Shown one piece after another: positions 1 through 59,297 of a DNA stretch of 59,297 nt. Position numbers and translations under genes: made by a program. The notes under the pieces were generated by a model, which had not been told where the DNA came from, ran no database searches, and saw only the letters and a list, made by a program, of their open reading frames with translations. How positions within the stretch are numbered: the first letter of the stretch is position 1; every line of letters begins with the position of its first letter. The stretch comes from Gammaproteobacteria bacterium (lineage in GTDB: Bacteria > Pseudomonadota > Gammaproteobacteria > Poriferisulfidales > Poriferisulfidaceae): NCBI GenBank assembly GCA_028819565.1, contig JAPPLD010000021.1, positions 1-59,297 on the forward strand. Direction: 5' to 3'.

Positions 1-1
1 G

Positions 2-2626
2 CGGATTGGATCTTTACCCGAGGCCGCCTTTCCACACAAAACCGTGAAGAGCCTTCTCTTTAAAGCCCTGCAAGAAGACAAAGACCTTCAAACAGAATTA
101 GCAAATCAATATGAAGCATTCCAAGATTACTTGATTCACGATATTACATGCGAGGATTTTGCTGACATCTACGCGGAGACAATTGCCTACGGAATGTTCG
201 CAGCACGGCTACATGACAATACACTGGAAGATTTTGGGCGCCAAGAGGCGCTCGAGTTGCTACCAAAATCAAATCCATTCCTACGTGCGCTCTTCACCTA
301 TATCGCTAGCCGTGACCTTGATGATCGTATTAAGTGGATTGTCGACGATCTAGCAAATGTATTCCAAGCTGTAGACGTTAGGAAAATAATGGAGAATTTC
401 GGTTCCCTGACTGGCAAAGAAGATCCTTTCCTGCATTTCTATGAAACTTTCTTAGCCAAATACAACCCAACTAAGCGGCAAAAAAGAGGAGTGTGGTATA
501 CCCCTGAGCCAGTCGTGAATTTTATTGTCCGTGCTGTCGATGAAATCCTAAAAACTGAGTTTAATTTATACATGGGATTTGCTGACACATCGAAAATTAC
601 CATTGACTGGGATACTGGTCAGAAGCAACTTACCAAGAAAGGCACGATTGCGAAACCAGTTAGGAACGCGATCACCAAAAAAGAAGTTCACCGTGTTCAG
701 ATTCTTGATCCGGCAGCAGGAACCGGTACTTTTCTTGCTGAAGTAATCAAACAAATTACACCGAAGGTAAAGGACATCACTGACATGTGGTCAAGTTACA
801 TCGAAAAAGATCTGATTCCCCGTTTACATGGTTTTGAGTTGCTTATGGCTTCCTATGCGATGTGCCATATGAAACTTGATATGGTGCTATCGGAGCTTGG
901 CTATGTCTATTCCAGGACGCCGCCACGCCTAGGGGTCTATTTGACTAACTCGCTTGAAGAAGGAGAGCCTGCCGACCAAACACTTCCTTTCGCGCGATGG
1001 CTATCGGATGAGGCCAAACAAGCCAACTCTGTCAAATGTGCTATGCCGATCATGTGTATCATCGGTAATCCGCCATATAACCCGAGTAGCAAAAACAATA
1101 ACCCGTGGATTGCCAAAAAAATGGCTGACTACAAGGCCGGAGTTCATGATCGTAAAGTCAATCTAAATGACGATTACATGAAGTTTATACGCTTGGCAGA
1201 AGATTATGTTGAGCGAAATGGCTCTGGCATAGTTGCCATGATAACGAACAACTCTTTTCTAGATGGCACTACTCAGAGGGGAATGCGTTCCCACTTAATG
1301 AGCACTTTTGACCGGATTGATATCTATAACCTACACGGTGATATTCGGACCCGACAAACTGATTCTTCTGATCAAAATATTTTTGACATCCGGCAAGGCG
1401 TTGCTATCACCATCTTTGTAAAGAACAAAAAATCTCCCAACCCCGCTACAGTTAAATATCTTGATCTGACAGGGTCACGCCATCTCAAATACAAAGCCTT
1501 ATTTGAATACAAAAATCTTAGAACTTCACTTACAAAAATCGAACCCAATGAACCTTATTTTTTCTTTACCCCCAAAACTTTCGATATTTCGGCAAAGACT
1601 TTTTCTCTAGATGAGTTTTTCGTAGTTAAAAGCAGTGGAATTCAGACAAAAAACGATGCTGTAGCGATCTCTTGGTCTCCAGATGAGCGTAATGTCATAT
1701 TAAGCAACTTCCAAAACCTTGAGCTCGAGGAGGTCGAAAAACTGTATCCTCCAAAAGCAGTTTGGAATACCGAGCAAGCTCGTAAAGACATTGCGAACGG
1801 AGATTTTGAAGAACGGACAATCCTTTACCGTCCTTTTGACAAAAGGTTTACTATTCTCACAAAACGTGCTAATGGTTTCTTAGGTCGCCCCAGATACAAT
1901 GTAATGCAACATATCTCTGAAGGAGATGTTTCTTTAATCGTAAACAAAAAACATGTCGGGAACTACTTCAGCCACATATTCGTAGCAGATACGATCGCGG
2001 TGACTGGCGTAAACTACTTAGGCAATAGGGGACAGGATTATGTTTGCCCTCTATATATTGCAGGGGATGGACTTGACGAAAAAAGACGAGTTAATTTCGA
2101 CCCCAATATTTGGGCCGCACTTCGAACAGCCGCATCAAACAAAAAATATGGTGTTCCAGACGAAGTAAATGTATTCGACTATATCTATGGAATCTTACAT
2201 AGCCCGCAGTACAGAAAAAAATTTACAGAAGTCCTAAAGATAGGGTTTCCCCAAATCCCGTGGCCATCATCACCTAAATCCTTTTGGGATGTCGCTGCAA
2301 AAGGCAGGCACCTCCGACAACTGCATCTTATGGAACCAAAGGTGGTTGGCAATACCAATTTCCCTTTCAGGGGTAAAGGTGATGCCATTGTTGAGCAGTT
2401 ACATTACAAAAATGAAATGGTCTGGATCAACGAAAAGCAATATTTTGAGCATGTGCCCGAGAGTGCCTGGAACTTATATGTCGGCGGTTACCAACCTGCG
2501 CAGAAATGGTTAAAAGATCGGAAAGGTCGTGCGCTCACGTTTGACGACATCGTGCACTATCAGAAGGTGATTAAAATCCTATTTGATACAAATTTGATTA
2601 TGAATTCGATAGAAATAGACGTTTAA
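2..2626 (+). CDS. N6-adenine DNA methyltransferase, type ISP/IIG restriction class (5' truncated)
   Basis: The reading frame is open to the left edge, so the true start lies outside; the first internal start candidate is a GTG at 44. Numbered from that GTG, methyltransferase motif I (DPAAGTGTF) is near residue 222 and the catalytic motif IV (NPPYN) near 342. This order marks a gamma-class N6-adenine methyltransferase. A region upstream of motif I ending in RGVWYTPEPVV is typical of combined restriction-modification enzymes of the type ISP or Eco57I-like kind. The long C-terminal part would be the target-recognition region. Full-length relatives often carry an N-terminal nuclease/helicase part, which here could be off-window. 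The gene is clearly AT-richer than hemC beside it, suggesting transfer. Methyltransferase identity is sure; the subclass is inferred. Confidence 0.85.
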   Translation, partial: RIGSLPEAAFPHKTVKSLLFKALQEDKDLQTELANQYEAFQDYLIHDITCEDFADIYAETIAYGMFAARLHDNTLEDFGRQEALELLPKSNPFLRALFTYIASRDLDDRIKWIVDDLANVFQAVDVRKIMENFGSLTGKEDPFLHFYETFLAKYNPTKRQKRGVWYTPEPVVNFIVRAVDEILKTEFNLYMGFADTSKITIDWDTGQKQLTKKGTIAKPVRNAITKKEVHRVQILDPAAGTGTFLAEVIKQITPKVKDITDMWSSYIEKDLIPRLHGFELLMASYAMCHMKLDMVLSELGYVYSRTPPRLGVYLTNSLEEGEPADQTLPFARWLSDEAKQANSVKCAMPIMCIIGNPPYNPSSKNNNPWIAKKMADYKAGVHDRKVNLNDDYMKFIRLAEDYVERNGSGIVAMITNNSFLDGTTQRGMRSHLMSTFDRIDIYNLHGDIRTRQTDSSDQNIFDIRQGVAITIFVKNKKSPNPATVKYLDLTGSRHLKYKALFEYKNLRTSLTKIEPNEPYFFFTPKTFDISAKTFSLDEFFVVKSSGIQTKNDAVAISWSPDERNVILSNFQNLELEEVEKLYPPKAVWNTEQARKDIANGDFEERTILYRPFDKRFTILTKRANGFLGRPRYNVMQHISEGDVSLIVNKKHVGNYFSHIFVADTIAVTGVNYLGNRGQDYVCPLYIAGDGLDEKRRVNFDPNIWAALRTAASNKKYGVPDEVNVFDYIYGILHSPQYRKKFTEVLKIGFPQIPWPSSPKSFWDVAAKGRHLRQLHLMEPKVVGNTNFPFRGKGDAIVEQLHYKNEMVWINEKQYFEHVPESAWNLYVGGYQPAQKWLKDRKGRALTFDDIVHYQKVIKILFDTNLIMNSIEIDV

Positions 2627-2711
2627 CTAGATAATGGGAAATAATCGGGACCGACTAGCGTTCATTTGCCACTAAAAATCTCCTAGCCTCCTGAAACCTC
2701 ACCAATTTGAC

Positions 2712-3107
2712 ATGGATTCACCAGCAAGTTTTGAGGACAAGGTTGCCGTTCTGATCGACGGCAATCTCGAGTTGTACTGGGACCGAACCATCGCCATGAA
2801 TCCGGCTCAGCGCGAAGCAGTTTCCCAATTGGAGGAAAAGCTGCAGGAAGGCTTCAAAGTGGACGGCGTGCGCTATGACCGCCCGGATTCGCTCAAGCGT
2901 GCACAACTGGCCGCGAGCCTGATTCCTCAGGCGTTGCAGCGCGGCGACGACTCGTTGGCCGCCACTGCGCTCGCGCTGACCTGCACTTCCCTGCCCGACC
3001 TGAAGCAGATCCAGTATCGCCGGAGGCAGGACGACAGTTGGGACATCGCGTTTGTCAGCGACCGCTGCTACGCGCCCGAGGAACGGCCCATCCAATTCAC
3101 TTCATGA
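2712..3107 (+). CDS. Hypothetical protein upstream of hemC
   Basis: 131 residues, not recognised. It is acidic and mostly helical in composition, with no signal peptide, membrane segment or catalytic motif that I can see. A middle stretch of small residues (around 75-95) is followed by a Gln/Arg-rich strand-like region. Its TGA overlaps the hemC ATG (ATGA at 3104-3107), so the two are probably co-transcribed and translationally coupled. GC content matches hemC, not the AT-rich methyltransferase before it, so it belongs to the core side of the boundary. No clear Shine-Dalgarno precedes the ATG. Confidence 0.6.
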   Translation: MDSPASFEDKVAVLIDGNLELYWDRTIAMNPAQREAVSQLEEKLQEGFKVDGVRYDRPDSLKRAQLAASLIPQALQRGDDSLAATALALTCTSLPDLKQIQYRRRQDDSWDIAFVSDRCYAPEERPIQFTS

Positions 3108-4033
3108 GCCCGCCCCTCTGCCGCATTGCCACCCGACGCAGCCCGCTGGCTGTCCGGCAGGCCGAATTGGTCGCCGACGCACTGAGCCGGGAAGCGGGCG
3201 TGCGCACGGAACTGCTGCGCGTACAGACCGAGGGCGACCAGATGCCGAATCACCCCTTGGCTGCGATCGGCGGCAAAGGCCTGTTCGTCAAGGAACTGGA
3301 GCATCGCCTGTTGTCCGGCGATGCCGACCTGGCCGTCCATTCAATGAAAGACGTGCCGGCAGACCTCCCCGCCGGTCTCACGTTGGCCGCGATCTGCACT
3401 CGCGCTGACCCCCGGGACGGGGTTATCGCCCCTCACCACAAGACAATTGAAGCCCTCCCTGCAGGCAGCCGCGTGGGGACATCGAGCCTGCGACGCAAGG
3501 CTCAATTGCAGGCACAATTTCCCGATCTTCAGTTTTTAGACCTGCGCGGCAACGTCGGAACCCGCCTGAAGCGAGTACAGGAAGGCGATTTTGATGCCAT
3601 CGTGCTGGCCTGCGCGGGGCTGCAACGGCTCGGGCTGGACGAGCAAATCACGCAGACCCTAGAGCCCGAGGTATGCCTGCCCGCCATCGGCCAAGGTGCA
3701 CTCGGGATCGAGATTGCCGAAGATCACCCGCACGCGAAGGCCTGGATGGCCGCGCTGCACGACCCGGCCACCGCCGCCGCCGTGACTGCGGAGCGCATGG
3801 TCAGCCGTGCGCTTTCCGGCAGTTGCCAAGTCCCCTTAGCTGCTCACGCGGTCTGCACCGGCGACCAGGAAGTTCAACTCCAGGCCTGCCTTGCCCGCCC
3901 GGACGGCAGCCTAATTCTGCGTGCAGCAACCGAAGGAGAGCCCAGAATTGCCGGCGCAATGGCTGCAAAACAGTTGCTGGAGCAAGGCGGCGCGGACATC
4001 CTGGCTGAACTGGGTGTCGCAGGCTACGCATGA
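3104..4033 (+). CDS. hemC: Porphobilinogen deaminase (hydroxymethylbilane synthase)
   Basis: Joins four porphobilinogen units into hydroxymethylbilane in the cytoplasmic tetrapyrrole pathway. The ATG at 3104 was chosen because it overlaps the preceding stop as ATGA and gives the usual family N-terminus (RIATRRSPLAVRQAE) and length of 309 residues. Visible hallmarks are the catalytic aspartate in AVHSMKDVP (Asp83), the substrate-contacting GTSSLRR segment (126-131) and the cysteine in SGSCQVPL (Cys241) that carries the dipyrromethane cofactor. The stop overlaps hemD by ATGA, so hemC and hemD would be made together, matching their consecutive reactions. Confidence 0.97.
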   Translation: MSPPLCRIATRRSPLAVRQAELVADALSREAGVRTELLRVQTEGDQMPNHPLAAIGGKGLFVKELEHRLLSGDADLAVHSMKDVPADLPAGLTLAAICTRADPRDGVIAPHHKTIEALPAGSRVGTSSLRRKAQLQAQFPDLQFLDLRGNVGTRLKRVQEGDFDAIVLACAGLQRLGLDEQITQTLEPEVCLPAIGQGALGIEIAEDHPHAKAWMAALHDPATAAAVTAERMVSRALSGSCQVPLAAHAVCTGDQEVQLQACLARPDGSLILRAATEGEPRIAGAMAAKQLLEQGGADILAELGVAGYA

Positions 4034-4803
4034 GCAGCGTACTTTCGGGTCGCCGAATCCTCCTGACTCGACCCGAGGGACAGGTTGAGCCTCTGGCCGC
4101 ACGGCTGTGTGGACAGGGTGCGAAAGTCGGCCATTTCCCCGCCATCAAGATCGAATTGACACCACCGAATCTGGAAGATTTGAAACTGATCGAGCAGGCG
4201 ACTTATGTGGTTTTCGCTAGTATCAACGCGGTGCGTGGTTTGATGGAAGCACTGAGCAAGTATCCAGACATCTGCCTTGCTGCAGAAATTGCTGCTATCG
4301 GTCCGGCCACAGCCGAAGCTTTGCGGCAGGCCGGTCACGAGCATGTCATCGTGGCCCGTCCTCCGTACAACAGTGAGGCGCTATTATCCACGCCTCACTT
4401 GCGCGACTTGGAACACCGGAAAGTCATGATCGTTCGCGGGCAGAGCGGGCGCGAAAAACTGGCCGAGGAGCTGCGCAACCGTGGTGCGGAGGTGCATTAT
4501 CTGGAAGTCTACCGGCGCGATCCTCCGGGTCGCACCCTGTCTTTCAAGGAAATATTGGACGGGCTGCCGGACGCGATTTGCGTCACCAGTGTTGAGATTG
4601 CCGAGAATCTCCAGAAATGCATCGCGCCGGAAGAAAAGGATGATCTTTTGAACTGCGTTCTGATTGCCGGCAACGGAAGGATTGCTGCCGCCTGCTGTAA
4701 TCTCGGCTACACTGCCCTTCACGGAATAGCCGACAACCCCGGGGACGATGCCATGCTTAAAGCTCTGAACACGCGCTTCTCGTCCGAATCGTCAATCTCA
4801 TGA
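4030..4803 (+). CDS. hemD: Uroporphyrinogen-III synthase
   Basis: 257 residues. Cyclises hydroxymethylbilane to uroporphyrinogen III with inversion of ring D. The family is poorly conserved, but the start (SGRRILLTRPEGQ), the mid segment VIVRGQSGREKLAEEL, the YRRDPP stretch and the C-terminal DAICVTSVEIAENL strand-helix fit HemD. Position settles the call: it overlaps hemC by ATGA at its start and hemX by ATGA at its end, the standard gammaproteobacterial hemCDXY order. Two similar alpha/beta domains are expected, at about 1-35 plus 165-257 and 36-165. Confidence 0.93.
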   Translation: MSSVLSGRRILLTRPEGQVEPLAARLCGQGAKVGHFPAIKIELTPPNLEDLKLIEQATYVVFASINAVRGLMEALSKYPDICLAAEIAAIGPATAEALRQAGHEHVIVARPPYNSEALLSTPHLRDLEHRKVMIVRGQSGREKLAEELRNRGAEVHYLEVYRRDPPGRTLSFKEILDGLPDAICVTSVEIAENLQKCIAPEEKDDLLNCVLIAGNGRIAAACCNLGYTALHGIADNPGDDAMLKALNTRFSSESSIS

Positions 4804-5777
4804 ACCGGGCCACACGGCTGGGTGTCCTGCTGACCGTCGTCGGCTGGCTGGGCCTGGTCGCGGTCGGTGTCATGCTGTACATGCTATGGACTGATACGCA
4901 GACGCGCTTTCTCGAGCTACGCGACCGCCAGCTCGAAACTCACCAGTCGGCACATCAGGCCCTGATGGAAGTCGACCGGCGCCTGACGGGCCTGTCCGAG
5001 GAGCAGTATCGGACCCAAGCTTTGGTGGATCAGTTCCTGGAAGAGTTGCGGATCCGATACACGGCCTACGAGACTCTCCTGCAGCAGAAACTGGCTCCGA
5101 TTTCGATCGCACCCGACCCTCGCCAGTATCCGGTTGAAGAACTCGCTTTCCTGCTGCAGATCGCACAATACAAGCAGAACTATCTTCAGGACTCTCTCGG
5201 GACGCTAAGCGCCCTGCGCCAAGCTCGTCAGGTCCTCGACTCCCTGGATCCAGTGCACTACCACACCCTGATCCAGCAAGTGGACCAAGCGATTTCGACC
5301 CTGGAGGGCTACCGTGGCGAAGAAGCGGAGCATGCGCACCGCATCCTGACCGGCAGTTGGCTGGTGCTCAGCGAGAAGATTGCGCAATTGCAAGCGGAGG
5401 TCGAACGCCAGAACGAGGTCCTTCCCACTGGCAATTGGGAGCAAATCTGGGATTCCATCGTCGAGCAGTTCGACGAGCACATTGAAGTCAAAAAGGGTTC
5501 CCCGCAAGCCGTGCAGACCATCTCGGCCTATCAGCATGTCCTGATTCTTTACGCTGCCCAGACCGAACTATATTTGGCTCGCCTTGCGCTTCAATCTCAC
5601 CGTGCTGACGCCTACACGCAATCTCTCGATCACGCCCTGAACCTGCTCTCGCAACCGGCACTTGAAAACAGTTACCCCGCACTGAAGCATGATCTGGAAG
5701 CGCTCCGGGAGCAGCAACCGTTCCCTCCCTCTATCGATTTTGACCAACTGACCCGGACACTGCCGCTCACCCAATGA
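4800..5777 (+). CDS. hemX: HemX-family inner-membrane protein
   Basis: 325 residues. One N-terminal membrane segment (about residues 8-30) is followed by a long periplasmic region rich in helices and likely coiled coil, with heptad-like Leu/Gln patterns. HemX is often annotated as uroporphyrinogen-III C-methyltransferase, but I see no SAM-binding motif, and the family's enzymatic role is doubtful. A scaffold or regulatory role in haem synthesis is the usual view. It lies between hemD and hemY with ATGA overlaps on both sides. Confidence 0.88.
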   Translation: MNRATRLGVLLTVVGWLGLVAVGVMLYMLWTDTQTRFLELRDRQLETHQSAHQALMEVDRRLTGLSEEQYRTQALVDQFLEELRIRYTAYETLLQQKLAPISIAPDPRQYPVEELAFLLQIAQYKQNYLQDSLGTLSALRQARQVLDSLDPVHYHTLIQQVDQAISTLEGYRGEEAEHAHRILTGSWLVLSEKIAQLQAEVERQNEVLPTGNWEQIWDSIVEQFDEHIEVKKGSPQAVQTISAYQHVLILYAAQTELYLARLALQSHRADAYTQSLDHALNLLSQPALENSYPALKHDLEALREQQPFPPSIDFDQLTRTLPLTQ

Positions 5778-6943
5778 AAATCCTGGTGTTGATTTTCGTC
5801 GCGCTGCTGGTGACCGGCCTGTCGGCTTGGCTCGCCCAAACCCAGGGTGGCGAAGTCATCGTGTATATCGCCGACCTCACGGTCCACATCTCTCTCCTGA
5901 TGGCCCTGCTGATCGGTACCGGGATTATGCTTGGGCTTTTTGTACTGGTATGGCTGCTGGCGCGAACGCTGGAAACTCCGCAACGCCTCCGAAAGCGACA
6001 CCGGAACCGCCGGCACGAACGTGCGAACGACCTGCTTGCGAAGGGGCTGCGCAACATGCTGGAAAACCGACTGGACGTCGCGCGGCAGAACCTGGAGCAG
6101 GCGGCAAAGACGGAGCCCAAGCAGTCGTTGTTTCGCCTACTGGCCGCCTCGGTCTGCGTCCAATCCAGCGACCGGGATGCCTGGAGCGAGCACTTGCGCG
6201 CGATCGCCGACCCCGACTACCAGGCGGCCTCCACCTGGCTCAAGGCGGATGGCCTGGTTGCTGCGGAAGAATGGGAGGAAGCCTTGGCTGTCTTGCAGGT
6301 ATTGGCTGGCAACAATCCGAACCACTCCCGAATTCTCCGCCAGCTTGCCCGTTGTTACCGGGAACTGAACAGTTGGGAGCGATTATTCGAGTTGGGCCGG
6401 GATCAGTCACGCCACTCGAACCTGCCGCAAGACGAAACCCGTCAATGGCTGCGTGATGCCGCCCGCCGCCTATGCGAAGACACCGCAGACACGGAACTCA
6501 AGGCCCTCTGGCCAAAGCTCGGGGATGCACGCGATGACCCGGAAGTCCTGCGCTCCTACGCCGAGCGGCTGCGGTACTACGGGCAGACACACCCGGAACT
6601 GGAGCCGCACCTGTGCAAGTTGCTGGATGCCAGTCTCGACGATGCGGCAATCGAACTGTACGGAACACTGCCAGGCCCAGCCGCTCCAGACATGATCGTG
6701 AGGATCCGAAAGTGGCTGAAGCAGGATCCCGAGCGAGCTTCTCTGAAGCGGGCTCTGGCCCGGCTGCATAGCCGTCTCGGGCAACACCGCGAAGCCCAAG
6801 AACAACTGGAAGCCCTTGAGAAACAAGGCGGGGACGCCCTGCTGTATCGTGAGTTGGCGGAAACCTTGGAACGGATGGGCCAAGGCGAAGCCGCGCAGGC
6901 ATACTACCGCAAAGGGCTACAGTCCCTGACCAGAACCCCTTAG
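5774..6943 (+). CDS. hemY: HemY-like TPR inner-membrane protein
   Basis: 389 residues. Two hydrophobic segments (about 2-22 and 38-62) form the HemY N-terminal domain. The rest is tetratricopeptide-type helical repeat, for example around 165-205 and 325-385. This is the E. coli-type HemY of the hemCDXY operon, not the protoporphyrinogen oxidase also called HemY in other bacteria. Its function is not settled; it is thought to help haem synthesis at the membrane. The gene ends the operon and its stop overlaps by 3 bases the convergent gene that ends at 6940. Confidence 0.9.
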   Translation: MKILVLIFVALLVTGLSAWLAQTQGGEVIVYIADLTVHISLLMALLIGTGIMLGLFVLVWLLARTLETPQRLRKRHRNRRHERANDLLAKGLRNMLENRLDVARQNLEQAAKTEPKQSLFRLLAASVCVQSSDRDAWSEHLRAIADPDYQAASTWLKADGLVAAEEWEEALAVLQVLAGNNPNHSRILRQLARCYRELNSWERLFELGRDQSRHSNLPQDETRQWLRDAARRLCEDTADTELKALWPKLGDARDDPEVLRSYAERLRYYGQTHPELEPHLCKLLDASLDDAAIELYGTLPGPAAPDMIVRIRKWLKQDPERASLKRALARLHSRLGQHREAQEQLEALEKQGGDALLYRELAETLERMGQGEAAQAYYRKGLQSLTRTP

Positions 6944-7350
6944 TGCAGGACGGGCATCCCGGACTCCGGCGCGTCCGGGCCGGGCGGCGGCGAAGCATGA
7001 TGCATAATCATTCGCCAGCCTTCGTCCGTGCCGCAATAGACATTGGTCGCCAGTACGATGCCGACAACATGGTGGCGCAGGTACAGGGTTTCCGTTAACT
7101 GGCTGATGGCGAACTGCCCGTCGTACTCCTCGCGATAGTGGTATTCCAGCTCGAAATGGAATGGCACTTCCGCCTGAAAGATCTGTTTCCAGCTCTCCTC
7201 CACTTCCCCCCGGCCGGTCAGCAGGTCACCCCCCGGATGAATGCAGAAAACCGGGCGATCCTCCGCCCACACCCGCATCATGGCCTCGACGTCCTGCTGG
7301 GCAAATGCTTCGTAGAAGGCGTCTTCAGCCTCGGTTGCGGAGCGATACAT
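6940..7350 (-). CDS. NTF2/SnoaL-like protein
   Basis: 136 residues from the ATG at 7350, chosen because GAGAGG lies about 10 bases upstream and the protein then begins MYRSATEAEDAFYEAF, as usual for the fold. The pattern ATEAEDAFYEAFAQQD then a Trp-rich strand (MMRVWAEDRPVFCIHPGG) is characteristic of NTF2-like cone-fold proteins, including ketosteroid-isomerase and SnoaL relatives. The pocket substrate is unknown and no active-site set can be assigned. It is convergent with hemY and divergent from the small membrane protein at 7416. Confidence 0.75.
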   Translation of the reverse strand: MYRSATEAEDAFYEAFAQQDVEAMMRVWAEDRPVFCIHPGGDLLTGRGEVEESWKQIFQAEVPFHFELEYHYREEYDGQFAISQLTETLYLRHHVVGIVLATNVYCGTDEGWRMIMHHASPPPGPDAPESGMPVLH

Positions 7351-7415
7351 CAGTCTCTTTCCCTCTCTGCCCATCATACCCTCATGTTTGGGTGGCAACC
7401 GGTTAGAATACCGCC

Positions 7416-7715
7416 ATGATCGCCTCCCGCTACTACACCGCCATCTCGCCCTGGACCGTGCTGGCCACGGCCGTCAGCTGGAGCCTGACCGTAGCGTTGG
7501 TCATCAACATGCTGGGAGGGCCTTTCGAGGCACGCAGTTGCCAGACGGGCTGCATGCAGAGCCTGGGATTGGCTTCGTTCGTCGTCGCAGTTGCCGGCGT
7601 CCTGGTCGGCCACCGCCGCCCACATCATCTAGTGACCCTGTTGTGCCTGCTCTCCATGCTGGGCCTGATCGTCATCTACCTGACTACCTTCTTCATCGGC
7701 GTGCTGCTCAGCTGA
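7416..7715 (+). CDS. Small membrane protein
   Basis: 99 residues, not matched to a named family. Three hydrophobic stretches are visible at about 15-34, 47-66 and 73-98, so it is probably a three-helix inner-membrane protein. Two cysteines (in ARSCQTGCMQS) lie in the first loop with CxxxC spacing. A basic, His-rich turn (GHRRPHHLV) separates helices 2 and 3. It stands alone between divergent and convergent neighbours, with the Nudix fusion ending 14 bases downstream on the other strand. Confidence 0.6.
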   Translation: MIASRYYTAISPWTVLATAVSWSLTVALVINMLGGPFEARSCQTGCMQSLGLASFVVAVAGVLVGHRRPHHLVTLLCLLSMLGLIVIYLTTFFIGVLLS

Positions 7716-7728
7716 CCGAACCGCTCCT

Positions 7729-8682
7729 TTACCCGCACGGAGCGGGCCCCCACAAACCACGAATTGCGGCAATTCCCTGCCCACCGGACTCGATGGCGGC
7801 CTCCTGATCCTCCGGATTCATTCCCCCGAGCGCGTACACCGGCAGGGCCGCATTGGCGACTACCGAGGCGAAGCCCTCCCAACCCAGCGCCTGCGGCGTG
7901 TCGCGCAGCGGCGACAGCACCGCGAAGTCCGCATCGATCTGAACCGCCTGATCCAGTTCCCGCGGATCGTGGCAGGACGCGCCGACGAGAAGATCCTTCG
8001 GCAACGGACGTGAATCCAGCTGTCGCAGGTGTGCACTCGTGAGGTGTACGCCATCCGCCCCCAGACGGGCTACCTGTTCGGGCTCGCAATTCAATACGAG
8101 CCGGCCTCCCGCCGCATGAACCTGCTCAAGAGCCTCTCGCGCGAGTTGTTCGTATGCCGGGCCCGACAGCGAGTGCGCACGCAACTGGATCAGCCTCACG
8201 CCCCGTTCCAGGGTCGCCGACAAGTCGGAACGCCAGCGCTCGACCCCGCTTTCAGGATCCGCACTGATGGCGTACTGCGAAGGCAATTGAAGCGCGCGGA
8301 TGACCGGGCGGCTGGCAGGCGGTGTCGTCCATTGGTTCAATTCCGACAACGGCACCCAGCGAACTTCCTGCCCCTCGCGTCCGCTCACCAGACCGTCCCA
8401 GGTTTCCACCCGGAACACCTCAAAGTCCATTTTGAATTCGGGATAGGCGTAAGGAAAACGGATCAGTCGCCGCCAGGTTTTTGCCCGGATGCCGATTTCC
8501 TCCTCCAGTTCCCGCACCAACGCCTGCGCCGCACTCTCCCCTGCCATCATCTTGCCGCCCGGGAATTCCCACTTGCCGCCCTGGTGCGCGGACGCATGCC
8601 GTTTGGCCAACAACACCGCCGGCCTCTCTTCGTCTGTATTGAGTACAGCCCCCGCGACCACCGCCATGGGAGATTCGGACAC
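7729..8682 (-). CDS. Nudix (MutT-like) hydrolase fused to thiamine-phosphate-synthase-like domain
   Basis: 317 residues, two domains. Residues 1-130 are a Nudix hydrolase; the Nudix box runs from GGKMMAGES to RELEEEIGI (about 42-65) with the REXXEE metal-binding core intact. This fits 8-oxo-dGTP clean-up as in MutT. From about 140 to the end is a ThiE/TenI-like TIM barrel, visible in RLIQLRAHSL, VNCEPEQVARLGADGVHLTS and VLSPLRDTPQALGWEGF, ending in a Gly-rich phosphate-binding turn. This fusion beside argJ and secA is widespread in Gammaproteobacteria. Whether the second domain is active is uncertain. The start lies 4 bases after the argJ stop. Confidence 0.9.
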   Translation of the reverse strand: MSESPMAVVAGAVLNTDEERPAVLLAKRHASAHQGGKWEFPGGKMMAGESAAQALVRELEEEIGIRAKTWRRLIRFPYAYPEFKMDFEVFRVETWDGLVSGREGQEVRWVPLSELNQWTTPPASRPVIRALQLPSQYAISADPESGVERWRSDLSATLERGVRLIQLRAHSLSGPAYEQLAREALEQVHAAGGRLVLNCEPEQVARLGADGVHLTSAHLRQLDSRPLPKDLLVGASCHDPRELDQAVQIDADFAVLSPLRDTPQALGWEGFASVVANAALPVYALGGMNPEDQEAAIESGGQGIAAIRGLWGPAPCG

Positions 8683-8686
8683 GGGA

Positions 8687-9880
8687 TCAGGTCCGGTATT
8701 CGGCGTTGATCTTCACGTAGTCGTAGGACAGGTCGGACGTATAGAGGCGGACTTGGGATTCGCCAAGACCCAGATCCACCCGGATCGTGAATTCATCGCG
8801 GGCCATGACCGCACTACCCTGTTCCTCCCGGTAGTTTTCAGCCACCGCACCGCCTGCCACCACCTGCACGTCGTCGAGACGGATTCCAACCTGGTCCATG
8901 CGTGACAATTCCCCGACACTACGGCCGACAGCGGCCAGAATTCTTCCCCAGTTGGGGTCTCCGGCGAATGCCGCCGTCTTGACCAGGGGTGAGTGCGCCA
9001 CCGCACGCGCCACTGCCTGCGCCTGCTCCGCCGTGGCGGCCTGCTCAACCTCGATCGTGATAAACCGGGTCGCACCCTCGGCATCTCGCACGATGGCCTT
9101 GGCCAGCGTCTCGCAGACTTCGAAGATAGCCTGCTCCCAAGCCTCCACCTCGGAATCCTCCAGATCCGCGAGTTTCACCCCGCTGGCGCCGGTGGCCAGC
9201 AGAATACATGCGTCGTTGGTGGAAGTGTCGCCTTCCACGGTAATCGCGTGGAAGGAATGTTCGAGTGCACGCTCGAGCACTTGCTCAAGCACCGCAGCAT
9301 CGACTGCCAGATCGGTCGCAACGAAGGCCAGCATGGTCGCCATGTCCGGGCAGATCATGCCCGCGCCCTTGGCCATGCCGGTGACATGGAGGTTCTTCCC
9401 TGCACCCTTGACTTGGCGGCCTTCCAGCTTGCTCCGGGTGTCGGTGGTCAGGATCGCCTGTGCCGCTTCCGGCCAGCCCTCGGCGGACAGTGTCGCCTGG
9501 AGCTGCGGCATTTGCGCCTGGATCTTTCCCACGTCCAGCCTCTCCCCGATCACTCCGGTCGAGAACGGCAGAACCTCGTGCGGCTCGACCGCGAACGCGC
9601 CCGCCGCTGCCTCACAGCACAGCCGGGTATCCTCCAGCCCCTGTTCACCCAATCCGGCGTTGGCGCAACCGGCATTGATCAGTAACAACCGAGGCGACGC
9701 AGCCTCCAAGTGTTCGCGGGCAACCTCGACGGGAGCCGCGCAGAACCGGTTGGTCGTGAAGACGCCTGCCGACTCCGTCCCGGGTGCCAGTTCCAATACG
9801 GCCAGGTCCAGCCGCTCTCCAGCGTACAGACCCGCACTGGCCGCCGCCAAGCGCACTCCGGGAACCGGTTGCCAGCTCAT
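8687..9880 (-). CDS. argJ: Bifunctional ornithine/glutamate N-acetyltransferase
   Basis: 397 residues. Transfers acetyl from N-acetylornithine to glutamate and can also use acetyl-CoA, closing the cyclic arginine pathway. The ATG at 9880 was chosen because it overlaps the secA stop as ATGA; the longer frame would start inside secA. The self-cleavage site is in [13 protein letters not shown], where the Thr after Ala becomes the nucleophile of the beta chain. The upstream [18 protein letters not shown] and the late [15 protein letters not shown] motif are both typical. It is probably translated with secA upstream and the Nudix fusion downstream. Confidence 0.96.
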
Positions 9881-12612
9881 GCCACCCGCCGACTCTGCGC
9901 CCCGCAGCAATGCTTGTATTTCTTGCCGGAACCACATGGACAAGGTTGGTTGCGCCCGACCTTGGAAGCAGATCGGCGAACCGTCGGCGGCGGCGCGAAA
10001 CTGGCGGATGGCGCTTGAGCCTGTGGTGGCGGCTGCTCGCTCCGCACCGGGGAGACTTCCTCACCCGACGCATGCCGGTAGTCCAGGTCGGAGACCGGAG
10101 TCGAAGGTTTCTCCAAAGTGTCCAGTTCGTCCGGCGAACCCAGCCTCAGCAGACACAACAGGCGGATGAGGTCGTGCTCGATGCGATCCATCATGGACTG
10201 GAAAAGTTCAAAGGCCTCGCGCTTGTATTCCTGTTTCGGGTTCTTCTGCGCGTAGCTGCGCAGGCCGATTCCCTGGCGGAGGTGATCCATCATCGCCAGA
10301 TGCTCCTTCCAGTGCATGTCCAGCGTCGTCAGCAGCAAGTCCCCTTCCAGTTGGCGCATCGCCTGTGGCGTGATTTCTTCTTCCTTGTCACGCAGTTTCT
10401 GCTCGACCGCCACATGAAGCCGTTCGTCAAGCGTCGTATCGTTCAGTTCCGGTTCCTGCTCCAGCCAATCCCGCACCGGCATCGACAACCCGAACGTCTC
10501 GACCAGCGCCTGCTCCAGCCCCTCAGTGTTCCATTGCTCTTCCATGCTTTCGGCGGGGATATAGTCCCGGTAGACCCGCGTCACGACATCCGTGCAAATG
10601 GATGCCACGTGCTCGGACAGATCCTGGGATTCCATGATCTCGTTGCGCTGCTGGTAGACCAGCGTACGCTGGTCGTTGATCACATCGTCGAAATCCAGCA
10701 AGTGTTTGCGAATATCAAAATTTCGAGCCTCCACCTTGCGCTGGGCGTTGCCGATCGCCTTGGTGACCCAGGGGTGTTCGATCACTTCACCTTCCTTCAT
10801 GCCCAAGCGCTGCATCAGGGTGGACATCCGCTCCGAAGCGAAAATCCGGATCAAGCTATCCTCCAGCGACAGGTAGAACCGGCTGGAACCCGGGTCGCCC
10901 TGGCGGCCTGAACGACCACGCAGCTGGTTGTCGACACGCCGCGACTCGTGCCGCTCGGTCCCAATGATATGCAGGCCACCGGCGGCCACGACCTGGTCGT
11001 GCCGAGTCTGCCACTCGTCCCGAGCCGAATCTTTCGGTTCCGGTATTTCCGACTCCGGGGCCGCCTCCAATGCGCCGCCGAGCACGATGTCGGTCCCGCG
11101 ACCGGCCATGTTGGTGGCGATGGTAACCGTGCCGGGTCGTCCGGCCTGGGCGATGATGTGCGACTCCTGCTCGTGGAATTTCGCGTTCAGGACCTGGTGC
11201 TTGATTTCAGCCTTCTGCAACAGGCCGGACAGCAGTTCGGAGTTGGAGATCGAGGTCGTGCCCACCAGCACCGGCTGCCCGCGCTCCACGCAGTCCTGGA
11301 TATCCTCCACCACCGCCTGGTATTTCTCCTCGGCGGTCAGGAACACCATGTCCCCGAGGTCATCCCGGACCATCGGCATGTGGGTCGGAACGACCACCAC
11401 CTCCAAGCCGTAGATTTCCTGGAACTCGTAGGCTTCGGTATCGGCCGTGCCGGTCATGCCGGACAGGCGGGAATAGAGCCGGAAGTAGTTCTGGAAGGTG
11501 ATCGACGCCACGGTCTGGTTCTCCGTCTCGACCGCCACTCCCTCCTTGGCCTCGACGGCCTGGTGCAATCCGTCCGACCAGCGCCGTCCCGGCATCTTGC
11601 GCCCGGTGAACTCGTCGATGATGACGATCTTGCCTTCTTCCGACACGATGTAGTCGCGATCCCGCTGGAACAAGGTTCTTGCCCGCAGGGAGGCGTTGAC
11701 GTGGTGCAACAGGCGGATGTTGCCGGCTTCGTACAGGCTGCCTCCCGGCGGAATCAACCCCTCGGTGGACAGCAGTTGCTCGACCCGGTGATGCCCGTCC
11801 TCGGTCAGGTAGGCTTGGCGCGCTTTTTCGTCAATCCGGTAGTCGCCCGGCCCGTCTTCTTCCTCCTGCGGCTCGAGGTGACGAACCATCTGGTTCATTT
11901 TCTGATAGAGGTCGGTGCGATCCTCGGACGGACCCGAGATGATCAGCGGAGTGCGGGCCTCGTCGATGAGGATCGAGTCCACTTCGTCGACAATGGCAAA
12001 CTCCTGCCCGCGCATGACCCGGTGTTCGTCCCGGAACACCATGTTGTCGCGCAGGTAGTCAAAGCCGAATTCGTTGTTGGTGCCATATGTCACGCCGGAG
12101 GCATAAGCATCCCGGCGCTGTGCACCATCGAGCCCTTGCACGATCACGCCCACGGTCAGGCCGAGCTGTTCGTAGATCGGCCGCATCCAGTCCGCGTCGC
12201 GCCGAGCCAAATAGTCGTTGACGGTTACGACATGTACGCTCTCGCCGGCCAGCGCATGCAGACAGGCCGGCAGGGTCGCGACCAAGGTCTTGCCTTCGCC
12301 GGTGCGCATCTCCGCGATGCCGCCTTCGTGCAACACGATGCCGCCGAGCAACTGGACATCGAAGTGTCGCATGTCGAGCGTCCGGCGCGCCGCTTCGCGC
12401 ACCAGCGCGAAGACCTCCGGCAGCAGGGCATCCATCGCCTCCCCTTCAGCGAGGCGGGCGCGATACTGCTCGGCACGCTCGCGCAATTGCGCGTCATCCG
12501 CATCCTGCAGCGCTGCCTCAAGGTCATTGATCTTCACCACCGTCCGCCAGTGGCGCTTGAGGGTTCGCTGGTTGCGGCTACCGAAAAATTTACGGACAAG
12601 CGAAGCAAACAT
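9877..12612 (-). CDS. secA: Preprotein translocase ATPase SecA
   Basis: 911 residues, the normal full length. Motor that drives unfolded preproteins through SecYEG at the inner membrane. Seen in order: Walker A (MRTGEGKT, near 104), the [15 protein letters not shown] Walker B region, the preprotein cross-linking region, [10 protein letters not shown] and [13 protein letters not shown] in the second motor domain, and the C-terminal zinc-binding tail [13 protein letters not shown] that contacts SecB and lipids. An exact TATAAT (minus strand, 12646-12641) lies 29 bases before the start and may serve a dedicated promoter, though its -35 partner is poor. Confidence 0.98.
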
Positions 12613-12640
12613 GGTGGAGTCGCCAGTAAGCGATTACGGA

Positions 12641-12646
12641 ATTATA
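12641..12646 (-). promoter_or_regulatory. Candidate -10 box for secA
   Basis: Exact TATAAT on the minus strand in the 52-base gap between the M23 peptidase stop and the secA start, preceded by a GC-rich palindromic stretch. No good -35 hexamer stands 16-18 bases upstream, so promoter strength is doubtful. Confidence 0.35.
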
Positions 12647-12664
12647 AGCGCGGGCCGCGCAGAT

Positions 12665-13606
12665 TCAGCGGCGGGCGGACAGGAATTTCAGAGGGTTGGC
12701 AGCCTTGCCGTTCTTCAGCACTTCAAAGTGCAGATGCGGTGCGGTCGAACGGCCGGTCGAGCCGACATGCGCGACGACATCACCCCGCTTCACCATCTGC
12801 CCGGACTTCACCAGCAGCTTGCTGGCGTGGCCGTAGCGGGTCTGGTAGCCGTTCCCGTGCCGGATCTGCACCATCAGGCCGTACCCTTCCTTGTTCCCCG
12901 CAAACTCGACCATGCCGGCCGCCGCGGACCGGATCTCGGTACCCTTGCTGGCGGCGAAGTCGATGCCCTGATGGAAAGCGGGGCGTCCGTGGAACGGGTC
13001 CCGGCGCATGCCGTAGTACGAGGAAACCCAGCCAGAGCGCACCGGCCAGCCGCTGGGATACGCCGCGCCCACCAAACGGCGATGCTGGATCACGTCTTCC
13101 AGGATGCTCAGCCACAGCGTCCGATCCTCGATCTGGTTATGCAGGCCGTCGAGGGAGGCCCCCAGATCGGTCGCGGTCAGCCCAGGTCCCGGGGAAGCAG
13201 CAGCATTCCCGCCCAGTCCCGGTTTCGAGCCGAAGTCGAATTCCTTGCCATCTTTGAGTTGCGCGATGTCCACCAGCGTGCCGCCCAGCGCATCCAGACG
13301 GGCGATACGCGACTGCAGCCGCGCCAATTGCGAAGACAGGGCATCAATGTGAAGCTGGCTTTCCCGGCGGAGATTATTCAGCGTGGTGCCGTGCGCGGCC
13401 AGTGTCTGATCGATCGAACCCAGCAAGGCCTGCTCACGATGCAAAGCGCCCTGGTGGAACGCCACCGCGACGACCTGGGCAAGCACGACTGCCACTGCGA
13501 CCCCAAGGCCGAGACGCCGCCAGCCTGCGGCTTTGCCGGGAGCTACGGCTTGGCGGATAATGGCGTAGGAAGACTGCCCCGCCTGATGAAGAAGCTTCTT
13601 GACCAT
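12665..13606 (-). CDS. M23 family peptidase (LytM-type endopeptidase)
   Basis: 313 residues from ATG 13606, chosen over an in-frame GTG four codons upstream because AGGTGAGG lies about 7 bases before the ATG. One membrane segment (31-50) anchors it in the inner membrane; residues 65-110 look coiled-coil. The peptidase domain starts near 188. Zinc ligands fit: His212 and Asp216 in HQGIDFA, and His293 in HLHFE, with His260 (YGHAS) and His291 as catalytic histidines. It would cut peptidoglycan cross-links in the periplasm. It lies between secA and lpxC, as in many relatives. Its first 21 bases overlap the divergent DciA-like gene. Confidence 0.92.
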   Translation of the reverse strand: MVKKLLHQAGQSSYAIIRQAVAPGKAAGWRRLGLGVAVAVVLAQVVAVAFHQGALHREQALLGSIDQTLAAHGTTLNNLRRESQLHIDALSSQLARLQSRIARLDALGGTLVDIAQLKDGKEFDFGSKPGLGGNAAASPGPGLTATDLGASLDGLHNQIEDRTLWLSILEDVIQHRRLVGAAYPSGWPVRSGWVSSYYGMRRDPFHGRPAFHQGIDFAASKGTEIRSAAAGMVEFAGNKEGYGLMVQIRHGNGYQTRYGHASKLLVKSGQMVKRGDVVAHVGSTGRSTAPHLHFEVLKNGKAANPLKFLSARR

Positions 13607-13885
13607 CTCGATCCTCACCTGCTGGCCCGCATCCGCCTACAGCTGGCCATTACCCAAAGCCTGCGCCGACAACTCCCTGAGCCTCTGGGCTCGAGTTGCT
13701 GGTGCAGCGACATCGAAGGGGTCACGCTGACGGTCTCGGTCAACGACAACCATCAGGCGCCGTTGATTCATTACCAGCAACGCGAATTGCTCAAGCACGT
13801 CAACGCAGAATTCAAGGATCGCCTGAACCAGCCGTTGCGCCAGCTCCGGATTCAGGTTGCTGCGCGCCAAGCGGGTCACGATTAG
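13586..13885 (+). CDS. DUF721/DciA-like protein
   Basis: About 99 residues from ATG 13586. The pattern (an N-terminal helix, then CWCSDIEGVTLTVSVNDN, then a helix IHYQQRELLKHVNAEFKDRL and a last strand LRQLRIQVAARQ) fits the DUF721 family, whose member DciA helps load the replicative helicase where DnaC is absent. A DUF721 gene at this site, next to lpxC and convergent with it, is familiar from Pseudomonas-type genomes. It is short for the family and the start is uncertain: AGGAAG lies about 13 bases before the ATG and an upstream in-frame TTG is possible. It overlaps the divergent M23 gene start by 21 bases. Confidence 0.62.
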   Translation: MKKLLDHLDPHLLARIRLQLAITQSLRRQLPEPLGSSCWCSDIEGVTLTVSVNDNHQAPLIHYQQRELLKHVNAEFKDRLNQPLRQLRIQVAARQAGHD

Positions 13886-13893
13886 AAATTCGC

Positions 13894-14808
13894 TCAGGCC
13901 GGACTGACCTGTGCGAAGCAGACTGGGGCTTCGTGGGTGTCCTCGAAACTGACGAGTTCCCAGGCCGATTCGGTGGCCAGCAACTTCCGCAGTAACTGGA
14001 TGTTGAGTTCGTGCCCGGAGCAGTAGCCCTCGAAAGAACCGATCAGGCTGTTGCCGAGCAGGTACAGGTCACCGATGGCGTCGAGCACCTTGTGCTTGAC
14101 GAATTCATCGGAGTAGCGCAAGCCGCTATCGTTGAGGATGCGGTTGTCGTCCAGCACGATGGCGTTGTCCAGGCTGCCTCCCAGAGCCAGGTTCCGCTCG
14201 CGAAGGAGTTCCACTTCGTGCCGGAACCCGAACGTACGTGCCCGCGACACTTCCTTGATGTAGGAAGTGCTGGAAAGATCCAGCACCGCGGACTGCCGGG
14301 TGTTGCGGATCACCGGGTGGTCGAAGTCGATGGTGAAGGCCACCTTGAAGCCGTCGTGCGGCGTCAGGCGCACCCACCGGCTGTTCTTCTCGTCCTGCAC
14401 CTCGACCGGTTCGCGGATACGGATATAGCGCTTCGGTGCATCCTGTTCAACCAGCCCACTGGAATGGATCAGGAACACGAACGGGCTTGCGCTGCCGTCC
14501 ATGATCGGGACTTCGCTGGCGTCCAGGTCGACGTACAGGTTATCCACTCCAAGCCCAGCCACGGCCGACAGCAGATGCTCGACTGTCGAGACATGAACAT
14601 CGCCGTTGGACAGCGTCGTCGACAGGCGGGTGGCGGACACCTGGTCCGGGTGAACCCGGATACGAATCGGCGGGTCAAAATCAACCCGCCGCAGCACCAC
14701 CCCGGTATTCACCGGAGCAGGACTGAGCCGCATGGATGTCTTTTCTCCCGTGTGCAGACCGATGCCCTCTGCGCAAATGCTCTGCCTCAGGGTGTGCTGA
14801 CGAATCAT
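13894..14808 (-). CDS. lpxC: UDP-3-O-acyl-N-acetylglucosamine deacetylase
   Basis: 304 residues from ATG 14808, chosen because the family always begins MIRQ(R)TL...; the frame open further upstream has no family similarity. Catalyses the committed step of lipid A synthesis in the cytoplasm. Zinc ligands are His78 (in STVEHLLSA), His239 and Asp243 (in [11 protein letters not shown]), with Glu77 as general base. It is the last gene of the dcw cluster, 177 bases after ftsZ, a gap long enough for its own promoter. It ends 8 bases from the convergent DUF721 gene. Confidence 0.97.
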
Positions 14809-14985
14809 TCCCGGAATTCTCGATTTTTGGTGTGGCGCGCTCCGCGTCAGACCCCCTGCCTTACGGATACGCGCATTATTACAGAAAAACGAAGATTTTT
14901 CCACCGAACCCGCACCTTGGAATGCGTGGAGAAACCCGTGCGGAGACCCCCCCGGAAGCCTCCGCAATTGGCCTTCGGCACCCGG

Positions 14986-16260
14986 TCAGTCATGCTGCTT
15001 GCGCAGGTAGGCCGGGATGTCGAACTTCTGCCGTTCCTCTCCCTTGGTCCAATCCGGGCTCTTTGGGCTCTTCGCCAAATTGCCCTCGGTGACGATCGGC
15101 GGCACTCCGGCGACCTTTTCCTTCGACGGCTGCGCTCCGTTGCCGTTCTCCTTTCCCTTGATCGAGTTGGGGGCCTCGGTGATCTTCCGAAACGGCGTCA
15201 CACCCGGTTCCGCCTCCGGCTCCTCCTTCGAGCCGAAACCGGCCACCACCAGAGTCACCTTGAGCTGACCACCCATGTCCTCGTCGTAGGTCGTGCCCAT
15301 AACCAGCTGCACGTTCTCGGCCTGCAGCGGCTCAAGTTCCCGTGCAATCTGGTTGAACTCGGGAAGGCTCAGGCTGCCCTCGCCCTTGCGCACGGTGGTC
15401 ACGTTGACCAGCATGGCCGGAGCATCGGTGATGTTCACCTCGTCGAGCAGGCGGCAGTTGATGGCCTGCTGCGTGGCTTCGACCGCCCGGTTCGGGCCTT
15501 CAGCGGTGCCGGTGCCCATCATAGCCAGACCCTGCTGCTTCATCACGGTCCGCACGTCGGCGAAGTCGACGTTGATGGTGCCGGGCCGGAGGATCAGGTC
15601 GGAAATCCCGCACACGGCGCCGTGCAGCACCTTGTCCGCCTCAAGAAAGGCGTCCTCCAGCGAGATATCCGGATCCAGTTCGCTCATCAACCGGTCATTG
15701 GGAATGGTGATGATCGAGTCGACATAGGCGCCGAGTTCCCGGATCCCGTCTTCGGCCAGGCGGCATCGATGCTGCCCTTCGAAGCTGAACGGCCGGGTGA
15801 CCACCGCCACCGTCAGCACGCCCGCCTCCCGGGCCAGTTCCGCGATGACCGGGGCCGCACCGGTACCGGTCCCACCGCCCATGCCGGCGGTGATGAACAG
15901 CATATCGGTGTTCTCGACCAACCCGGCCAGCGACTCCCGGCTCTCCAGCGCCGCCTGCCGCCCCACTCCGGGGTCGGCGCCGGCACCCAGGCCCTTGGTC
16001 GTGTCCCGGCCGATCTGCACCGATTCTCCCACCTTCAGGTTGCGCAGAACCTGCGCATCGGTGTTGACGCAGTAGACCTCCACGTGTGCAGCCAGATCGC
16101 GTTCCATGCGCTGCGTGGCGTTACCGCCCCCACCGCCGACGCCGATCACCTTGATACGGGCGTCCTCATGGTCCGGACGGACTGGGGTAAACGTGATTTC
16201 CGCCGTTTCTTCGGCGGTTTCGGGCGAGATCGCCCCATCAAGTCCATTAATCAAAGTCAT
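14986..16260 (-). CDS. ftsZ: Cell division GTPase FtsZ
   Basis: 424 residues. Tubulin homologue that builds the Z ring. Seen: VIGVGGGGGNA near 38, the tubulin signature GGGTGTG near 129, the T7 synergy loop in DFADVRTVM, a variable proline/lysine-rich linker from about 340, and the conserved C-terminal peptide DIPAYLRKQ that binds FtsA and ZipA. The GTP-site N-terminal motif reads GNATQRM where GNAVNRM is usual, a mild variation. GGAG lies about 9 bases before the ATG. It follows ftsA by 27 bases. Confidence 0.98.
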   Translation of the reverse strand: MTLINGLDGAISPETAEETAEITFTPVRPDHEDARIKVIGVGGGGGNATQRMERDLAAHVEVYCVNTDAQVLRNLKVGESVQIGRDTTKGLGAGADPGVGRQAALESRESLAGLVENTDMLFITAGMGGGTGTGAAPVIAELAREAGVLTVAVVTRPFSFEGQHRCRLAEDGIRELGAYVDSIITIPNDRLMSELDPDISLEDAFLEADKVLHGAVCGISDLILRPGTINVDFADVRTVMKQQGLAMMGTGTAEGPNRAVEATQQAINCRLLDEVNITDAPAMLVNVTTVRKGEGSLSLPEFNQIARELEPLQAENVQLVMGTTYDEDMGGQLKVTLVVAGFGSKEEPEAEPGVTPFRKITEAPNSIKGKENGNGAQPSKEKVAGVPPIVTEGNLAKSPKSPDWTKGEERQKFDIPAYLRKQHD

Positions 16261-16287
16261 TTTTCCATCTCCAAGTCGTAGTGAAAG

Positions 16288-17580
16288 TTAAATCCATGAA
16301 AAGATGCGCTGCCGCCAAGAGTCGGCGACGGCCGACGAACCCAGACCAGGGTTGGCCAGGTCGTGGTACGTCAGCAGCCCGATTCCGGTGGCGTACATCG
16401 GTTGGTTGAATCGTTCGTCGCGGAACCGCAGGTGCTGCGGACCGCCGATGCGGACCGGACGGTTGAACACCTCCTCGGCCAGCATGTCCAGGCCCCGAAC
16501 CATCGCGCCGCCGCCGGTCAGCACCAGGCCGGCGCCCTCGATCTTGTCGTAGTAGCCGGAACGGCGCAGTTCGTCGTTAATCAGTTCGAACAGCTCCAGG
16601 TAGCGGGGGCGAATGATGTCCCCCAGCACAGAGCTGCGCAATTGCGCGGCCGGGCGGCCGCCCAGACCCGGCACCTCCAGAATCTGATCGTCCTGCGCCG
16701 GGTCGCTGATGGCACAGCCGTGCTCGATCTTGAGCTGCTCGGCATCCTGCACCCGGGTACTCAGGGCGATGGCGATGTCGCGGTTGACGTGGTCGCCTGC
16801 CACCGGGATCGTCGCGGTGTAGTGGATCGCACCGGAGTAAAAGACGGCGATATCCGAGGTGCCGCCACCGATGTCGACCAAACAGACGCCCAGTTCGCGT
16901 TCGTCCGGCGTCAGCGCCGCCTCGCTGGACGCAAGTTGCTCCAGCACCACGTGATCGACAGTCAGGCCGCAGTGGCGTACGCACTTGACCAGGTTGTGCA
17001 GCGCGCCGGCCCCGGCGGTAATCAGGTGCACGCGCGCGTCTAGACGGACCCCGGACATGCCGAGCGGAGTGCGGATCCCGTACTGATCGTCGATCGCGTA
17101 CTCCTGTGGCAACACGTGCAGGATGCGCTTGTCGTCGGTGAGTTTCACCGCACTCGCCGCATCCAGTACCCGCTCCACGACCGTGGGCGTGATCTCGCCC
17201 TCGCGCACCGGAATGGCGCCGCTGGCATTGATGCTGTGGATGTGGCTGCCGGCGATCCCGACATTGACGTTGCGGATCGTGCAGTCCGTCATCTCCTCGG
17301 CTTCCTCCACGGCGCGGCGGATCGACTCCACTGTCTCCTCGATGTTGACCACCATGCCCGCCTTGAGACCGCGTGACACGGTGGTGCCGCAACCGAGAAC
17401 CTCGAGTTGTCCGTCCTCGTCGTGTTGCGCGACAACCACCACGATCCGGGACGTGCCAATGTCGAGCGCAACCAGCTGGCCCGGGTTCGTGCGGCGTTGC
17501 GCAATGGTCGAAAACATGCGCGAAAAGAGCCCGGAACGCTTCGGCTCCATGGGCAAGACCGCAGAATTTGAGTTATCCAT
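16288..17580 (-). CDS. ftsA: Cell division protein FtsA
   Basis: 430 residues. Actin-like ATPase that tethers FtsZ to the membrane and recruits later divisome proteins. Phosphate-1 motif ALDIGTSRIVVVV near 38, the SHI/1C domain after it, DIGGGTSDIAVF (phosphate 2) near 222, and the adenosine motif LTGGGAMVRGLDML near 355. The C-terminal end (WRQRIFSWI) is the amphipathic membrane-targeting helix. An N-terminal extension of about 20 residues before the actin core is longer than in E. coli. Lies between ftsQ and ftsZ. Confidence 0.97.
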   Translation of the reverse strand: MDNSNSAVLPMEPKRSGLFSRMFSTIAQRRTNPGQLVALDIGTSRIVVVVAQHDEDGQLEVLGCGTTVSRGLKAGMVVNIEETVESIRRAVEEAEEMTDCTIRNVNVGIAGSHIHSINASGAIPVREGEITPTVVERVLDAASAVKLTDDKRILHVLPQEYAIDDQYGIRTPLGMSGVRLDARVHLITAGAGALHNLVKCVRHCGLTVDHVVLEQLASSEAALTPDERELGVCLVDIGGGTSDIAVFYSGAIHYTATIPVAGDHVNRDIAIALSTRVQDAEQLKIEHGCAISDPAQDDQILEVPGLGGRPAAQLRSSVLGDIIRPRYLELFELINDELRRSGYYDKIEGAGLVLTGGGAMVRGLDMLAEEVFNRPVRIGGPQHLRFRDERFNQPMYATGIGLLTYHDLANPGLGSSAVADSWRQRIFSWI

Positions 17581-17595
17581 AATTTCTCCTCCTCG

Positions 17596-18306
17596 CTATG
17601 ACTGAGTCAAAGACCTGGCCGAAAACCCGTTCGGGTAGCGCAGATCGAGAATGGTTTTCGGCGCGGACGCAGGCGCAACCCGGGCATAAGCCTCGTAGTA
17701 GCGCAGCCAGCGCGCTAGTCGTTCGATCGGTCGGACCCGCCCCAGCGTGAGGCGTAGTCCCGAGCGCAGCGTCACGTGCAGCGAACGGAACTTGGTCTCC
17801 TCCAGCCGGGCCAAACGCATTTCGTACGCCTCCAGCAACGGCTGGATCCGGTCGACGTGCCGAACCAGGGCGGCCTCGCGCCCCGGCATTCCCGCGACCT
17901 CCGGCAGGGACAACTCCGGTTCGCCACGCTGGCCAAACCGCTCCCCCCGCTCGGTCAAAAGCCCGCCTGCCGCCCAGCGCGCGACCGGCACCTGCTCGCT
18001 GATTTCGATTCGGAGCGTGGCTGGCCAGTCGCGATGGATCCGCGCCTGCCGCACCCAGACATTCTGCTGAAGCCGCTGTTCCAATTCGCCCAGGTCCTGG
18101 GTCAACATGTTGCCCGCCAACTCCTCGGCGACGATTTCCTGCAACTCGATCGGATCCAGGTAGCGGAGCTCCCCGTGCAGGGACACCTGGCGGATCGGCA
18201 GATGCGCCGGATCCGTCAGCCACACGCTGACGCCAACCCCTAGGACCAGTGCCGCCGCTGCGCCCGTGAGTCGCACGATCATGCCCATGCCGCCTGGCCT
18301 AGCCAT
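17596..18306 (-). CDS. ftsQ: Cell division protein FtsQ
   Basis: 236 residues. Short cytoplasmic start, one membrane segment (about 10-30), then a POTRA domain (PIRQVSLHGELRYLDPIELQEIVAEEL, about 36-65) and the FtsQ beta domain (PATLRIEISEQVPVARW through LRLTLGRVRP). It links FtsB/FtsL to early divisome proteins in the periplasm. Overlaps the ddl stop by 8 bases and lies upstream of ftsA, the usual order. Confidence 0.94.
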   Translation of the reverse strand: MARPGGMGMIVRLTGAAAALVLGVGVSVWLTDPAHLPIRQVSLHGELRYLDPIELQEIVAEELAGNMLTQDLGELEQRLQQNVWVRQARIHRDWPATLRIEISEQVPVARWAAGGLLTERGERFGQRGEPELSLPEVAGMPGREAALVRHVDRIQPLLEAYEMRLARLEETKFRSLHVTLRSGLRLTLGRVRPIERLARWLRYYEAYARVAPASAPKTILDLRYPNGFSARSLTQS

Positions 18307-19234
18307 TGACCGTCTCCTCGGCAGGCGCCTGAAGAAGGGAAGTGTCCAGCATCTTCAGGATCAGGTCCTCGTAGTTCAGCCCGGCTGCTTCGGCGGCCAT
18401 CGGCAGCAGGCTGTGGTGACGCAGGCCCGGCGCGGTGTTCACTTCGAGCAGCCACGGCCGGTCCAGCTCGTCCAGGATCAGATCCACCCGGCCGTATCCT
18501 TCCGCCCCGGTGCATTCGAAGGCGCGAAACGCCAGTGCCGCCAGTTCGCGTTCCATCGCCTCCGGCAGGCCGCATGGGATGTCGTACCGGGTGTCTTCCG
18601 ATTCGTACTTGGCCTGGTAGTCGAAAAATTTGTTCTGCGGGCACAGGCGGATAATCGGCAGCGCCTCCTCCCCCAGGATCCCGACCGTGTATTCGGTGCC
18701 TTGCGCCAAGCGCTCCAGCAGGATCCTCGATCCGTGCTGCTGAGCCTCCTCGACGGCGGGCGGCACGTCTTCGGCCTGGCGTGCAAAGATCACGCCGATG
18801 CTGGAACCCTGGTCCACCGGCTTGACCACCAGCGGCAGGCCCAGTTCCTCGCACTGCTCTTCCAATCGGTCCGGGTCCGCCAATGCCCCCTTCGGCGTCG
18901 GCAGGCCAGCCCGCCACCAGCGTTCCTTGGTCTCCAGCTTGTCCATGCAAATGCGCGAAGCCTCCGGACCGCTTCCGCTGTACGGCAATCCCATCTCTTC
19001 CAGCACCTGCTGCACTTCGCCGTCCTCGCCGCCGATCCCGTGCAGGGCCAGGAAACAGCGGTCGAAGCCCTGTTCCGAAAGCTGCGGCAAGGTCTCGCGC
19101 TGCAAGTCGACCGCGCTGGCCTCGACATCGCGCGCGCATAGGGCCTCGTAGGCGCACTGCCCGGAAATCAGCGAGATCGGCCGCTCCTCGGACCAGCCGC
19201 CCATCAGCACCGCGACGCGTCCGTATTCGCTCAT
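18299..19234 (-). CDS. ddl: D-alanine--D-alanine ligase
   Basis: 311 residues. ATP-grasp enzyme making D-Ala-D-Ala for the peptidoglycan stem. Visible are the N-terminal MGGWSEERPISLISG loop with the substrate-binding Glu, FLALHGIGGEDGEVQ, the ATP-binding LPLVVKPVDQGSSIGV, and the catalytic GYGRVDLILDELDRPWLLEVNTAPGL end with metal-binding Asp and Glu. Starts inside the murB stop (ATGA overlap). Confidence 0.97.
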   Translation of the reverse strand: MSEYGRVAVLMGGWSEERPISLISGQCAYEALCARDVEASAVDLQRETLPQLSEQGFDRCFLALHGIGGEDGEVQQVLEEMGLPYSGSGPEASRICMDKLETKERWWRAGLPTPKGALADPDRLEEQCEELGLPLVVKPVDQGSSIGVIFARQAEDVPPAVEEAQQHGSRILLERLAQGTEYTVGILGEEALPIIRLCPQNKFFDYQAKYESEDTRYDIPCGLPEAMERELAALAFRAFECTGAEGYGRVDLILDELDRPWLLEVNTAPGLRHHSLLPMAAEAAGLNYEDLILKMLDTSLLQAPAEETVNG

Positions 19235-20118
19235 CCGGCCTCCCCCAAGATGCGGACTTCCAGTTCCAACCGCACCCCGCTGTGTTCTTCGACGGTTCTC
19301 TGGATGTGGTCGATCAGCCGCTCAATGTCGGCCGCGCTCGCCGTTCCTTCGTGAACAATGAAGTTGGCGTGCGTTTGGCTGACTTCGGCCCCGCCGATCC
19401 GGCAGCCTTTGAGGCCCGCCTCCTCGATCAACCGTGCGGCATGGCCGCCCGGAGGATTGCGGAACACCGATCCGCCGCTCGGCAGCGAGACCGGCTGGGT
19501 GGCTCGGCGGCGGTCCATCAGTTCACGCAGACGACGCTCCGGCTGTGCTGGATCTTCGGCCCGTTCGAGGCGGAACGTCCCGGCCACGACGCCGTGCCCG
19601 GCGGGAACCTCCGCGAAGCGGTAGCCAAACCGGATCTGTTCAGTCGCAAATTCATGACGGGTCCCCTGCCGATCCACGGTTTCGATGGATTCGACGAATC
19701 CCCAGATCTCGGAGCCGGCCGCACCGGCATTCATCGCCAGGGCGCCACCAACCGTGCCGGGGATGCCGGCCAGGAATTCCAATCCGCTCCAGCCCGCCGC
19801 CGCGGTGAGCGTTGCCAGGCGGGCGCACGGGGCGCCGCCCTCGGCCCGGACCCGCGGGGGTTCCAGCACGATCTCGGACAGCGGCTCGCGCAACTGGATC
19901 ACCACCCCACGCATGCCGCCGTCGCGCACCAGCACGTTGCTGCCCCGCCCCAACCAAGTCAGAGGCACGTCCGTCTCAAGCCCGGCCAGGTAGGTGCTCA
20001 GGTCGTCGATGCTGTTCGGCGCGAACACCCGATCCGCCGCGCCGCCGCACCGCCAAGTCGTATGCTCGGCCATGGGCACCTGCCGATGCTCGCCGACGAT
20101 TTCCGCCGCCATGATCAC
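19231..20118 (-). CDS. murB: UDP-N-acetylenolpyruvoylglucosamine reductase
   Basis: 295 residues. FAD- and NADPH-dependent reduction of UDP-GlcNAc-enolpyruvate to UDP-MurNAc. FAD-binding LGRGSNVLVRDGGMRGVVI near 57 and GIPGTVGGALAMNAGAAGSEI near 118 are clear, as is the serine of SGGSVFRNPPGGHAARLIE, the proton donor region. Length and the absence of an extra C-terminal insertion make it a type II (short) MurB. ATGA overlaps with both murC and ddl. Confidence 0.96.
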   Translation of the reverse strand: MIMAAEIVGEHRQVPMAEHTTWRCGGAADRVFAPNSIDDLSTYLAGLETDVPLTWLGRGSNVLVRDGGMRGVVIQLREPLSEIVLEPPRVRAEGGAPCARLATLTAAAGWSGLEFLAGIPGTVGGALAMNAGAAGSEIWGFVESIETVDRQGTRHEFATEQIRFGYRFAEVPAGHGVVAGTFRLERAEDPAQPERRLRELMDRRRATQPVSLPSGGSVFRNPPGGHAARLIEEAGLKGCRIGGAEVSQTHANFIVHEGTASAADIERLIDHIQRTVEEHSGVRLELEVRILGEAG

Positions 20119-21539
20119 GATGCCTCCCTTTGGGTGAACTGCGCAGGCAACTGCGCCGCCCAGCCCTCGATGCTGCCCGCCCCCATGGTCAACAGCACGT
20201 CGCCGGGGCGCAGGATTTCCAACAGCGCCGGGAATAGTTGCTCGCCGCCCGCAGCACGTACGGGCTGCGCGCCCAAGTGTTCCAGCGCCCGGGCCAGCGA
20301 ATCGCTGTCGGCACCCGGAATCGGCGCCTCGCCCGCCGGATACACGTCCAGCAGGAGCAATGCATCGGCCTCGCCCAGAGCCCGGACCATGGATTCGAAC
20401 AAATCCCGCGTACGGGTGTAACGGTGCGGTTGAAAGACCAGCACCTGCCTTCTGTCGGGATAGACCTGTCGTGCCGTCGCCAGAGTCGCTGCGATTTCGG
20501 TCGGGTGATGACCATAGTCATCTACCCACGGGATGTCGCCGCCGCCGGGCAGCGGTCCATGCGCTTCGAACCGCCGGGCGATCCCGGAAAACCCTTCCAG
20601 GGCCTGAGCCACCGTCTGCAGCGGAACACCCAAGTCCCGCGCCACCGCCACCGCGGCCAGCGCATTCAAGACGTTGTGTGTGCCGGGCAGCGCAAGGCGG
20701 ACCCGAAGTTCCTCCCCCGAATCCGCAACCTGCAGGGTGAAGACGCTGCCAGATCCATCCGGCTCGATCCCGGTTGCACGCAAATCTGCGTCCGGGGTCT
20801 CAATCCCGTAGGTGACAACCTGCCGACCCAGGTTTGAGCGCAGGGCTGCCAGGCGCGGATCATCCGCACAAAGCACCGCCAATCCATAGAACGGGAGGTT
20901 CTGCAGGAAGCTGTGGTACGCCTCGGCCAGTTTCTCGATGTCTCCGTCGTAGTTGACCAAGTGGTCGTTGTCGATGTTCGTCACCACCGCGACCAGCGGG
21001 CTGAGGTGCAGGAAGGATGCATCACTTTCGTCCGCCTCGCAGACCAGATAATCGCCCTCGCCCAGCGTGGCGTGCGAGCCGCTGTGCCAGATCCGGCCGC
21101 CGATGATGGAGGAAGGACCGAGACCGGCCTCGGTCAGCAGGTGGGCAATCAGGCTGGTAGTGGTGGTCTTGCCGTGCGTACCGGCCACGGCGATGCCGTG
21201 GCTGAAGCGCATCAATTCTCCGAGCATCACCGCACGCGGCACGACGGGAATGTGCGCGGCTTGCGCGGCCTGCCACTCCGGGTTTTCGGGCGGGACTGCG
21301 CTGGAGACGACGACCACGTCGGCCCCTGCAACGACGTCGGCCTCGTGGCCAATCCGGATGTTGGCGCCCAATTCGCGCAGACGCCGGGTTTGTGCATTCT
21401 CTTTGAGATCGCTGCCGGAAACGGTATAACCCAAGCCGCACAGGACTTCGGCGATGCCGCTCATGCCAGCACCGCCGATCCCGATGAAATGGACCTGCCG
21501 GATATGCCGCATCGGCATGTGACGGCGCGTCGCGTTCAT
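20115..21539 (-). CDS. murC: UDP-N-acetylmuramate--L-alanine ligase
   Basis: 474 residues from ATG 21539, chosen for its ATGA overlap with murG. Adds L-alanine to UDP-MurNAc. Rossmann motif VHFIGIGGAGMSGIAEVL near the start, the Mur ligase P-loop GTHGKTTTTSL near 120, the metal-site EADESDASFL, and the C-terminal HPTEIAATL and FQPHRYTRTRD segments are all present. ATGA overlap with murB. Confidence 0.97.
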   Translation of the reverse strand: MNATRRHMPMRHIRQVHFIGIGGAGMSGIAEVLCGLGYTVSGSDLKENAQTRRLRELGANIRIGHEADVVAGADVVVVSSAVPPENPEWQAAQAAHIPVVPRAVMLGELMRFSHGIAVAGTHGKTTTTSLIAHLLTEAGLGPSSIIGGRIWHSGSHATLGEGDYLVCEADESDASFLHLSPLVAVVTNIDNDHLVNYDGDIEKLAEAYHSFLQNLPFYGLAVLCADDPRLAALRSNLGRQVVTYGIETPDADLRATGIEPDGSGSVFTLQVADSGEELRVRLALPGTHNVLNALAAVAVARDLGVPLQTVAQALEGFSGIARRFEAHGPLPGGGDIPWVDDYGHHPTEIAATLATARQVYPDRRQVLVFQPHRYTRTRDLFESMVRALGEADALLLLDVYPAGEAPIPGADSDSLARALEHLGAQPVRAAGGEQLFPALLEILRPGDVLLTMGAGSIEGWAAQLPAQFTQREAS

Positions 21540-22597
21540 GTGCAGAACTCCAGCAGGCATTCGGCGACGTCCCCGGCGGCATCCGGGTGAGCCCGGCGCA
21601 GTGCCGCCCGGCTCATCTCGACCAGCGTGGCACGATCCCGCGCCAATTCGGCGAGGCGCAGCGCCAGCCGCTGCGGGGTGAATTCATCCTGTTCCCAGAC
21701 TTCGGCCGCGCCGTCCTCGGCGTACTGACTCGCGTTGTCGAACTGATGCCCGTCGGCGGCATGGGGATACGGCACCAGCACCGCCCCGCGCGCACTGGCC
21801 GCGAGTTCCGCCAAGGTCATCGCGCCGGCCCGCGCCAGCACGAGGTCGGCCCACACATACGCCTGATCCATCTCTTCGATGAACGCATCCAGCCGGGGCT
21901 CTGCCTCCGAGGGGTAACGCCGGGCGACCGGCGTCGGGTCCGAGCCGGTCTGATGCCAGATCGAAGGCCGGCAGTCCTCGGGCATGACACGCAAGGCCTC
22001 CGGCACCACGAGATTGAAGACTTCAGCGCCCTGGCTGCCGCCAACCACGAGCAGTCGCAGCGGCCGCATCGGGGCTTCGGGCGATAGCGGTTGCGCGCAC
22101 AACGAAACCCGGACCGGATTGCCGAGGTGGATTCCGCCGCGGATACCGCGCACGTCGGAGAAGCCCAGCAGCACACGTGCCGCGAAGCGGGCCAGCACGC
22201 GATTGGTCAGTCCGGCCACCGCGTTCTGTTCATGAACGATCAAGGGCACCCGGCACAGCAGCGCCGCCAGTGCCACCGCGGACGACGCGTAGCCACCCAT
22301 GCCGAGAACCACTGCCGGACGGTGCTTCAACAACAGTCCGATTCCGAGGGTCACCGCCCACAGCACACGCGGCATGACACCGATAAGGCCCAACAGGCCG
22401 CGCCGCCGAGGCGCCCGCAACGGCATCCAGACAATTGGGAATCCCGCCTGGGGCACGAGCCGCGCCTCCAGTCCGGTCCGGGTCCCGACCCACTGCACCG
22501 GCACGCCGTGTTCGCGCAGGCGTTCCGCTACCGCCAGTGCCGGAAACACATGTCCGCCGGTCCCGCCAGCCAGAATCATCACGGGTCGGGTGCTCAC
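21536..22597 (-). CDS. murG: Lipid II synthase MurG (GlcNAc transferase)
   Basis: 353 residues. Transfers GlcNAc to lipid I on the cytoplasmic face of the inner membrane. GT-B fold: first glycine loop in ILAGGTGGHVFPALAVAE near 8, second loop MGGYASSAVALAA near 105, and the donor-site region LVVGGSQGAEVFNLVVPEAL near 185 followed by RAGAMTLAELAA near 258. ATGA overlaps with ftsW before it and murC after it. Confidence 0.97.
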   Translation of the reverse strand: MSTRPVMILAGGTGGHVFPALAVAERLREHGVPVQWVGTRTGLEARLVPQAGFPIVWMPLRAPRRRGLLGLIGVMPRVLWAVTLGIGLLLKHRPAVVLGMGGYASSAVALAALLCRVPLIVHEQNAVAGLTNRVLARFAARVLLGFSDVRGIRGGIHLGNPVRVSLCAQPLSPEAPMRPLRLLVVGGSQGAEVFNLVVPEALRVMPEDCRPSIWHQTGSDPTPVARRYPSEAEPRLDAFIEEMDQAYVWADLVLARAGAMTLAELAASARGAVLVPYPHAADGHQFDNASQYAEDGAAEVWEQDEFTPQRLALRLAELARDRATLVEMSRAALRRAHPDAAGDVAECLLEFCT

Positions 22598-23739
22598 GCA
22601 GATCTCCTGCGCCTGGTTTTCGTTCTGTCGCCCGGCAGGATCTCCGCCTCATAGCGCGCGCGCCACAGCAGGCCGAGACCGGCAAGCGTCGCAAGCAGCG
22701 AACTGCCGCCTGCGCTCATCAGGGGCAAGGTCAGCCCCTTGGTCGGCAGCGCACCCATGTTCACCGCAATGTTGACGAAAGCCTGAAGGCTGATCCACAG
22801 CCCGACCCCGTAGGCGACCGCAGCGGCAAAGTGCTGCTCCCTCGCCTGCGCCTGACGGGCAATGCGAAATGCCGCCATGAGGAACATCACGAACAGGACG
22901 ATGATGATCACGGCCCCGATCAGACCTAGTTCCTCGGCCGCCACGGCGAACACGAAATCGGTGTGCATCTCCGGCAGGTAGAAATGCTTCTGCACCCCCT
23001 CGCCGAGCCCGCGTCCCCACATTCCCCCGCTGCCGATCGCGATCAGCGACTGAGTCAGCTGGTAGCCGCTGTTGAATGGATCCGCCCAGGGATCCAGAAA
23101 ACTCTGGATGCGCATCAGTCGGTACGGTGCGGCGATCGCCAGACCGCCCATTGCCACCACAGCGCAGATTGCGCAACCGAGCAACGCACGCAGGTAGCCG
23201 CCGCACAGAAACAGCATGCACAGCGCGGTCGCCGCGATCACGCAGGCGGTTCCGAAATCGGGTTCCAGAAGCAACAGCAAGACGGTCAGGGCCACGATGC
23301 CGAGCGGCAACAGGATGCCCCGCACGCGGGTCTCCAGCAGCGTCCCGTGCTGCGCCACATATGCCGCCATCCACAAGACCAGCGCCGGCTTGATCAGTTC
23401 CGACGGCTGAAAGCGCACCGGACCCAAGTCCAACCAGCGCGTGCTGTTGTTGACCGTATGGCCAAGCCCCGGAATCAGCGCCAAGGTCAGCAGCGCCAAG
23501 GAGAATACCCCGTACCAGGGCGCCAGCTTGCGGTGTACGGACAGCGGGATCCGGGCCAGAACCAGCGCCCCTAGAACGCCGACCGCCATGAGCAGGGACT
23601 GGTGCTTGAAGTAGTACAACGCATCGCCATGCAGGTTCGCCGACACCTCCACCGAGGCGGAGGTCATCGCCACGAGCCCGATCGCCAGCAGCATGGCGGC
23701 GATATACAGATCAGGCGAGGGCGAATGTTGTTCGTTCAT
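22594..23739 (-). CDS. ftsW: Septal peptidoglycan polymerase FtsW
   Basis: 381 residues, SEDS family, about ten membrane segments. With FtsI it polymerises septal glycan strands from lipid II. Conserved RWLDLGPVRFQPSELIKPALVLW near 98 and the GxGLGEGVQKHFYLPEMHTDFVF region near 243, containing the catalytic-loop Glu/His/Asp cluster, are present, as is the LPLMSAGGSSLLATL helix near the end. ATGA overlaps with murD and murG. Confidence 0.97.
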   Translation of the reverse strand: MNEQHSPSPDLYIAAMLLAIGLVAMTSASVEVSANLHGDALYYFKHQSLLMAVGVLGALVLARIPLSVHRKLAPWYGVFSLALLTLALIPGLGHTVNNSTRWLDLGPVRFQPSELIKPALVLWMAAYVAQHGTLLETRVRGILLPLGIVALTVLLLLLEPDFGTACVIAATALCMLFLCGGYLRALLGCAICAVVAMGGLAIAAPYRLMRIQSFLDPWADPFNSGYQLTQSLIAIGSGGMWGRGLGEGVQKHFYLPEMHTDFVFAVAAEELGLIGAVIIIVLFVMFLMAAFRIARQAQAREQHFAAAVAYGVGLWISLQAFVNIAVNMGALPTKGLTLPLMSAGGSSLLATLAGLGLLWRARYEAEILPGDRTKTRRRRSA

Positions 23740-25091
23740 GTGGCTGATTCCTGCAGGGCACGCACCCGGGCGATGAAATCCTCGCCGCGTTCCTCGAACC
23801 CCGAGTACTGGTCATAACTCGCACAGCCGGGAGACAACAGCACGCAATCGCCGGGCTCGGCCAGTTCGGATGCCTGTTGCACCGCCTCCGCGAGATCGGC
23901 TGCCTGGACGATCGGCGCGCAGTCGGCCCAGGCCTGCGCCATGGCCTGGGCCGATTCCCCGAACAGCACCACGGTGTGTGCGTGTCGCGACAGCGTGAGA
24001 GTCGCGCGCCTAAGATCTTCCTGCTTGCCCTGCCCGCCGGCAATTAGCACGCAGGGCCGCGCGAACGCCGACAGAGCCGCCTGCATGGCGCTCAGGTTGG
24101 TGGCCTTCGAATCGTTGACCCAGCGAATACCGTTGAATTCCGCGACTGGCTGCAACCGGTGCGGCAGGCCCTCGAACGAACTCAGGCCGGGTGCCGCCTG
24201 CTCCGGGCGCACGCCGAACGCCTCCGCCAAGGCGAGCGCCGCCAGCGCATTGGCCCAGTTGTGCCGCCCCTCGAGTTGCAACTCGCCACAGGGCAGCAGC
24301 CGGTTCCAGCCTTGGCACAGCCAAGTTTGCCCGTTGTGTTCGCGCAGGCCGAAATCGCCGTCGTGCTGCGGGACGTCGAGCCCGAAACTGACCGCCCGGC
24401 CAGCCGTGATACCGGGGCGGGTGTTGGAGTCATCGCGGTTGAACACCGCCACCTCGGCATGCCGGTAGAGACGGTGCTTGATTTCGCGGTACGCCTCGAA
24501 GCTGCCGTGGCGATCGATGTGGTCCGGGTTGAGGTTTAGCAGGCTCGCGGCCCGGCAGTGCAGGGTCTCGGTCGCTTCGAGTTGGAAGCTCGACAGTTCC
24601 AACACGTAGGCATCCGGCGCCGGTTCGCGCAGCAGCGACAGCGCGGGCGGGCCGAGATTGCCGCCGGTCTCGGTCTCGAGACCCGCTTCCTTGAGCAGGT
24701 GCGCCACCAGCAGCGTGGTGGTGCTCTTGCCGTTGCTGCCGGTAATGCCTAGCACCGGCGCATTCGCCTCGTGGGCGAACAGTTCAATGTCCCCGTACAC
24801 CTGGGCACCCCCTGCCCGCGCAGCGCGCAGCGCCGGGTGGTCGAGCGAAACGCCGGGACTTACGATCACGGTATCCGCACTCTCGAATTCCCTGAGATCC
24901 GGGTCGCCGGACACCACCGACGCTTCCGGGCAGTCCTCCCGCAGCCGGGTCAGCGCCTGTTCCTTGGGCGCGCTGTCCCAAACCGTGAACGGTTCGTTGC
25001 GGCGATGCAGGTAGTGCGCCACCGACAGGCCGGTGACGCCTAAGCCCACGACCAGGGTTCGCATCGTCACGGGGGTAGTAGTCGAAACCAT
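23736..25091 (-). CDS. murD: UDP-N-acetylmuramoyl-L-alanine--D-glutamate ligase
   Basis: 451 residues. The ATG at 25091 has an excellent Shine-Dalgarno (AAAGGAGG, 7 bases upstream), which decides against the in-frame Met at residue 10. Adds D-glutamate to UDP-MurNAc-L-Ala. Rossmann start LVVGLGVTGLSVAHYL, P-loop [19 protein letters not shown] near 112, the ELSSFQLE catalytic segment and NDSKATN in the C-terminal domain are seen. Starts 12 bases after mraY, one of the few non-overlapping joints of the cluster. Confidence 0.97.
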   Translation of the reverse strand: MVSTTTPVTMRTLVVGLGVTGLSVAHYLHRRNEPFTVWDSAPKEQALTRLREDCPEASVVSGDPDLREFESADTVIVSPGVSLDHPALRAARAGGAQVYGDIELFAHEANAPVLGITGSNGKSTTTLLVAHLLKEAGLETETGGNLGPPALSLLREPAPDAYVLELSSFQLEATETLHCRAASLLNLNPDHIDRHGSFEAYREIKHRLYRHAEVAVFNRDDSNTRPGITAGRAVSFGLDVPQHDGDFGLREHNGQTWLCQGWNRLLPCGELQLEGRHNWANALAALALAEAFGVRPEQAAPGLSSFEGLPHRLQPVAEFNGIRWVNDSKATNLSAMQAALSAFARPCVLIAGGQGKQEDLRRATLTLSRHAHTVVLFGESAQAMAQAWADCAPIVQAADLAEAVQQASELAEPGDCVLLSPGCASYDQYSGFEERGEDFIARVRALQESAT

Positions 25092-25103
25092 GGCTTCCCT
25101 CCT

Positions 25104-26180
25104 TTACCGAACTTTCAGGGTGGCCAGTCCCAGCAACACCAGAACCACCGTGATGATCCAGAAACGGACCGCGATACGGGGTTCCGGCCAGCCACGCAAC
25201 TCGAAGTGGTGGTGCAACGGCGCCATGGCGAAGATGCGCCGGCCGGTGAGCCGGTAGGAGACCACCTGCAACACCACCGACAGGGTTTCCATCATCATCA
25301 CGCCGGCCATCAGGATCAAAACGAGCTCTTGGCGCAGCATGACCGCCACCGCGCCGAGCGCGGCACCGATCGCGAGCGCGCCGACGTCACCCATGAAGAC
25401 CTGCGCCGGATAGGTGTTGAACCACAGGAATCCGAGCCCCGCCCCCACCAGCGCCGTGCAATACACGATCATCTCGCCAGCCAGCGGGACATGCGCGATG
25501 CCAAGGTACTCGGCGAACTCCACGTGCCCGGTGGCGTAGGCGCACACGGCCAGCCCGCCAGCGATCAGCACCGACGGCATGATGGCGAGACCGTCGAGAC
25601 CGTCGGTCAGGTTGACCGCATTACTCATCAGCACCAGCATGAACGCGGCCAGCGGCACAAACGCCCAGCCCAGGTCGAACTGCCACTCCTTGATGACCGG
25701 GAATACCATGCGGGTCTCCACCGGGTCGGTCGCGCTGGCGTACAGTGCAAGAGCGATGCCGACCCCGGCCAGCACCTGCAGCGAGAACTTGAGGCGCGCG
25801 GTGATGCCGCGGCCATTGCGGAACTTGTAGAAGTCGTCGAGGATGCCGATCAGCGCGTACAGCACGGTGACCGCCATCAGCACCCACAGGTAGCGGTTGT
25901 CCCAGGACCCCCACAGCAGCACCGAACCGAGCAATGCCAGAATGATCAGCACCCCGCCCATGGTCGGCGTGCCGCCCTTGGACTGATGCGAGGCCGGTCC
26001 GTCGTCGCGCACCGTCTCGCCGATGTCACGCGTCTGCAGCCAGCGAATCACCGCCGGGCCGATCAGCAGCGCGATGCCGAGGGCCGTCAGCAGCGCCAGG
26101 ATGCCGCGGACCGTCAGGTACTGGAACAGCGCGAAACCGGGGTCGAACCGTTCGAGGGAAGCAAAAAGTTCAAGCAGCAT
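25104..26180 (-). CDS. mraY: Phospho-MurNAc-pentapeptide transferase
   Basis: 358 residues from ATG 26180 (MLLELF), the family start; the frame open upstream is inside murF. Ten-segment membrane enzyme that makes lipid I from UDP-MurNAc-pentapeptide and undecaprenyl phosphate. Conserved [16 protein letters not shown] loop near 65, the catalytic [13 protein letters not shown] near 190, the [23 protein letters not shown] segment near 260, and the [15 protein letters not shown] loop near 322. Overlaps the murF stop by 11 bases. Confidence 0.97.
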
Positions 26181-27525
26181 TGGCCTCTTCCTCCGGCATG
26201 AGCCGCGCCACCAGGCGCTCCAGTCGCGCCGCGCGCGAGCCTTTGACCAGCACCGCGTGCTGGGAACCGATTTGCGCCCGCAATTCGGCCGACAGTGCTT
26301 CCACGTCCGTGCAGGTCTGCCCACCCGAACCGAATGCGCGGGCGGCACGCACGGCATGCGGACCCAGCACGTAGAGCCGGGACACGCCGGCCTTGCGCGC
26401 GTAGTCGGCCACCTCCTCGTGGCACTCCGCGCTGTACAGGCCGAGTTCCTTCATCTCGCCCATGACCATCCAGGACTCCCTTCCCTGCGCCACCAGCACG
26501 TCGATGGCCGCATGGAAAGACCCGGGGTTGGCGTTGTAGCTGTCGTCGATCAATTGCGCGCCGCCGTAGCCCTCGACCAGCCGCAGCCGGCCTCCGACTT
26601 CAAGCTGGAAACCCGAGAGCGCCCGTGCCGCCCGCTGGAACGGCACGCCCAGCGCCACCGCCAACGCGACCGAGCAAGCCGCGTTGCGCGCGTTGTGTAT
26701 GCCAGCCAGCGTCCATTCGACCTCGACGTTCTCGCCGCTGTGGCGGAATTCAAGCCGCGACGGGGTACAGGGATATGCGTAGACGTCCGCCTGCACATTC
26801 AGGTCCGCCGCGAACGTCAGCACCTCGTGCGGAGCGGCGGCGGTCCGCCACTGGAACGCGAACCCGTCCTCGGCGTTGATCACCGCGACGCCCTCCGGCC
26901 CCAGGCCTTCGAAGATCTCGGCCTTCGCACGGGCCACGCCCTGCAGGCTGCCAAAACCTTCCAGGTGTGCCTGCGCGGCACAGGTGATGGTGGCCGCCTG
27001 CGGTCGCGCCAGCGCCGTCAGCTGCCGAATCTCGCCCGGATGGTTGGCGCCCATTTCGATTACCGCGTAGCGATGACTATCGTCCAGGCCCAGCAGGGTC
27101 AGCGGCACGCCGATGTGGTTGTTCAGGTTGCCCGACGACGCCAGCGTGCGGTCCTCGCTGCTCAAAATCGCGGCCGTCATCTCCTTGGTCGTGGTCTTGC
27201 CGTTACTGCCCGTGATGCCTGCCACCGCGACGCGATGTTCCGCGCGCCATTTCGCGGCGATCCGTTGCAGCGCCGTGAGCGTGTTCGGGACCACGATCTG
27301 CGGACAGTTCACGGCGAGCTCGCGCGCCGCCATCACCCCCACCGCGCGGTCTTCGCACTGTGCCGCGAAGTCGTGCCCGTCGAAATTCTCGCCCTTCAGA
27401 GCCACAAACAGTTCCCCGTCCTTCAGGGTCCGGCTGTCCGTGCCAACCCCCTTGACGGGCGCATCCGCGCCCTTGAGTTCGCCATCGACCCAAGCCGCCA
27501 ATTGCGCCAGTTGCATCGCCTTCAT
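26170..27525 (-). CDS. murF: UDP-MurNAc-tripeptide D-alanyl-D-alanine ligase
   Basis: 451 residues. Adds D-Ala-D-Ala, the Ddl product, to the tripeptide precursor. N-terminal [20 protein letters not shown] uridine-binding domain, P-loop [14 protein letters not shown] near 104, MGANHPGEI metal site near 158, and [18 protein letters not shown] near 320 identify MurF. ATGA overlap with murE, 11-base overlap with mraY. Confidence 0.97.
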
Positions 27526-28988
27526 GCGTCTGCCTCCAACGCCGCGTGCACGGCGGCATGGTCAGAAAACGGTCGCGTTTTCCCGGCTGCGATCTGCTCG
27601 GATTCGTGGCCCTTGCCGGCAATCAGCACCACCTCGCCGGGGGCCGCTTCCCGAACTGCCTGGCGGATCGCCTCCGCGCGGTCATGTTGCACCGCGACGG
27701 GCGCGGATTTCGGGATGCCCTTCAGGATGTCCTCGACGATTCGCTCGGGTGCCTCGCTGCGCGGGTTGTCGTCGGTCAGGGTCACCCGGACGGCCAGTCG
27801 CTGCGCCACCTCGCCCATGCGCGGGCGCTTGCCCCGGTCGCGGTCGCCGCCGCAACCGAACACGCAATGGATGTCCGCCCCGAAATGCTCGCGCAACGCG
27901 CCAAGCGCCGCTTCCAGCGCATCGGGCGTATGCGCGTAATCGATGAACACCGGGCCCGGCGCCTGGGCCACGCGCTCCAGCCGGCCCGGCACCGGCGACA
28001 GGCCTTCCATCGCCACCGCCACTTTCTCCATCGGCACGCCCCGCGCCTGCACGGCGGTCGCCGACAGCAGCAGGTTCATCACATTGAAACGACCGTACAG
28101 GCCCGGCACCTGCACGGCGTGAGTCTCGCCGCCTGCCGTCCACTCGAACGACAAGCCCTCCGCCGTCAGCCCGGTCACGCGCGCGGTCGACTCTGCTGAT
28201 GCGTCCATCGCGCAGGTATGAACCTGCGCCTTCGATTCCATCTGCTCGGCGAGTTCGTGCCCGAACGGGTCGTCGATATTGATGACGGCGCGTTCCGGCT
28301 TGAGTTCCGTGAACAGGCGCCGCTTGGCCGCGGCATACCGCTCCGGGGTCTGGTGGTAGTCGAGGTGATCGCGCCCCAGCGTGGTGAACACCGCCGTCTC
28401 GAAGTGCACCGCATCGCAGCGATGCTGGTCCAGGGCATGCGATGAAACCTCCAGTACGGCGACCGTGTCGCCGCGTTGCGCCATGTCGAAGAGTTCCTCC
28501 TGCAGCCGCACGGCATCCGGCGTGGTGTGGCCGGTCTCGTGTAGGGCACTCAACCGACCGGCGCCCAAGGTCCCGATAACGCCGCAGGACTGTTCCAGTG
28601 CGCCCAGGATCTGTGCAATCAAGTGGCTGGTGGAGGTCTTGCCGTCAGTGCCGGTGATGCCGATGACCGGTAATTGCGCCGAAGGGTCGCGGTAGAAGCG
28701 CCCAGCGATCGCGCTGAGCGAGCGGGACAGGTCCGGCACCGCCACGCACGGGACGTCCGTCCGGGGCTGCGCCTGGTTCGGGTCCGGTTCGTAAATCACC
28801 GCTGCCGCGCCCTTCCCGAGCGCCTCGGGTAGCCCCTCGAGGCCATGCCGCCGGGTTCCCCGGCAGGCTGCAAAAAGGTCCCCGGGACGGATCGCCGCGC
28901 TACGGCACTGAATGCCGGCGATCGCGCAGTCCCGGGGAACGGGGGCAAACCCTTCAAGTAAATCCGACAGTGATGCCTGCAGGCTCAT
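27522..28988 (-). CDS. murE: UDP-MurNAc-L-Ala-D-Glu--meso-diaminopimelate ligase
   Basis: 488 residues. Adds the third stem-peptide residue. P-loop GITGTDGKTSTSHL near 112, EVSSHALDQHR near 179, and the C-terminal DNPRSEAPERIVEDIL near 398. DNPR is the motif linked with meso-diaminopimelate rather than lysine specificity, as expected for a Gram-negative. ATGA overlaps with ftsI and murF. Confidence 0.97.
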   Translation of the reverse strand: MSLQASLSDLLEGFAPVPRDCAIAGIQCRSAAIRPGDLFAACRGTRRHGLEGLPEALGKGAAAVIYEPDPNQAQPRTDVPCVAVPDLSRSLSAIAGRFYRDPSAQLPVIGITGTDGKTSTSHLIAQILGALEQSCGVIGTLGAGRLSALHETGHTTPDAVRLQEELFDMAQRGDTVAVLEVSSHALDQHRCDAVHFETAVFTTLGRDHLDYHQTPERYAAAKRRLFTELKPERAVINIDDPFGHELAEQMESKAQVHTCAMDASAESTARVTGLTAEGLSFEWTAGGETHAVQVPGLYGRFNVMNLLLSATAVQARGVPMEKVAVAMEGLSPVPGRLERVAQAPGPVFIDYAHTPDALEAALGALREHFGADIHCVFGCGGDRDRGKRPRMGEVAQRLAVRVTLTDDNPRSEAPERIVEDILKGIPKSAPVAVQHDRAEAIRQAVREAAPGEVVLIAGKGHESEQIAAGKTRPFSDHAAVHAALEADA

Positions 28989-30685
28989 CCGGTCCCTCCC
29001 GGCGAAGCCTGAATCATCAATTCCCGGTCGTCCGGCGGCACGTTCAGCAAGCGCAGCACCTCGCGCGCCACTTCCCGGAATACCGGTCCGGCCACCTCGC
29101 CACCAAAATACTTTCCGCTGCGGGGGGTATCCACCAGCACCAGAATCGCCAAGCGGGGATGCCGCGCCGGTACGACCCCGGCGATCATTGCGACGTGGTG
29201 CCGGTCCGAATAGACGCCGTCAACCATCTTGCGTACCGTGCCGGTCTTAACCGCCACGGTGTAGCCCGGCAGTCGCACCCGCCGGGCGGTCCCTTCGGGT
29301 CCGGTCACCCCCTGCATCATGCGCAGCACCGCGTCGCAGTACTCGCGCGGGAGCATACGCTCGCCGTCGGCCTGGGGGTGGGCCAGGAAACTGATCGGGT
29401 GGCGTACGCCGCGGTTGCCGAGCACCATGTACGCCTGCGCGATGTGCAGCGGCGTCGCGGACAGACCGTAGCCGTAGCCGAGGCTGGCCTGATCGGTGCG
29501 CACCCACTGGCCCGGCTCGCGCAGAATGCCGACCGCCTCGCCGGGATAACCGATTCGAAGCGGCTGACCGAAACCGACCCGGTCGAGCGTCTCCCACAGG
29601 GTGTCACCGGGCAGGTCCAGTGCGATGCGGGCCGCCGCCACATTGCTGGACTTGACCAGGACGCCGCGGAGGTCGAGTTCTCCGAAATTCCGGATGTCGC
29701 TGATCTGGTGCCCGCCGATGCGCCAGTGACCGGGGGCGGTGTCGATCCGGTCGTTCGGACCGTAGACCCCGCTCGCCAGTGCGGTCAGGACCGTGAACGG
29801 CTTCATCACCGAGCCCGGCTCGTAAAGATCGGTGATGGCACGGTTGCGGCGTCGGTCGGGGTCGGCGGACCGATCCCCGTTGGGGTTGTACGAAGGTGCC
29901 TGAACCATGGCCAGCACCTCGCCGGTAACCACGTCCAAAACCACCACGGTGCCGCTCTGCGCCCGGTGCTTGAGCACGGCCCGTTGCAGTTCCTGATAGG
30001 CGTGGTATTGCAACCAGAGATCGATCCCGAGACGCAGGTTTTCGCCTTGCTTCGGCGGACGCAACTGGGCCAGGTCGTCGATAATCCGGCCATGGCGGTC
30101 CTGCCGCACCTGGCGCGCGCCCGGCTGTGCGCGCAAGCGCGAGTCGAACGCGAGCTCGAGTCCTTCTTGTCCCCTGTCGTCGATGTCGGTACCGCCGAGC
30201 AGTTGCGCCGCGACTGCGCCCGCCGGGTAGTAGCGGCGGTATTCCGTGACCAGACCGACACCGGGGATCTTCAGCGCGGTCACTTGCTCCGCTTGGTTCG
30301 GCGTGATCTGCCGGCGTAAGTAGACAAATTTCCGATCCTGCCGATCGAGCACCAGCCGCTTCAGCTTCGGTCGGGACAAGCCCAGCAACCGAGCCAGTTC
30401 AGGCCACTGGTCCTGCGCCTCAAGCAGCGGCTTGGGTTCAGCCCAGACCGACTGCACCGGGGTGCTGATCGCGAGCGGTTCGCCGTGCCGGTCGAGCAGC
30501 ATGCCGCGGGACGCCGGGATCGGCACCGTCCGCAACTGCCGGCTTTCTCCCTGCGCGGTCAGGAATTCCTGTTCGGCGTATTGCAACTGGACGGCTCGGC
30601 CAACCAGGCCGATTCCGATCAGCAGGAACAGGCTCAGCACCAGGCGGCGGCGCCAGTTGTAGGAGACGCGGCGGGCAACCTTCAT
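28985..30685 (-). CDS. ftsI: Septal transpeptidase FtsI (PBP3)
   Basis: 566 residues. Class B penicillin-binding protein that cross-links septal peptidoglycan with FtsW. One membrane segment (about 14-33), pedestal domain with RGMLLDRHGEPLA near 60, then the transpeptidase domain: nucleophile Ser292 and Lys295 in GSVMKPF, SSN at 346-348, KTG at 480-482. No lipobox. Overlaps ftsL and murE by ATGA. Confidence 0.97.
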   Translation of the reverse strand: MKVARRVSYNWRRRLVLSLFLLIGIGLVGRAVQLQYAEQEFLTAQGESRQLRTVPIPASRGMLLDRHGEPLAISTPVQSVWAEPKPLLEAQDQWPELARLLGLSRPKLKRLVLDRQDRKFVYLRRQITPNQAEQVTALKIPGVGLVTEYRRYYPAGAVAAQLLGGTDIDDRGQEGLELAFDSRLRAQPGARQVRQDRHGRIIDDLAQLRPPKQGENLRLGIDLWLQYHAYQELQRAVLKHRAQSGTVVVLDVVTGEVLAMVQAPSYNPNGDRSADPDRRRNRAITDLYEPGSVMKPFTVLTALASGVYGPNDRIDTAPGHWRIGGHQISDIRNFGELDLRGVLVKSSNVAAARIALDLPGDTLWETLDRVGFGQPLRIGYPGEAVGILREPGQWVRTDQASLGYGYGLSATPLHIAQAYMVLGNRGVRHPISFLAHPQADGERMLPREYCDAVLRMMQGVTGPEGTARRVRLPGYTVAVKTGTVRKMVDGVYSDRHHVAMIAGVVPARHPRLAILVLVDTPRSGKYFGGEVAGPVFREVAREVLRLLNVPPDDRELMIQASPGGTG

Positions 30686-30948
30686 GGACTCAGCAAGTTG
30701 ACTTTCGACGGGTCGGGCCGACGCATGCGCAGGCGTTTCCTCGCTTCCTTTTCCACGCGCGCGTAGGCGGCCAGAGTGCCCTGCTCAAGCAGCAACCGCC
30801 CCCAGTCGGTCTGCAGGCGGTGGTAAGCCTCGCGCTGTTCCTGGATCTGCTTGAACGCGACTTGGTTCGAATGCTTGACGTACACCACGCCGATCGCCAC
30901 CGTGAGGTTGGCGAACAAGAGCAGGCCCCACAGGATCATGCTGCGCAT
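30682..30948 (-). CDS. ftsL: Cell division protein FtsL
   Basis: 88 residues: short cytoplasmic start, one membrane helix (about 4-22), then a periplasmic coiled coil (VAFKQIQEQREAYHRLQTDW...) ending with the typical LGTLAAYARVEKEARKRLRM pattern. Partner of FtsB and FtsQ in the divisome. The family is weakly conserved; size, topology and position between rsmH and ftsI make the call. Overlaps the rsmH end by 13 bases. Confidence 0.92.
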   Translation of the reverse strand: MRSMILWGLLLFANLTVAIGVVYVKHSNQVAFKQIQEQREAYHRLQTDWGRLLLEQGTLAAYARVEKEARKRLRMRRPDPSKVNLLSP

Positions 30949-31868
30949 GGCAGCCTCCGGGCAGCACGCAGCCGGGCCGAGCGGGCGCGCGGATTGCGGT
31001 CGATTTCGTCGGGGGTCGGGCGAACCAGATCGAATACTTCCAGCACGGGCTCGAACGGGGGGGGCGGCCGATGCCGGCCGACCGGCGGCGGCTGGCTGGC
31101 CGCACGCAGGAAGCGCTTGACGATGCGGTCCTCCAGTGAATGGAAACTGATCACCGCGAGCCGCGCCTCGTCTGCCAGCAGCGCGACAACCTGTCCGAGC
31201 AGGGTTTCCAGCTGCTCGAGTTCGCGGTTGGTGAAGATGCGGATCGCCTGGAAGCTGCGGGTGGCCGGATGCAGCCGCGCCTCGGCCTTCGGCACGGTGC
31301 GCTCGATTAGCTGCGCCAACAGGCGGGTGTGGGTCAGGGGAGTGTGTTCACGGGTCTCGACGATGGCGCGGGCGATGCGCCGGGCGTAGCGCTCCTCGCC
31401 GAATTCAGACAAGACGCTTGAGATCTCGTCTTCCGCGGCCTGTGCAAGCCATTGCGCGGCAGTACGCCCGTCACCGCTCATGCGCATGTCGAGCGGACCG
31501 TCCTCGCGGAAGCTGAAGCCGCGTTCCGGAGAATCAAGTTGTGCCGAGGAGACGCCGAGGTCCAGCAATAACCCATCGACTTGGCGTTGCAGGCCAGCCT
31601 GGGCGAGGCGCTCGGGCAGGGCCGCGAATGCGTCCTGCACCACGGTCACTCTTGGATCGCCTCCGAACGTGCGGCGAGCGTGGGCGCAGGCTCCGGGGTC
31701 TCGGTCCACAAGCCATAGCCGGCCACCATGGCCGAGTTGCGAGAGGATTTCGCGTGCATGTCCGCCGCGGCCGTAAGTGGCGTCGACGTATAGCCCGTCG
31801 GAACGGATGGCGAGTCTGACCAGGGTTTCGCGCAGAAGGACCGGTTCATGCGTCTGCCCCGCCGCCAT
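30936..31868 (-). CDS. rsmH: 16S rRNA (cytosine-1402-N4) methyltransferase
   Basis: 310 residues from ATG 31868, chosen for its TGATG overlap with the mraZ stop. SAM-dependent; methylates N4 of C1402 of 16S rRNA, the same nucleotide whose ribose is methylated by RsmI, encoded just upstream of rnpB. Motifs HEPVLLRETL at the start, VDATYGRGGHAREIL near 29 (SAM loop), LLDLGVSSAQLD near 103, and ISFHSLEDRIVKRF near 244. Confidence 0.97.
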   Translation of the reverse strand: MAAGQTHEPVLLRETLVRLAIRSDGLYVDATYGRGGHAREILSQLGHGGRLWLVDRDPGACAHARRTFGGDPRVTVVQDAFAALPERLAQAGLQRQVDGLLLDLGVSSAQLDSPERGFSFREDGPLDMRMSGDGRTAAQWLAQAAEDEISSVLSEFGEERYARRIARAIVETREHTPLTHTRLLAQLIERTVPKAEARLHPATRSFQAIRIFTNRELEQLETLLGQVVALLADEARLAVISFHSLEDRIVKRFLRAASQPPPVGRHRPPPPFEPVLEVFDLVRPTPDEIDRNPRARSARLRAARRLPCAA

Positions 31869-32317
31869 CAGAGTTTGAGGTTGGTCACGGTCTGGGCGAG
31901 TTCGGGGTCGTTCAGGACCCGCGCCCAGTTCTCGTAGCGCTGCTCGTCGGTCTGCGCCGACCACAGCACCAGCTTGTGGCTCTGACCGATCAGTTCCGCG
32001 TCGCGCTCAAGCCCGGCGTAGCGGCGCAGGCTCGGCGCCAGCAGCAACCGACCCTGGCTGTCGAGCTGCCGTTCGTCGGCATGCCCGAGGATCATCTCCT
32101 GCAATACGCGATTGGCGGGGCTTCCACTCGGCAGGTCCTGCAGGCGCTGTTCCAGTTCCTCCCATACCGGCCACGGATAGATCGCGAGGCTGCGGTCGTG
32201 GTACATGGTCGCGACTACGCGGCCGTCGCATTGTTCGATGAGAGGTTCTCGAAAACGGCTGGGGACCGCGATGCGGCCCTTCTCGTCGACGGTCAACAAA
32301 CACGACCCTCTGAACAT
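31868..32317 (-). CDS. mraZ: Transcriptional regulator MraZ
   Basis: 149 residues, two tandem SpoVT/AbrB-like half domains, each with a DxxGR core: LTVDEKGRIAVPSRFR near 9 and LDSQGRLLLAPSLRRY near 81. MraZ forms rings that bind short direct repeats before its own gene and represses the dcw operon. Matching repeats lie 27-62 bases upstream (separate entry). First gene of the cluster; overlaps rsmH by one base. Confidence 0.96.
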   Translation of the reverse strand: MFRGSCLLTVDEKGRIAVPSRFREPLIEQCDGRVVATMYHDRSLAIYPWPVWEELEQRLQDLPSGSPANRVLQEMILGHADERQLDSQGRLLLAPSLRRYAGLERDAELIGQSHKLVLWSAQTDEQRYENWARVLNDPELAQTVTNLKL

Positions 32318-32344
32318 AGCCCCGGCCCCCGGTAAGTGGATGAT

Positions 32345-32379
32345 TCCACTTATTTCTAATTATTTCCATTTTATTCCAT
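32345..32379 (-). promoter_or_regulatory. MraZ operator: four 10-bp-spaced repeats
   Basis: On the minus strand TGGAA occurs at 32379-32375, 32369-32365 and 32349-32345, with TAGAA at 32359-32355, so four boxes repeat exactly every 10 bp. MraZ boxes in E. coli are TGGGN repeats with 5-bp spacers, so geometry and position match. The outermost box overlaps the -10 of the candidate promoter, which explains repression. Confidence 0.8.
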
Positions 32380-32396
32380 CCAAAAGATAAAGCAAC
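32369..32396 (-). promoter_or_regulatory. Candidate dcw (mraZ) promoter
   Basis: Minus strand: -35 TTGCTT (32396-32391), 16-bp spacer, -10 TAAAAT (32374-32369). The start would fall inside the MraZ boxes, about 45 bases before the mraZ ATG. Confidence 0.5.
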
Positions 32397-32548
32397 CGTA
32401 TCTGGAAGGAATTAAGGGTTATGAGACAAGCCTATGTAATATTTACATTTTATATAGATCCTCTCCGTCAATTTCCTGAAATATCAAGCGTGGTCCAGGC
32501 TGGATTCCAGACGGAAATTCCCACTTTCCACCCACCGGAGCAGCATGG

Positions 32549-32592
32549 AAAAACTTTCTCGGTTGATGGCCCAACTGCATGAAAAGCCGAGA
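32549..32592 (-). terminator. Possible rnpB terminator
   Basis: On the minus strand TCTCGG and CCGAGA form a 6-bp stem with a 24-base loop, followed by AAG and five Ts. It begins only a few bases after the rnpB 3' end. The loop is large, so it is weak evidence on its own. The rest of 32380-32548 is AT-rich and holds nothing else I can identify. Confidence 0.4.
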
Positions 32593-32596
32593 GATG

Positions 32597-32932
32597 GGGA
32601 AGCAGGCCTGTAAGCCGGGTTCTGTCGAGGGCAGCCATTCATCTGGGCGGGACGTCGCCGCCCCGCTCTAGCGACCTACCCGGGAGCCATGCAGGACATC
32701 ATGATCGCTCCCCTATTGGGTCTTGCTCCGGATGGGGTTTACCCTGCCGCGTCTGTTGCCAGCCGCGCGGTGCGCTCTTACCGCACCTTTTCACCCTTAC
32801 CGGACGAGTCCGGCGGTATCTTTTCTGTGGCACTGGCCGTGGGCTTGCGCCCCCCAGGCGTTACCTGGCATCCCGTCCTGTGGAGCCCGGACTTTCCTCC
32901 GCACAAGGCAGCGGCTGCCCGGCCCGCTTCCT
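32597..32932 (-). ncRNA. rnpB: RNase P RNA (M1 RNA, type A)
   Basis: Catalytic RNA that matures tRNA 5' ends. The minus strand starts with GGAAGCGGGCC, which pairs with GGCCTGCTTCC at the 3' end (helix P1, one G-U pair). Just after the 5' arm comes the universal GAGGAAAGTCCGGGCTCC segment, then GCCAGGTAACGCCTGGG and CCAGTGCCACAGAAA. Near the 3' end lies ACAGAACCCGGCTTA. About 335 bases, a little short for type A, so one peripheral helix is probably reduced. Ends are taken from the P1 pairing. Placement beside rsmI is common in Gammaproteobacteria. Confidence 0.93.
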
Positions 32933-32954
32933 TGCCCATCATACTCCCTGCCGG

Positions 32955-33797
32955 TCAGCGCTTCAGCGCCAGTGCGCGAGCGTACGCCGCCTTGTGCGTC
33001 GCACCCAGGCAGTCCCGCGCCAAGCCAGCCGCCGTGCGCACCCCGATGCCCGCTTCGAGCAACGGCCCGAGGAACGCGTCCAGGGTCTCGTCCGGGATGC
33101 CCACCTCTTCTCTCGCACCCTCGACCACCACCACGAACTCCCCGAGCTCAGGGATGCGTTCCGGGTCCAGTTCTTCCACCGGTCCGCGCCAGACCTGTTC
33201 GTGCTGCTTGGACAGCTCCCGCACCCAGACCACCTGCCGGTCTGCTTCCAGCTCCACCTTAAGATCTTGCGCCAGCGCGCGGATCCGGTGCGGTGCTTCA
33301 TACACAGCCCAGGTGCGCGTCTCGCCGGCCAGTTCCGCGAGCCGGCGGCGGCGCGCCGGTGCGCGGGCCGGCAGGAACCCCTCGAACACGAAACGCGCGG
33401 CATCCAGCCCGGCGACCGACAGGGCCGCCACCACCGCACACGGTCCCGGCAACGGCACCACCGCGATCCCCTCCCGGAGCGCGGCCTCCACCAGCCACCG
33501 GCCGGGGTCGCTGACCAGCGGCGTGCCCGCGTCCGACACCAGCGCACCCGACGCACCCGAACGCAGGGACCGGACCAGTGCGGAGGTCGTGCGCGCCTCG
33601 TTGCCGCGGTGCAGGCTGCGCAGGTTCGCTGCCGATCCCAAGTGTGCCATCAGCTTGCGAGTGTGCCGGGTATCCTCCGCCGCGACCCAAGCCACCGAAC
33701 ACAGTACGTCGCGGGCCCGAACGCTTAGGTCGGACAGGTTGCCGATCGGCGTCGCCACCACGTACAGGGTCGAAGGCTCGGCGGTCCAGTCTGACAT
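32955..33797 (-). CDS. rsmI: 16S rRNA (cytidine-1402-2'-O) methyltransferase
   Basis: 280 residues, tetrapyrrole-methylase fold. Methylates the ribose of C1402 in 16S rRNA using SAM. Seen: LYVVATPIGNLSDLSVRARDVL at the start, AEDTRHTRKLMAHL near 36, ALVSDAGTPLVSDPGRWLVEAA near 85, and PLPGPCAVVAALSVAGLDAARFVFEGFLP near 116. Divergent from lpoA, with rnpB immediately downstream on the same strand. Confidence 0.96.
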   Translation of the reverse strand: MSDWTAEPSTLYVVATPIGNLSDLSVRARDVLCSVAWVAAEDTRHTRKLMAHLGSAANLRSLHRGNEARTTSALVRSLRSGASGALVSDAGTPLVSDPGRWLVEAALREGIAVVPLPGPCAVVAALSVAGLDAARFVFEGFLPARAPARRRRLAELAGETRTWAVYEAPHRIRALAQDLKVELEADRQVVWVRELSKQHEQVWRGPVEELDPERIPELGEFVVVVEGAREEVGIPDETLDAFLGPLLEAGIGVRTAAGLARDCLGATHKAAYARALALKR

Positions 33798-33901
33798 ATG
33801 AATTTATCCTCCGGCGCCGGGCGCGGCGCGCACTTCATCATACCGGCTCTCCTGCCAGGCGAGGAACCCAGCCTTTACAATAAGGTCTTTCCTGCAAAGC
33901 C

Positions 33902-35713
33902 ATGTCTTCGCGCTTTCTCCCGATCCTCTTAGCCGCCGTCTGGCTGGCCGGCTGCGCGGTCGCCCCACCGCCGGACGAGGCGCCCTCTTGGGACGAAGTC
34001 CTGGCCCTGCCGCCGGACCAGGCTTGGGAACGCACGCGCGAGTGGCCTGATGAAGAACGCGCACTGAAGCAGTTCGAACTGCTTCGCCAGTGGGCCGATC
34101 TCGAACGATGGATCGCGGTCTCGGCGTGGCTGCCCGAATTCGACGCCTCCGCCCTTGACCCCGCCCAACGGGGCCAGTTGCGGCTGATCCAGGCGCAAGC
34201 CCTGCTGCACGGCGGCGAAGAACTCGCCGCGCTGACCGCGCTGTCGACCCTGCCTGACAACGATCCCGTGCTCAAGTTGCGCGCCCAGATCTACGGCCAG
34301 TTGGGCGATCCCGAAAACGCCCTGCGAATCCGGCTGAGCCTCGCGGCGCGACCCGGCGACGCCCGCGAGCGCGACGCGCAGCACCGACAGGCCTGGGGCA
34401 AGCTGCTCGCGATGTCCCGCACCAACCTGCAGGCCTGGCGAGACCGCACCGGCGACGCGACTTGGCAGGGCTGGCTGGAACTGGCGTTGCTCGCGCGCCC
34501 CGACGCGCCCCGCAGCATCTCGTCGAAGGCGAAGCTCGAGGAATGGAAACAGCGTCATGAAGGGCACCCGGCGTTCCGCTGGCTGCCAGCCCTCTCCGCG
34601 GCATTCGAGCGGCTGGAACCGGACCTGCGCAAGCTGGCCGCGCTGATTCCGGTCAGCGGGGATTTCGCGCCGATCGGTCGCGCCATCCGCACCGGCATCG
34701 AGACCGGCATGCGGCAGCACAGCGGCAACGTGCCCGAGTTGCGCATCTACGACACCGGGGATCCGTCGCGGACCCCGACCGATCTGTACCGCCAAGCCGT
34801 CGCGGACGGCGCCCAGCGAATCATCGGCCCGTTCGACAAGGATGCGGTCACGCGGCTGGTGCGGACCGGGGAACTGCCGGTCGACACGATCAGCCTCAAC
34901 TACCTAGACACCTACTCCAAGGCGCCCGGCACGCTTTACCAGTTCGGCCTGCTGCCGGAGGACGAGGCGGCCCAAGCCGCCGAGCGCGCGCTGGCCGAGG
35001 GCCGCCGCGCCGCCGTCGTGTTCGCGCCTGCCGGCACCTGGGGACAACGCCTGGACCGGGCATTCACCGAACGCTTCGAGGCCGGCGGCGGGACCGTCCG
35101 CGGGCACGGCTTCTACTTTGCGAACGCCTCCGACCACGCGGCCAAGATCAAGGACATCCTGAAACTTTCCGAAGGCGAGATGCGCAGGCAGAAGCTGGAG
35201 GAAGTGCTGGGCCGGGAGGTGATCTCCCGCCCGACCCGCCGACAGGACGTCGACATGGTGTTCCTGGCCTCCTCGCCGCGCAACGCGCGCCTGTTCAAGC
35301 CGCAGCTCGACTTCTACTACGCCAGCGACCTGCCGCTGTACGCCACCTCGCACATCTATACCGGCACCCCGAGCCCGCTGCAGGACCAAGACCTCGAGGG
35401 TGCCCTGTTCTGCGACATTCCGCTGGTGCTGGACGACCAGTTGCGGGCGAAACTGGGCCAGACCCTGGCCGTGCGGCGACTGCCGCGCTTCGCCGCGCTC
35501 GGCGCCGACGCCTATTTGCTGGCGATGAACCTGGACTATCTCAAGGCCTACCCGGAGGCCGCGCTCGACGGCTGGACCGGCGGGTTGTCGCTGCGCGAGG
35601 ACCGCCGGGTGTTCCGCACCCTCGACTGGGCCCGCTTCACCGGCGGCCGCCCCCTGCCCGCGCCAGAGCCAGAACGCGGCACGGTCGCGCCACGCTACCG
35701 CATCCAGGACTGA
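33902..35713 (+). CDS. lpoA: Penicillin-binding protein activator LpoA (LppC family lipoprotein)
   Basis: 603 residues. Lipoprotein signal peptide with lipobox LAGC (Cys near residue 18), so it is anchored in the outer membrane. The N-terminal half is TPR-like helical; from about 245 the protein is a periplasmic-binding-protein fold (ALIPVSGDFAPIGRAIRTGIETG). This is the LpoA plan; LpoA reaches through the peptidoglycan to stimulate PBP1A. A TACAAT box lies about 25 bases before the ATG. rsmI-lpoA divergence is the standard arrangement. The usual yraN/diaA followers are missing. Confidence 0.9.
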   Translation: MSSRFLPILLAAVWLAGCAVAPPPDEAPSWDEVLALPPDQAWERTREWPDEERALKQFELLRQWADLERWIAVSAWLPEFDASALDPAQRGQLRLIQAQALLHGGEELAALTALSTLPDNDPVLKLRAQIYGQLGDPENALRIRLSLAARPGDARERDAQHRQAWGKLLAMSRTNLQAWRDRTGDATWQGWLELALLARPDAPRSISSKAKLEEWKQRHEGHPAFRWLPALSAAFERLEPDLRKLAALIPVSGDFAPIGRAIRTGIETGMRQHSGNVPELRIYDTGDPSRTPTDLYRQAVADGAQRIIGPFDKDAVTRLVRTGELPVDTISLNYLDTYSKAPGTLYQFGLLPEDEAAQAAERALAEGRRAAVVFAPAGTWGQRLDRAFTERFEAGGGTVRGHGFYFANASDHAAKIKDILKLSEGEMRRQKLEEVLGREVISRPTRRQDVDMVFLASSPRNARLFKPQLDFYYASDLPLYATSHIYTGTPSPLQDQDLEGALFCDIPLVLDDQLRAKLGQTLAVRRLPRFAALGADAYLLAMNLDYLKAYPEAALDGWTGGLSLREDRRVFRTLDWARFTGGRPLPAPEPERGTVAPRYRIQD

Positions 35714-35780
35714 GCCGCAACCGGGTCGGGACGGCTCTGCATTAGATTACAATGAGCAGGCCGAACCCGGACTGCCGCCC

Positions 35781-36407
35781 ATGTTGACTGTCACCGAAGA
35801 CCTGCTGCTGCTCGTGTTGCAGAAGTACGGCGGGCGATTTCGGAAGCACAGCGCGGAGATCCTGCGCCACACCCTGGTCGGCTCCGCCCTGCTCGACCTG
35901 GAATTGACCGACCGCATCGACACCGACCTCGAACACCTGGAGGTAGTCGACCCGACGCCCACGGGCAAGGCTTTTCTCGACCCCTTGCTCGAGGAAATCG
36001 CAAGCAGCGAAAAGCCCCGGGATCTTTGGGACTGGCTTCAGACGTTGTCGCCCACGATGGGGGACGCGATCCGGGATGGCGCCGTCGAAAACCTGGTCGC
36101 GCAAGGCATCCTGGAACGCCAGGGGTCATCCAAGTCCCCACGCTATCGGTTAACCGGCGACGCCGGCCCAACCGACACCCGGGAGCGCATCGAAAAGGTC
36201 CTGTTCTCCGAGGACGAGATCCCCACCCCTCAGGAAGTCGCGCTGATTTGCCTCGCCGACGCCTGCGACCTCCTGCGCTCCCTGTTCAGGAAGAAGCGGA
36301 TCAAGGCCGCCCTGCCCCGCCTGCAGCAGATCCGAAAGATGGAATTGGTGGGGGGCGGAACGGTTGCACACTTGGCGCTGCTGAGCCTCGAACGTTCCGC
36401 ACTGTAG
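35781..36407 (+). CDS. GPP34 (GOLPH3-like) family protein
   Basis: 208 residues. The start LTVTEDLLLLVLQKYGGRF, then HTLVGSALLDLELTDRIDTD, VVDPTPTGKAFLDPLLEEI, and LWDWLQTLSPTMGDAIRDGAVENLVAQGILERQ follow the GPP34 pattern. In eukaryotes GOLPH3/Vps74 binds phosphatidylinositol-4-phosphate and sorts Golgi glycosyltransferases. Bacterial members are less understood and probably sit at membranes. It follows lpoA by 67 bases, with an imperfect GAGCCG/CGGCTC hairpin (35712-35737) between them and no T tract. Alone in orientation with lpoA; function unknown here. Confidence 0.82.
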   Translation: MLTVTEDLLLLVLQKYGGRFRKHSAEILRHTLVGSALLDLELTDRIDTDLEHLEVVDPTPTGKAFLDPLLEEIASSEKPRDLWDWLQTLSPTMGDAIRDGAVENLVAQGILERQGSSKSPRYRLTGDAGPTDTRERIEKVLFSEDEIPTPQEVALICLADACDLLRSLFRKKRIKAALPRLQQIRKMELVGGGTVAHLALLSLERSAL

Positions 36408-36476
36408 ACCGTTTTCGGGAGGGGGGATTTAATGATAGAGTACGAAACCGCATTTAATAACAAGGCAGGGAGGAAC

Positions 36477-37265
36477 ATGGCCCACCCCGTTCATTGCTAC
36501 CGCTCTCGGTTGCGCTTGATTCTCACCTGCAGCATTCTGGCCGTCTCCGCCGGAGGGCTGGCGATGGCGGCAGACCTGTCGACACTCACCCGTCTCGCTG
36601 CAAATTCGACCGTCCAGCAGGCGAGCGCCCAAGAAAAGATCGACCAGCTCGACGAGGCGGCGCAAGACGCCTACGCCGATTACCGGGCGAAGCTGATCGA
36701 ACTGGAAAGCCTGCGCACCTACACCCGCCAGTTGCAGGCCCTGCTGGACAAACAGCAGGCGCTGCTCGACAACCTGGACGCGCAGATTCAGAAGACCGGC
36801 TCGATGGACCGCGAGTTGATCCCCCTGATGGAGCGCATGTACGACGCGCTCGGCACCCTGATCGAGCAGGACATGCCGTTTTTGGCAACCGAACGGGAAG
36901 ATCGCCGCGAGCGCCTGCGCGGGATTCTGGACAACCCGGAACTGTCGCTCGCCACCAAGTACCGGAGCCTGTACGAGGCCTACCAGATCGAACTGGACTA
37001 CGGGCGCACCCTCGAGACCTACTCCGACACCCTGGAGGTTGACGGCAAGAGCCTGATGGTCACGATCCTGCGGGTCGGCCGGGTCGCGCTGTACGCGATG
37101 TCCGCCGACCGCAACATCATCTACGAGTGGAACAACGAATCCCGGGAGTGGCAACCGACCGATGGGTTGCGGCACGGCATCGAGAAGGCCGTCCGCATGG
37201 CGAAGAAGCAGGTCGCGCCGGACCTCCTGGTGCTGTCGGTGCCGGCTCCGGAGGACGCGCCATGA
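36477..37265 (+). CDS. DUF3450 periplasmic protein (TonB-system accessory)
   Basis: 262 residues from ATG 36477, chosen because GGGAGG stands 5 bases upstream; the in-frame ATG 45 bases earlier lacks one. Signal peptide to about residue 32 (AMAA). The mature part is helical, a coiled coil from about 45 to 120, ending with NIIYEWNNESREWQPTDGLRHGIEKAVRMAKKQVAP. DUF3450 proteins are encoded first in TtpC-ExbB-ExbD-TonB operons of marine and related Gammaproteobacteria and are needed with them for iron-siderophore uptake. ATGA overlap with the next gene. Confidence 0.9.
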   Translation: MAHPVHCYRSRLRLILTCSILAVSAGGLAMAADLSTLTRLAANSTVQQASAQEKIDQLDEAAQDAYADYRAKLIELESLRTYTRQLQALLDKQQALLDNLDAQIQKTGSMDRELIPLMERMYDALGTLIEQDMPFLATEREDRRERLRGILDNPELSLATKYRSLYEAYQIELDYGRTLETYSDTLEVDGKSLMVTILRVGRVALYAMSADRNIIYEWNNESREWQPTDGLRHGIEKAVRMAKKQVAPDLLVLSVPAPEDAP

Positions 37266-38587
37266 TCCGGGTTGCAGTATTGGCACTGGCCGCCCTCGTC
37301 GCCCACACGGCGCAGGCGGCGCCACTTGACGACCTGCTCAAGCGCATGCGCGCCGACCAGGTGCAGGAAACCAACGAGATCCACGAAAGGCTTGCGAAGT
37401 TCCGCGCCGCAGCCAAGGAGCGCGAGGCGATGCTCAAGGAGGCCAAGGGCCTGATTCGCCAGGAAGAGAAGCGCAGCCGCGCCATGGAGAAGCGTTTCAC
37501 CCAGGGCGAGAAGGACCTGATCAGCAAGCGCGACAAGCTGGACGCCCTCACCGTGCACTACAAGGAGGTGCTGGCCACCGCCAAGTTGTGGGCGGGCGAG
37601 CTCAAAGGGCATTTCCTGCAGTCCCTGGTCAGCACGCAGATTCCCGACCGCATCGCACCGCTTGATGCGATTGCGGACGACGACCACACGGCCACGATCG
37701 CGGACATGGACCACCTGCTGTACGCCGCCCTGGAAGAGGCGAGCCAACAGGGGCGGATCGTCCGGTTCAACACCCAGGTCACCCAGCCCGACGGCACGCT
37801 CATCGACGCGTCGGTGATACGGGTCGGCATCTTTACCGCCACGACAGAAGGCCAGTTCCTGAGCTTTACCGAGGATGCCCGGGACATGGTCATCCTCCCC
37901 CGCCAGCCACCAGCTTCGCTGGTCGGCGTCGCGACCGACATGGGGGAAGCGACCGAAGGCCATACGCGGGCCGTCGTCGACCCGTCGCGCGGTGCCATTC
38001 TTTCACTGCTGGTGGACGCGCCGGACCTGATAGAACGGATCCAGCAGGGCGGCATGATCGGTTACCTGATCATCGTGATCGGAGTGTTCGGCGTGCTGTT
38101 CGCAATCGGCCGCAGCATCGCGCTGGTGATCCACATGCAACGGGTTCGGGGCCAGCAACGCGACGTTGATAATCCGAACAAGAACAATGCGCTCGGCCGT
38201 ATCGCCGAGGTCTACCAGAAGCATGCAGACATGGATCCGGAAGCACGCGAGGACCGAGTGCACGAAGCGATCAGCGAGGAGTTGCCGAAGCTCAACTGGG
38301 GCCTGAACATGCTGCGGGTGCTGGCCGCCGTCGCACCGCTGCTCGGCCTGCTCGGCACCGTGACCGGCATGATCCAGACCTTCCAGGCCATTACCCTGTT
38401 CGGCACCGGCGACCCGCGCATGATGGCCGGCGGCATCAGCCAGGCCCTGGTCACCACCGCCCTCGGCCTCAGTGCTGCGGTCCCGATCCTGCTGCTGCTC
38501 ACCGTGGCCCGCTCCTACAGCACACGGATCCGCCAGATTATCGAGGAACAGAGCCTCGGGCTGCTGGCCCGCACGAAGAGCCTATGA
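37262..38587 (+). CDS. TtpC-like MotA/TolQ/ExbB proton channel protein
   Basis: 441 residues from ATG 37262 (ATGA overlap with the DUF3450 gene). Signal peptide, then a long periplasmic, charged coiled coil (about 22-110) and a mixed region to about 260. The ExbB-type channel domain follows: membrane helix near 270 (MIGYLIIVIGVFGVLFAI) and paired helices from about 355 (VAPLLGLLGTVTGMIQTFQAI and ALVTTALGLSAAVPILLLLTV). This extended ExbB is the TtpC component known from Vibrio TonB2. It would couple proton flow to TonB. Confidence 0.92.
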   Translation: MIRVAVLALAALVAHTAQAAPLDDLLKRMRADQVQETNEIHERLAKFRAAAKEREAMLKEAKGLIRQEEKRSRAMEKRFTQGEKDLISKRDKLDALTVHYKEVLATAKLWAGELKGHFLQSLVSTQIPDRIAPLDAIADDDHTATIADMDHLLYAALEEASQQGRIVRFNTQVTQPDGTLIDASVIRVGIFTATTEGQFLSFTEDARDMVILPRQPPASLVGVATDMGEATEGHTRAVVDPSRGAILSLLVDAPDLIERIQQGGMIGYLIIVIGVFGVLFAIGRSIALVIHMQRVRGQQRDVDNPNKNNALGRIAEVYQKHADMDPEAREDRVHEAISEELPKLNWGLNMLRVLAAVAPLLGLLGTVTGMIQTFQAITLFGTGDPRMMAGGISQALVTTALGLSAAVPILLLLTVARSYSTRIRQIIEEQSLGLLARTKSL

Positions 38588-39147
38588 TCCAGGCCTGGCT
38601 TTACGAGCACTACTCGAACGTCGAAGCCTTGCTTTACACCGGCGGCGACGTGCTGCTGATCCTATTCGGCGTCGCCTTCCTGCTGTGGTGGTTCATCATC
38701 GAGCGGCTGTGGTTCTTCTTCGGCCCGAGCCGCCATCGCCGAGACGCGCGTAACCTGTCGGACAAGCTGGAACTGGTGCTCGCCTGGGAAGCGCGCTGGA
38801 GCGCGCACCGCGCCCTCTGGGTGCGCCAGCGATGGGTGTCCGAATCGCGCATCCGGGCCAACCACAGCATGCTGGCCATCAAGGGGCTGGTACAGATCTG
38901 CCCGCTGCTCGGCCTACTCGGCACCATCACCGGCATGGTCGAAGTGTTCTCGACCATGTCCATCACTGGCAACAATAGCGCGCGCCTGCTGAGCGACGGC
39001 ATCTCCCGCGCCACCTACCCGACCTTCGCCGGCCTGGTCATCGCCCTGTCCGGCTATTACTTCATCACGCTGTTCGAGCACCGCGCGCGGCGCGAGCTCG
39101 CAAGCCTGCGCGAACACCTGCTGCTGCCAGCGCACATGCGCAAGTAA
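38584..39147 (+). CDS. exbB: ExbB-family proton channel protein
   Basis: 187 residues, short ExbB form. Membrane helix near 22-45 (LLILFGVAFLLWWFIIERLW), then the channel pair: QICPLLGLLGTITGMVEVFSTMS near 103 and ISRATYPTFAGLVIALSGYYFITLF near 140. The conserved pore Thr is in TYPTFAGL. Forms a pentameric stator with ExbD in the inner membrane. ATGA overlap with the TtpC-like gene; 28 bases before exbD. Confidence 0.92.
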   Translation: MIQAWLYEHYSNVEALLYTGGDVLLILFGVAFLLWWFIIERLWFFFGPSRHRRDARNLSDKLELVLAWEARWSAHRALWVRQRWVSESRIRANHSMLAIKGLVQICPLLGLLGTITGMVEVFSTMSITGNNSARLLSDGISRATYPTFAGLVIALSGYYFITLFEHRARRELASLREHLLLPAHMRK

Positions 39148-39175
39148 TCCGGCAACCGCACACCTCGGAATCACC

Positions 39176-39586
39176 ATGAGAGTCATCCGCCGCCGAGAAG
39201 CCGAAGAAGACCAAGGCGTGGACATCACCCCACTGATCGACATCGTCTTCATCATGCTGATCTTCTTCATCGTGACCGCCTCCTTCGTGAAGGAGTCCGG
39301 CGTGGAAATCGATCGCCCGAAAGCGGATACAGCGGTCATGCAGAGCCAAGGGACGATCCTGATCGGCATCACCGCCGAGGACGAGGTCTGGATCAACCAC
39401 CAGCCGGTAGACGTGCGGTCCGTGCACGCGCACGTCATGCGGCTGCAGGCCGAAAACCCACAGGGCGGCGTCGTCATCCAGGCTGACCGCGATTCCCGCA
39501 ACGACATGCTGGTGCAAGTCATGGATCAGATCCGGCAGGCCGGGGTGGAGAAAATCGCCCTTGCGGCGAGTCCGGGTCAGCAATGA
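39176..39586 (+). CDS. exbD: ExbD-family transport protein
   Basis: 136 residues. Cytoplasmic start, one membrane helix (about 20-41) carrying the essential Asp in DITPLIDIVFIMLIFFIVTA, then a periplasmic domain ending in MDQIRQAGVEKIALAA, the usual ExbD/TolR end. With ExbB it converts the proton gradient into work on TonB. ATGA overlap with tonB. Confidence 0.94.
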   Translation: MRVIRRREAEEDQGVDITPLIDIVFIMLIFFIVTASFVKESGVEIDRPKADTAVMQSQGTILIGITAEDEVWINHQPVDVRSVHAHVMRLQAENPQGGVVIQADRDSRNDMLVQVMDQIRQAGVEKIALAASPGQQ

Positions 39587-40209
39587 TTTTCCGGGACCTC
39601 CTGCGGATTCCCCTGATCACGGCGGCGGCCGTCGCCACGGTCTTCGCCCTGTTCACCCTGATGTATTCGCTGGTGGTGACGGATCTGGCCGGCCTCAAGG
39701 ATGCCACGGATTCGGTGCGCTTCGACTTCGTCCGCCTGCAGAAGAGAGATCTCACCCCGACCAAGCGCGAACTGCCTGACAAGCCGCAGAAGCCGAAAAA
39801 ACCGAAGATGCCGGATACCCAGAGCGAGTCCGAATCCCTCAATCCGGACGGCATGAAATTCTCCACCTCCTCGGCCAACCCATACAAGCTCGACCTGATG
39901 ACCGGCGGCGATCTGTCGAAAGGCTGGGCCGGAACCCGCGATCCCCTGCCGATCATGCGCGTCACTCCGATCTACCCGTCGCGGGCGAGCCGGCGCGGCA
40001 TCGAGGGCTGGGTCGAGGTCGCATTCACGATCACCACCACCGGCGCCACCGAGGATCTCCGCGTCGTCGCCGAAGACCCGCCCGGCGTGTTCAGCCGCGC
40101 GGCGATGAAGGCGGTGCGCAAGTGGAAGTACAAGCCGCAGGTGATCGATGGCAAGGTACAGCCCCGTCCGAACGTGCGCGTGATGCTCAAGTTCGAGCTT
40201 GAGAAATGA
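39583..40209 (+). CDS. tonB: TonB energy transducer
   Basis: 208 residues. N-terminal membrane anchor (about 9-32), a short Lys/Pro linker (KPQKPKKPKMP, about 67-77; much shorter than E. coli TonB) and a C-terminal TonB domain from about 128: IYPSRASRRGIEGWVEVAFTI and MKAVRKWKYKPQVIDGKV. The short linker is typical of TonB2 types, which depend on TtpC to reach the outer-membrane receptors. ATGA overlaps at both ends. Confidence 0.94.
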   Translation: MIFRDLLRIPLITAAAVATVFALFTLMYSLVVTDLAGLKDATDSVRFDFVRLQKRDLTPTKRELPDKPQKPKKPKMPDTQSESESLNPDGMKFSTSSANPYKLDLMTGGDLSKGWAGTRDPLPIMRVTPIYPSRASRRGIEGWVEVAFTITTTGATEDLRVVAEDPPGVFSRAAMKAVRKWKYKPQVIDGKVQPRPNVRVMLKFELEK

Positions 40210-41390
40210 GTTTTCGTCTCGCCCTCGTCGCCGTGCTCGCTGCCGCCGTGCTGGCCAGCCCGCCGCTGCCCGCCGCGACGCTTTCCGAGAAGGTGTTCCG
40301 CGTACTGACCGAAATCTACGAGCTGCGCGAAGCGGACAAGAACGCCGAAGCGCTGCGCAGAACCGAGAGCCTGCTGAACCGCAAGCTTAGCGACCACGAA
40401 CGGGCCCAGGTCCTGTTGCTCAAATCCGACCTCCTGCTGGGCCTGGAGCGCTATCGCGAGGCTATCCAGCCGATGGAGGCGGCGCTCGCAACCGGCGCGG
40501 TTCCGGAGCAGCGTCTCGACCAGATCCGCTACAACCTCGGGCAGCTGTACAGCCAGATCGGCCGCTACCGTGATGCGATCCGGGTGCTTGAATCCTGGAT
40601 TCGCGAGGCGAAGAGCATCCCGACCAATGCTTATTTCGTGCTGGCCGCCTGCCATCTCGAACTGAACGCGCTGAGACAGGCCCGGCGCTGGGCGGACAAG
40701 GGCCGCGACGAATCGGACAAATTGACCTACACGCAGTACCAGTTCATCGCCTCCATCTACGTGCAGCAGTCCGACTGGACGGCCCTGCAGAAGCTACTGG
40801 AGGAGGCCATCCAATCGTTCCCCGACAAGGTCGAGTTCTGGCGGCAGCTCGCGCAGGTACACATGGAACGGAACCGCGAGGCACAGGCACTGGCGGTGAT
40901 GCGCGTGGCTTATGCGAACGGGCTGTTGAAGCGCGGCGAAGACCTGGTGCGCCTGGCGCAGCTGATGCGCCTGCGCAACGCGCCCTGGCTGGCCGCGAAC
41001 GTGATGGAAGACGGGATGAAGCGCAAGGTGATCGAGCCGACCTCGCGCAACTGGCTGCTGCTCGGCAACTCCTGGATGGCGGCGCGTGAATACGACCGCG
41101 CTTACCCTCCCCTGGAGAAAGCCGCCGAAATGACCAAGAAGCCGCGTGACTGGCTGCGCCTGGCGCGCCTGTACGCGCAGAACGCGGGCTGGAGCGGCTG
41201 CATCAAGAGCGCCGATGCCGGCCTGCGCACGAATCCGCCCGACCCGGGTCCGTTCCAGATACTGCGCGGCGTCTGCTCCTACGAGGAAGGCGACTTCAAG
41301 AAGGCCCTGGACGCGTTCGCGAAGGCCCGCAAGAGCAAGAAGTCCGCAACCGAAGCGAGGGGCTGGATCCAGTTCATCGAGAACTTGTGA
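40206..41390 (+). CDS. TPR protein of the TonB operon
   Basis: 394 residues. Signal peptide to about 22 (AAAVLASPPLPAA), so periplasmic. The rest is a chain of tetratricopeptide-like repeats, clearest in ALRRTESLLNRKLSDHERAQVLLLKSDLLLGLERY, DQIRYNLGQLYSQIGRYRDAI and FKKALDAFAKARKSKK. A TPR gene commonly ends TtpC/TonB2 operons and is thought to act in assembly of the complex. ATGA overlap with tonB; GTGA overlap with ubiG. Confidence 0.9.
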   Translation: MSFRLALVAVLAAAVLASPPLPAATLSEKVFRVLTEIYELREADKNAEALRRTESLLNRKLSDHERAQVLLLKSDLLLGLERYREAIQPMEAALATGAVPEQRLDQIRYNLGQLYSQIGRYRDAIRVLESWIREAKSIPTNAYFVLAACHLELNALRQARRWADKGRDESDKLTYTQYQFIASIYVQQSDWTALQKLLEEAIQSFPDKVEFWRQLAQVHMERNREAQALAVMRVAYANGLLKRGEDLVRLAQLMRLRNAPWLAANVMEDGMKRKVIEPTSRNWLLLGNSWMAAREYDRAYPPLEKAAEMTKKPRDWLRLARLYAQNAGWSGCIKSADAGLRTNPPDPGPFQILRGVCSYEEGDFKKALDAFAKARKSKKSATEARGWIQFIENL

Positions 41391-42100
41391 CTGCCGAGAT
41401 CAACCAAGACCCGGCCGAACTCGCACAATTCGACGGCCCGGACCTCGACTGGTGGGACCCGCAGGGCCCGATGCAGGCCCTTCACGCGATCAATCCGGCC
41501 CGCTTCCAATACATTGAAGAACATTGCGAACTGGCCGGGCAGGCCGTGCTCGACATCGGTTGCGGCGGCGGCCTGCTGACCGAATCCCTGGCCCGCGCGG
41601 GCGCGGGTGTCACCGGTCTTGACCTGTCCGGCACCGCGCTGGAACAGGCCCGGGCGCACGCCCAAGAGCAGGCGCTCGATATCGAATACCTAGAGCAGGA
41701 CGCGCACGCGCTCGCCGGGCAACGCCCCGAAACATTCGACGTCGTGACCTGCATGGAACTGCTGGAGCATGTCCCGGACTTCCCGGCCCTGCTCGGCGAC
41801 TGCGAGCAACTGCTGCACCCGGGCGGCTTCCTGTTCGTGTCCACGCTCAACCGCACCGTCTCCGCCTTCATGCTGGCCATCGTCGGCGCCGAGCACCTTG
41901 CCGGGATCCTGCCGGTCGGCACGCACCGCTATGACCGCTTCATCCGCCCTTCCGAACTGGCGCAGACCGCGCGGGATCTGCGGCTCGTGGTGGAAGACAT
42001 TCGCGGCATCGCCTACAATCCGCTGACCCGCACCGCCCGGCTCGGCGGCAGCCCTCGGGTCAACTACCTGATGCGCCTGCGCAAGGCGGCACAGGCGTGA
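41387..42100 (+). CDS. ubiG: Ubiquinone biosynthesis O-methyltransferase
   Basis: 237 residues, GTG start overlapping the TPR gene stop (GTGA). Carries out both O-methylations of ubiquinone synthesis. Family start TAEINQDPAELAQFDGPDLDWWDPQGPMQALHAINPARF and the SAM motif VLDIGCGGGLLTESLARAG near 50 are diagnostic. The physical coupling to the TonB operon is unusual. A Gph/MupP phosphatase normally follows at once; here it is displaced 1.8 kb by the insert at 42101-43647. Confidence 0.96.
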   Translation: MTAEINQDPAELAQFDGPDLDWWDPQGPMQALHAINPARFQYIEEHCELAGQAVLDIGCGGGLLTESLARAGAGVTGLDLSGTALEQARAHAQEQALDIEYLEQDAHALAGQRPETFDVVTCMELLEHVPDFPALLGDCEQLLHPGGFLFVSTLNRTVSAFMLAIVGAEHLAGILPVGTHRYDRFIRPSELAQTARDLRLVVEDIRGIAYNPLTRTARLGGSPRVNYLMRLRKAAQA

Positions 42101-42138
42101 CAGATCGGATGTCGCTACAGGGCTGGCGGCATTAACTT

Positions 42139-42180
42139 CAATATTCACTGAACAGCGAATATTGAGATTATAGTGAATAT
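42139..42180. repeat. Nested inverted repeats downstream of ubiG
   Basis: CAATATTC (42139-42146) and GAATATTG (42157-42164) form a perfect 8-bp inverted repeat. ATATTCACT (42141-42149) and AGTGAATAT (42172-42180) form a second, perfect 9-bp pair using the same left arm. So one left arm can pair with either of two right arms. There is no T tract. It lies between the ubiG stop and the end of the ATPase gene, at the left border of the AT-rich insert. Confidence 0.7.
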
Positions 42181-42253
42181 GCACTAATACCGGCTGCAAA
42201 GGCGGGATTGGCAGGCGAGGCTCTACGAACCGGCCGCAGCTCCAATCCGGTCC

Positions 42254-43480
42254 TTATTCCTGTCCTCCATTGTCGCTGTTTTCCTGTCGGCGGATAAAGC
42301 GACCCAACAACGGCACGGCAAAAGAGTATCTTCCGTAGCGGTTCTTGTACACCAGCCCCTGAGAAGTAAGCTTGGCGAGCATCTGGTGAACGTGGCTGTT
42401 GCCAAACGGCTTGGGCGCCATTTGCTCGGACTTCTCGACCACTTCCTGGACGGTGAACTCTCCGTCACCATTCCCGATCCAAGCAATCACGGTGAGCAAT
42501 TCCCTTTGCCGGTCAGTGGCACGAGCCCAGCGTCCGGCAAAAAAATCCGAATCCAGCTTCTGCTCGATCTCCACCGCCGGGACAGACGCCTTTTCCCCTT
42601 TGTCGTATCTTTGAATGAACGCGTCGTAAACCTCCCGGCAGATGAACTGGATGAAGTAGGGGTAGCCACCCGACATCTCGACGATGGCATCGGCGGAATC
42701 ATCGCTCAAATACACGGGGCAATTGGCATCCTCGACCGGCTTGCGAATGGCCTCTTCGCTCTCGGCCTCGCTCAGGCGGTCCAGGAACATGACCCGGAAC
42801 ATCCTCTCGGAGAACGTCCGGGCCTCCACCAGTTTAGGAGACAAGGTCGGAAGGCCAGTCAGGACAAGCATCAGGGGGAAGCCTTTCCTTTGCAGCGACT
42901 GGAAAGAATCCAGCAACAGGGACAGGGGGTGCTGCTCCTTGTCCTTGCGATCTTCCAGATTCTGTGCCTCGTCGTAGGCGAAGATGATTCCGCGCGCATT
43001 CGGGGCCGCCTTCGACAAGGCGTTCCAAGTCATTTCCAAAACGCCCTTAGTCTTGTCCAGACTAAGACCTGGAATCTGTTTGTAGACATCCAACAGGGTA
43101 TGGAAATCAAGGGTATGCTGAACTTCCGCCGTATCTGCCACAAACCCGGCATTGCGGGCTTCTTCCGTGCGGATAACCACATGCGAGGTCACCGGGGACA
43201 GATCCGTGCAGAGCCGGGTCGCCAGATTATCCTCGCTCATGCTGGCGGATTCCGAAAGATCCGTTCCCACCCAGATCCAGCCGCGCTCCATCGCCAAAGG
43301 TTTGAACGAATCGAGAAGCACCGTCTTTCCCACCCCGCGAAGCCCGGTCAGGACCATGTTGTCTAGAATTGCCTCTTGTTCCAGCAGGCGCAGGAACTCC
43401 TCGCGTTCCTCCTGCCTTCCGGCGAGCCACGGCGGTTTGTGCCCAGCGCCCGGGCGGAAGGGATTGGAAAAATCAGCCAT
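42254..43480 (-). CDS. AAA/STAND-like ATPase with C-terminal winged helix
   Basis: 408 residues. Walker A GLRGVGKT (46-53), Walker B IIFAYDEAQ (165-173), sensor-1-like LMLVLTGLP near 205, and the GGYPYFIQFICREVYDAF helix typical of Orc1/Cdc6-like and STAND-like ATPases near 278. From about 320 a winged-helix region (RQRELLTVIAW, EFTVQEVVEKS, VHQMLAKLTSQGLVYKNRYGRYSFAVPLL) could bind DNA. No effector domain is visible. It is a lone gene, opposite in strand to its neighbours, AT-rich at both borders and without a Shine-Dalgarno. A defence or mobile-element role is possible but inferred only from setting. Confidence 0.85.
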   Translation of the reverse strand: MADFSNPFRPGAGHKPPWLAGRQEEREEFLRLLEQEAILDNMVLTGLRGVGKTVLLDSFKPLAMERGWIWVGTDLSESASMSEDNLATRLCTDLSPVTSHVVIRTEEARNAGFVADTAEVQHTLDFHTLLDVYKQIPGLSLDKTKGVLEMTWNALSKAAPNARGIIFAYDEAQNLEDRKDKEQHPLSLLLDSFQSLQRKGFPLMLVLTGLPTLSPKLVEARTFSERMFRVMFLDRLSEAESEEAIRKPVEDANCPVYLSDDSADAIVEMSGGYPYFIQFICREVYDAFIQRYDKGEKASVPAVEIEQKLDSDFFAGRWARATDRQRELLTVIAWIGNGDGEFTVQEVVEKSEQMAPKPFGNSHVHQMLAKLTSQGLVYKNRYGRYSFAVPLLGRFIRRQENSDNGGQE

Positions 43481-43506
43481 ATTAATTAACTATTAGTGAT
43501 AAATCT

Positions 43507-43543
43507 AAATTTAGTATAAAATATAAATTCATATAAGTAAAGT
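43507..43543 (-). promoter_or_regulatory. Candidate promoter and operator of the ATPase gene
   Basis: Minus strand: -35 TTTACT (43543-43538), 17-bp spacer, -10 TATACT (43520-43515). A perfect palindrome CTAAATTTAG (43507-43516) overlaps the -10 end, and ATTTAG recurs at 43546-43551. The layout suggests repression by a protein binding the palindrome. Confidence 0.55.
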
Positions 43544-43647
43544 ATTTAGACTTAATCCTGAAAAAACCAGCCCACCATACCCCCGTGGTGTATCATTGAG
43601 GCCGACATCCAACCAAATACCGCGGCGGACTAAAAGGAAAACACCCC

Positions 43648-43791
43648 ATGCCGGATAAACTGCTGGACGCAAATGACACCTTGCAGGCCACTCTCAGGAA
43701 AGTCCATTGGGCGATGTTCTTTTTCTTGACTTCGTTCGCCCTCGCTGGGCTCTCTCTCGGTCTCCTGATTCGCTCGATACTGACGGCATGA
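43648..43791 (+). CDS. Small single-pass membrane peptide
   Basis: 47 residues: a charged, amphipathic start (MPDKLLDANDTLQATLRK) and one strong hydrophobic helix (about 21-44). AAGGAA lies about 9 bases before the ATG. Not recognised. It stands 86 bases before the start of the gph/mupP-like gene and on the same strand, so it may be the first gene of that transcript. Too short for homology to be judged by eye. Confidence 0.5.
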   Translation: MPDKLLDANDTLQATLRKVHWAMFFFLTSFALAGLSLGLLIRSILTA

Positions 43792-43877
43792 CGGGCATCC
43801 CGGTTGAACGCCTTGGGGCTTCACCCCCCCCTGTCGGGCGAAAGTCCTCGGGTTCATTGAACGACTGTCCCCTCCCC

Positions 43878-44546
43878 ATGCCTTCTCCCATCCAAGGCGT
43901 ACTCATGGACCTGGACGGAACCCTGGCCGACACCGCGCGCGACATCATCCCCATCCTGAACGCGCTCTGCCGGGAGGAGAACCATCCGCCCGTCGACTAC
44001 GATACCGCCCGCAACTGCGTCTCGCAGGGTGCCCGGGCAATGATCCGGTTCGCGTTCGGCGAGTCTCTCAGCGACGAACGGGAAGATCGCCTAGTCGAGC
44101 GGCTGCTGGGGCTGTACGCCGAGGCCCCCTGCCGCGAGACGGTACTGTTCGACGGCATGATGGACCTGCTTGAATTCCTCGCCCGCAACGGCACGCCCTG
44201 GGGCGTGGTGACCAACAAGGCCGGATACCTGGCGGAAGCCATCCTCGAGGCAATGGACTTCCCCGCTCCGCCTTCCTGCGTGATCGGCGGCGACACCTTG
44301 CCGCACCGCAAGCCCCGCCCGGAACCCCTGTTGGAGGCGGCCCGCCGCATCGAGGTGGACGCCCAACATTGCCTGTTCCTGGGCGACGACCCTCGCGACA
44401 TGCAGGCGGCCCGCGCCGCGGGCATGACCGGCGTGATCGCCGCGTTCGGCTATATCCGCCCGGAGACCGACCTCTCGAGCTGGGAGGGCGACGCGACCAT
44501 CCAGCATCCTGCTGAACTGAAGTCGTTCCTCAATTCCTCCTCATGA
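43878..44546 (+). CDS. HAD phosphatase, phosphoglycolate or MurNAc-6-phosphate type
   Basis: 222 residues from ATG 43878, which gives the usual HAD start. Motif I MDLDGTLADT near 10 with the nucleophile Asp, motif II VVTNKAGYL, motif III Lys in HRKPRPEPL, motif IV GDDPRDMQAARAAGM. The family includes Gph and MupP. In Pseudomonas the homologue between ubiG and a YciK-like SDR is MupP, which removes phosphate from MurNAc-6-phosphate in cell-wall recycling. The same neighbours here favour MupP, but sequence alone does not separate the two. ATGA overlap with rmuC. Confidence 0.88.
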   Translation: MPSPIQGVLMDLDGTLADTARDIIPILNALCREENHPPVDYDTARNCVSQGARAMIRFAFGESLSDEREDRLVERLLGLYAEAPCRETVLFDGMMDLLEFLARNGTPWGVVTNKAGYLAEAILEAMDFPAPPSCVIGGDTLPHRKPRPEPLLEAARRIEVDAQHCLFLGDDPRDMQAARAAGMTGVIAAFGYIRPETDLSSWEGDATIQHPAELKSFLNSSS

Positions 44547-45676
44547 CTACCTGGATTTGGGCCCTGATGTTCGTATGCGGCCTGTCGGTCGGCATCATCG
44601 TCGGCCTGTGGGTATCGCAACGCCGCGACCAGCAGCATCTCGGACAGCTCAACCAGACGCTGCGGGAGAGTTTCTCCGCGCTTTCGGTCGAGGCCTTGGA
44701 GCGCAACGCCGAACGCCAGCGCGACTCGCTCGAGAATACGCTCAAGCCGCTGCAGGAGACACTGGAACGCGCGCGCAAGCAGATCGACGAAATCGAAAAG
44801 GAACGGCATACCCACTACGGGCGGCTGACGCAGCAGTTGCAGGACGCGGTCACCTCACAGGAGCAATTGCGCCGCGAAACCCAGACCCTGTCGCAGGCAC
44901 TGGCCCGTCCACAGGTACGCGGCTCCTACGGCGAAGTCACGCTTCGGCGGATCATCGAACTGGCCGGCATGACCGCGCACGTCGACTTCGTGGAACAGGC
45001 GCAGCAGGACAGCGGCCGGCGGCCGGACGTGGTGGTGCGCCTGCCAGAGAACCGGGTGCTCCCGATTGATGCCAAGGCGCCCCTACAGAAGTACTCCGAC
45101 GCTTATCGCGAGTCCGATCCGGAGCGCCAGAAGGCGCTGCTGCGGGAATTTGCGGGGTCGGTGCGCGCCATGGTCACGGACCTGTCCCGCAAGGAGTACT
45201 GGGCCGGATTCGCGAGCGAGAACTCACTGGACTTCGTGGTGATGTTCGTGCCCGGCGACCAATTCCTCAACGCCGCGCTGGAACAGGATCCGGAATTGAT
45301 GGACGACGCCCTGCAGAAGAAGGTGCTGCTGGCCACGCCGAGCAGCCTGATGGCGATCCTGCGCGCGGTGGCGTACGGCTGGAACCAACAGAAGGTTGCG
45401 GAGAACGCCGAGCGGATCCGCGATTTGGGCTACCAGTTGTGCGAGCGCGTCGCCGTCTTCTCGGAACACATGGCGGCACTCGGGAAATCACTAGGCGGCA
45501 GCGTCGGCCGTTTCAACCAGATGGTCGGTTCCTGGGAGTCGCGTGTCCTGCCGACCGCCGGCAAGTTCCGCGAACTCGGCGTTGACTCACCCAAGAAAAA
45601 CGCCGATGTCCAAGAACTGACCCAGACTCCCCGCCACACGGCGGATTCAAAGGATACCCCCGACGATGCCAACTGA
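44543..45676 (+). CDS. rmuC: RmuC-like DNA recombination protein
   Basis: 377 residues. N-terminal membrane segment (about 2-22), a coiled coil (about 25-120), then the RmuC nuclease-like domain: VRGSYGEVTLRRIIELAGM near 130, LPENRVLPIDAKAPLQKY near 173 and WAGFASENSLDFVVMFVPGDQFLNAAL near 230. RmuC limits DNA inversions at short inverted repeats. The GE...D.K pattern fits the PD-(D/E)XK-like core. Overlaps the SDR gene by 11 bases. Confidence 0.92.
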   Translation: MTTWIWALMFVCGLSVGIIVGLWVSQRRDQQHLGQLNQTLRESFSALSVEALERNAERQRDSLENTLKPLQETLERARKQIDEIEKERHTHYGRLTQQLQDAVTSQEQLRRETQTLSQALARPQVRGSYGEVTLRRIIELAGMTAHVDFVEQAQQDSGRRPDVVVRLPENRVLPIDAKAPLQKYSDAYRESDPERQKALLREFAGSVRAMVTDLSRKEYWAGFASENSLDFVVMFVPGDQFLNAALEQDPELMDDALQKKVLLATPSSLMAILRAVAYGWNQQKVAENAERIRDLGYQLCERVAVFSEHMAALGKSLGGSVGRFNQMVGSWESRVLPTAGKFRELGVDSPKKNADVQELTQTPRHTADSKDTPDDAN

Positions 45677-46424
45677 GACGGCCCCGGAGCAAGCTGAATA
45701 CACGCCTTCCCCCGATGCCCTCGCCAATCGCGTGGTGATGGTCACCGGTGCAAGTTCCGGCATCGGCCGGGCCTGCGCCTGCGCCTGCGCCAAGGCCGGT
45801 GCCACGGTGATTCTGTTGGCCCGCGACGTCCCCCGGCTGGAGCAGACCTACGACCAGATCGCTGAAGCGGGCGGGCCAGAGCCCGTCATCCTTCCGCTCG
45901 ACCTCAACGGTGCAACGATTGAAGACTATGCGCAAGTGGCCGAACAGATCAGCCAGGATTTCGGGCGCTTGGACGGGCTGTTGAACAATGCCGGGCTAGT
46001 CGGCGGATTACGCCCGATGCGCCTGCTTGAACCCAGCGACTGGACTCGGCTCGCACGCGTCAACCTGCTGGGGCCCTGGCTGCTGACCCAAGCCTGCCTG
46101 CCCCTGCTGGATCGGGCAGAAGACCCTGCGATCGCGTTCACGCTCGACAAGCAATCGCGACGCGCCTATTGGGGCGCTTACGGCGTGGCCAAAGCGGGAG
46201 TTGCGGGACTGGTCGACATCCTGTCTCAGGAGTTGAGTGGCGATCATCCGATCCGGGTCAACGGCATCGACCCGGGACCGGTGGAGACGCGGCTGCGCCA
46301 GCAGAACTACCCGGGAGAGCCCGGCAACTCGCACTCTGCCCCCGAGCAGGTCGCACCAGCGTTCGTCTACTTCCTAGGTTCGGACAGCCGCGGCATCACC
46401 GGCCGCACCATCCATCTCAAATAG
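45666..46424 (+). CDS. YciK-like short-chain dehydrogenase
   Basis: 252 residues. NAD(P)-binding TGASSGIGRACA near 27, NNAGLVGG near 107, and the YxxxK pair in AYGVAKAG near 171. The usual serine-bearing FTSSS...GR segment before that tyrosine is replaced by FTLDKQSRR, so the catalytic Ser appears lost. YciK-type genes commonly follow the gph/mupP gene. Substrate unknown. Overlaps rmuC by 11 bases at its start and the convergent glycosylase by 8 at its end. Confidence 0.88.
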   Translation: MPTETAPEQAEYTPSPDALANRVVMVTGASSGIGRACACACAKAGATVILLARDVPRLEQTYDQIAEAGGPEPVILPLDLNGATIEDYAQVAEQISQDFGRLDGLLNNAGLVGGLRPMRLLEPSDWTRLARVNLLGPWLLTQACLPLLDRAEDPAIAFTLDKQSRRAYWGAYGVAKAGVAGLVDILSQELSGDHPIRVNGIDPGPVETRLRQQNYPGEPGNSHSAPEQVAPAFVYFLGSDSRGITGRTIHLK

Positions 46425-47091
46425 GCTCCACCACCTGCCCGTAGACACAGCGGGTCCGCAGGCGGCACTCCCCGCAACGCGGGTCACGGGCCAAGCAAAT
46501 CCGCTTGCCGTGCAGCACGATGCGTGCATGGAATTCGTTGTAGAGCGCCGCGTCGCGCGGCAGTTCACGCTCGAACAATTGGCGCAGTTCTTCGTAGCCG
46601 ACCCGCGACGACACCAGCCCGAGCCTTGAGAAGACCCGCCGGGTGTAGGCATCCACCACGAATACCGGCCGGCCAAGGGCGTACAGCAGAATGTCGTCCG
46701 CCGTCTCCGGGCCGACGCCGTGGACCGCCAGCAGTTCCTCGCGCAGGTCTTCGGTGTCCCGACGTTTCAGCCGGCGCAACGGTCCCTTCTCCCGGTACCA
46801 TTCGCACAGGGCGCGCAGGCGTTTCTGCTTGATGTTGTAGTAGCCGGACGAGCGGATCAGGTCGGCCAGTTGCGCGGGCGACAGGGCCAGGATTGCGTCA
46901 ACGTCAAGGCAACCGGCCTCGCGCAGGCGAGCGATGGATTTTTCGACGTTGACCCAAGCGGTGTTCTGCGTGAGAACCGCGCCGACCATGATTTCGAAAG
47001 TGCTGCGCGCTGGCCACCAGCCAAAACGGCCGTTTCGGAGTGGAGCGGAATGCTGCCGACGCAGCAGATCGAGAATGTCGTGCAGACTCAA
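46417..47091 (-). CDS. HhH-GPD DNA glycosylase (endonuclease III/MagIII-like)
   Basis: 224 residues. Helix-hairpin-helix VHGVGPETADDILLYALG near 119 and catalytic Asp in VFVVDAYTRR near 142. C-terminal 4Fe-4S loop C-x6-C-x2-C-x5-C (CLARDPRCGECRLRTRC). In E. coli endonuclease III the hairpin is GVGRKTA with catalytic Lys; here Glu stands in that place, so a beta-lyase reaction is unlikely. Monofunctional base removal, as in MagIII-type 3-methyladenine glycosylases, fits better. Starts one base after the pntB stop. Confidence 0.88.
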   Translation of the reverse strand: MSLHDILDLLRRQHSAPLRNGRFGWWPARSTFEIMVGAVLTQNTAWVNVEKSIARLREAGCLDVDAILALSPAQLADLIRSSGYYNIKQKRLRALCEWYREKGPLRRLKRRDTEDLREELLAVHGVGPETADDILLYALGRPVFVVDAYTRRVFSRLGLVSSRVGYEELRQLFERELPRDAALYNEFHARIVLHGKRICLARDPRCGECRLRTRCVYGQVVEPI

Positions 47092-48483
47092 CTAGTTGAG
47101 GGCCTGAACGATTTCCTCAGCCATCTTCTTGGCGTCCCCGAACAGCATCATGGTCTTGTCGCGGAAGAACAATTCGTTGTCCACGCCGGCGTAGCCGGAG
47201 CCCAGGGAGCGTTTCAGGAACAGCGTCGTGCCCGCCTTCTCGACGTCCAGGATCGGCATGCCGTAAATCGGGCTGGTCGGATCCGTCTTCGCCAGCGGGT
47301 TGGTGACGTCGTTGGCGCCGATCACGAACGCCACGTCGGCGGTCGAGAATTCGTGGTTGATCTCCTCAAGCTCGAACACTTCGTCGTACGGTACCGAGGC
47401 TTCCGCCAGCAGTACGTTCATGTGCCCCGGCATGCGCCCGGCCACCGGATGGATCGCGTATTTGACGTCGACACCCTTCTCTTTCAGCAGATCCGCCATT
47501 TCGCGCAGCGCGTGCTGTGCCTGGGCCACCGCCATGCCGTAGCCCGGCACCACGATCACCTGGTTGGCGTTACTCATGATGAAAGCCGCGTCGTCCGCGC
47601 TACCCTGCTTGACCGAACGGCTTCCGCCGGCCTGTTGTGTCGCAGCGACCGTGTCGCCGCCGAAGCCACCGAGCAGCACGTTGAAGATGGAGCGGTTCAT
47701 GCCCTTGCACATGATGTAGCTCAAGATCGCGCCAGCCGAGCCGACCAATGCACCGGTAATGATCAGTGCCGTGTTGGTCAGCGTGAAGCCAATGCCGCAG
47801 GCAGCCCAACCAGAGTAGGAATTCAGCATGGACACCACCACCGGCATGTCCGCACCACCGATCGGGATGATGATCAGGAAGCCGATCAAGAACGACAAGA
47901 TCACGATGGCCCAGAACGAGGTCGGGTCCTGCCCGAAAACCAGCGCGACAGTCAGGGCGACGATAGCGATACCGATAACAGCGTTCAGCGGGTGCTGCAG
48001 AGGAAACACCACCGGGTTGCCGCTGACCAGGCCCTGCAGCTTGGCAAATGCCACCACGGAACCGGAGAAGGTGATGGCGCCGACCGCGGCGCCGATGCTC
48101 ATCTCGATCAGCGAAGCCGTGCCGATGTTGCCAAAGGTCCCGATGCCGTAGGCTTCCGGATGGTAGAACGCGGCAACCGCCACCAGCACTGCGGCCATAC
48201 CGACCAACGAGTGGAACGCGGCCACCAACTGCGGCAGCGCCGTCATGTTGATGCGGAACGCGACCAGCGTTCCGATCGTACCGCCGACGAGAATGCCGGC
48301 GAAGATGATTTCGTAACTGATGACCTCCGGGTCCAACAACGTGGTGGTCACGGCAATGATCATGCCGATGATGCCCATCAGGTTGCCCTGGCGCGCCGAG
48401 GTCGGGGACGACAGCCCGCGCAGCGCCATGATGAAGCACACGGCGGCGACGAGGTACGCGAATCCGGTCCAGTCTGCACTCAT
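47092..48483 (-). CDS. pntB: NAD(P) transhydrogenase subunit beta
   Basis: 463 residues. About nine membrane helices (to about 265) forming the proton channel, then the NADP-binding domain III: VIVVPGYGMAVAQAQHALREMADLL near 300 and YAIHPVAGRMPGHMNVLLAEA near 335. Uses the proton gradient to reduce NADP with NADH. Third gene of pntAA-pntAB-pntB; 18 bases after pntAB. Confidence 0.97.
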   Translation of the reverse strand: MSADWTGFAYLVAAVCFIMALRGLSSPTSARQGNLMGIIGMIIAVTTTLLDPEVISYEIIFAGILVGGTIGTLVAFRINMTALPQLVAAFHSLVGMAAVLVAVAAFYHPEAYGIGTFGNIGTASLIEMSIGAAVGAITFSGSVVAFAKLQGLVSGNPVVFPLQHPLNAVIGIAIVALTVALVFGQDPTSFWAIVILSFLIGFLIIIPIGGADMPVVVSMLNSYSGWAACGIGFTLTNTALIITGALVGSAGAILSYIMCKGMNRSIFNVLLGGFGGDTVAATQQAGGSRSVKQGSADDAAFIMSNANQVIVVPGYGMAVAQAQHALREMADLLKEKGVDVKYAIHPVAGRMPGHMNVLLAEASVPYDEVFELEEINHEFSTADVAFVIGANDVTNPLAKTDPTSPIYGMPILDVEKAGTTLFLKRSLGSGYAGVDNELFFRDKTMMLFGDAKKMAEEIVQALN

Positions 48484-48501
48484 GTCTCTACCCTCGCCCG
48501 C

Positions 48502-48896
48502 TTACTTCTTCTTCTTGAACATGGCCAGCATCCGCTGGGTCACCAGGAACCCGCCGAAGATGTTGACCGAGGCCAGCGTGACGGCTAGGAAGCCCATCAG
48601 GCTGGAGAGGTCCACGTCCGCCAATTCAGCCGCCGGGCCCGCGGCCAGCAGGCCGCCGACGATGATGACCGAAGAGATGGCGTTGGTGACCGACAGCAGC
48701 GGCGAATGCAGCGCCGGAGTCACGCTCCAGACCACGTAGAAGCCGACAAAGCAGGCCAGCACGAAAACGGTGAACAGGTGCAGGAACGAGGGTCCCCCCG
48801 TCACGGCGGTTTCCACACCGCCGGCTGCGGACATCGCGAGGTTCGCGACTTCCGAGACCTGGACCAGACCCTGGGTGAAAACGGTGGCGTCGATCA

Positions 48897-48900
<4 letters not shown>
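48502..48900 (-). CDS. pntAB: NAD(P) transhydrogenase subunit alpha 2
   Basis: 132 residues, the membrane part of the alpha subunit as a separate gene. Three or four membrane helices (about 40-60, 66-86, 100-120) and a Lys-rich end (MFKKKK). The split alpha subunit resembles Rhodospirillum-type transhydrogenase rather than the fused PntA of E. coli. ATGA overlap with pntAA; the second Met of the ATGATG could be the true start. Confidence 0.95.
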
Positions 48901-50051
<1,151 letters not shown>

Positions 50052-50087
50052 GCTGAGGAATCTGCTGGTTGTTCAGTTTGCTCAATC

Positions 50088-50119
50088 AAAAAAACGCACT
50101 CCGAATGCAGGAGGTGCGT
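50088..50119 (-). terminator. Hairpin with T tract upstream of pntAA
   Basis: Minus strand: ACGCACCTCC, loop TGCATTC, GGAGTGCGT, then seven Ts in total. Nine pairs with one bulged C. It could end transcripts from the restriction genes upstream. But an exact TATAAT (minus strand, 50136-50131) lies just before it, so it may instead sit in the pnt leader. Confidence 0.6.
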
Positions 50120-50130
50120 ATTAGGAAATC

Positions 50131-50136
50131 ATTATA
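50131..50136 (-). promoter_or_regulatory. Candidate -10 box upstream of pntAA
   Basis: Exact TATAAT on the minus strand; the best -35 at 17 bp is GTGAAT, a poor match. Transcription would start about five bases before the hairpin at 50094-50119. The rest of 50137-50247 holds nothing else I can identify. Confidence 0.4.
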
Positions 50137-50247
50137 CATCACCCGGTTTTTTGATTCACCTGCGAGCCGGGAAGTCAGGGCCTGCCGGGCGCCTCTGAAT
50201 GGCTTCGACCGGAGGGATGTTCTACGACCCACACAGAAGTGGTTGCT

Positions 50248-50805
50248 TTATAGTGGAGATTGACCTGTTACCTTGCTAACCAATGAGGAAACTTTCGACA
50301 AATTGCCGCCCCATTCATGTAACCAATCAGGTATTGAACTAGGCTTTACGTGCAACCATGCGGTATCTTGTCCAGTTTGCCCTCCATGCTGTGGCCCAAT
50401 CTCACCGGTTCTCCATTTCTCCATGATTACATCTTTCGGCAAAACCCAGCAGTGTGCATCAAATGGGCTAATTCCGAGGCAGATAACGAACTCATAGTTT
50501 TGATCACGTAGCTGTTGAAACACATATAAACCATTCTTCCAGAGTGTGCTGAATTTGATTTCTGCACGCACCCCATTGATCAATCTGTCCGCTTCACGAT
50601 CCGGTGATCGCGTCACATCAAATCCTTTGGTTGCCAAATAGCCCGAAACAAGTTTCTCGCCAATTGCCCCAACCTGTCGCGATGGACGCATCTTGATCCA
50701 TGCAAACGGACTACCTGTCCAAACGACAAGGTCTCCATACTCTTCCCGAAGGGTTTCGGAGCACGCCGCAAGAATGGATACTTCAGGATCCTTTATCTGA
50801 GACAT
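50248..50805 (-). CDS. Probable PD-(D/E)XK restriction endonuclease
   Basis: 185 residues. GEKLVSGYLATKGFDV (50-64), then SPD at 67-69 and EIK at 82-84, form the Glu, PD and ExK pattern of a PD-(D/E)XK nuclease core. Strands after it (LYVFQQL, EFVICLGI, CWVLPK) fit the fold. No family name can be given. It begins 6 bases after the stop of the methyltransferase, behind AAAAGG, so the pair is co-transcribed and most simply read as a type II restriction enzyme with its own methylase. AT-rich against pntAA next to it. Confidence 0.72.
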   Translation of the reverse strand: MSQIKDPEVSILAACSETLREEYGDLVVWTGSPFAWIKMRPSRQVGAIGEKLVSGYLATKGFDVTRSPDREADRLINGVRAEIKFSTLWKNGLYVFQQLRDQNYEFVICLGISPFDAHCWVLPKDVIMEKWRTGEIGPQHGGQTGQDTAWLHVKPSSIPDWLHEWGGNLSKVSSLVSKVTGQSPL

Positions 50806-50811
50806 AGCCTT

Positions 50812-51735
50812 TTAAGCTGTTTTTGCCAAATCAAGTTCCGGCAATTCTTGTTGTACCAATTCCTCACTGTGTAAATCTGGTTTAGCAAATGCGAGTCGCT
50901 TAATCATCACTTTGATTGCCTCGGAATGATTGTCGATCAGTACCGCATTACGACCCGCCTTAATGGCAGCCTCTCCCGTTGTCCCACTGCCTGCAAAAAA
51001 ATCAAGCACCCAATCCCCCGGATTGGAATGAACATTCACGATACGGTTCAATATCGCCAACGGTTTTTGTGTAGGGTATCCCGTTTTTTCCTTGCCATTT
51101 GGGCTTACGATCGTCTGCCACCAAGTGTCAGTCGGCGTCTTCCCTTTGGCCGCTTTCTCAGGCCCAACAAGCCCCGGTGCCATGTATGGAATCCGGTCGA
51201 TGTCATCGTATCGATATGTGTAATCATCTGGATTTTTTGCGTACCAAAGTATATTGTCGTGCTTGGCTGACCAACGTTTTTTGGATCTCGCTCCATAATC
51301 GTATGACCAGATAATTTCGTTGATAAAACACTCCCTCCCAAATATCTGATCCAACAAAACCTTACAGTAGTGCACTTCCCGGTAATCGATGTGGAAGAAA
51401 AACGAGCCCGTTGGGGATAGGAGTCGATGCGCTTCTAGCAATCTTGGCTCGAGAAAAAAAAGATAATCAGTAAAAGAATCTGGAAACTCTAAACTACCGA
51501 GTTGAGTTGTCTTGTATCTTTTTCCTTGGAATCCCACACGATCTCCATTTACATCGCGAGTTGTCTTGAGACGTTTTCTTGTCTGTGTTTTTCCTGTGTT
51601 GAATGGTGGATCTATGTAAATCAAATTGAACGTTTCTTTTGCGAACCCACGTAGGATGGAAAGATTGTCCCCGAAATAGATATCCAGCGATGGCGCAGAC
51701 TGGGTTTCGGGGTCTGAGACGAGGCGTTGGTTCAT
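50812..51735 (-). CDS. Beta-class site-specific DNA methyltransferase
   Basis: 307 residues from ATG 51735; an in-frame TTG 60 bases earlier would add 20 residues without family similarity. Motif IV DPPFNTG at 42-48 comes before motif I DFFAGSGTTG at 245-254, the beta-class order of type III Mod and many type II enzymes. DPPF/Y fits N6-adenine or N4-cytosine methylation. No long target-recognition insert, so it is a compact type II-like methylase. Protects DNA from the nuclease encoded downstream. Confidence 0.92.
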   Translation of the reverse strand: MNQRLVSDPETQSAPSLDIYFGDNLSILRGFAKETFNLIYIDPPFNTGKTQTRKRLKTTRDVNGDRVGFQGKRYKTTQLGSLEFPDSFTDYLFFLEPRLLEAHRLLSPTGSFFFHIDYREVHYCKVLLDQIFGRECFINEIIWSYDYGARSKKRWSAKHDNILWYAKNPDDYTYRYDDIDRIPYMAPGLVGPEKAAKGKTPTDTWWQTIVSPNGKEKTGYPTQKPLAILNRIVNVHSNPGDWVLDFFAGSGTTGEAAIKAGRNAVLIDNHSEAIKVMIKRLAFAKPDLHSEELVQQELPELDLAKTA

Positions 51736-51841
51736 CAAAGAATTCTGTCTGGACTTGGAATCATCTTGAATTCTGATCGACCTACAAGAGACCAATACAT
51801 CTGGAAGTCATTATGTCATTGTTCAGTAAAGAGCCAACACG

Positions 51842-52747
51842 TCATGGAATGAACACCTCTGTGTTGTGCCACTCCAAAAATTCTCGGCTTGGTCGATCTG
51901 CCAGTAAATCGGGAATATTCTTTAGTTCTTCGCCTGCTAGAGCATAGTATGCGCGGCCGTTTTCGAATTCCTGACGCAACTTTGGGCTTACTTCGAAGTA
52001 CAAATTAGGATTGACTGTGACGTAGCCCTCATCAAACAGCCGATGAATATCTGCGCGCAGTAATAAACCATTCTGGGTTTGATTGGGACCTTCTTCAGCA
52101 TGGGCTTTTATGTGCGCCGCTTCAAGTGCCGGAAGGCTGCGTTCCCCGGCAACCGCACAACGTCGATGATACGCGTCGGTGACGAGAGTACGAAATGCAC
52201 CCTGCCCAAGACGGGTTTTCGCAAGATAGTCTGCACCGAACCGAGGCTTTTCGACACGAATGCCAGGGCGCTTCACTACGAGTCGCTCTTCGACGGCTTT
52301 CCAAAGGTTTTGTCCAGATGCTTGGTTGGTGTCATAGGTGAATCCTCGCTGCACACTACGGGGCCAATCATCAGGTATCGGAATCCATTGATCCTCGTCT
52401 AAGAAGAAAGGGTCAGTAAGTATGTTGCACCCAATTTGAGCACCTGATGTTTGCGGAGACTTTCGATAACGTGCGATACGCTCCACAAGCTCGGTCATAT
52501 TAGATACACCGTTCTTTTCTCCAAAAGCATCCCATGCGAGAAAACATGGCAGGACAGTAAACCGGACAAAAAAGCCGCCCCCTACTATGTAGTTGCGCGG
52601 GGAGTGAAGTTTGAAGAGGAAAGGCCAACCGGCCTCCATCCTGCGTGGCGCTCGATCGCTTGGCTGCCAAAAGTTGACTTCATCCGGCTGAAGTAAACGT
52701 AGGGTTTCAAACCAATCGCCGTCAGTGATGCCGACCCAGTAACGCAC
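51842..52747 (-). CDS. HNH endonuclease with N-terminal recognition-like domain
   Basis: 301 residues from GTG 52747, chosen because relatives begin near (M)xYWVGITDGDWF; an upstream TTG is possible. Residues 1-150 (NFWQPSDRAPRRMEAGWPFLFKL, YIVGGGFFVRF, GCNILTDPFFL) resemble the domain found before HNH in many such proteins and may read modified or specific DNA. The HNH part runs from about 205: CAVAGE, LEAAHIKAHAEEGPNQTQNGLLLRADIHRLFDEGYVTV, with the H-N-H set intact. It lies 106 bases upstream of the methyltransferase start, same strand. A modification-dependent nuclease is possible. Confidence 0.82.
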   Translation of the reverse strand: MRYWVGITDGDWFETLRLLQPDEVNFWQPSDRAPRRMEAGWPFLFKLHSPRNYIVGGGFFVRFTVLPCFLAWDAFGEKNGVSNMTELVERIARYRKSPQTSGAQIGCNILTDPFFLDEDQWIPIPDDWPRSVQRGFTYDTNQASGQNLWKAVEERLVVKRPGIRVEKPRFGADYLAKTRLGQGAFRTLVTDAYHRRCAVAGERSLPALEAAHIKAHAEEGPNQTQNGLLLRADIHRLFDEGYVTVNPNLYFEVSPKLRQEFENGRAYYALAGEELKNIPDLLADRPSREFLEWHNTEVFIP

Positions 52748-52958
52748 AAATAAACCAGTACACAATCAAACGTTCAAATCTTATCTAGTGACGCAATGCA
52801 CTGTCAACTGGCATCAATGAGCAGCGTGCACTGCTGAAAACCGTATCGAGAGCCCCTCCCTCCATGCGAGATTTAGGAGGATTGTCACCAAAGTATTCGT
52901 AATACTCCAGAGTGGTGGAACAAACTCACCTAAACCCAAATGAGAACCACTTTACAAA

Positions 52959-52973
52959 TGAGAATGATTCTTA
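52959..52973 (+). promoter_or_regulatory. Fur box upstream of the TonB-dependent receptor
   Basis: TGAGAATGATTCTTA matches the 7-1-7 Fur consensus TGATAATnATTATCA at 12 of 15 positions. A related AAATGAGAACCACTTT precedes it (52938-52953), suggesting a tandem site. It lies about 50 bases before the chosen receptor start, so iron repression is likely. Confidence 0.7.
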
Positions 52974-53020
52974 CATACTGTTACCGCCGCAGGGATGGAC
53001 TCACTCAATTATGGACGCAA

Positions 53021-55420
53021 ATGGATAACAAAATGTTCAAAAAATCAGAAAGAATGCCCTGCATTCGTCGCGCAAGTCACCTGTGTGGGAGCCTCGCGCT
53101 GCTCCTCTCCGCTGCCGTGTCCGCGGAAGAGCCCTCCTCAGCGGTCGACCGTGAAGTTATCATTGTCGGCGGTTACCAGGAAGCTTACGAGACCGCCGGA
53201 TCAGCCCACTTCGTCGGGCCCGAGGAACTGCTGAAGTTCAACTACTCCGATATCCAGGACATTATCCGGGAGGTGCCAGGCGTCTCGGTACAACTCGAGG
53301 ACGGCTACGGGCTGCGTCCTAATCTCAGCATCCGCGGCACCGCGGCCGAGCGCAGCGGCAAAGTCACGTTGATGGAAGACGGCGTGCTGATCGCTCCGGC
53401 ACCCTACTCCGCGCCATCCGCCTACTACTTCCCGACCGCAGGCCGGATGCACGCCTTCGAGGTGCTGAAAGGCCCGGCCACGATCACCCAAGGGCCCTAT
53501 ACCACTGGCGGCGCCATCAACATGATCTCCACGCCGATTCCGCGCGACATGGGCGGCGGCCTCCTGATCGAAGGGGGCGGCTATTCCGACCATCGCCTGC
53601 ACGCACATGCAGGCTTCACATCGGATAGCGGCGTCGGCCTCATGTTCGAGACTCACGATTGGGCCTCGGACGGCTTCCAGAAGATCGACCGCGACGGCGG
53701 CAATACCGGCCTCGACATCCAGGACCATACGTTCAAGATCCGCTACACGACCCCGGATTCGCGCCACCAACTGGACTTCAAGTACCAGTACGCGGACCAG
53801 TCGTCCGACCAGAGTTATCTCGGCCTGACCGACGCGGATTTCCGGGCCGACCCCTACCGCCGCTACGGCCTGTCTCAACTGGACAACATCAAGACCCATC
53901 ACGACCAGCACATCCTCCGCTACCGGTTCAAGGCCAGCGACTCGCTGGCGATCTCGGTCACTGCCTACAACAACGAACATGAACGGAACTGGTTCAAGAC
54001 CGAAGGCCTGCACATTGACGGGCAGCAAAATTCCAATGATAAAAAGGACCAGAGTTGGTACAACGTCATCCAGGCCATCAACCGGGACAAGATTCTCGGA
54101 GACTACGGCACCGTCGATGAAAACGGGAATTACATGCAGGATGACGCACATGTCTCTCTGGATGCAAACAGAGAATTCATGGATTGCCTGGCAGGCGACG
54201 GAACCAACGCCAGAACCTGCTACACCCCGGAGCAGTTGCAGCAGATCCTCGACGGCACCCTCGACACCGAGCCGGGCGGAATCGAGCTGAAGCACAATTC
54301 CCGGGAGTATTTCTCCCGCGGCGTGCAGCTTCGCCTCGACTGGCAAGGCACAGTGGGCGAAACCGAGCATGACCTGGAAATCGGCTTCCGCTACCACGAG
54401 GATGAGGAAGACCGGATCCAACGCCTTGATTCCTACAGTCAGATCGATGGCAAGCTTGTCCTGCACGAAGCGGGCGACTGGGGTCATCAGAACGCCGGGA
54501 ACCGGCTTCAGGAAGCCGAAGCCATCGCCGTCTATGTCCACGACCGGATCGAATGGGGTCCGTGGGTGTTCTCCCCGGGCTTCCGCTACGAGGACATCGA
54601 TCAGAAGCGAACCCGCTGGAAGGACCCGGAGCCGGGCGATGTCCGCGCAAACTTCCGTTCCACCCGGAAGAACGACACCTCGGTGTTCCTGCCGGGCATG
54701 GGCGTACTGTTCAATGTCGACAGCCACTGGGTCTTGCTGGCCGGATATCACAAAGGTTTCGCGGCACCGAGCAACGAGCCCGGCATCGATGAAGAAGAAT
54801 CGGATAACTTCGAGCTCGGCGTACGCTACGCCAACAACCATATGCGCGGCGAGATCATCGCGTTTCACCACGACTACGAAAACATCATCGGCGTCTGCAC
54901 TGCTTCGTCCGGCGCCAACTGCGAAATCGGCGACAACTTCAACGGCGGCGAAGCAACCGTCGAAGGCGTTGAAGCGATGTTTTCGGCTGACGTGCCAGTC
55001 GGTGAAACACTAAGCCTGCCGCTCTCGTTGTCGTACACCTACATGGATACCGAATTCGACACCAACTTCGAGGACGACTTCTTCGGTGAGGTCTCGAAAG
55101 GCGACCCGGTCCCCTACATCCCCGAGCACCAGCTACGCGTCTCGATGGGCCTGGAAGGATCGGACTGGTCAATCAACCTCAGCGGAAAATACACCGACGA
55201 GGTTTGCGTGAGAGCAACTTGCGGAACTTTCGAGGAGACCGACTCATCCTTTACCGTGGACCTGGCCGGCAGTTATCGGGTAAACGAAAACATCAGCCTG
55301 ATCGCACGAGTGGAGAACGTGACCGATCAAGAGGATCTAGTCGGTCGCCAACCCTACGGTGCCCGACCCAACAAGCCGCGCACTGCAATGGTTGGATTGC
55401 GCGTCGACAACTTTTTCTAA
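53021..55420 (+). CDS. TonB-dependent outer-membrane receptor, iron-regulated
   Basis: 799 residues from ATG 53021; the first in-frame ATG (52940) lies before the Fur box and is unlikely. ATG 53033 is an alternative. Signal peptide ends at AVSA. TonB box in REVIIVGG, plug domain with FNYSDIQDIIREVPGVSVQLEDGYGLRPNLSIRGTAAERS and VLKGPATITQGPYTTGGAINMIST, then a 22-strand-type barrel ending in Phe (VGLRVDNFF). The nearest relatives by look are FecA-like ferric-chelate receptors. The energising TonB set is at 36477-41390. The region 52748-52958 is AT-rich without other signal. Confidence 0.92.
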   Translation: MDNKMFKKSERMPCIRRASHLCGSLALLLSAAVSAEEPSSAVDREVIIVGGYQEAYETAGSAHFVGPEELLKFNYSDIQDIIREVPGVSVQLEDGYGLRPNLSIRGTAAERSGKVTLMEDGVLIAPAPYSAPSAYYFPTAGRMHAFEVLKGPATITQGPYTTGGAINMISTPIPRDMGGGLLIEGGGYSDHRLHAHAGFTSDSGVGLMFETHDWASDGFQKIDRDGGNTGLDIQDHTFKIRYTTPDSRHQLDFKYQYADQSSDQSYLGLTDADFRADPYRRYGLSQLDNIKTHHDQHILRYRFKASDSLAISVTAYNNEHERNWFKTEGLHIDGQQNSNDKKDQSWYNVIQAINRDKILGDYGTVDENGNYMQDDAHVSLDANREFMDCLAGDGTNARTCYTPEQLQQILDGTLDTEPGGIELKHNSREYFSRGVQLRLDWQGTVGETEHDLEIGFRYHEDEEDRIQRLDSYSQIDGKLVLHEAGDWGHQNAGNRLQEAEAIAVYVHDRIEWGPWVFSPGFRYEDIDQKRTRWKDPEPGDVRANFRSTRKNDTSVFLPGMGVLFNVDSHWVLLAGYHKGFAAPSNEPGIDEEESDNFELGVRYANNHMRGEIIAFHHDYENIIGVCTASSGANCEIGDNFNGGEATVEGVEAMFSADVPVGETLSLPLSLSYTYMDTEFDTNFEDDFFGEVSKGDPVPYIPEHQLRVSMGLEGSDWSINLSGKYTDEVCVRATCGTFEETDSSFTVDLAGSYRVNENISLIARVENVTDQEDLVGRQPYGARPNKPRTAMVGLRVDNFF

Positions 55421-55473
55421 CCGGCAGGGGAAGGGAGCCTATCATCCCAGGGACTCCCTAAACCGTCGGAAAG

Positions 55474-55513
55474 GTAGCCCCCCGCTTCTCCTGCGACATT
55501 TTGGGGGGCTGCC
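55474..55513. terminator. Possible two-way terminator between receptor gene and coaX
   Basis: GTAGCCCCCC and GGGGGGCTGC pair across a 19-base loop (one G-U pair). It lies between convergent genes. There is only a short T run on either side, so termination is likely but not certain. Confidence 0.5.
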
Positions 55514-55549
55514 GCCTTTAATGGTACCTGATTTACGACACCAATACGC

Positions 55550-56284
55550 CTATTCGTGGGCGCAGAGCGCCAATCCTTCCAACACCAGATCCGGTGCCGC
55601 GATCATCGGTGTGTGGCACCAGACCTGAAGCTTCTCGGCATCGCCGCCCGTCAGCATCACTAGGGCATGTCCGCCCAGCACGTCCTCGCGCAGCCGCGTA
55701 CACATGGAATCGATGCCTCCGGACAGGAGCTTCCAGATTCCTGATTCGACCGCCTCGTCCGTACCGGTATGGGCGGTACTGCGCGGACTCACCGACGGCG
55801 CTTGAGTGGCCGCGTACAGCATCGCCAGACCTTCTTTCTGTCGCAGGTAGCCCGGCACGATCCAGCCGCCGCAGTGCTCGTTGTCCTCGGTCAGCCCGTC
55901 CACGGCGATTGCGGACCCGGCATCCACGATGATCAAAGATGAATGGGTTCGCTGACGCGCCGCCTGCATCGCCAGCAACCGGTCCGCCCCGAAAGTTTCC
56001 GGTTGCGCATAGTGCAAACTGATGTCCCCGCGCACTTTCTCAGGGTCGGCCCACGACACCGGCCCGCCCCACGCTTCCTCAACCCCTGCTCGTAGCTCGT
56101 CTCCGGCATCGCCCCGCATGGTCGAGACCGCATACAGGGTTTCTTCTTGGTCCTGGCGTTCGCGCAGCGTCTGATGCAGCCGGCTGATGCCGGATATAGG
56201 CGCCACCCCGAGCCGGAAAATCTGCCCGTCTTGCTCCTCGCCCAGTTTGGCGCGGGTATGGCCGAGGTCCAGCAGCAGGGTCAT
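55550..56284 (-). CDS. coaX: Type III pantothenate kinase
   Basis: 244 residues. First step of coenzyme A synthesis in bacteria lacking CoaA. ASKHA-fold signs: LLLDLGHTRAKL near 4 (phosphate 1), ETFGADRLLAMQAAR near 95 (catalytic Asp in GADR), and IIVDAGSAIAVD near 117, where DAGTAI is the common form. LTGGDAEKL near 210. ATGA overlap with birA, a pairing common in Gammaproteobacteria. Confidence 0.94.
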   Translation of the reverse strand: MTLLLDLGHTRAKLGEEQDGQIFRLGVAPISGISRLHQTLRERQDQEETLYAVSTMRGDAGDELRAGVEEAWGGPVSWADPEKVRGDISLHYAQPETFGADRLLAMQAARQRTHSSLIIVDAGSAIAVDGLTEDNEHCGGWIVPGYLRQKEGLAMLYAATQAPSVSPRSTAHTGTDEAVESGIWKLLSGGIDSMCTRLREDVLGGHALVMLTGGDAEKLQVWCHTPMIAAPDLVLEGLALCAHE

Positions 56285-57054
56285 AAGCGGCGCAGGCGCA
56301 CGTCGGCACTGTCGAACTGCCGCATGCCCTCTTCTCCTTCGACTTGCAGGTATCCACGGTCGTCCACACCCTGCGCGCGACCCGTGTATGTCTGGCTTGG
56401 TCCGGTCACATGCACCTCGCTACCCCTGAGACCGTCGTACGGCTCAAAGTATGCCTTAAGTTTATCCGGAGCGCCACTGTCCAGCCGCACGAGACAAGTG
56501 ACAACCGATTCGATCAGGCCGGCGGCCAAGTGGTTCGGGTCGGGAGACTGCCCGCAGGCGCGGGCGATCGAGGTGGTCTGACGGTCCAGTTCCGGTGCAT
56601 CTTCCACGTTGACGCCCACCCCGACCACGCAACGGGTTTGTCCGCCGCGGATGCGGCATTCGGTGAGGATCCCACCGAATTTCGCGGAACCGTACATGAG
56701 GTCGTTCGGCCAGTTCAGGCAGGGCTGGCCCAACCCCATCTCGCGCAGGCGCTCAATGAGCGCAATGCCGGCCCACAGGGCCAGAGCCGGCGGCGCCTCC
56801 GCCGGGAAGGCGTGCAACACCGAAAAGCACAGGGCTCCGTCGACCGTCTCCCAACTCCGGCCTTGCCGTCCCCTCCCTCCGGTCTGACGCCGTGCGATCT
56901 GTACCCGGTCGCGGACGATCGCATCGTCATCAAGGATGTCGTTGGTGGAGGCCACTTCGCCGGCCACTTCGATTGGGCCGAGCCGGACGCGGACCTCTTC
57001 GGATAAAGCCTCGGTGACCCGTTCGGCGTCGAGCGATGAACACATTACGGTCAA
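56281..57054 (-). CDS. birA: Biotin--acetyl-CoA-carboxylase ligase (no DNA-binding domain)
   Basis: 257 residues. Joins biotin to the carrier subunit of acetyl-CoA carboxylase. EVASTNDIL near 33, biotinyl-AMP loop GGRGRQGRSWET near 59, WPNDLMYGSAKFGGIL with the catalytic Lys near 120, and VVGVGVNVE near 143. The winged-helix repressor domain of E. coli BirA (about 60 residues) is missing, so it should not regulate biotin genes itself. ATGA overlap with coaX. Confidence 0.94.
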   Translation of the reverse strand: MTVMCSSLDAERVTEALSEEVRVRLGPIEVAGEVASTNDILDDDAIVRDRVQIARRQTGGRGRQGRSWETVDGALCFSVLHAFPAEAPPALALWAGIALIERLREMGLGQPCLNWPNDLMYGSAKFGGILTECRIRGGQTRCVVGVGVNVEDAPELDRQTTSIARACGQSPDPNHLAAGLIESVVTCLVRLDSGAPDKLKAYFEPYDGLRGSEVHVTGPSQTYTGRAQGVDDRGYLQVEGEEGMRQFDSADVRLRRL

Positions 57055-57063
57055 AGACGACTC

Positions 57064-57249
57064 TCACTTCCCGCGATCACGGTGCTCCTTTCGCGCCTTG
57101 GCTATGTCCTTGATGACGTCTTCCATGATTTCTTCTTCGGAACGACCCACATCCTCGGGTGAAGGTGTGATGCGTGCAAAGATTTCTTCGATCCTATCCG
57201 CAACCGCATTGCGGCCCACTATATCTGCAGGGTGTAATTTTGCCGTCAT
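57064..57249 (-). CDS. Small charged protein of the PIN-toxin operon
   Basis: 61 residues, strongly charged and helical (ARITPSPEDVGRSEEEIMEDVIKDIAKARKEHRDRGK). Not recognised. It starts 13 bases after the PIN-toxin stop and ends 9 bases before the birA start, all on the same strand. Size and charge suit an antitoxin, but antitoxins are usually encoded before the toxin. No strong Shine-Dalgarno is visible. Confidence 0.55.
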   Translation of the reverse strand: MTAKLHPADIVGRNAVADRIEEIFARITPSPEDVGRSEEEIMEDVIKDIAKARKEHRDRGK

Positions 57250-57262
57250 CGTATGCAGTCTT

Positions 57263-57703
57263 TCATTCCCTCATAAGGATAGTCAATCCTTCTTGTTCAA
57301 AGTGGTGATCTGCACTTAGAATCTTTTGGATGGACCGACTTTTCATTACGTTCATAGAAATGCAGTCCGTCAAACTATAATCTTTATCGATTCTAGATTT
57401 GTACGATCTCAGCCCCTCATCGAAGGAGTCACGAGATTGTGGTATCACCTCAATGTTCGGATTTGTTCGAATCTTCTCAACTGCCTCTACCACTGTTTCG
57501 CGCAATCGCTTGCCCTGCTCACGACCTGGCTGCCTTCCTTTCTTTGAAAAAGCCGTAAGAACTTCAGCAAGTACTTCATCCGTTGTAATCAACAGAGTCT
57601 GTCGTCCAAGTTGACTTTTGGCTGCCCTTGCTGCAGCAGCCCATTGGTCTTTCGGATTTATGGCCGCGATCCAATAAACCGTATCGACAAAAACCTTCTC
57701 CAC
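57263..57703 (-). CDS. PIN-domain ribonuclease toxin (VapC-like)
   Basis: 146 residues, GTG start with GGGGAGG 7 bases upstream. The four PIN acidic residues are in place: Asp7 (FVDTVYW), Glu47 (DEVLAEVLTAF), Asp113 (SLTDCIS) and Asp132 (SADHHFEQEG). These bind Mg or Mn for RNA cutting. The end GLTILMRE is typical. It is flanked by a large gene 78 bases upstream and the 61-residue gene downstream. AT-richer than birA. Confidence 0.88.
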   Translation of the reverse strand: MEKVFVDTVYWIAAINPKDQWAAAARAAKSQLGRQTLLITTDEVLAEVLTAFSKKGRQPGREQGKRLRETVVEAVEKIRTNPNIEVIPQSRDSFDEGLRSYKSRIDKDYSLTDCISMNVMKSRSIQKILSADHHFEQEGLTILMRE

Positions 57704-57781
57704 TGGATAACCTCCCCGTATGGAATTAACCTTGCCAATACACTCATAGAAACAGCGGTGTTACTAACATTATCTGACCAC

Positions 57782-58675
57782 TTACAGATAGTCGTCATGT
57801 CTGATAGACAGATCGGGAGGAAGATTATCCCAATCACTTTCTGGAATTTGCTTTGCGATACGTGCCAAGGCGTCTTCAATGGGTTCCGCAGTTGGGTCGA
57901 ACACAGCTTCATCACCTTTAATCGCTAATATTTTTGTTACAGATATTACCTTTTCCAGTTTTCCCTGCTGGGAAAACTTGCCACGCCCCTCAAGTCGCAA
58001 GCGCACCGATTCGTGATCTTTCAAGGCCGACGTTATATCAGACTCTTGTTCTGCTGCGAATTCAGCAAGAACTTTTGTTCCATTATCCAGACATACTTGG
58101 AAATGTTTCTTGAACACATCTGCTTCGAATACGCAACCTATAATTTCTATGGAATCCTCATAAGGTTCACTGATGAACTCTTGCAATCTTTGGCGGGATT
58201 TTTTGGTCACGGGCACTATCGGCTTACCGCTCGGAGCAAATCCAAATTCCGCATCATCTGGCAAACTCTCCCCGAGTTTTAACAAATCTGGAAGAATATT
58301 TTTTGGGGCATCTTCCGGTAGCATTTCGCCACGTTCAGCAGCACAAAACACTTCATGGGCAATATCAATCGCCTCCATAATTTCATGCCACTCTTCCTTC
58401 AAGGGTAGAGCATTTTTAGGTTGCTCCCGTATTTCGAGAGGTACCGCCACGCTCCCTTCTTCAATCGCACGGAGGCACAAACGGGTACGATCCTCGAAAT
58501 CCTTGGGTAGATTTCTACGATCAGGATGCCGCTTTTTCCAAATAGCCTTGGCCATTTCCCTGGCGATCTTTTGGAATTGGATGTATTCCCGCAACGCATC
58601 CGCATCAAGCGAGTGATCATCGTAGCGCTCGCCTTTGAAATGAAGCCGCGCAACTTCCTTCCAAGATTCGTTCAT
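57782..58675 (-). CDS. Large antitoxin-like protein upstream of the PIN toxin
   Basis: 297 residues from ATG 58675, which has a strong Shine-Dalgarno (GGAGGTGAT, 3-4 bases upstream). The C-terminal end (IPESDWDNLPPDLSIRHDDYL) matches the usual tail of small proteins encoded just before PIN toxins. The first 100 residues (WKEVARLHFKGERYDDHSLDADALREYIQFQKIAREMAKAIWKKRHP) are helical and of unknown function. A middle part (about 170-265) looks like a beta-barrel (IIGCVFEADVFKKHFQVCLDNGTKVLAEF). An antitoxin of about 75 residues is normal, so this is an enlarged form or a fusion. Confidence 0.72.
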   Translation of the reverse strand: MNESWKEVARLHFKGERYDDHSLDADALREYIQFQKIAREMAKAIWKKRHPDRRNLPKDFEDRTRLCLRAIEEGSVAVPLEIREQPKNALPLKEEWHEIMEAIDIAHEVFCAAERGEMLPEDAPKNILPDLLKLGESLPDDAEFGFAPSGKPIVPVTKKSRQRLQEFISEPYEDSIEIIGCVFEADVFKKHFQVCLDNGTKVLAEFAAEQESDITSALKDHESVRLRLEGRGKFSQQGKLEKVISVTKILAIKGDEAVFDPTAEPIEDALARIAKQIPESDWDNLPPDLSIRHDDYL

Positions 58676-58725
58676 GACATCACCTCCTTGCTTCAAGTGC
58701 CTTGGCTCCCTGAACTGCAATAATG

Positions 58726-58754
58726 TTCATAGAGACAGAATTTCACTTCCTCAA
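58726..58754 (-). promoter_or_regulatory. Candidate promoter of the PIN-toxin operon
   Basis: Minus strand: -35 TTGAGG (58754-58749), 17-bp spacer, -10 TATGAA (58731-58726), about 50 bases before the start of the 297-residue gene. Apart from this, 58755-58897 shows nothing I can name. Confidence 0.4.
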
Positions 58755-58897
58755 TCGGAGATGCGACCCCCTGCAACCAGTCTAACCGGCGCAATGTGTG
58801 CATAAGGAGCATCAGCAGGAAGCATGAACATACGCCTGCATTTCAGGGCTTTCATCATACTACACCCGCCGATACAGTCGCGAAAGAAGGATTTGTC

Positions 58898-58927
58898 AAA
58901 AAAACGGCCCCGCACGGGGCGGGGCCG
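58898..58927 (-). terminator. rRNA operon terminator
   Basis: Minus strand: CGGCCCCGC and GCGGGGCCG form a perfect 9-bp GC stem with a short loop, followed by seven Ts. It begins about 10 bases after the 5S rRNA end. Confidence 0.92.
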
Positions 58928-58936
58928 GATGATAGG

Positions 58937-59054
58937 TGCCTGGCGATGTCCTACTTTCACATGGGGAGACCCCACACTATCATCGGCGATGAACCGTTTC
59001 ACGGTCGAGTTCGGAATGGGATCGGGTGGTTCCAGTTCTCTATCGTCACCAGGC
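58937..59054 (-). rRNA. rrf: 5S ribosomal RNA
   Basis: About 118 bases on the minus strand. GCCTGG at the 5' end pairs with CCAGGC at the 3' end. The internal CCCATTCCGAACTCGACCG, GTGAAACG and GATGATAGTGTGGGGTCTCCCCATGTGAAAGTAGG segments are the standard bacterial 5S sequence. It closes the rRNA operon, before the terminator at 58898. Confidence 0.96.
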
Positions 59055-59110
59055 GAAAAAAGGTTGGATGATTCACAATGTTCAATCAAGCAGAAGGTCT
59101 GAAGTAGCAT

Positions 59111-59297
<187 letters not shown>

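Follow-up and report, generated by a model that had tools for sequence, protein, structure and literature searches.

A probable four-box MraZ operator lying across the predicted dcw promoter in a gammaproteobacterial lineage

The window analysed here, a stretch of 59,297 nucleotides, carries upstream of mraZ an array of four direct repeats that is very probably the operator by which MraZ represses its own dcw promoter. Judged from the sequence, this site departs from the commoner arrangement in two respects: the array begins one repeat further upstream, and three of the four boxes lack the G that usually precedes the TGG core (position -1). The features under discussion are the following, in coordinates of the window:

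27522-28988: murE, the open reading frame after the FtsI-type transpeptidase gene, named from its translation
31868-32317, minus strand: mraZ, 149 amino acids, two MraZ half-domains
32333-32340, minus strand: TCCACTTA, inverted copy of the TAAGTGGA of box 4 (arm 32345-32352, loop ATCA 32341-32344)
32344-32348, minus strand: MraZ box 4, TGGAA, the sole box with a preceding G (AAGTGGAA) and thus with a GTG core
32354-32358, minus strand: MraZ box 3, TAGAA in the window genome (G000) and in G001, TGGAA in G002, G003 and G004
32364-32368, minus strand: MraZ box 2, TGGAA with A at -1; its T is also the last T of the predicted -10
32374-32378, minus strand: MraZ box 1, TGGAA preceded by A, within the -35/-10 spacer, invariant in G000-G004
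32368-32373, minus strand: predicted -10, TAAAAT (TARAAT across G000-G004, TATAAT in G005)
32390-32395, minus strand: predicted weak -35, TTGCTT, its TTG invariant in the five-genome alignment
32595-32930, minus strand: RNase P RNA gene

Read along the minus strand from 32378 down to 32344, the array is TGGAATAAAA TGGAAATAAT TAGAAATAAG TGGAA, with box starts at 32378, 32368, 32358 and 32348 and, accordingly, a period of exactly 10 bp, as the first-pass annotation had claimed. The interval given there, 32345-32396, contains the array except for the end of box 4, which lies one base beyond at 32344, and the features are on the minus strand. Four copies of TRGAA at 10-bp spacing have one match in the window even with up to two mismatches allowed (none in 100 shuffles) and one match in the genome of 1,799,065 bases, where the reversed pattern, used as a control, has none. 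Four strict TGG boxes give no match in the whole-genome pattern search, because box 3 reads TAG; the TGG core is thus present in three of the four window boxes. To the eye, the intergenic stretch is AT-rich, and chance repeats in such DNA would be the simplest alternative, but dinucleotide shuffling of the 150 bp upstream of mraZ produced four T[G/A]G boxes at period 10 in none of 5000 shuffles and, with the period free between 8 and 12, in none of 2000. Together with the single occurrence in the genome, the conservation and the class-wide counterparts described below, these counts refute an origin by chance, to which we assign a negligible probability.

The mraZ product is matched twice by PF02381 above the curated cut-off, solved MraZ structures match it by sequence, and the protein is intact, with R/K3, K13, R15, R21 and R23 retained. 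The conserved basic loop residues K13 and R15 have a DNA-binding role; the basic residues and residue 12 presumably face the DNA, by comparison with AbrB-like proteins and with R15 of E. coli MraZ. Residue 12 is E or D in this lineage and mostly A, S, V or T in the class. A structure model computed from three sequences had a mean pLDDT of 39.7 and was set aside. After mraZ, Pfam matches identify a MraW-type methylase, FtsL and an FtsI-type transpeptidase, and murE follows; the RNase P RNA gene lies upstream of mraZ on the same strand. By their MraZ, the nearest named genomes are a Gammaproteobacteria MAG (97% identity) and 'Candidatus Porisulfidus sp. TsSOB' (88%).

Arrays of this type are widespread in the class. 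Of 143 relatives, which outside the genus and family f2 are mostly single representatives of their families, 126 have a MraZ match; of the 128 matches, a partial one (G081, contig C155) was left out and 127 loci were examined. A period-10 series of three or more strict TGG boxes is present in 94 of the 122 non-genus loci, as against 0.26 expected (shuffle mean), and three boxes at periods 7-9 or 11-13 in at most one of the 122. At least four strict boxes at period 10 occur in 26 of these loci, box number being mostly two to five. The element is thus almost certainly a standard MraZ operator, with a box number that is nothing out of the ordinary and only a modest change peculiar to the lineage. 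The earlier statement that E. coli has three boxes is correct (K-12 reads TGGGA, TGGGG and TGGGA), and four boxes are not unusual, given the 26 loci and the four-repeat site described for B. cenocepacia (PMC7761207). Letter frequencies draw on the 94 loci in which 150 bp hold three or more strict boxes and exclude the remaining 28; 11 near-duplicate genomes of family f2 were additionally excluded from the residue tests. The unit consensus from 315 boxes is AAAAGTGGGN. Base -1 is G in 86% of boxes, the usual letter although not a universal one, and position 4 is G in 53%, A in 25%, T in 15% and C in 7%. The proportion of G at position 4 climbs with upstream GC content (rho 0.41, p 4e-5); G at -1 shows no correlation with it (rho -0.01). 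One genome (G086) encodes two full-length MraZ homologues (L045 and L124), and upstream of L124 there is no box array.

Since the -35 is weak (TTGCTT, three of six consensus positions, 16 bp upstream of the predicted -10) and a consensus promoter scan listed no promoter at the TTGCTT/TAAAAT site, the promoter prediction in the window rests on conservation and position. To this extent the earlier placement of the boxes over the -10 of the dcw promoter stands: they do overlap TAAAAT, which itself belongs to a predicted promoter. Among the 94 non-genus loci, a simple promoter search places the last T of the -10 ten bases before box 1 in 37 and on box 1 itself in 15; the offset for E. coli is -9. 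In all five close genomes, G000-G004 (TAAAAT or TAGAAT), and in G005 (TATAAT) it falls on box 2, so that box 1 comes to lie between the -35 and the -10 in this lineage; the same placement is seen in three of the 94 other loci, one of them (G113) with a strong promoter score. Measured from the predicted -10, the array extends one repeat further upstream than in the commonest gammaproteobacterial layout, a lineage-specific feature. The -10, which commonly reads TATAGT, keeps a 10-bp phase with the boxes in 57 of the 94 loci, as if its end were itself a part-box.

Two further elements lie upstream on the minus strand. At 32447-32471, AATTGACG is invariant in the five genomes and is followed by the conserved AT-rich TATATAAAAT; the stretch is a possible second promoter reading through the MraZ boxes, though conservation does not extend to a good -10 at 16-18 bp. 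At 32518-32527, approximately 145 bp upstream of box 1, stands a lone AAAGTGGGAA, which agrees in full with the box consensus of the class and may be due to chance; the GTGG within it is invariant in the five genomes.

The array is assigned to MraZ because it adjoins mraZ, is unique in window and genome, has orthologous counterparts in 94 of 122 loci and is conserved, because the MraZ is intact, and because a B. cenocepacia fragment holding a four-repeat site binds MraZ in EMSA (PMC7761207). Context, conservation and class-wide counterparts thereby support the four-box operator at the dcw promoter proposed in the first-pass annotation. Against the assignment speak the three boxes without the G found at -1 in most boxes of the class, and the weak -35 with no promoter in the consensus scan. 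If the site works as proposed, neighbouring boxes, spaced by one helical turn, would each present the same face of the DNA to a MraZ subunit. With the -35/-10 spacer, the -10 and the likely transcription start covered by the boxes, bound MraZ would keep RNA polymerase off; the step blocked is likely promoter binding by the polymerase, because spacer and -10 are both covered. Each of the three boxes without G at -1 is a weaker match to the class consensus, and the likeliest consequence would be a site of weak single boxes that depends on box 4 and on cooperativity among all four. For this locus we infer MraZ binding, repression, the start site and cooperativity, the first two by homology.

Alignment of the region bears out conservation in relatives: the array is kept in the close genomes, with 29 of 36 array columns invariant in comparison with 62 of 137 in the upstream non-array stretch. 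The reading of box 3 as TAGAA holds for the window genome and G001 and not for G002, G003 and G004, which have TGGAA there. Every one of the 20 boxes in the five genomes has A at position 4, and G at -1 is kept in box 4 alone, leaving 15 of 20 boxes with another base. These genomes are related, and their boxes are not independent events. Elsewhere, boxes with only A at position 4 are found in 2 of 94 loci, and at most one G at -1 in 3 of 94, G005 among them (-1 bases A, A, G, A). G005 is a divergent, fragmented genome that is labelled as the same genus, yet its MraZ is 48% identical to that of the window; its MurE (locus L008, contig C154) shares 61% identity with that of the window, with one in-frame TAA in the match. 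It shares both the missing -1 G and the upstream-shifted layout. The -1 change is common to six genomes and the position-4 change to five, and the former may have preceded the latter, as G005 suggests. The shifted base preference that had been read from TGGAA therefore survives only in part: TGGAA by itself does not amount to a clean shift, since the class as a whole is degenerate at position 4, where the letter tracks base composition, and 2 of the 94 other loci likewise have only A there. The stronger departure, which the first-pass annotation does not mention, is the loss of G at -1 from three of the four boxes.

Two explanations of these letters have to be weighed. The letter changes might reflect relaxed selection or base composition, an explanation that we regard as evenly balanced between right and wrong: four boxes would allow weaker ones to be tolerated, and box 2 would be drawn to the -10 consensus, with A for G at -10 position 5. 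The class-wide relation of position-4 G to GC agrees with it, as do the loss of the core G of box 3 in G000 and G001 and the double use of the -1 base of box 2 as base 5 of the predicted -10; however, G at -1 is independent of upstream GC, and relaxed selection does not predict the strong conservation of the array letters among the five genomes. Alternatively, and rather improbably, the specificity of MraZ has truly changed, so that ATGGAA is preferred over GTGGG by way of the loop D11-x12-K-G-R15, in which E or D replaces the usual small residue. The uniform A at position 4 and the prevalence of other bases than G at -1 in the five genomes would be expected from such a change, although through shared ancestry their 20 boxes amount to few independent events. 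E or D at residue 12 is rare in the class, and in set 1 the D/E12 loci outside the genus have a -1 G fraction of 0.66 (n=10) as compared with 0.90 (n=84) for the remainder (p=0.0014). Phylogenetic regression on residue 12 in this set gives p=0.0057 at the fitted lambda, which is 0 and amounts to no correction, and 0.13 under near-full Brownian correction. Several D/E12 loci, however, have G at -1 in every box, residue 12 ranks fifth in a scan of 282 residue groups, and residue 114 (acidic, n=7) outscored it in set 1. A new D/E12 set (13 mraZ loci read, nine with three boxes; matches G183 and G291 left out, L140 not being mraZ) has less -1 G than the set-1 background (one-sided p=0.006). Compared with A/S/T12 loci obtained in the same search scope (21 of 30 read, the rest being set 1 genomes, 16 with three boxes, further listed matches left out), the difference is 0.71 (n=9) to 0.84 (n=16) and not significant (p=0.19); regression on both sets together gives p=0.015. 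The link of -1 G loss to residue 12 is a lead, suggestive only.

Directly after box 4, TCCACTT completes the arrangement TAAGTGGA-ATCA-TCCACTTA. This inverted copy may act as a hairpin in the leader RNA, as an inverted box for MraZ, or in both ways, and a role of this kind as a second layer of control is put forward tentatively, as the less probable outcome. Stems measure 8 bp in G000, G001 and G003, 7 bp in G004 and 6 bp in G002, and all five genomes have TCCACTT unchanged, even G003, whose arms stand two bases further apart; outside the genus, a last-box stem of at least 5 bp is found in 10 of 100 loci as against 2.0 expected. On the other hand, pair counting detects no covariation in the stem among the five close genomes, leader folding energies are no better than those of shuffles (z -0.43 to -0.98), and the inverted copy is absent from G005. 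A compensatory change considered for the G004 hairpin was ruled out by the pair counts. The most far-reaching proposal is that a MraZ re-tuned to prefer A over G ahead of TGG evolved jointly with its operator, which would have shifted onto the promoter core, with an inverted box at its end, so that repression blocks polymerase binding itself; we consider it quite unlikely. If it were true, one of the most widespread regulators of bacteria would have switched its specificity in nature.

MraZ and its operator form a very widespread regulator-site pair, and few tests have addressed how MraZ recognises its box. A departure from the GTG core that occurs naturally, is conserved and stands beside its own MraZ offers a cheap test of the residues and bases that set specificity, and the survey adds two class-wide regularities, namely a box number of mostly two to five and a -10 often in helical register with the boxes. 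Among literature titles and the beginnings of abstracts, no MraZ boxes without the GTG core and no such layout were found; as most subscription papers lie outside this coverage, it is weak evidence of absence.

Among known systems, E. coli MraZ is a repressor of its own cluster (Eraso 2014, cited through PMC8475190 and PMC7761207), and the M. genitalium protein likewise represses the cluster (PMC8475190). PMC7761207 names B. subtilis, E. coli and mycoplasmas as organisms in which a GTG core is conserved. The Pmra promoter of E. coli K-12 resembles the window in its direct TGG boxes with 10-bp period, upstream of mraZ and near the -10, but it has three boxes, each with the preceding G, whereas the window has four, three of them without it; the last T of its -10 lies nine bases before box 1, whereas the window's predicted -10 ends on box 2. 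The Mollicutes site (AAAGTGKN3)3 (PMC5282649) likewise consists of direct repeats of a 10-nt unit and keeps the GTG core, in contrast to boxes 1 and 2 of the window, which read ATGGAA. Similar in box number is PmraBc of B. cenocepacia, with four repeats of a 10-bp unit (7 nt plus a 3-nt spacer); as described in PMC7761207, its site is built on a GTG motif and lies downstream of the -10, whereas in the window three boxes lack GTG and box 1 lies upstream of the predicted -10.
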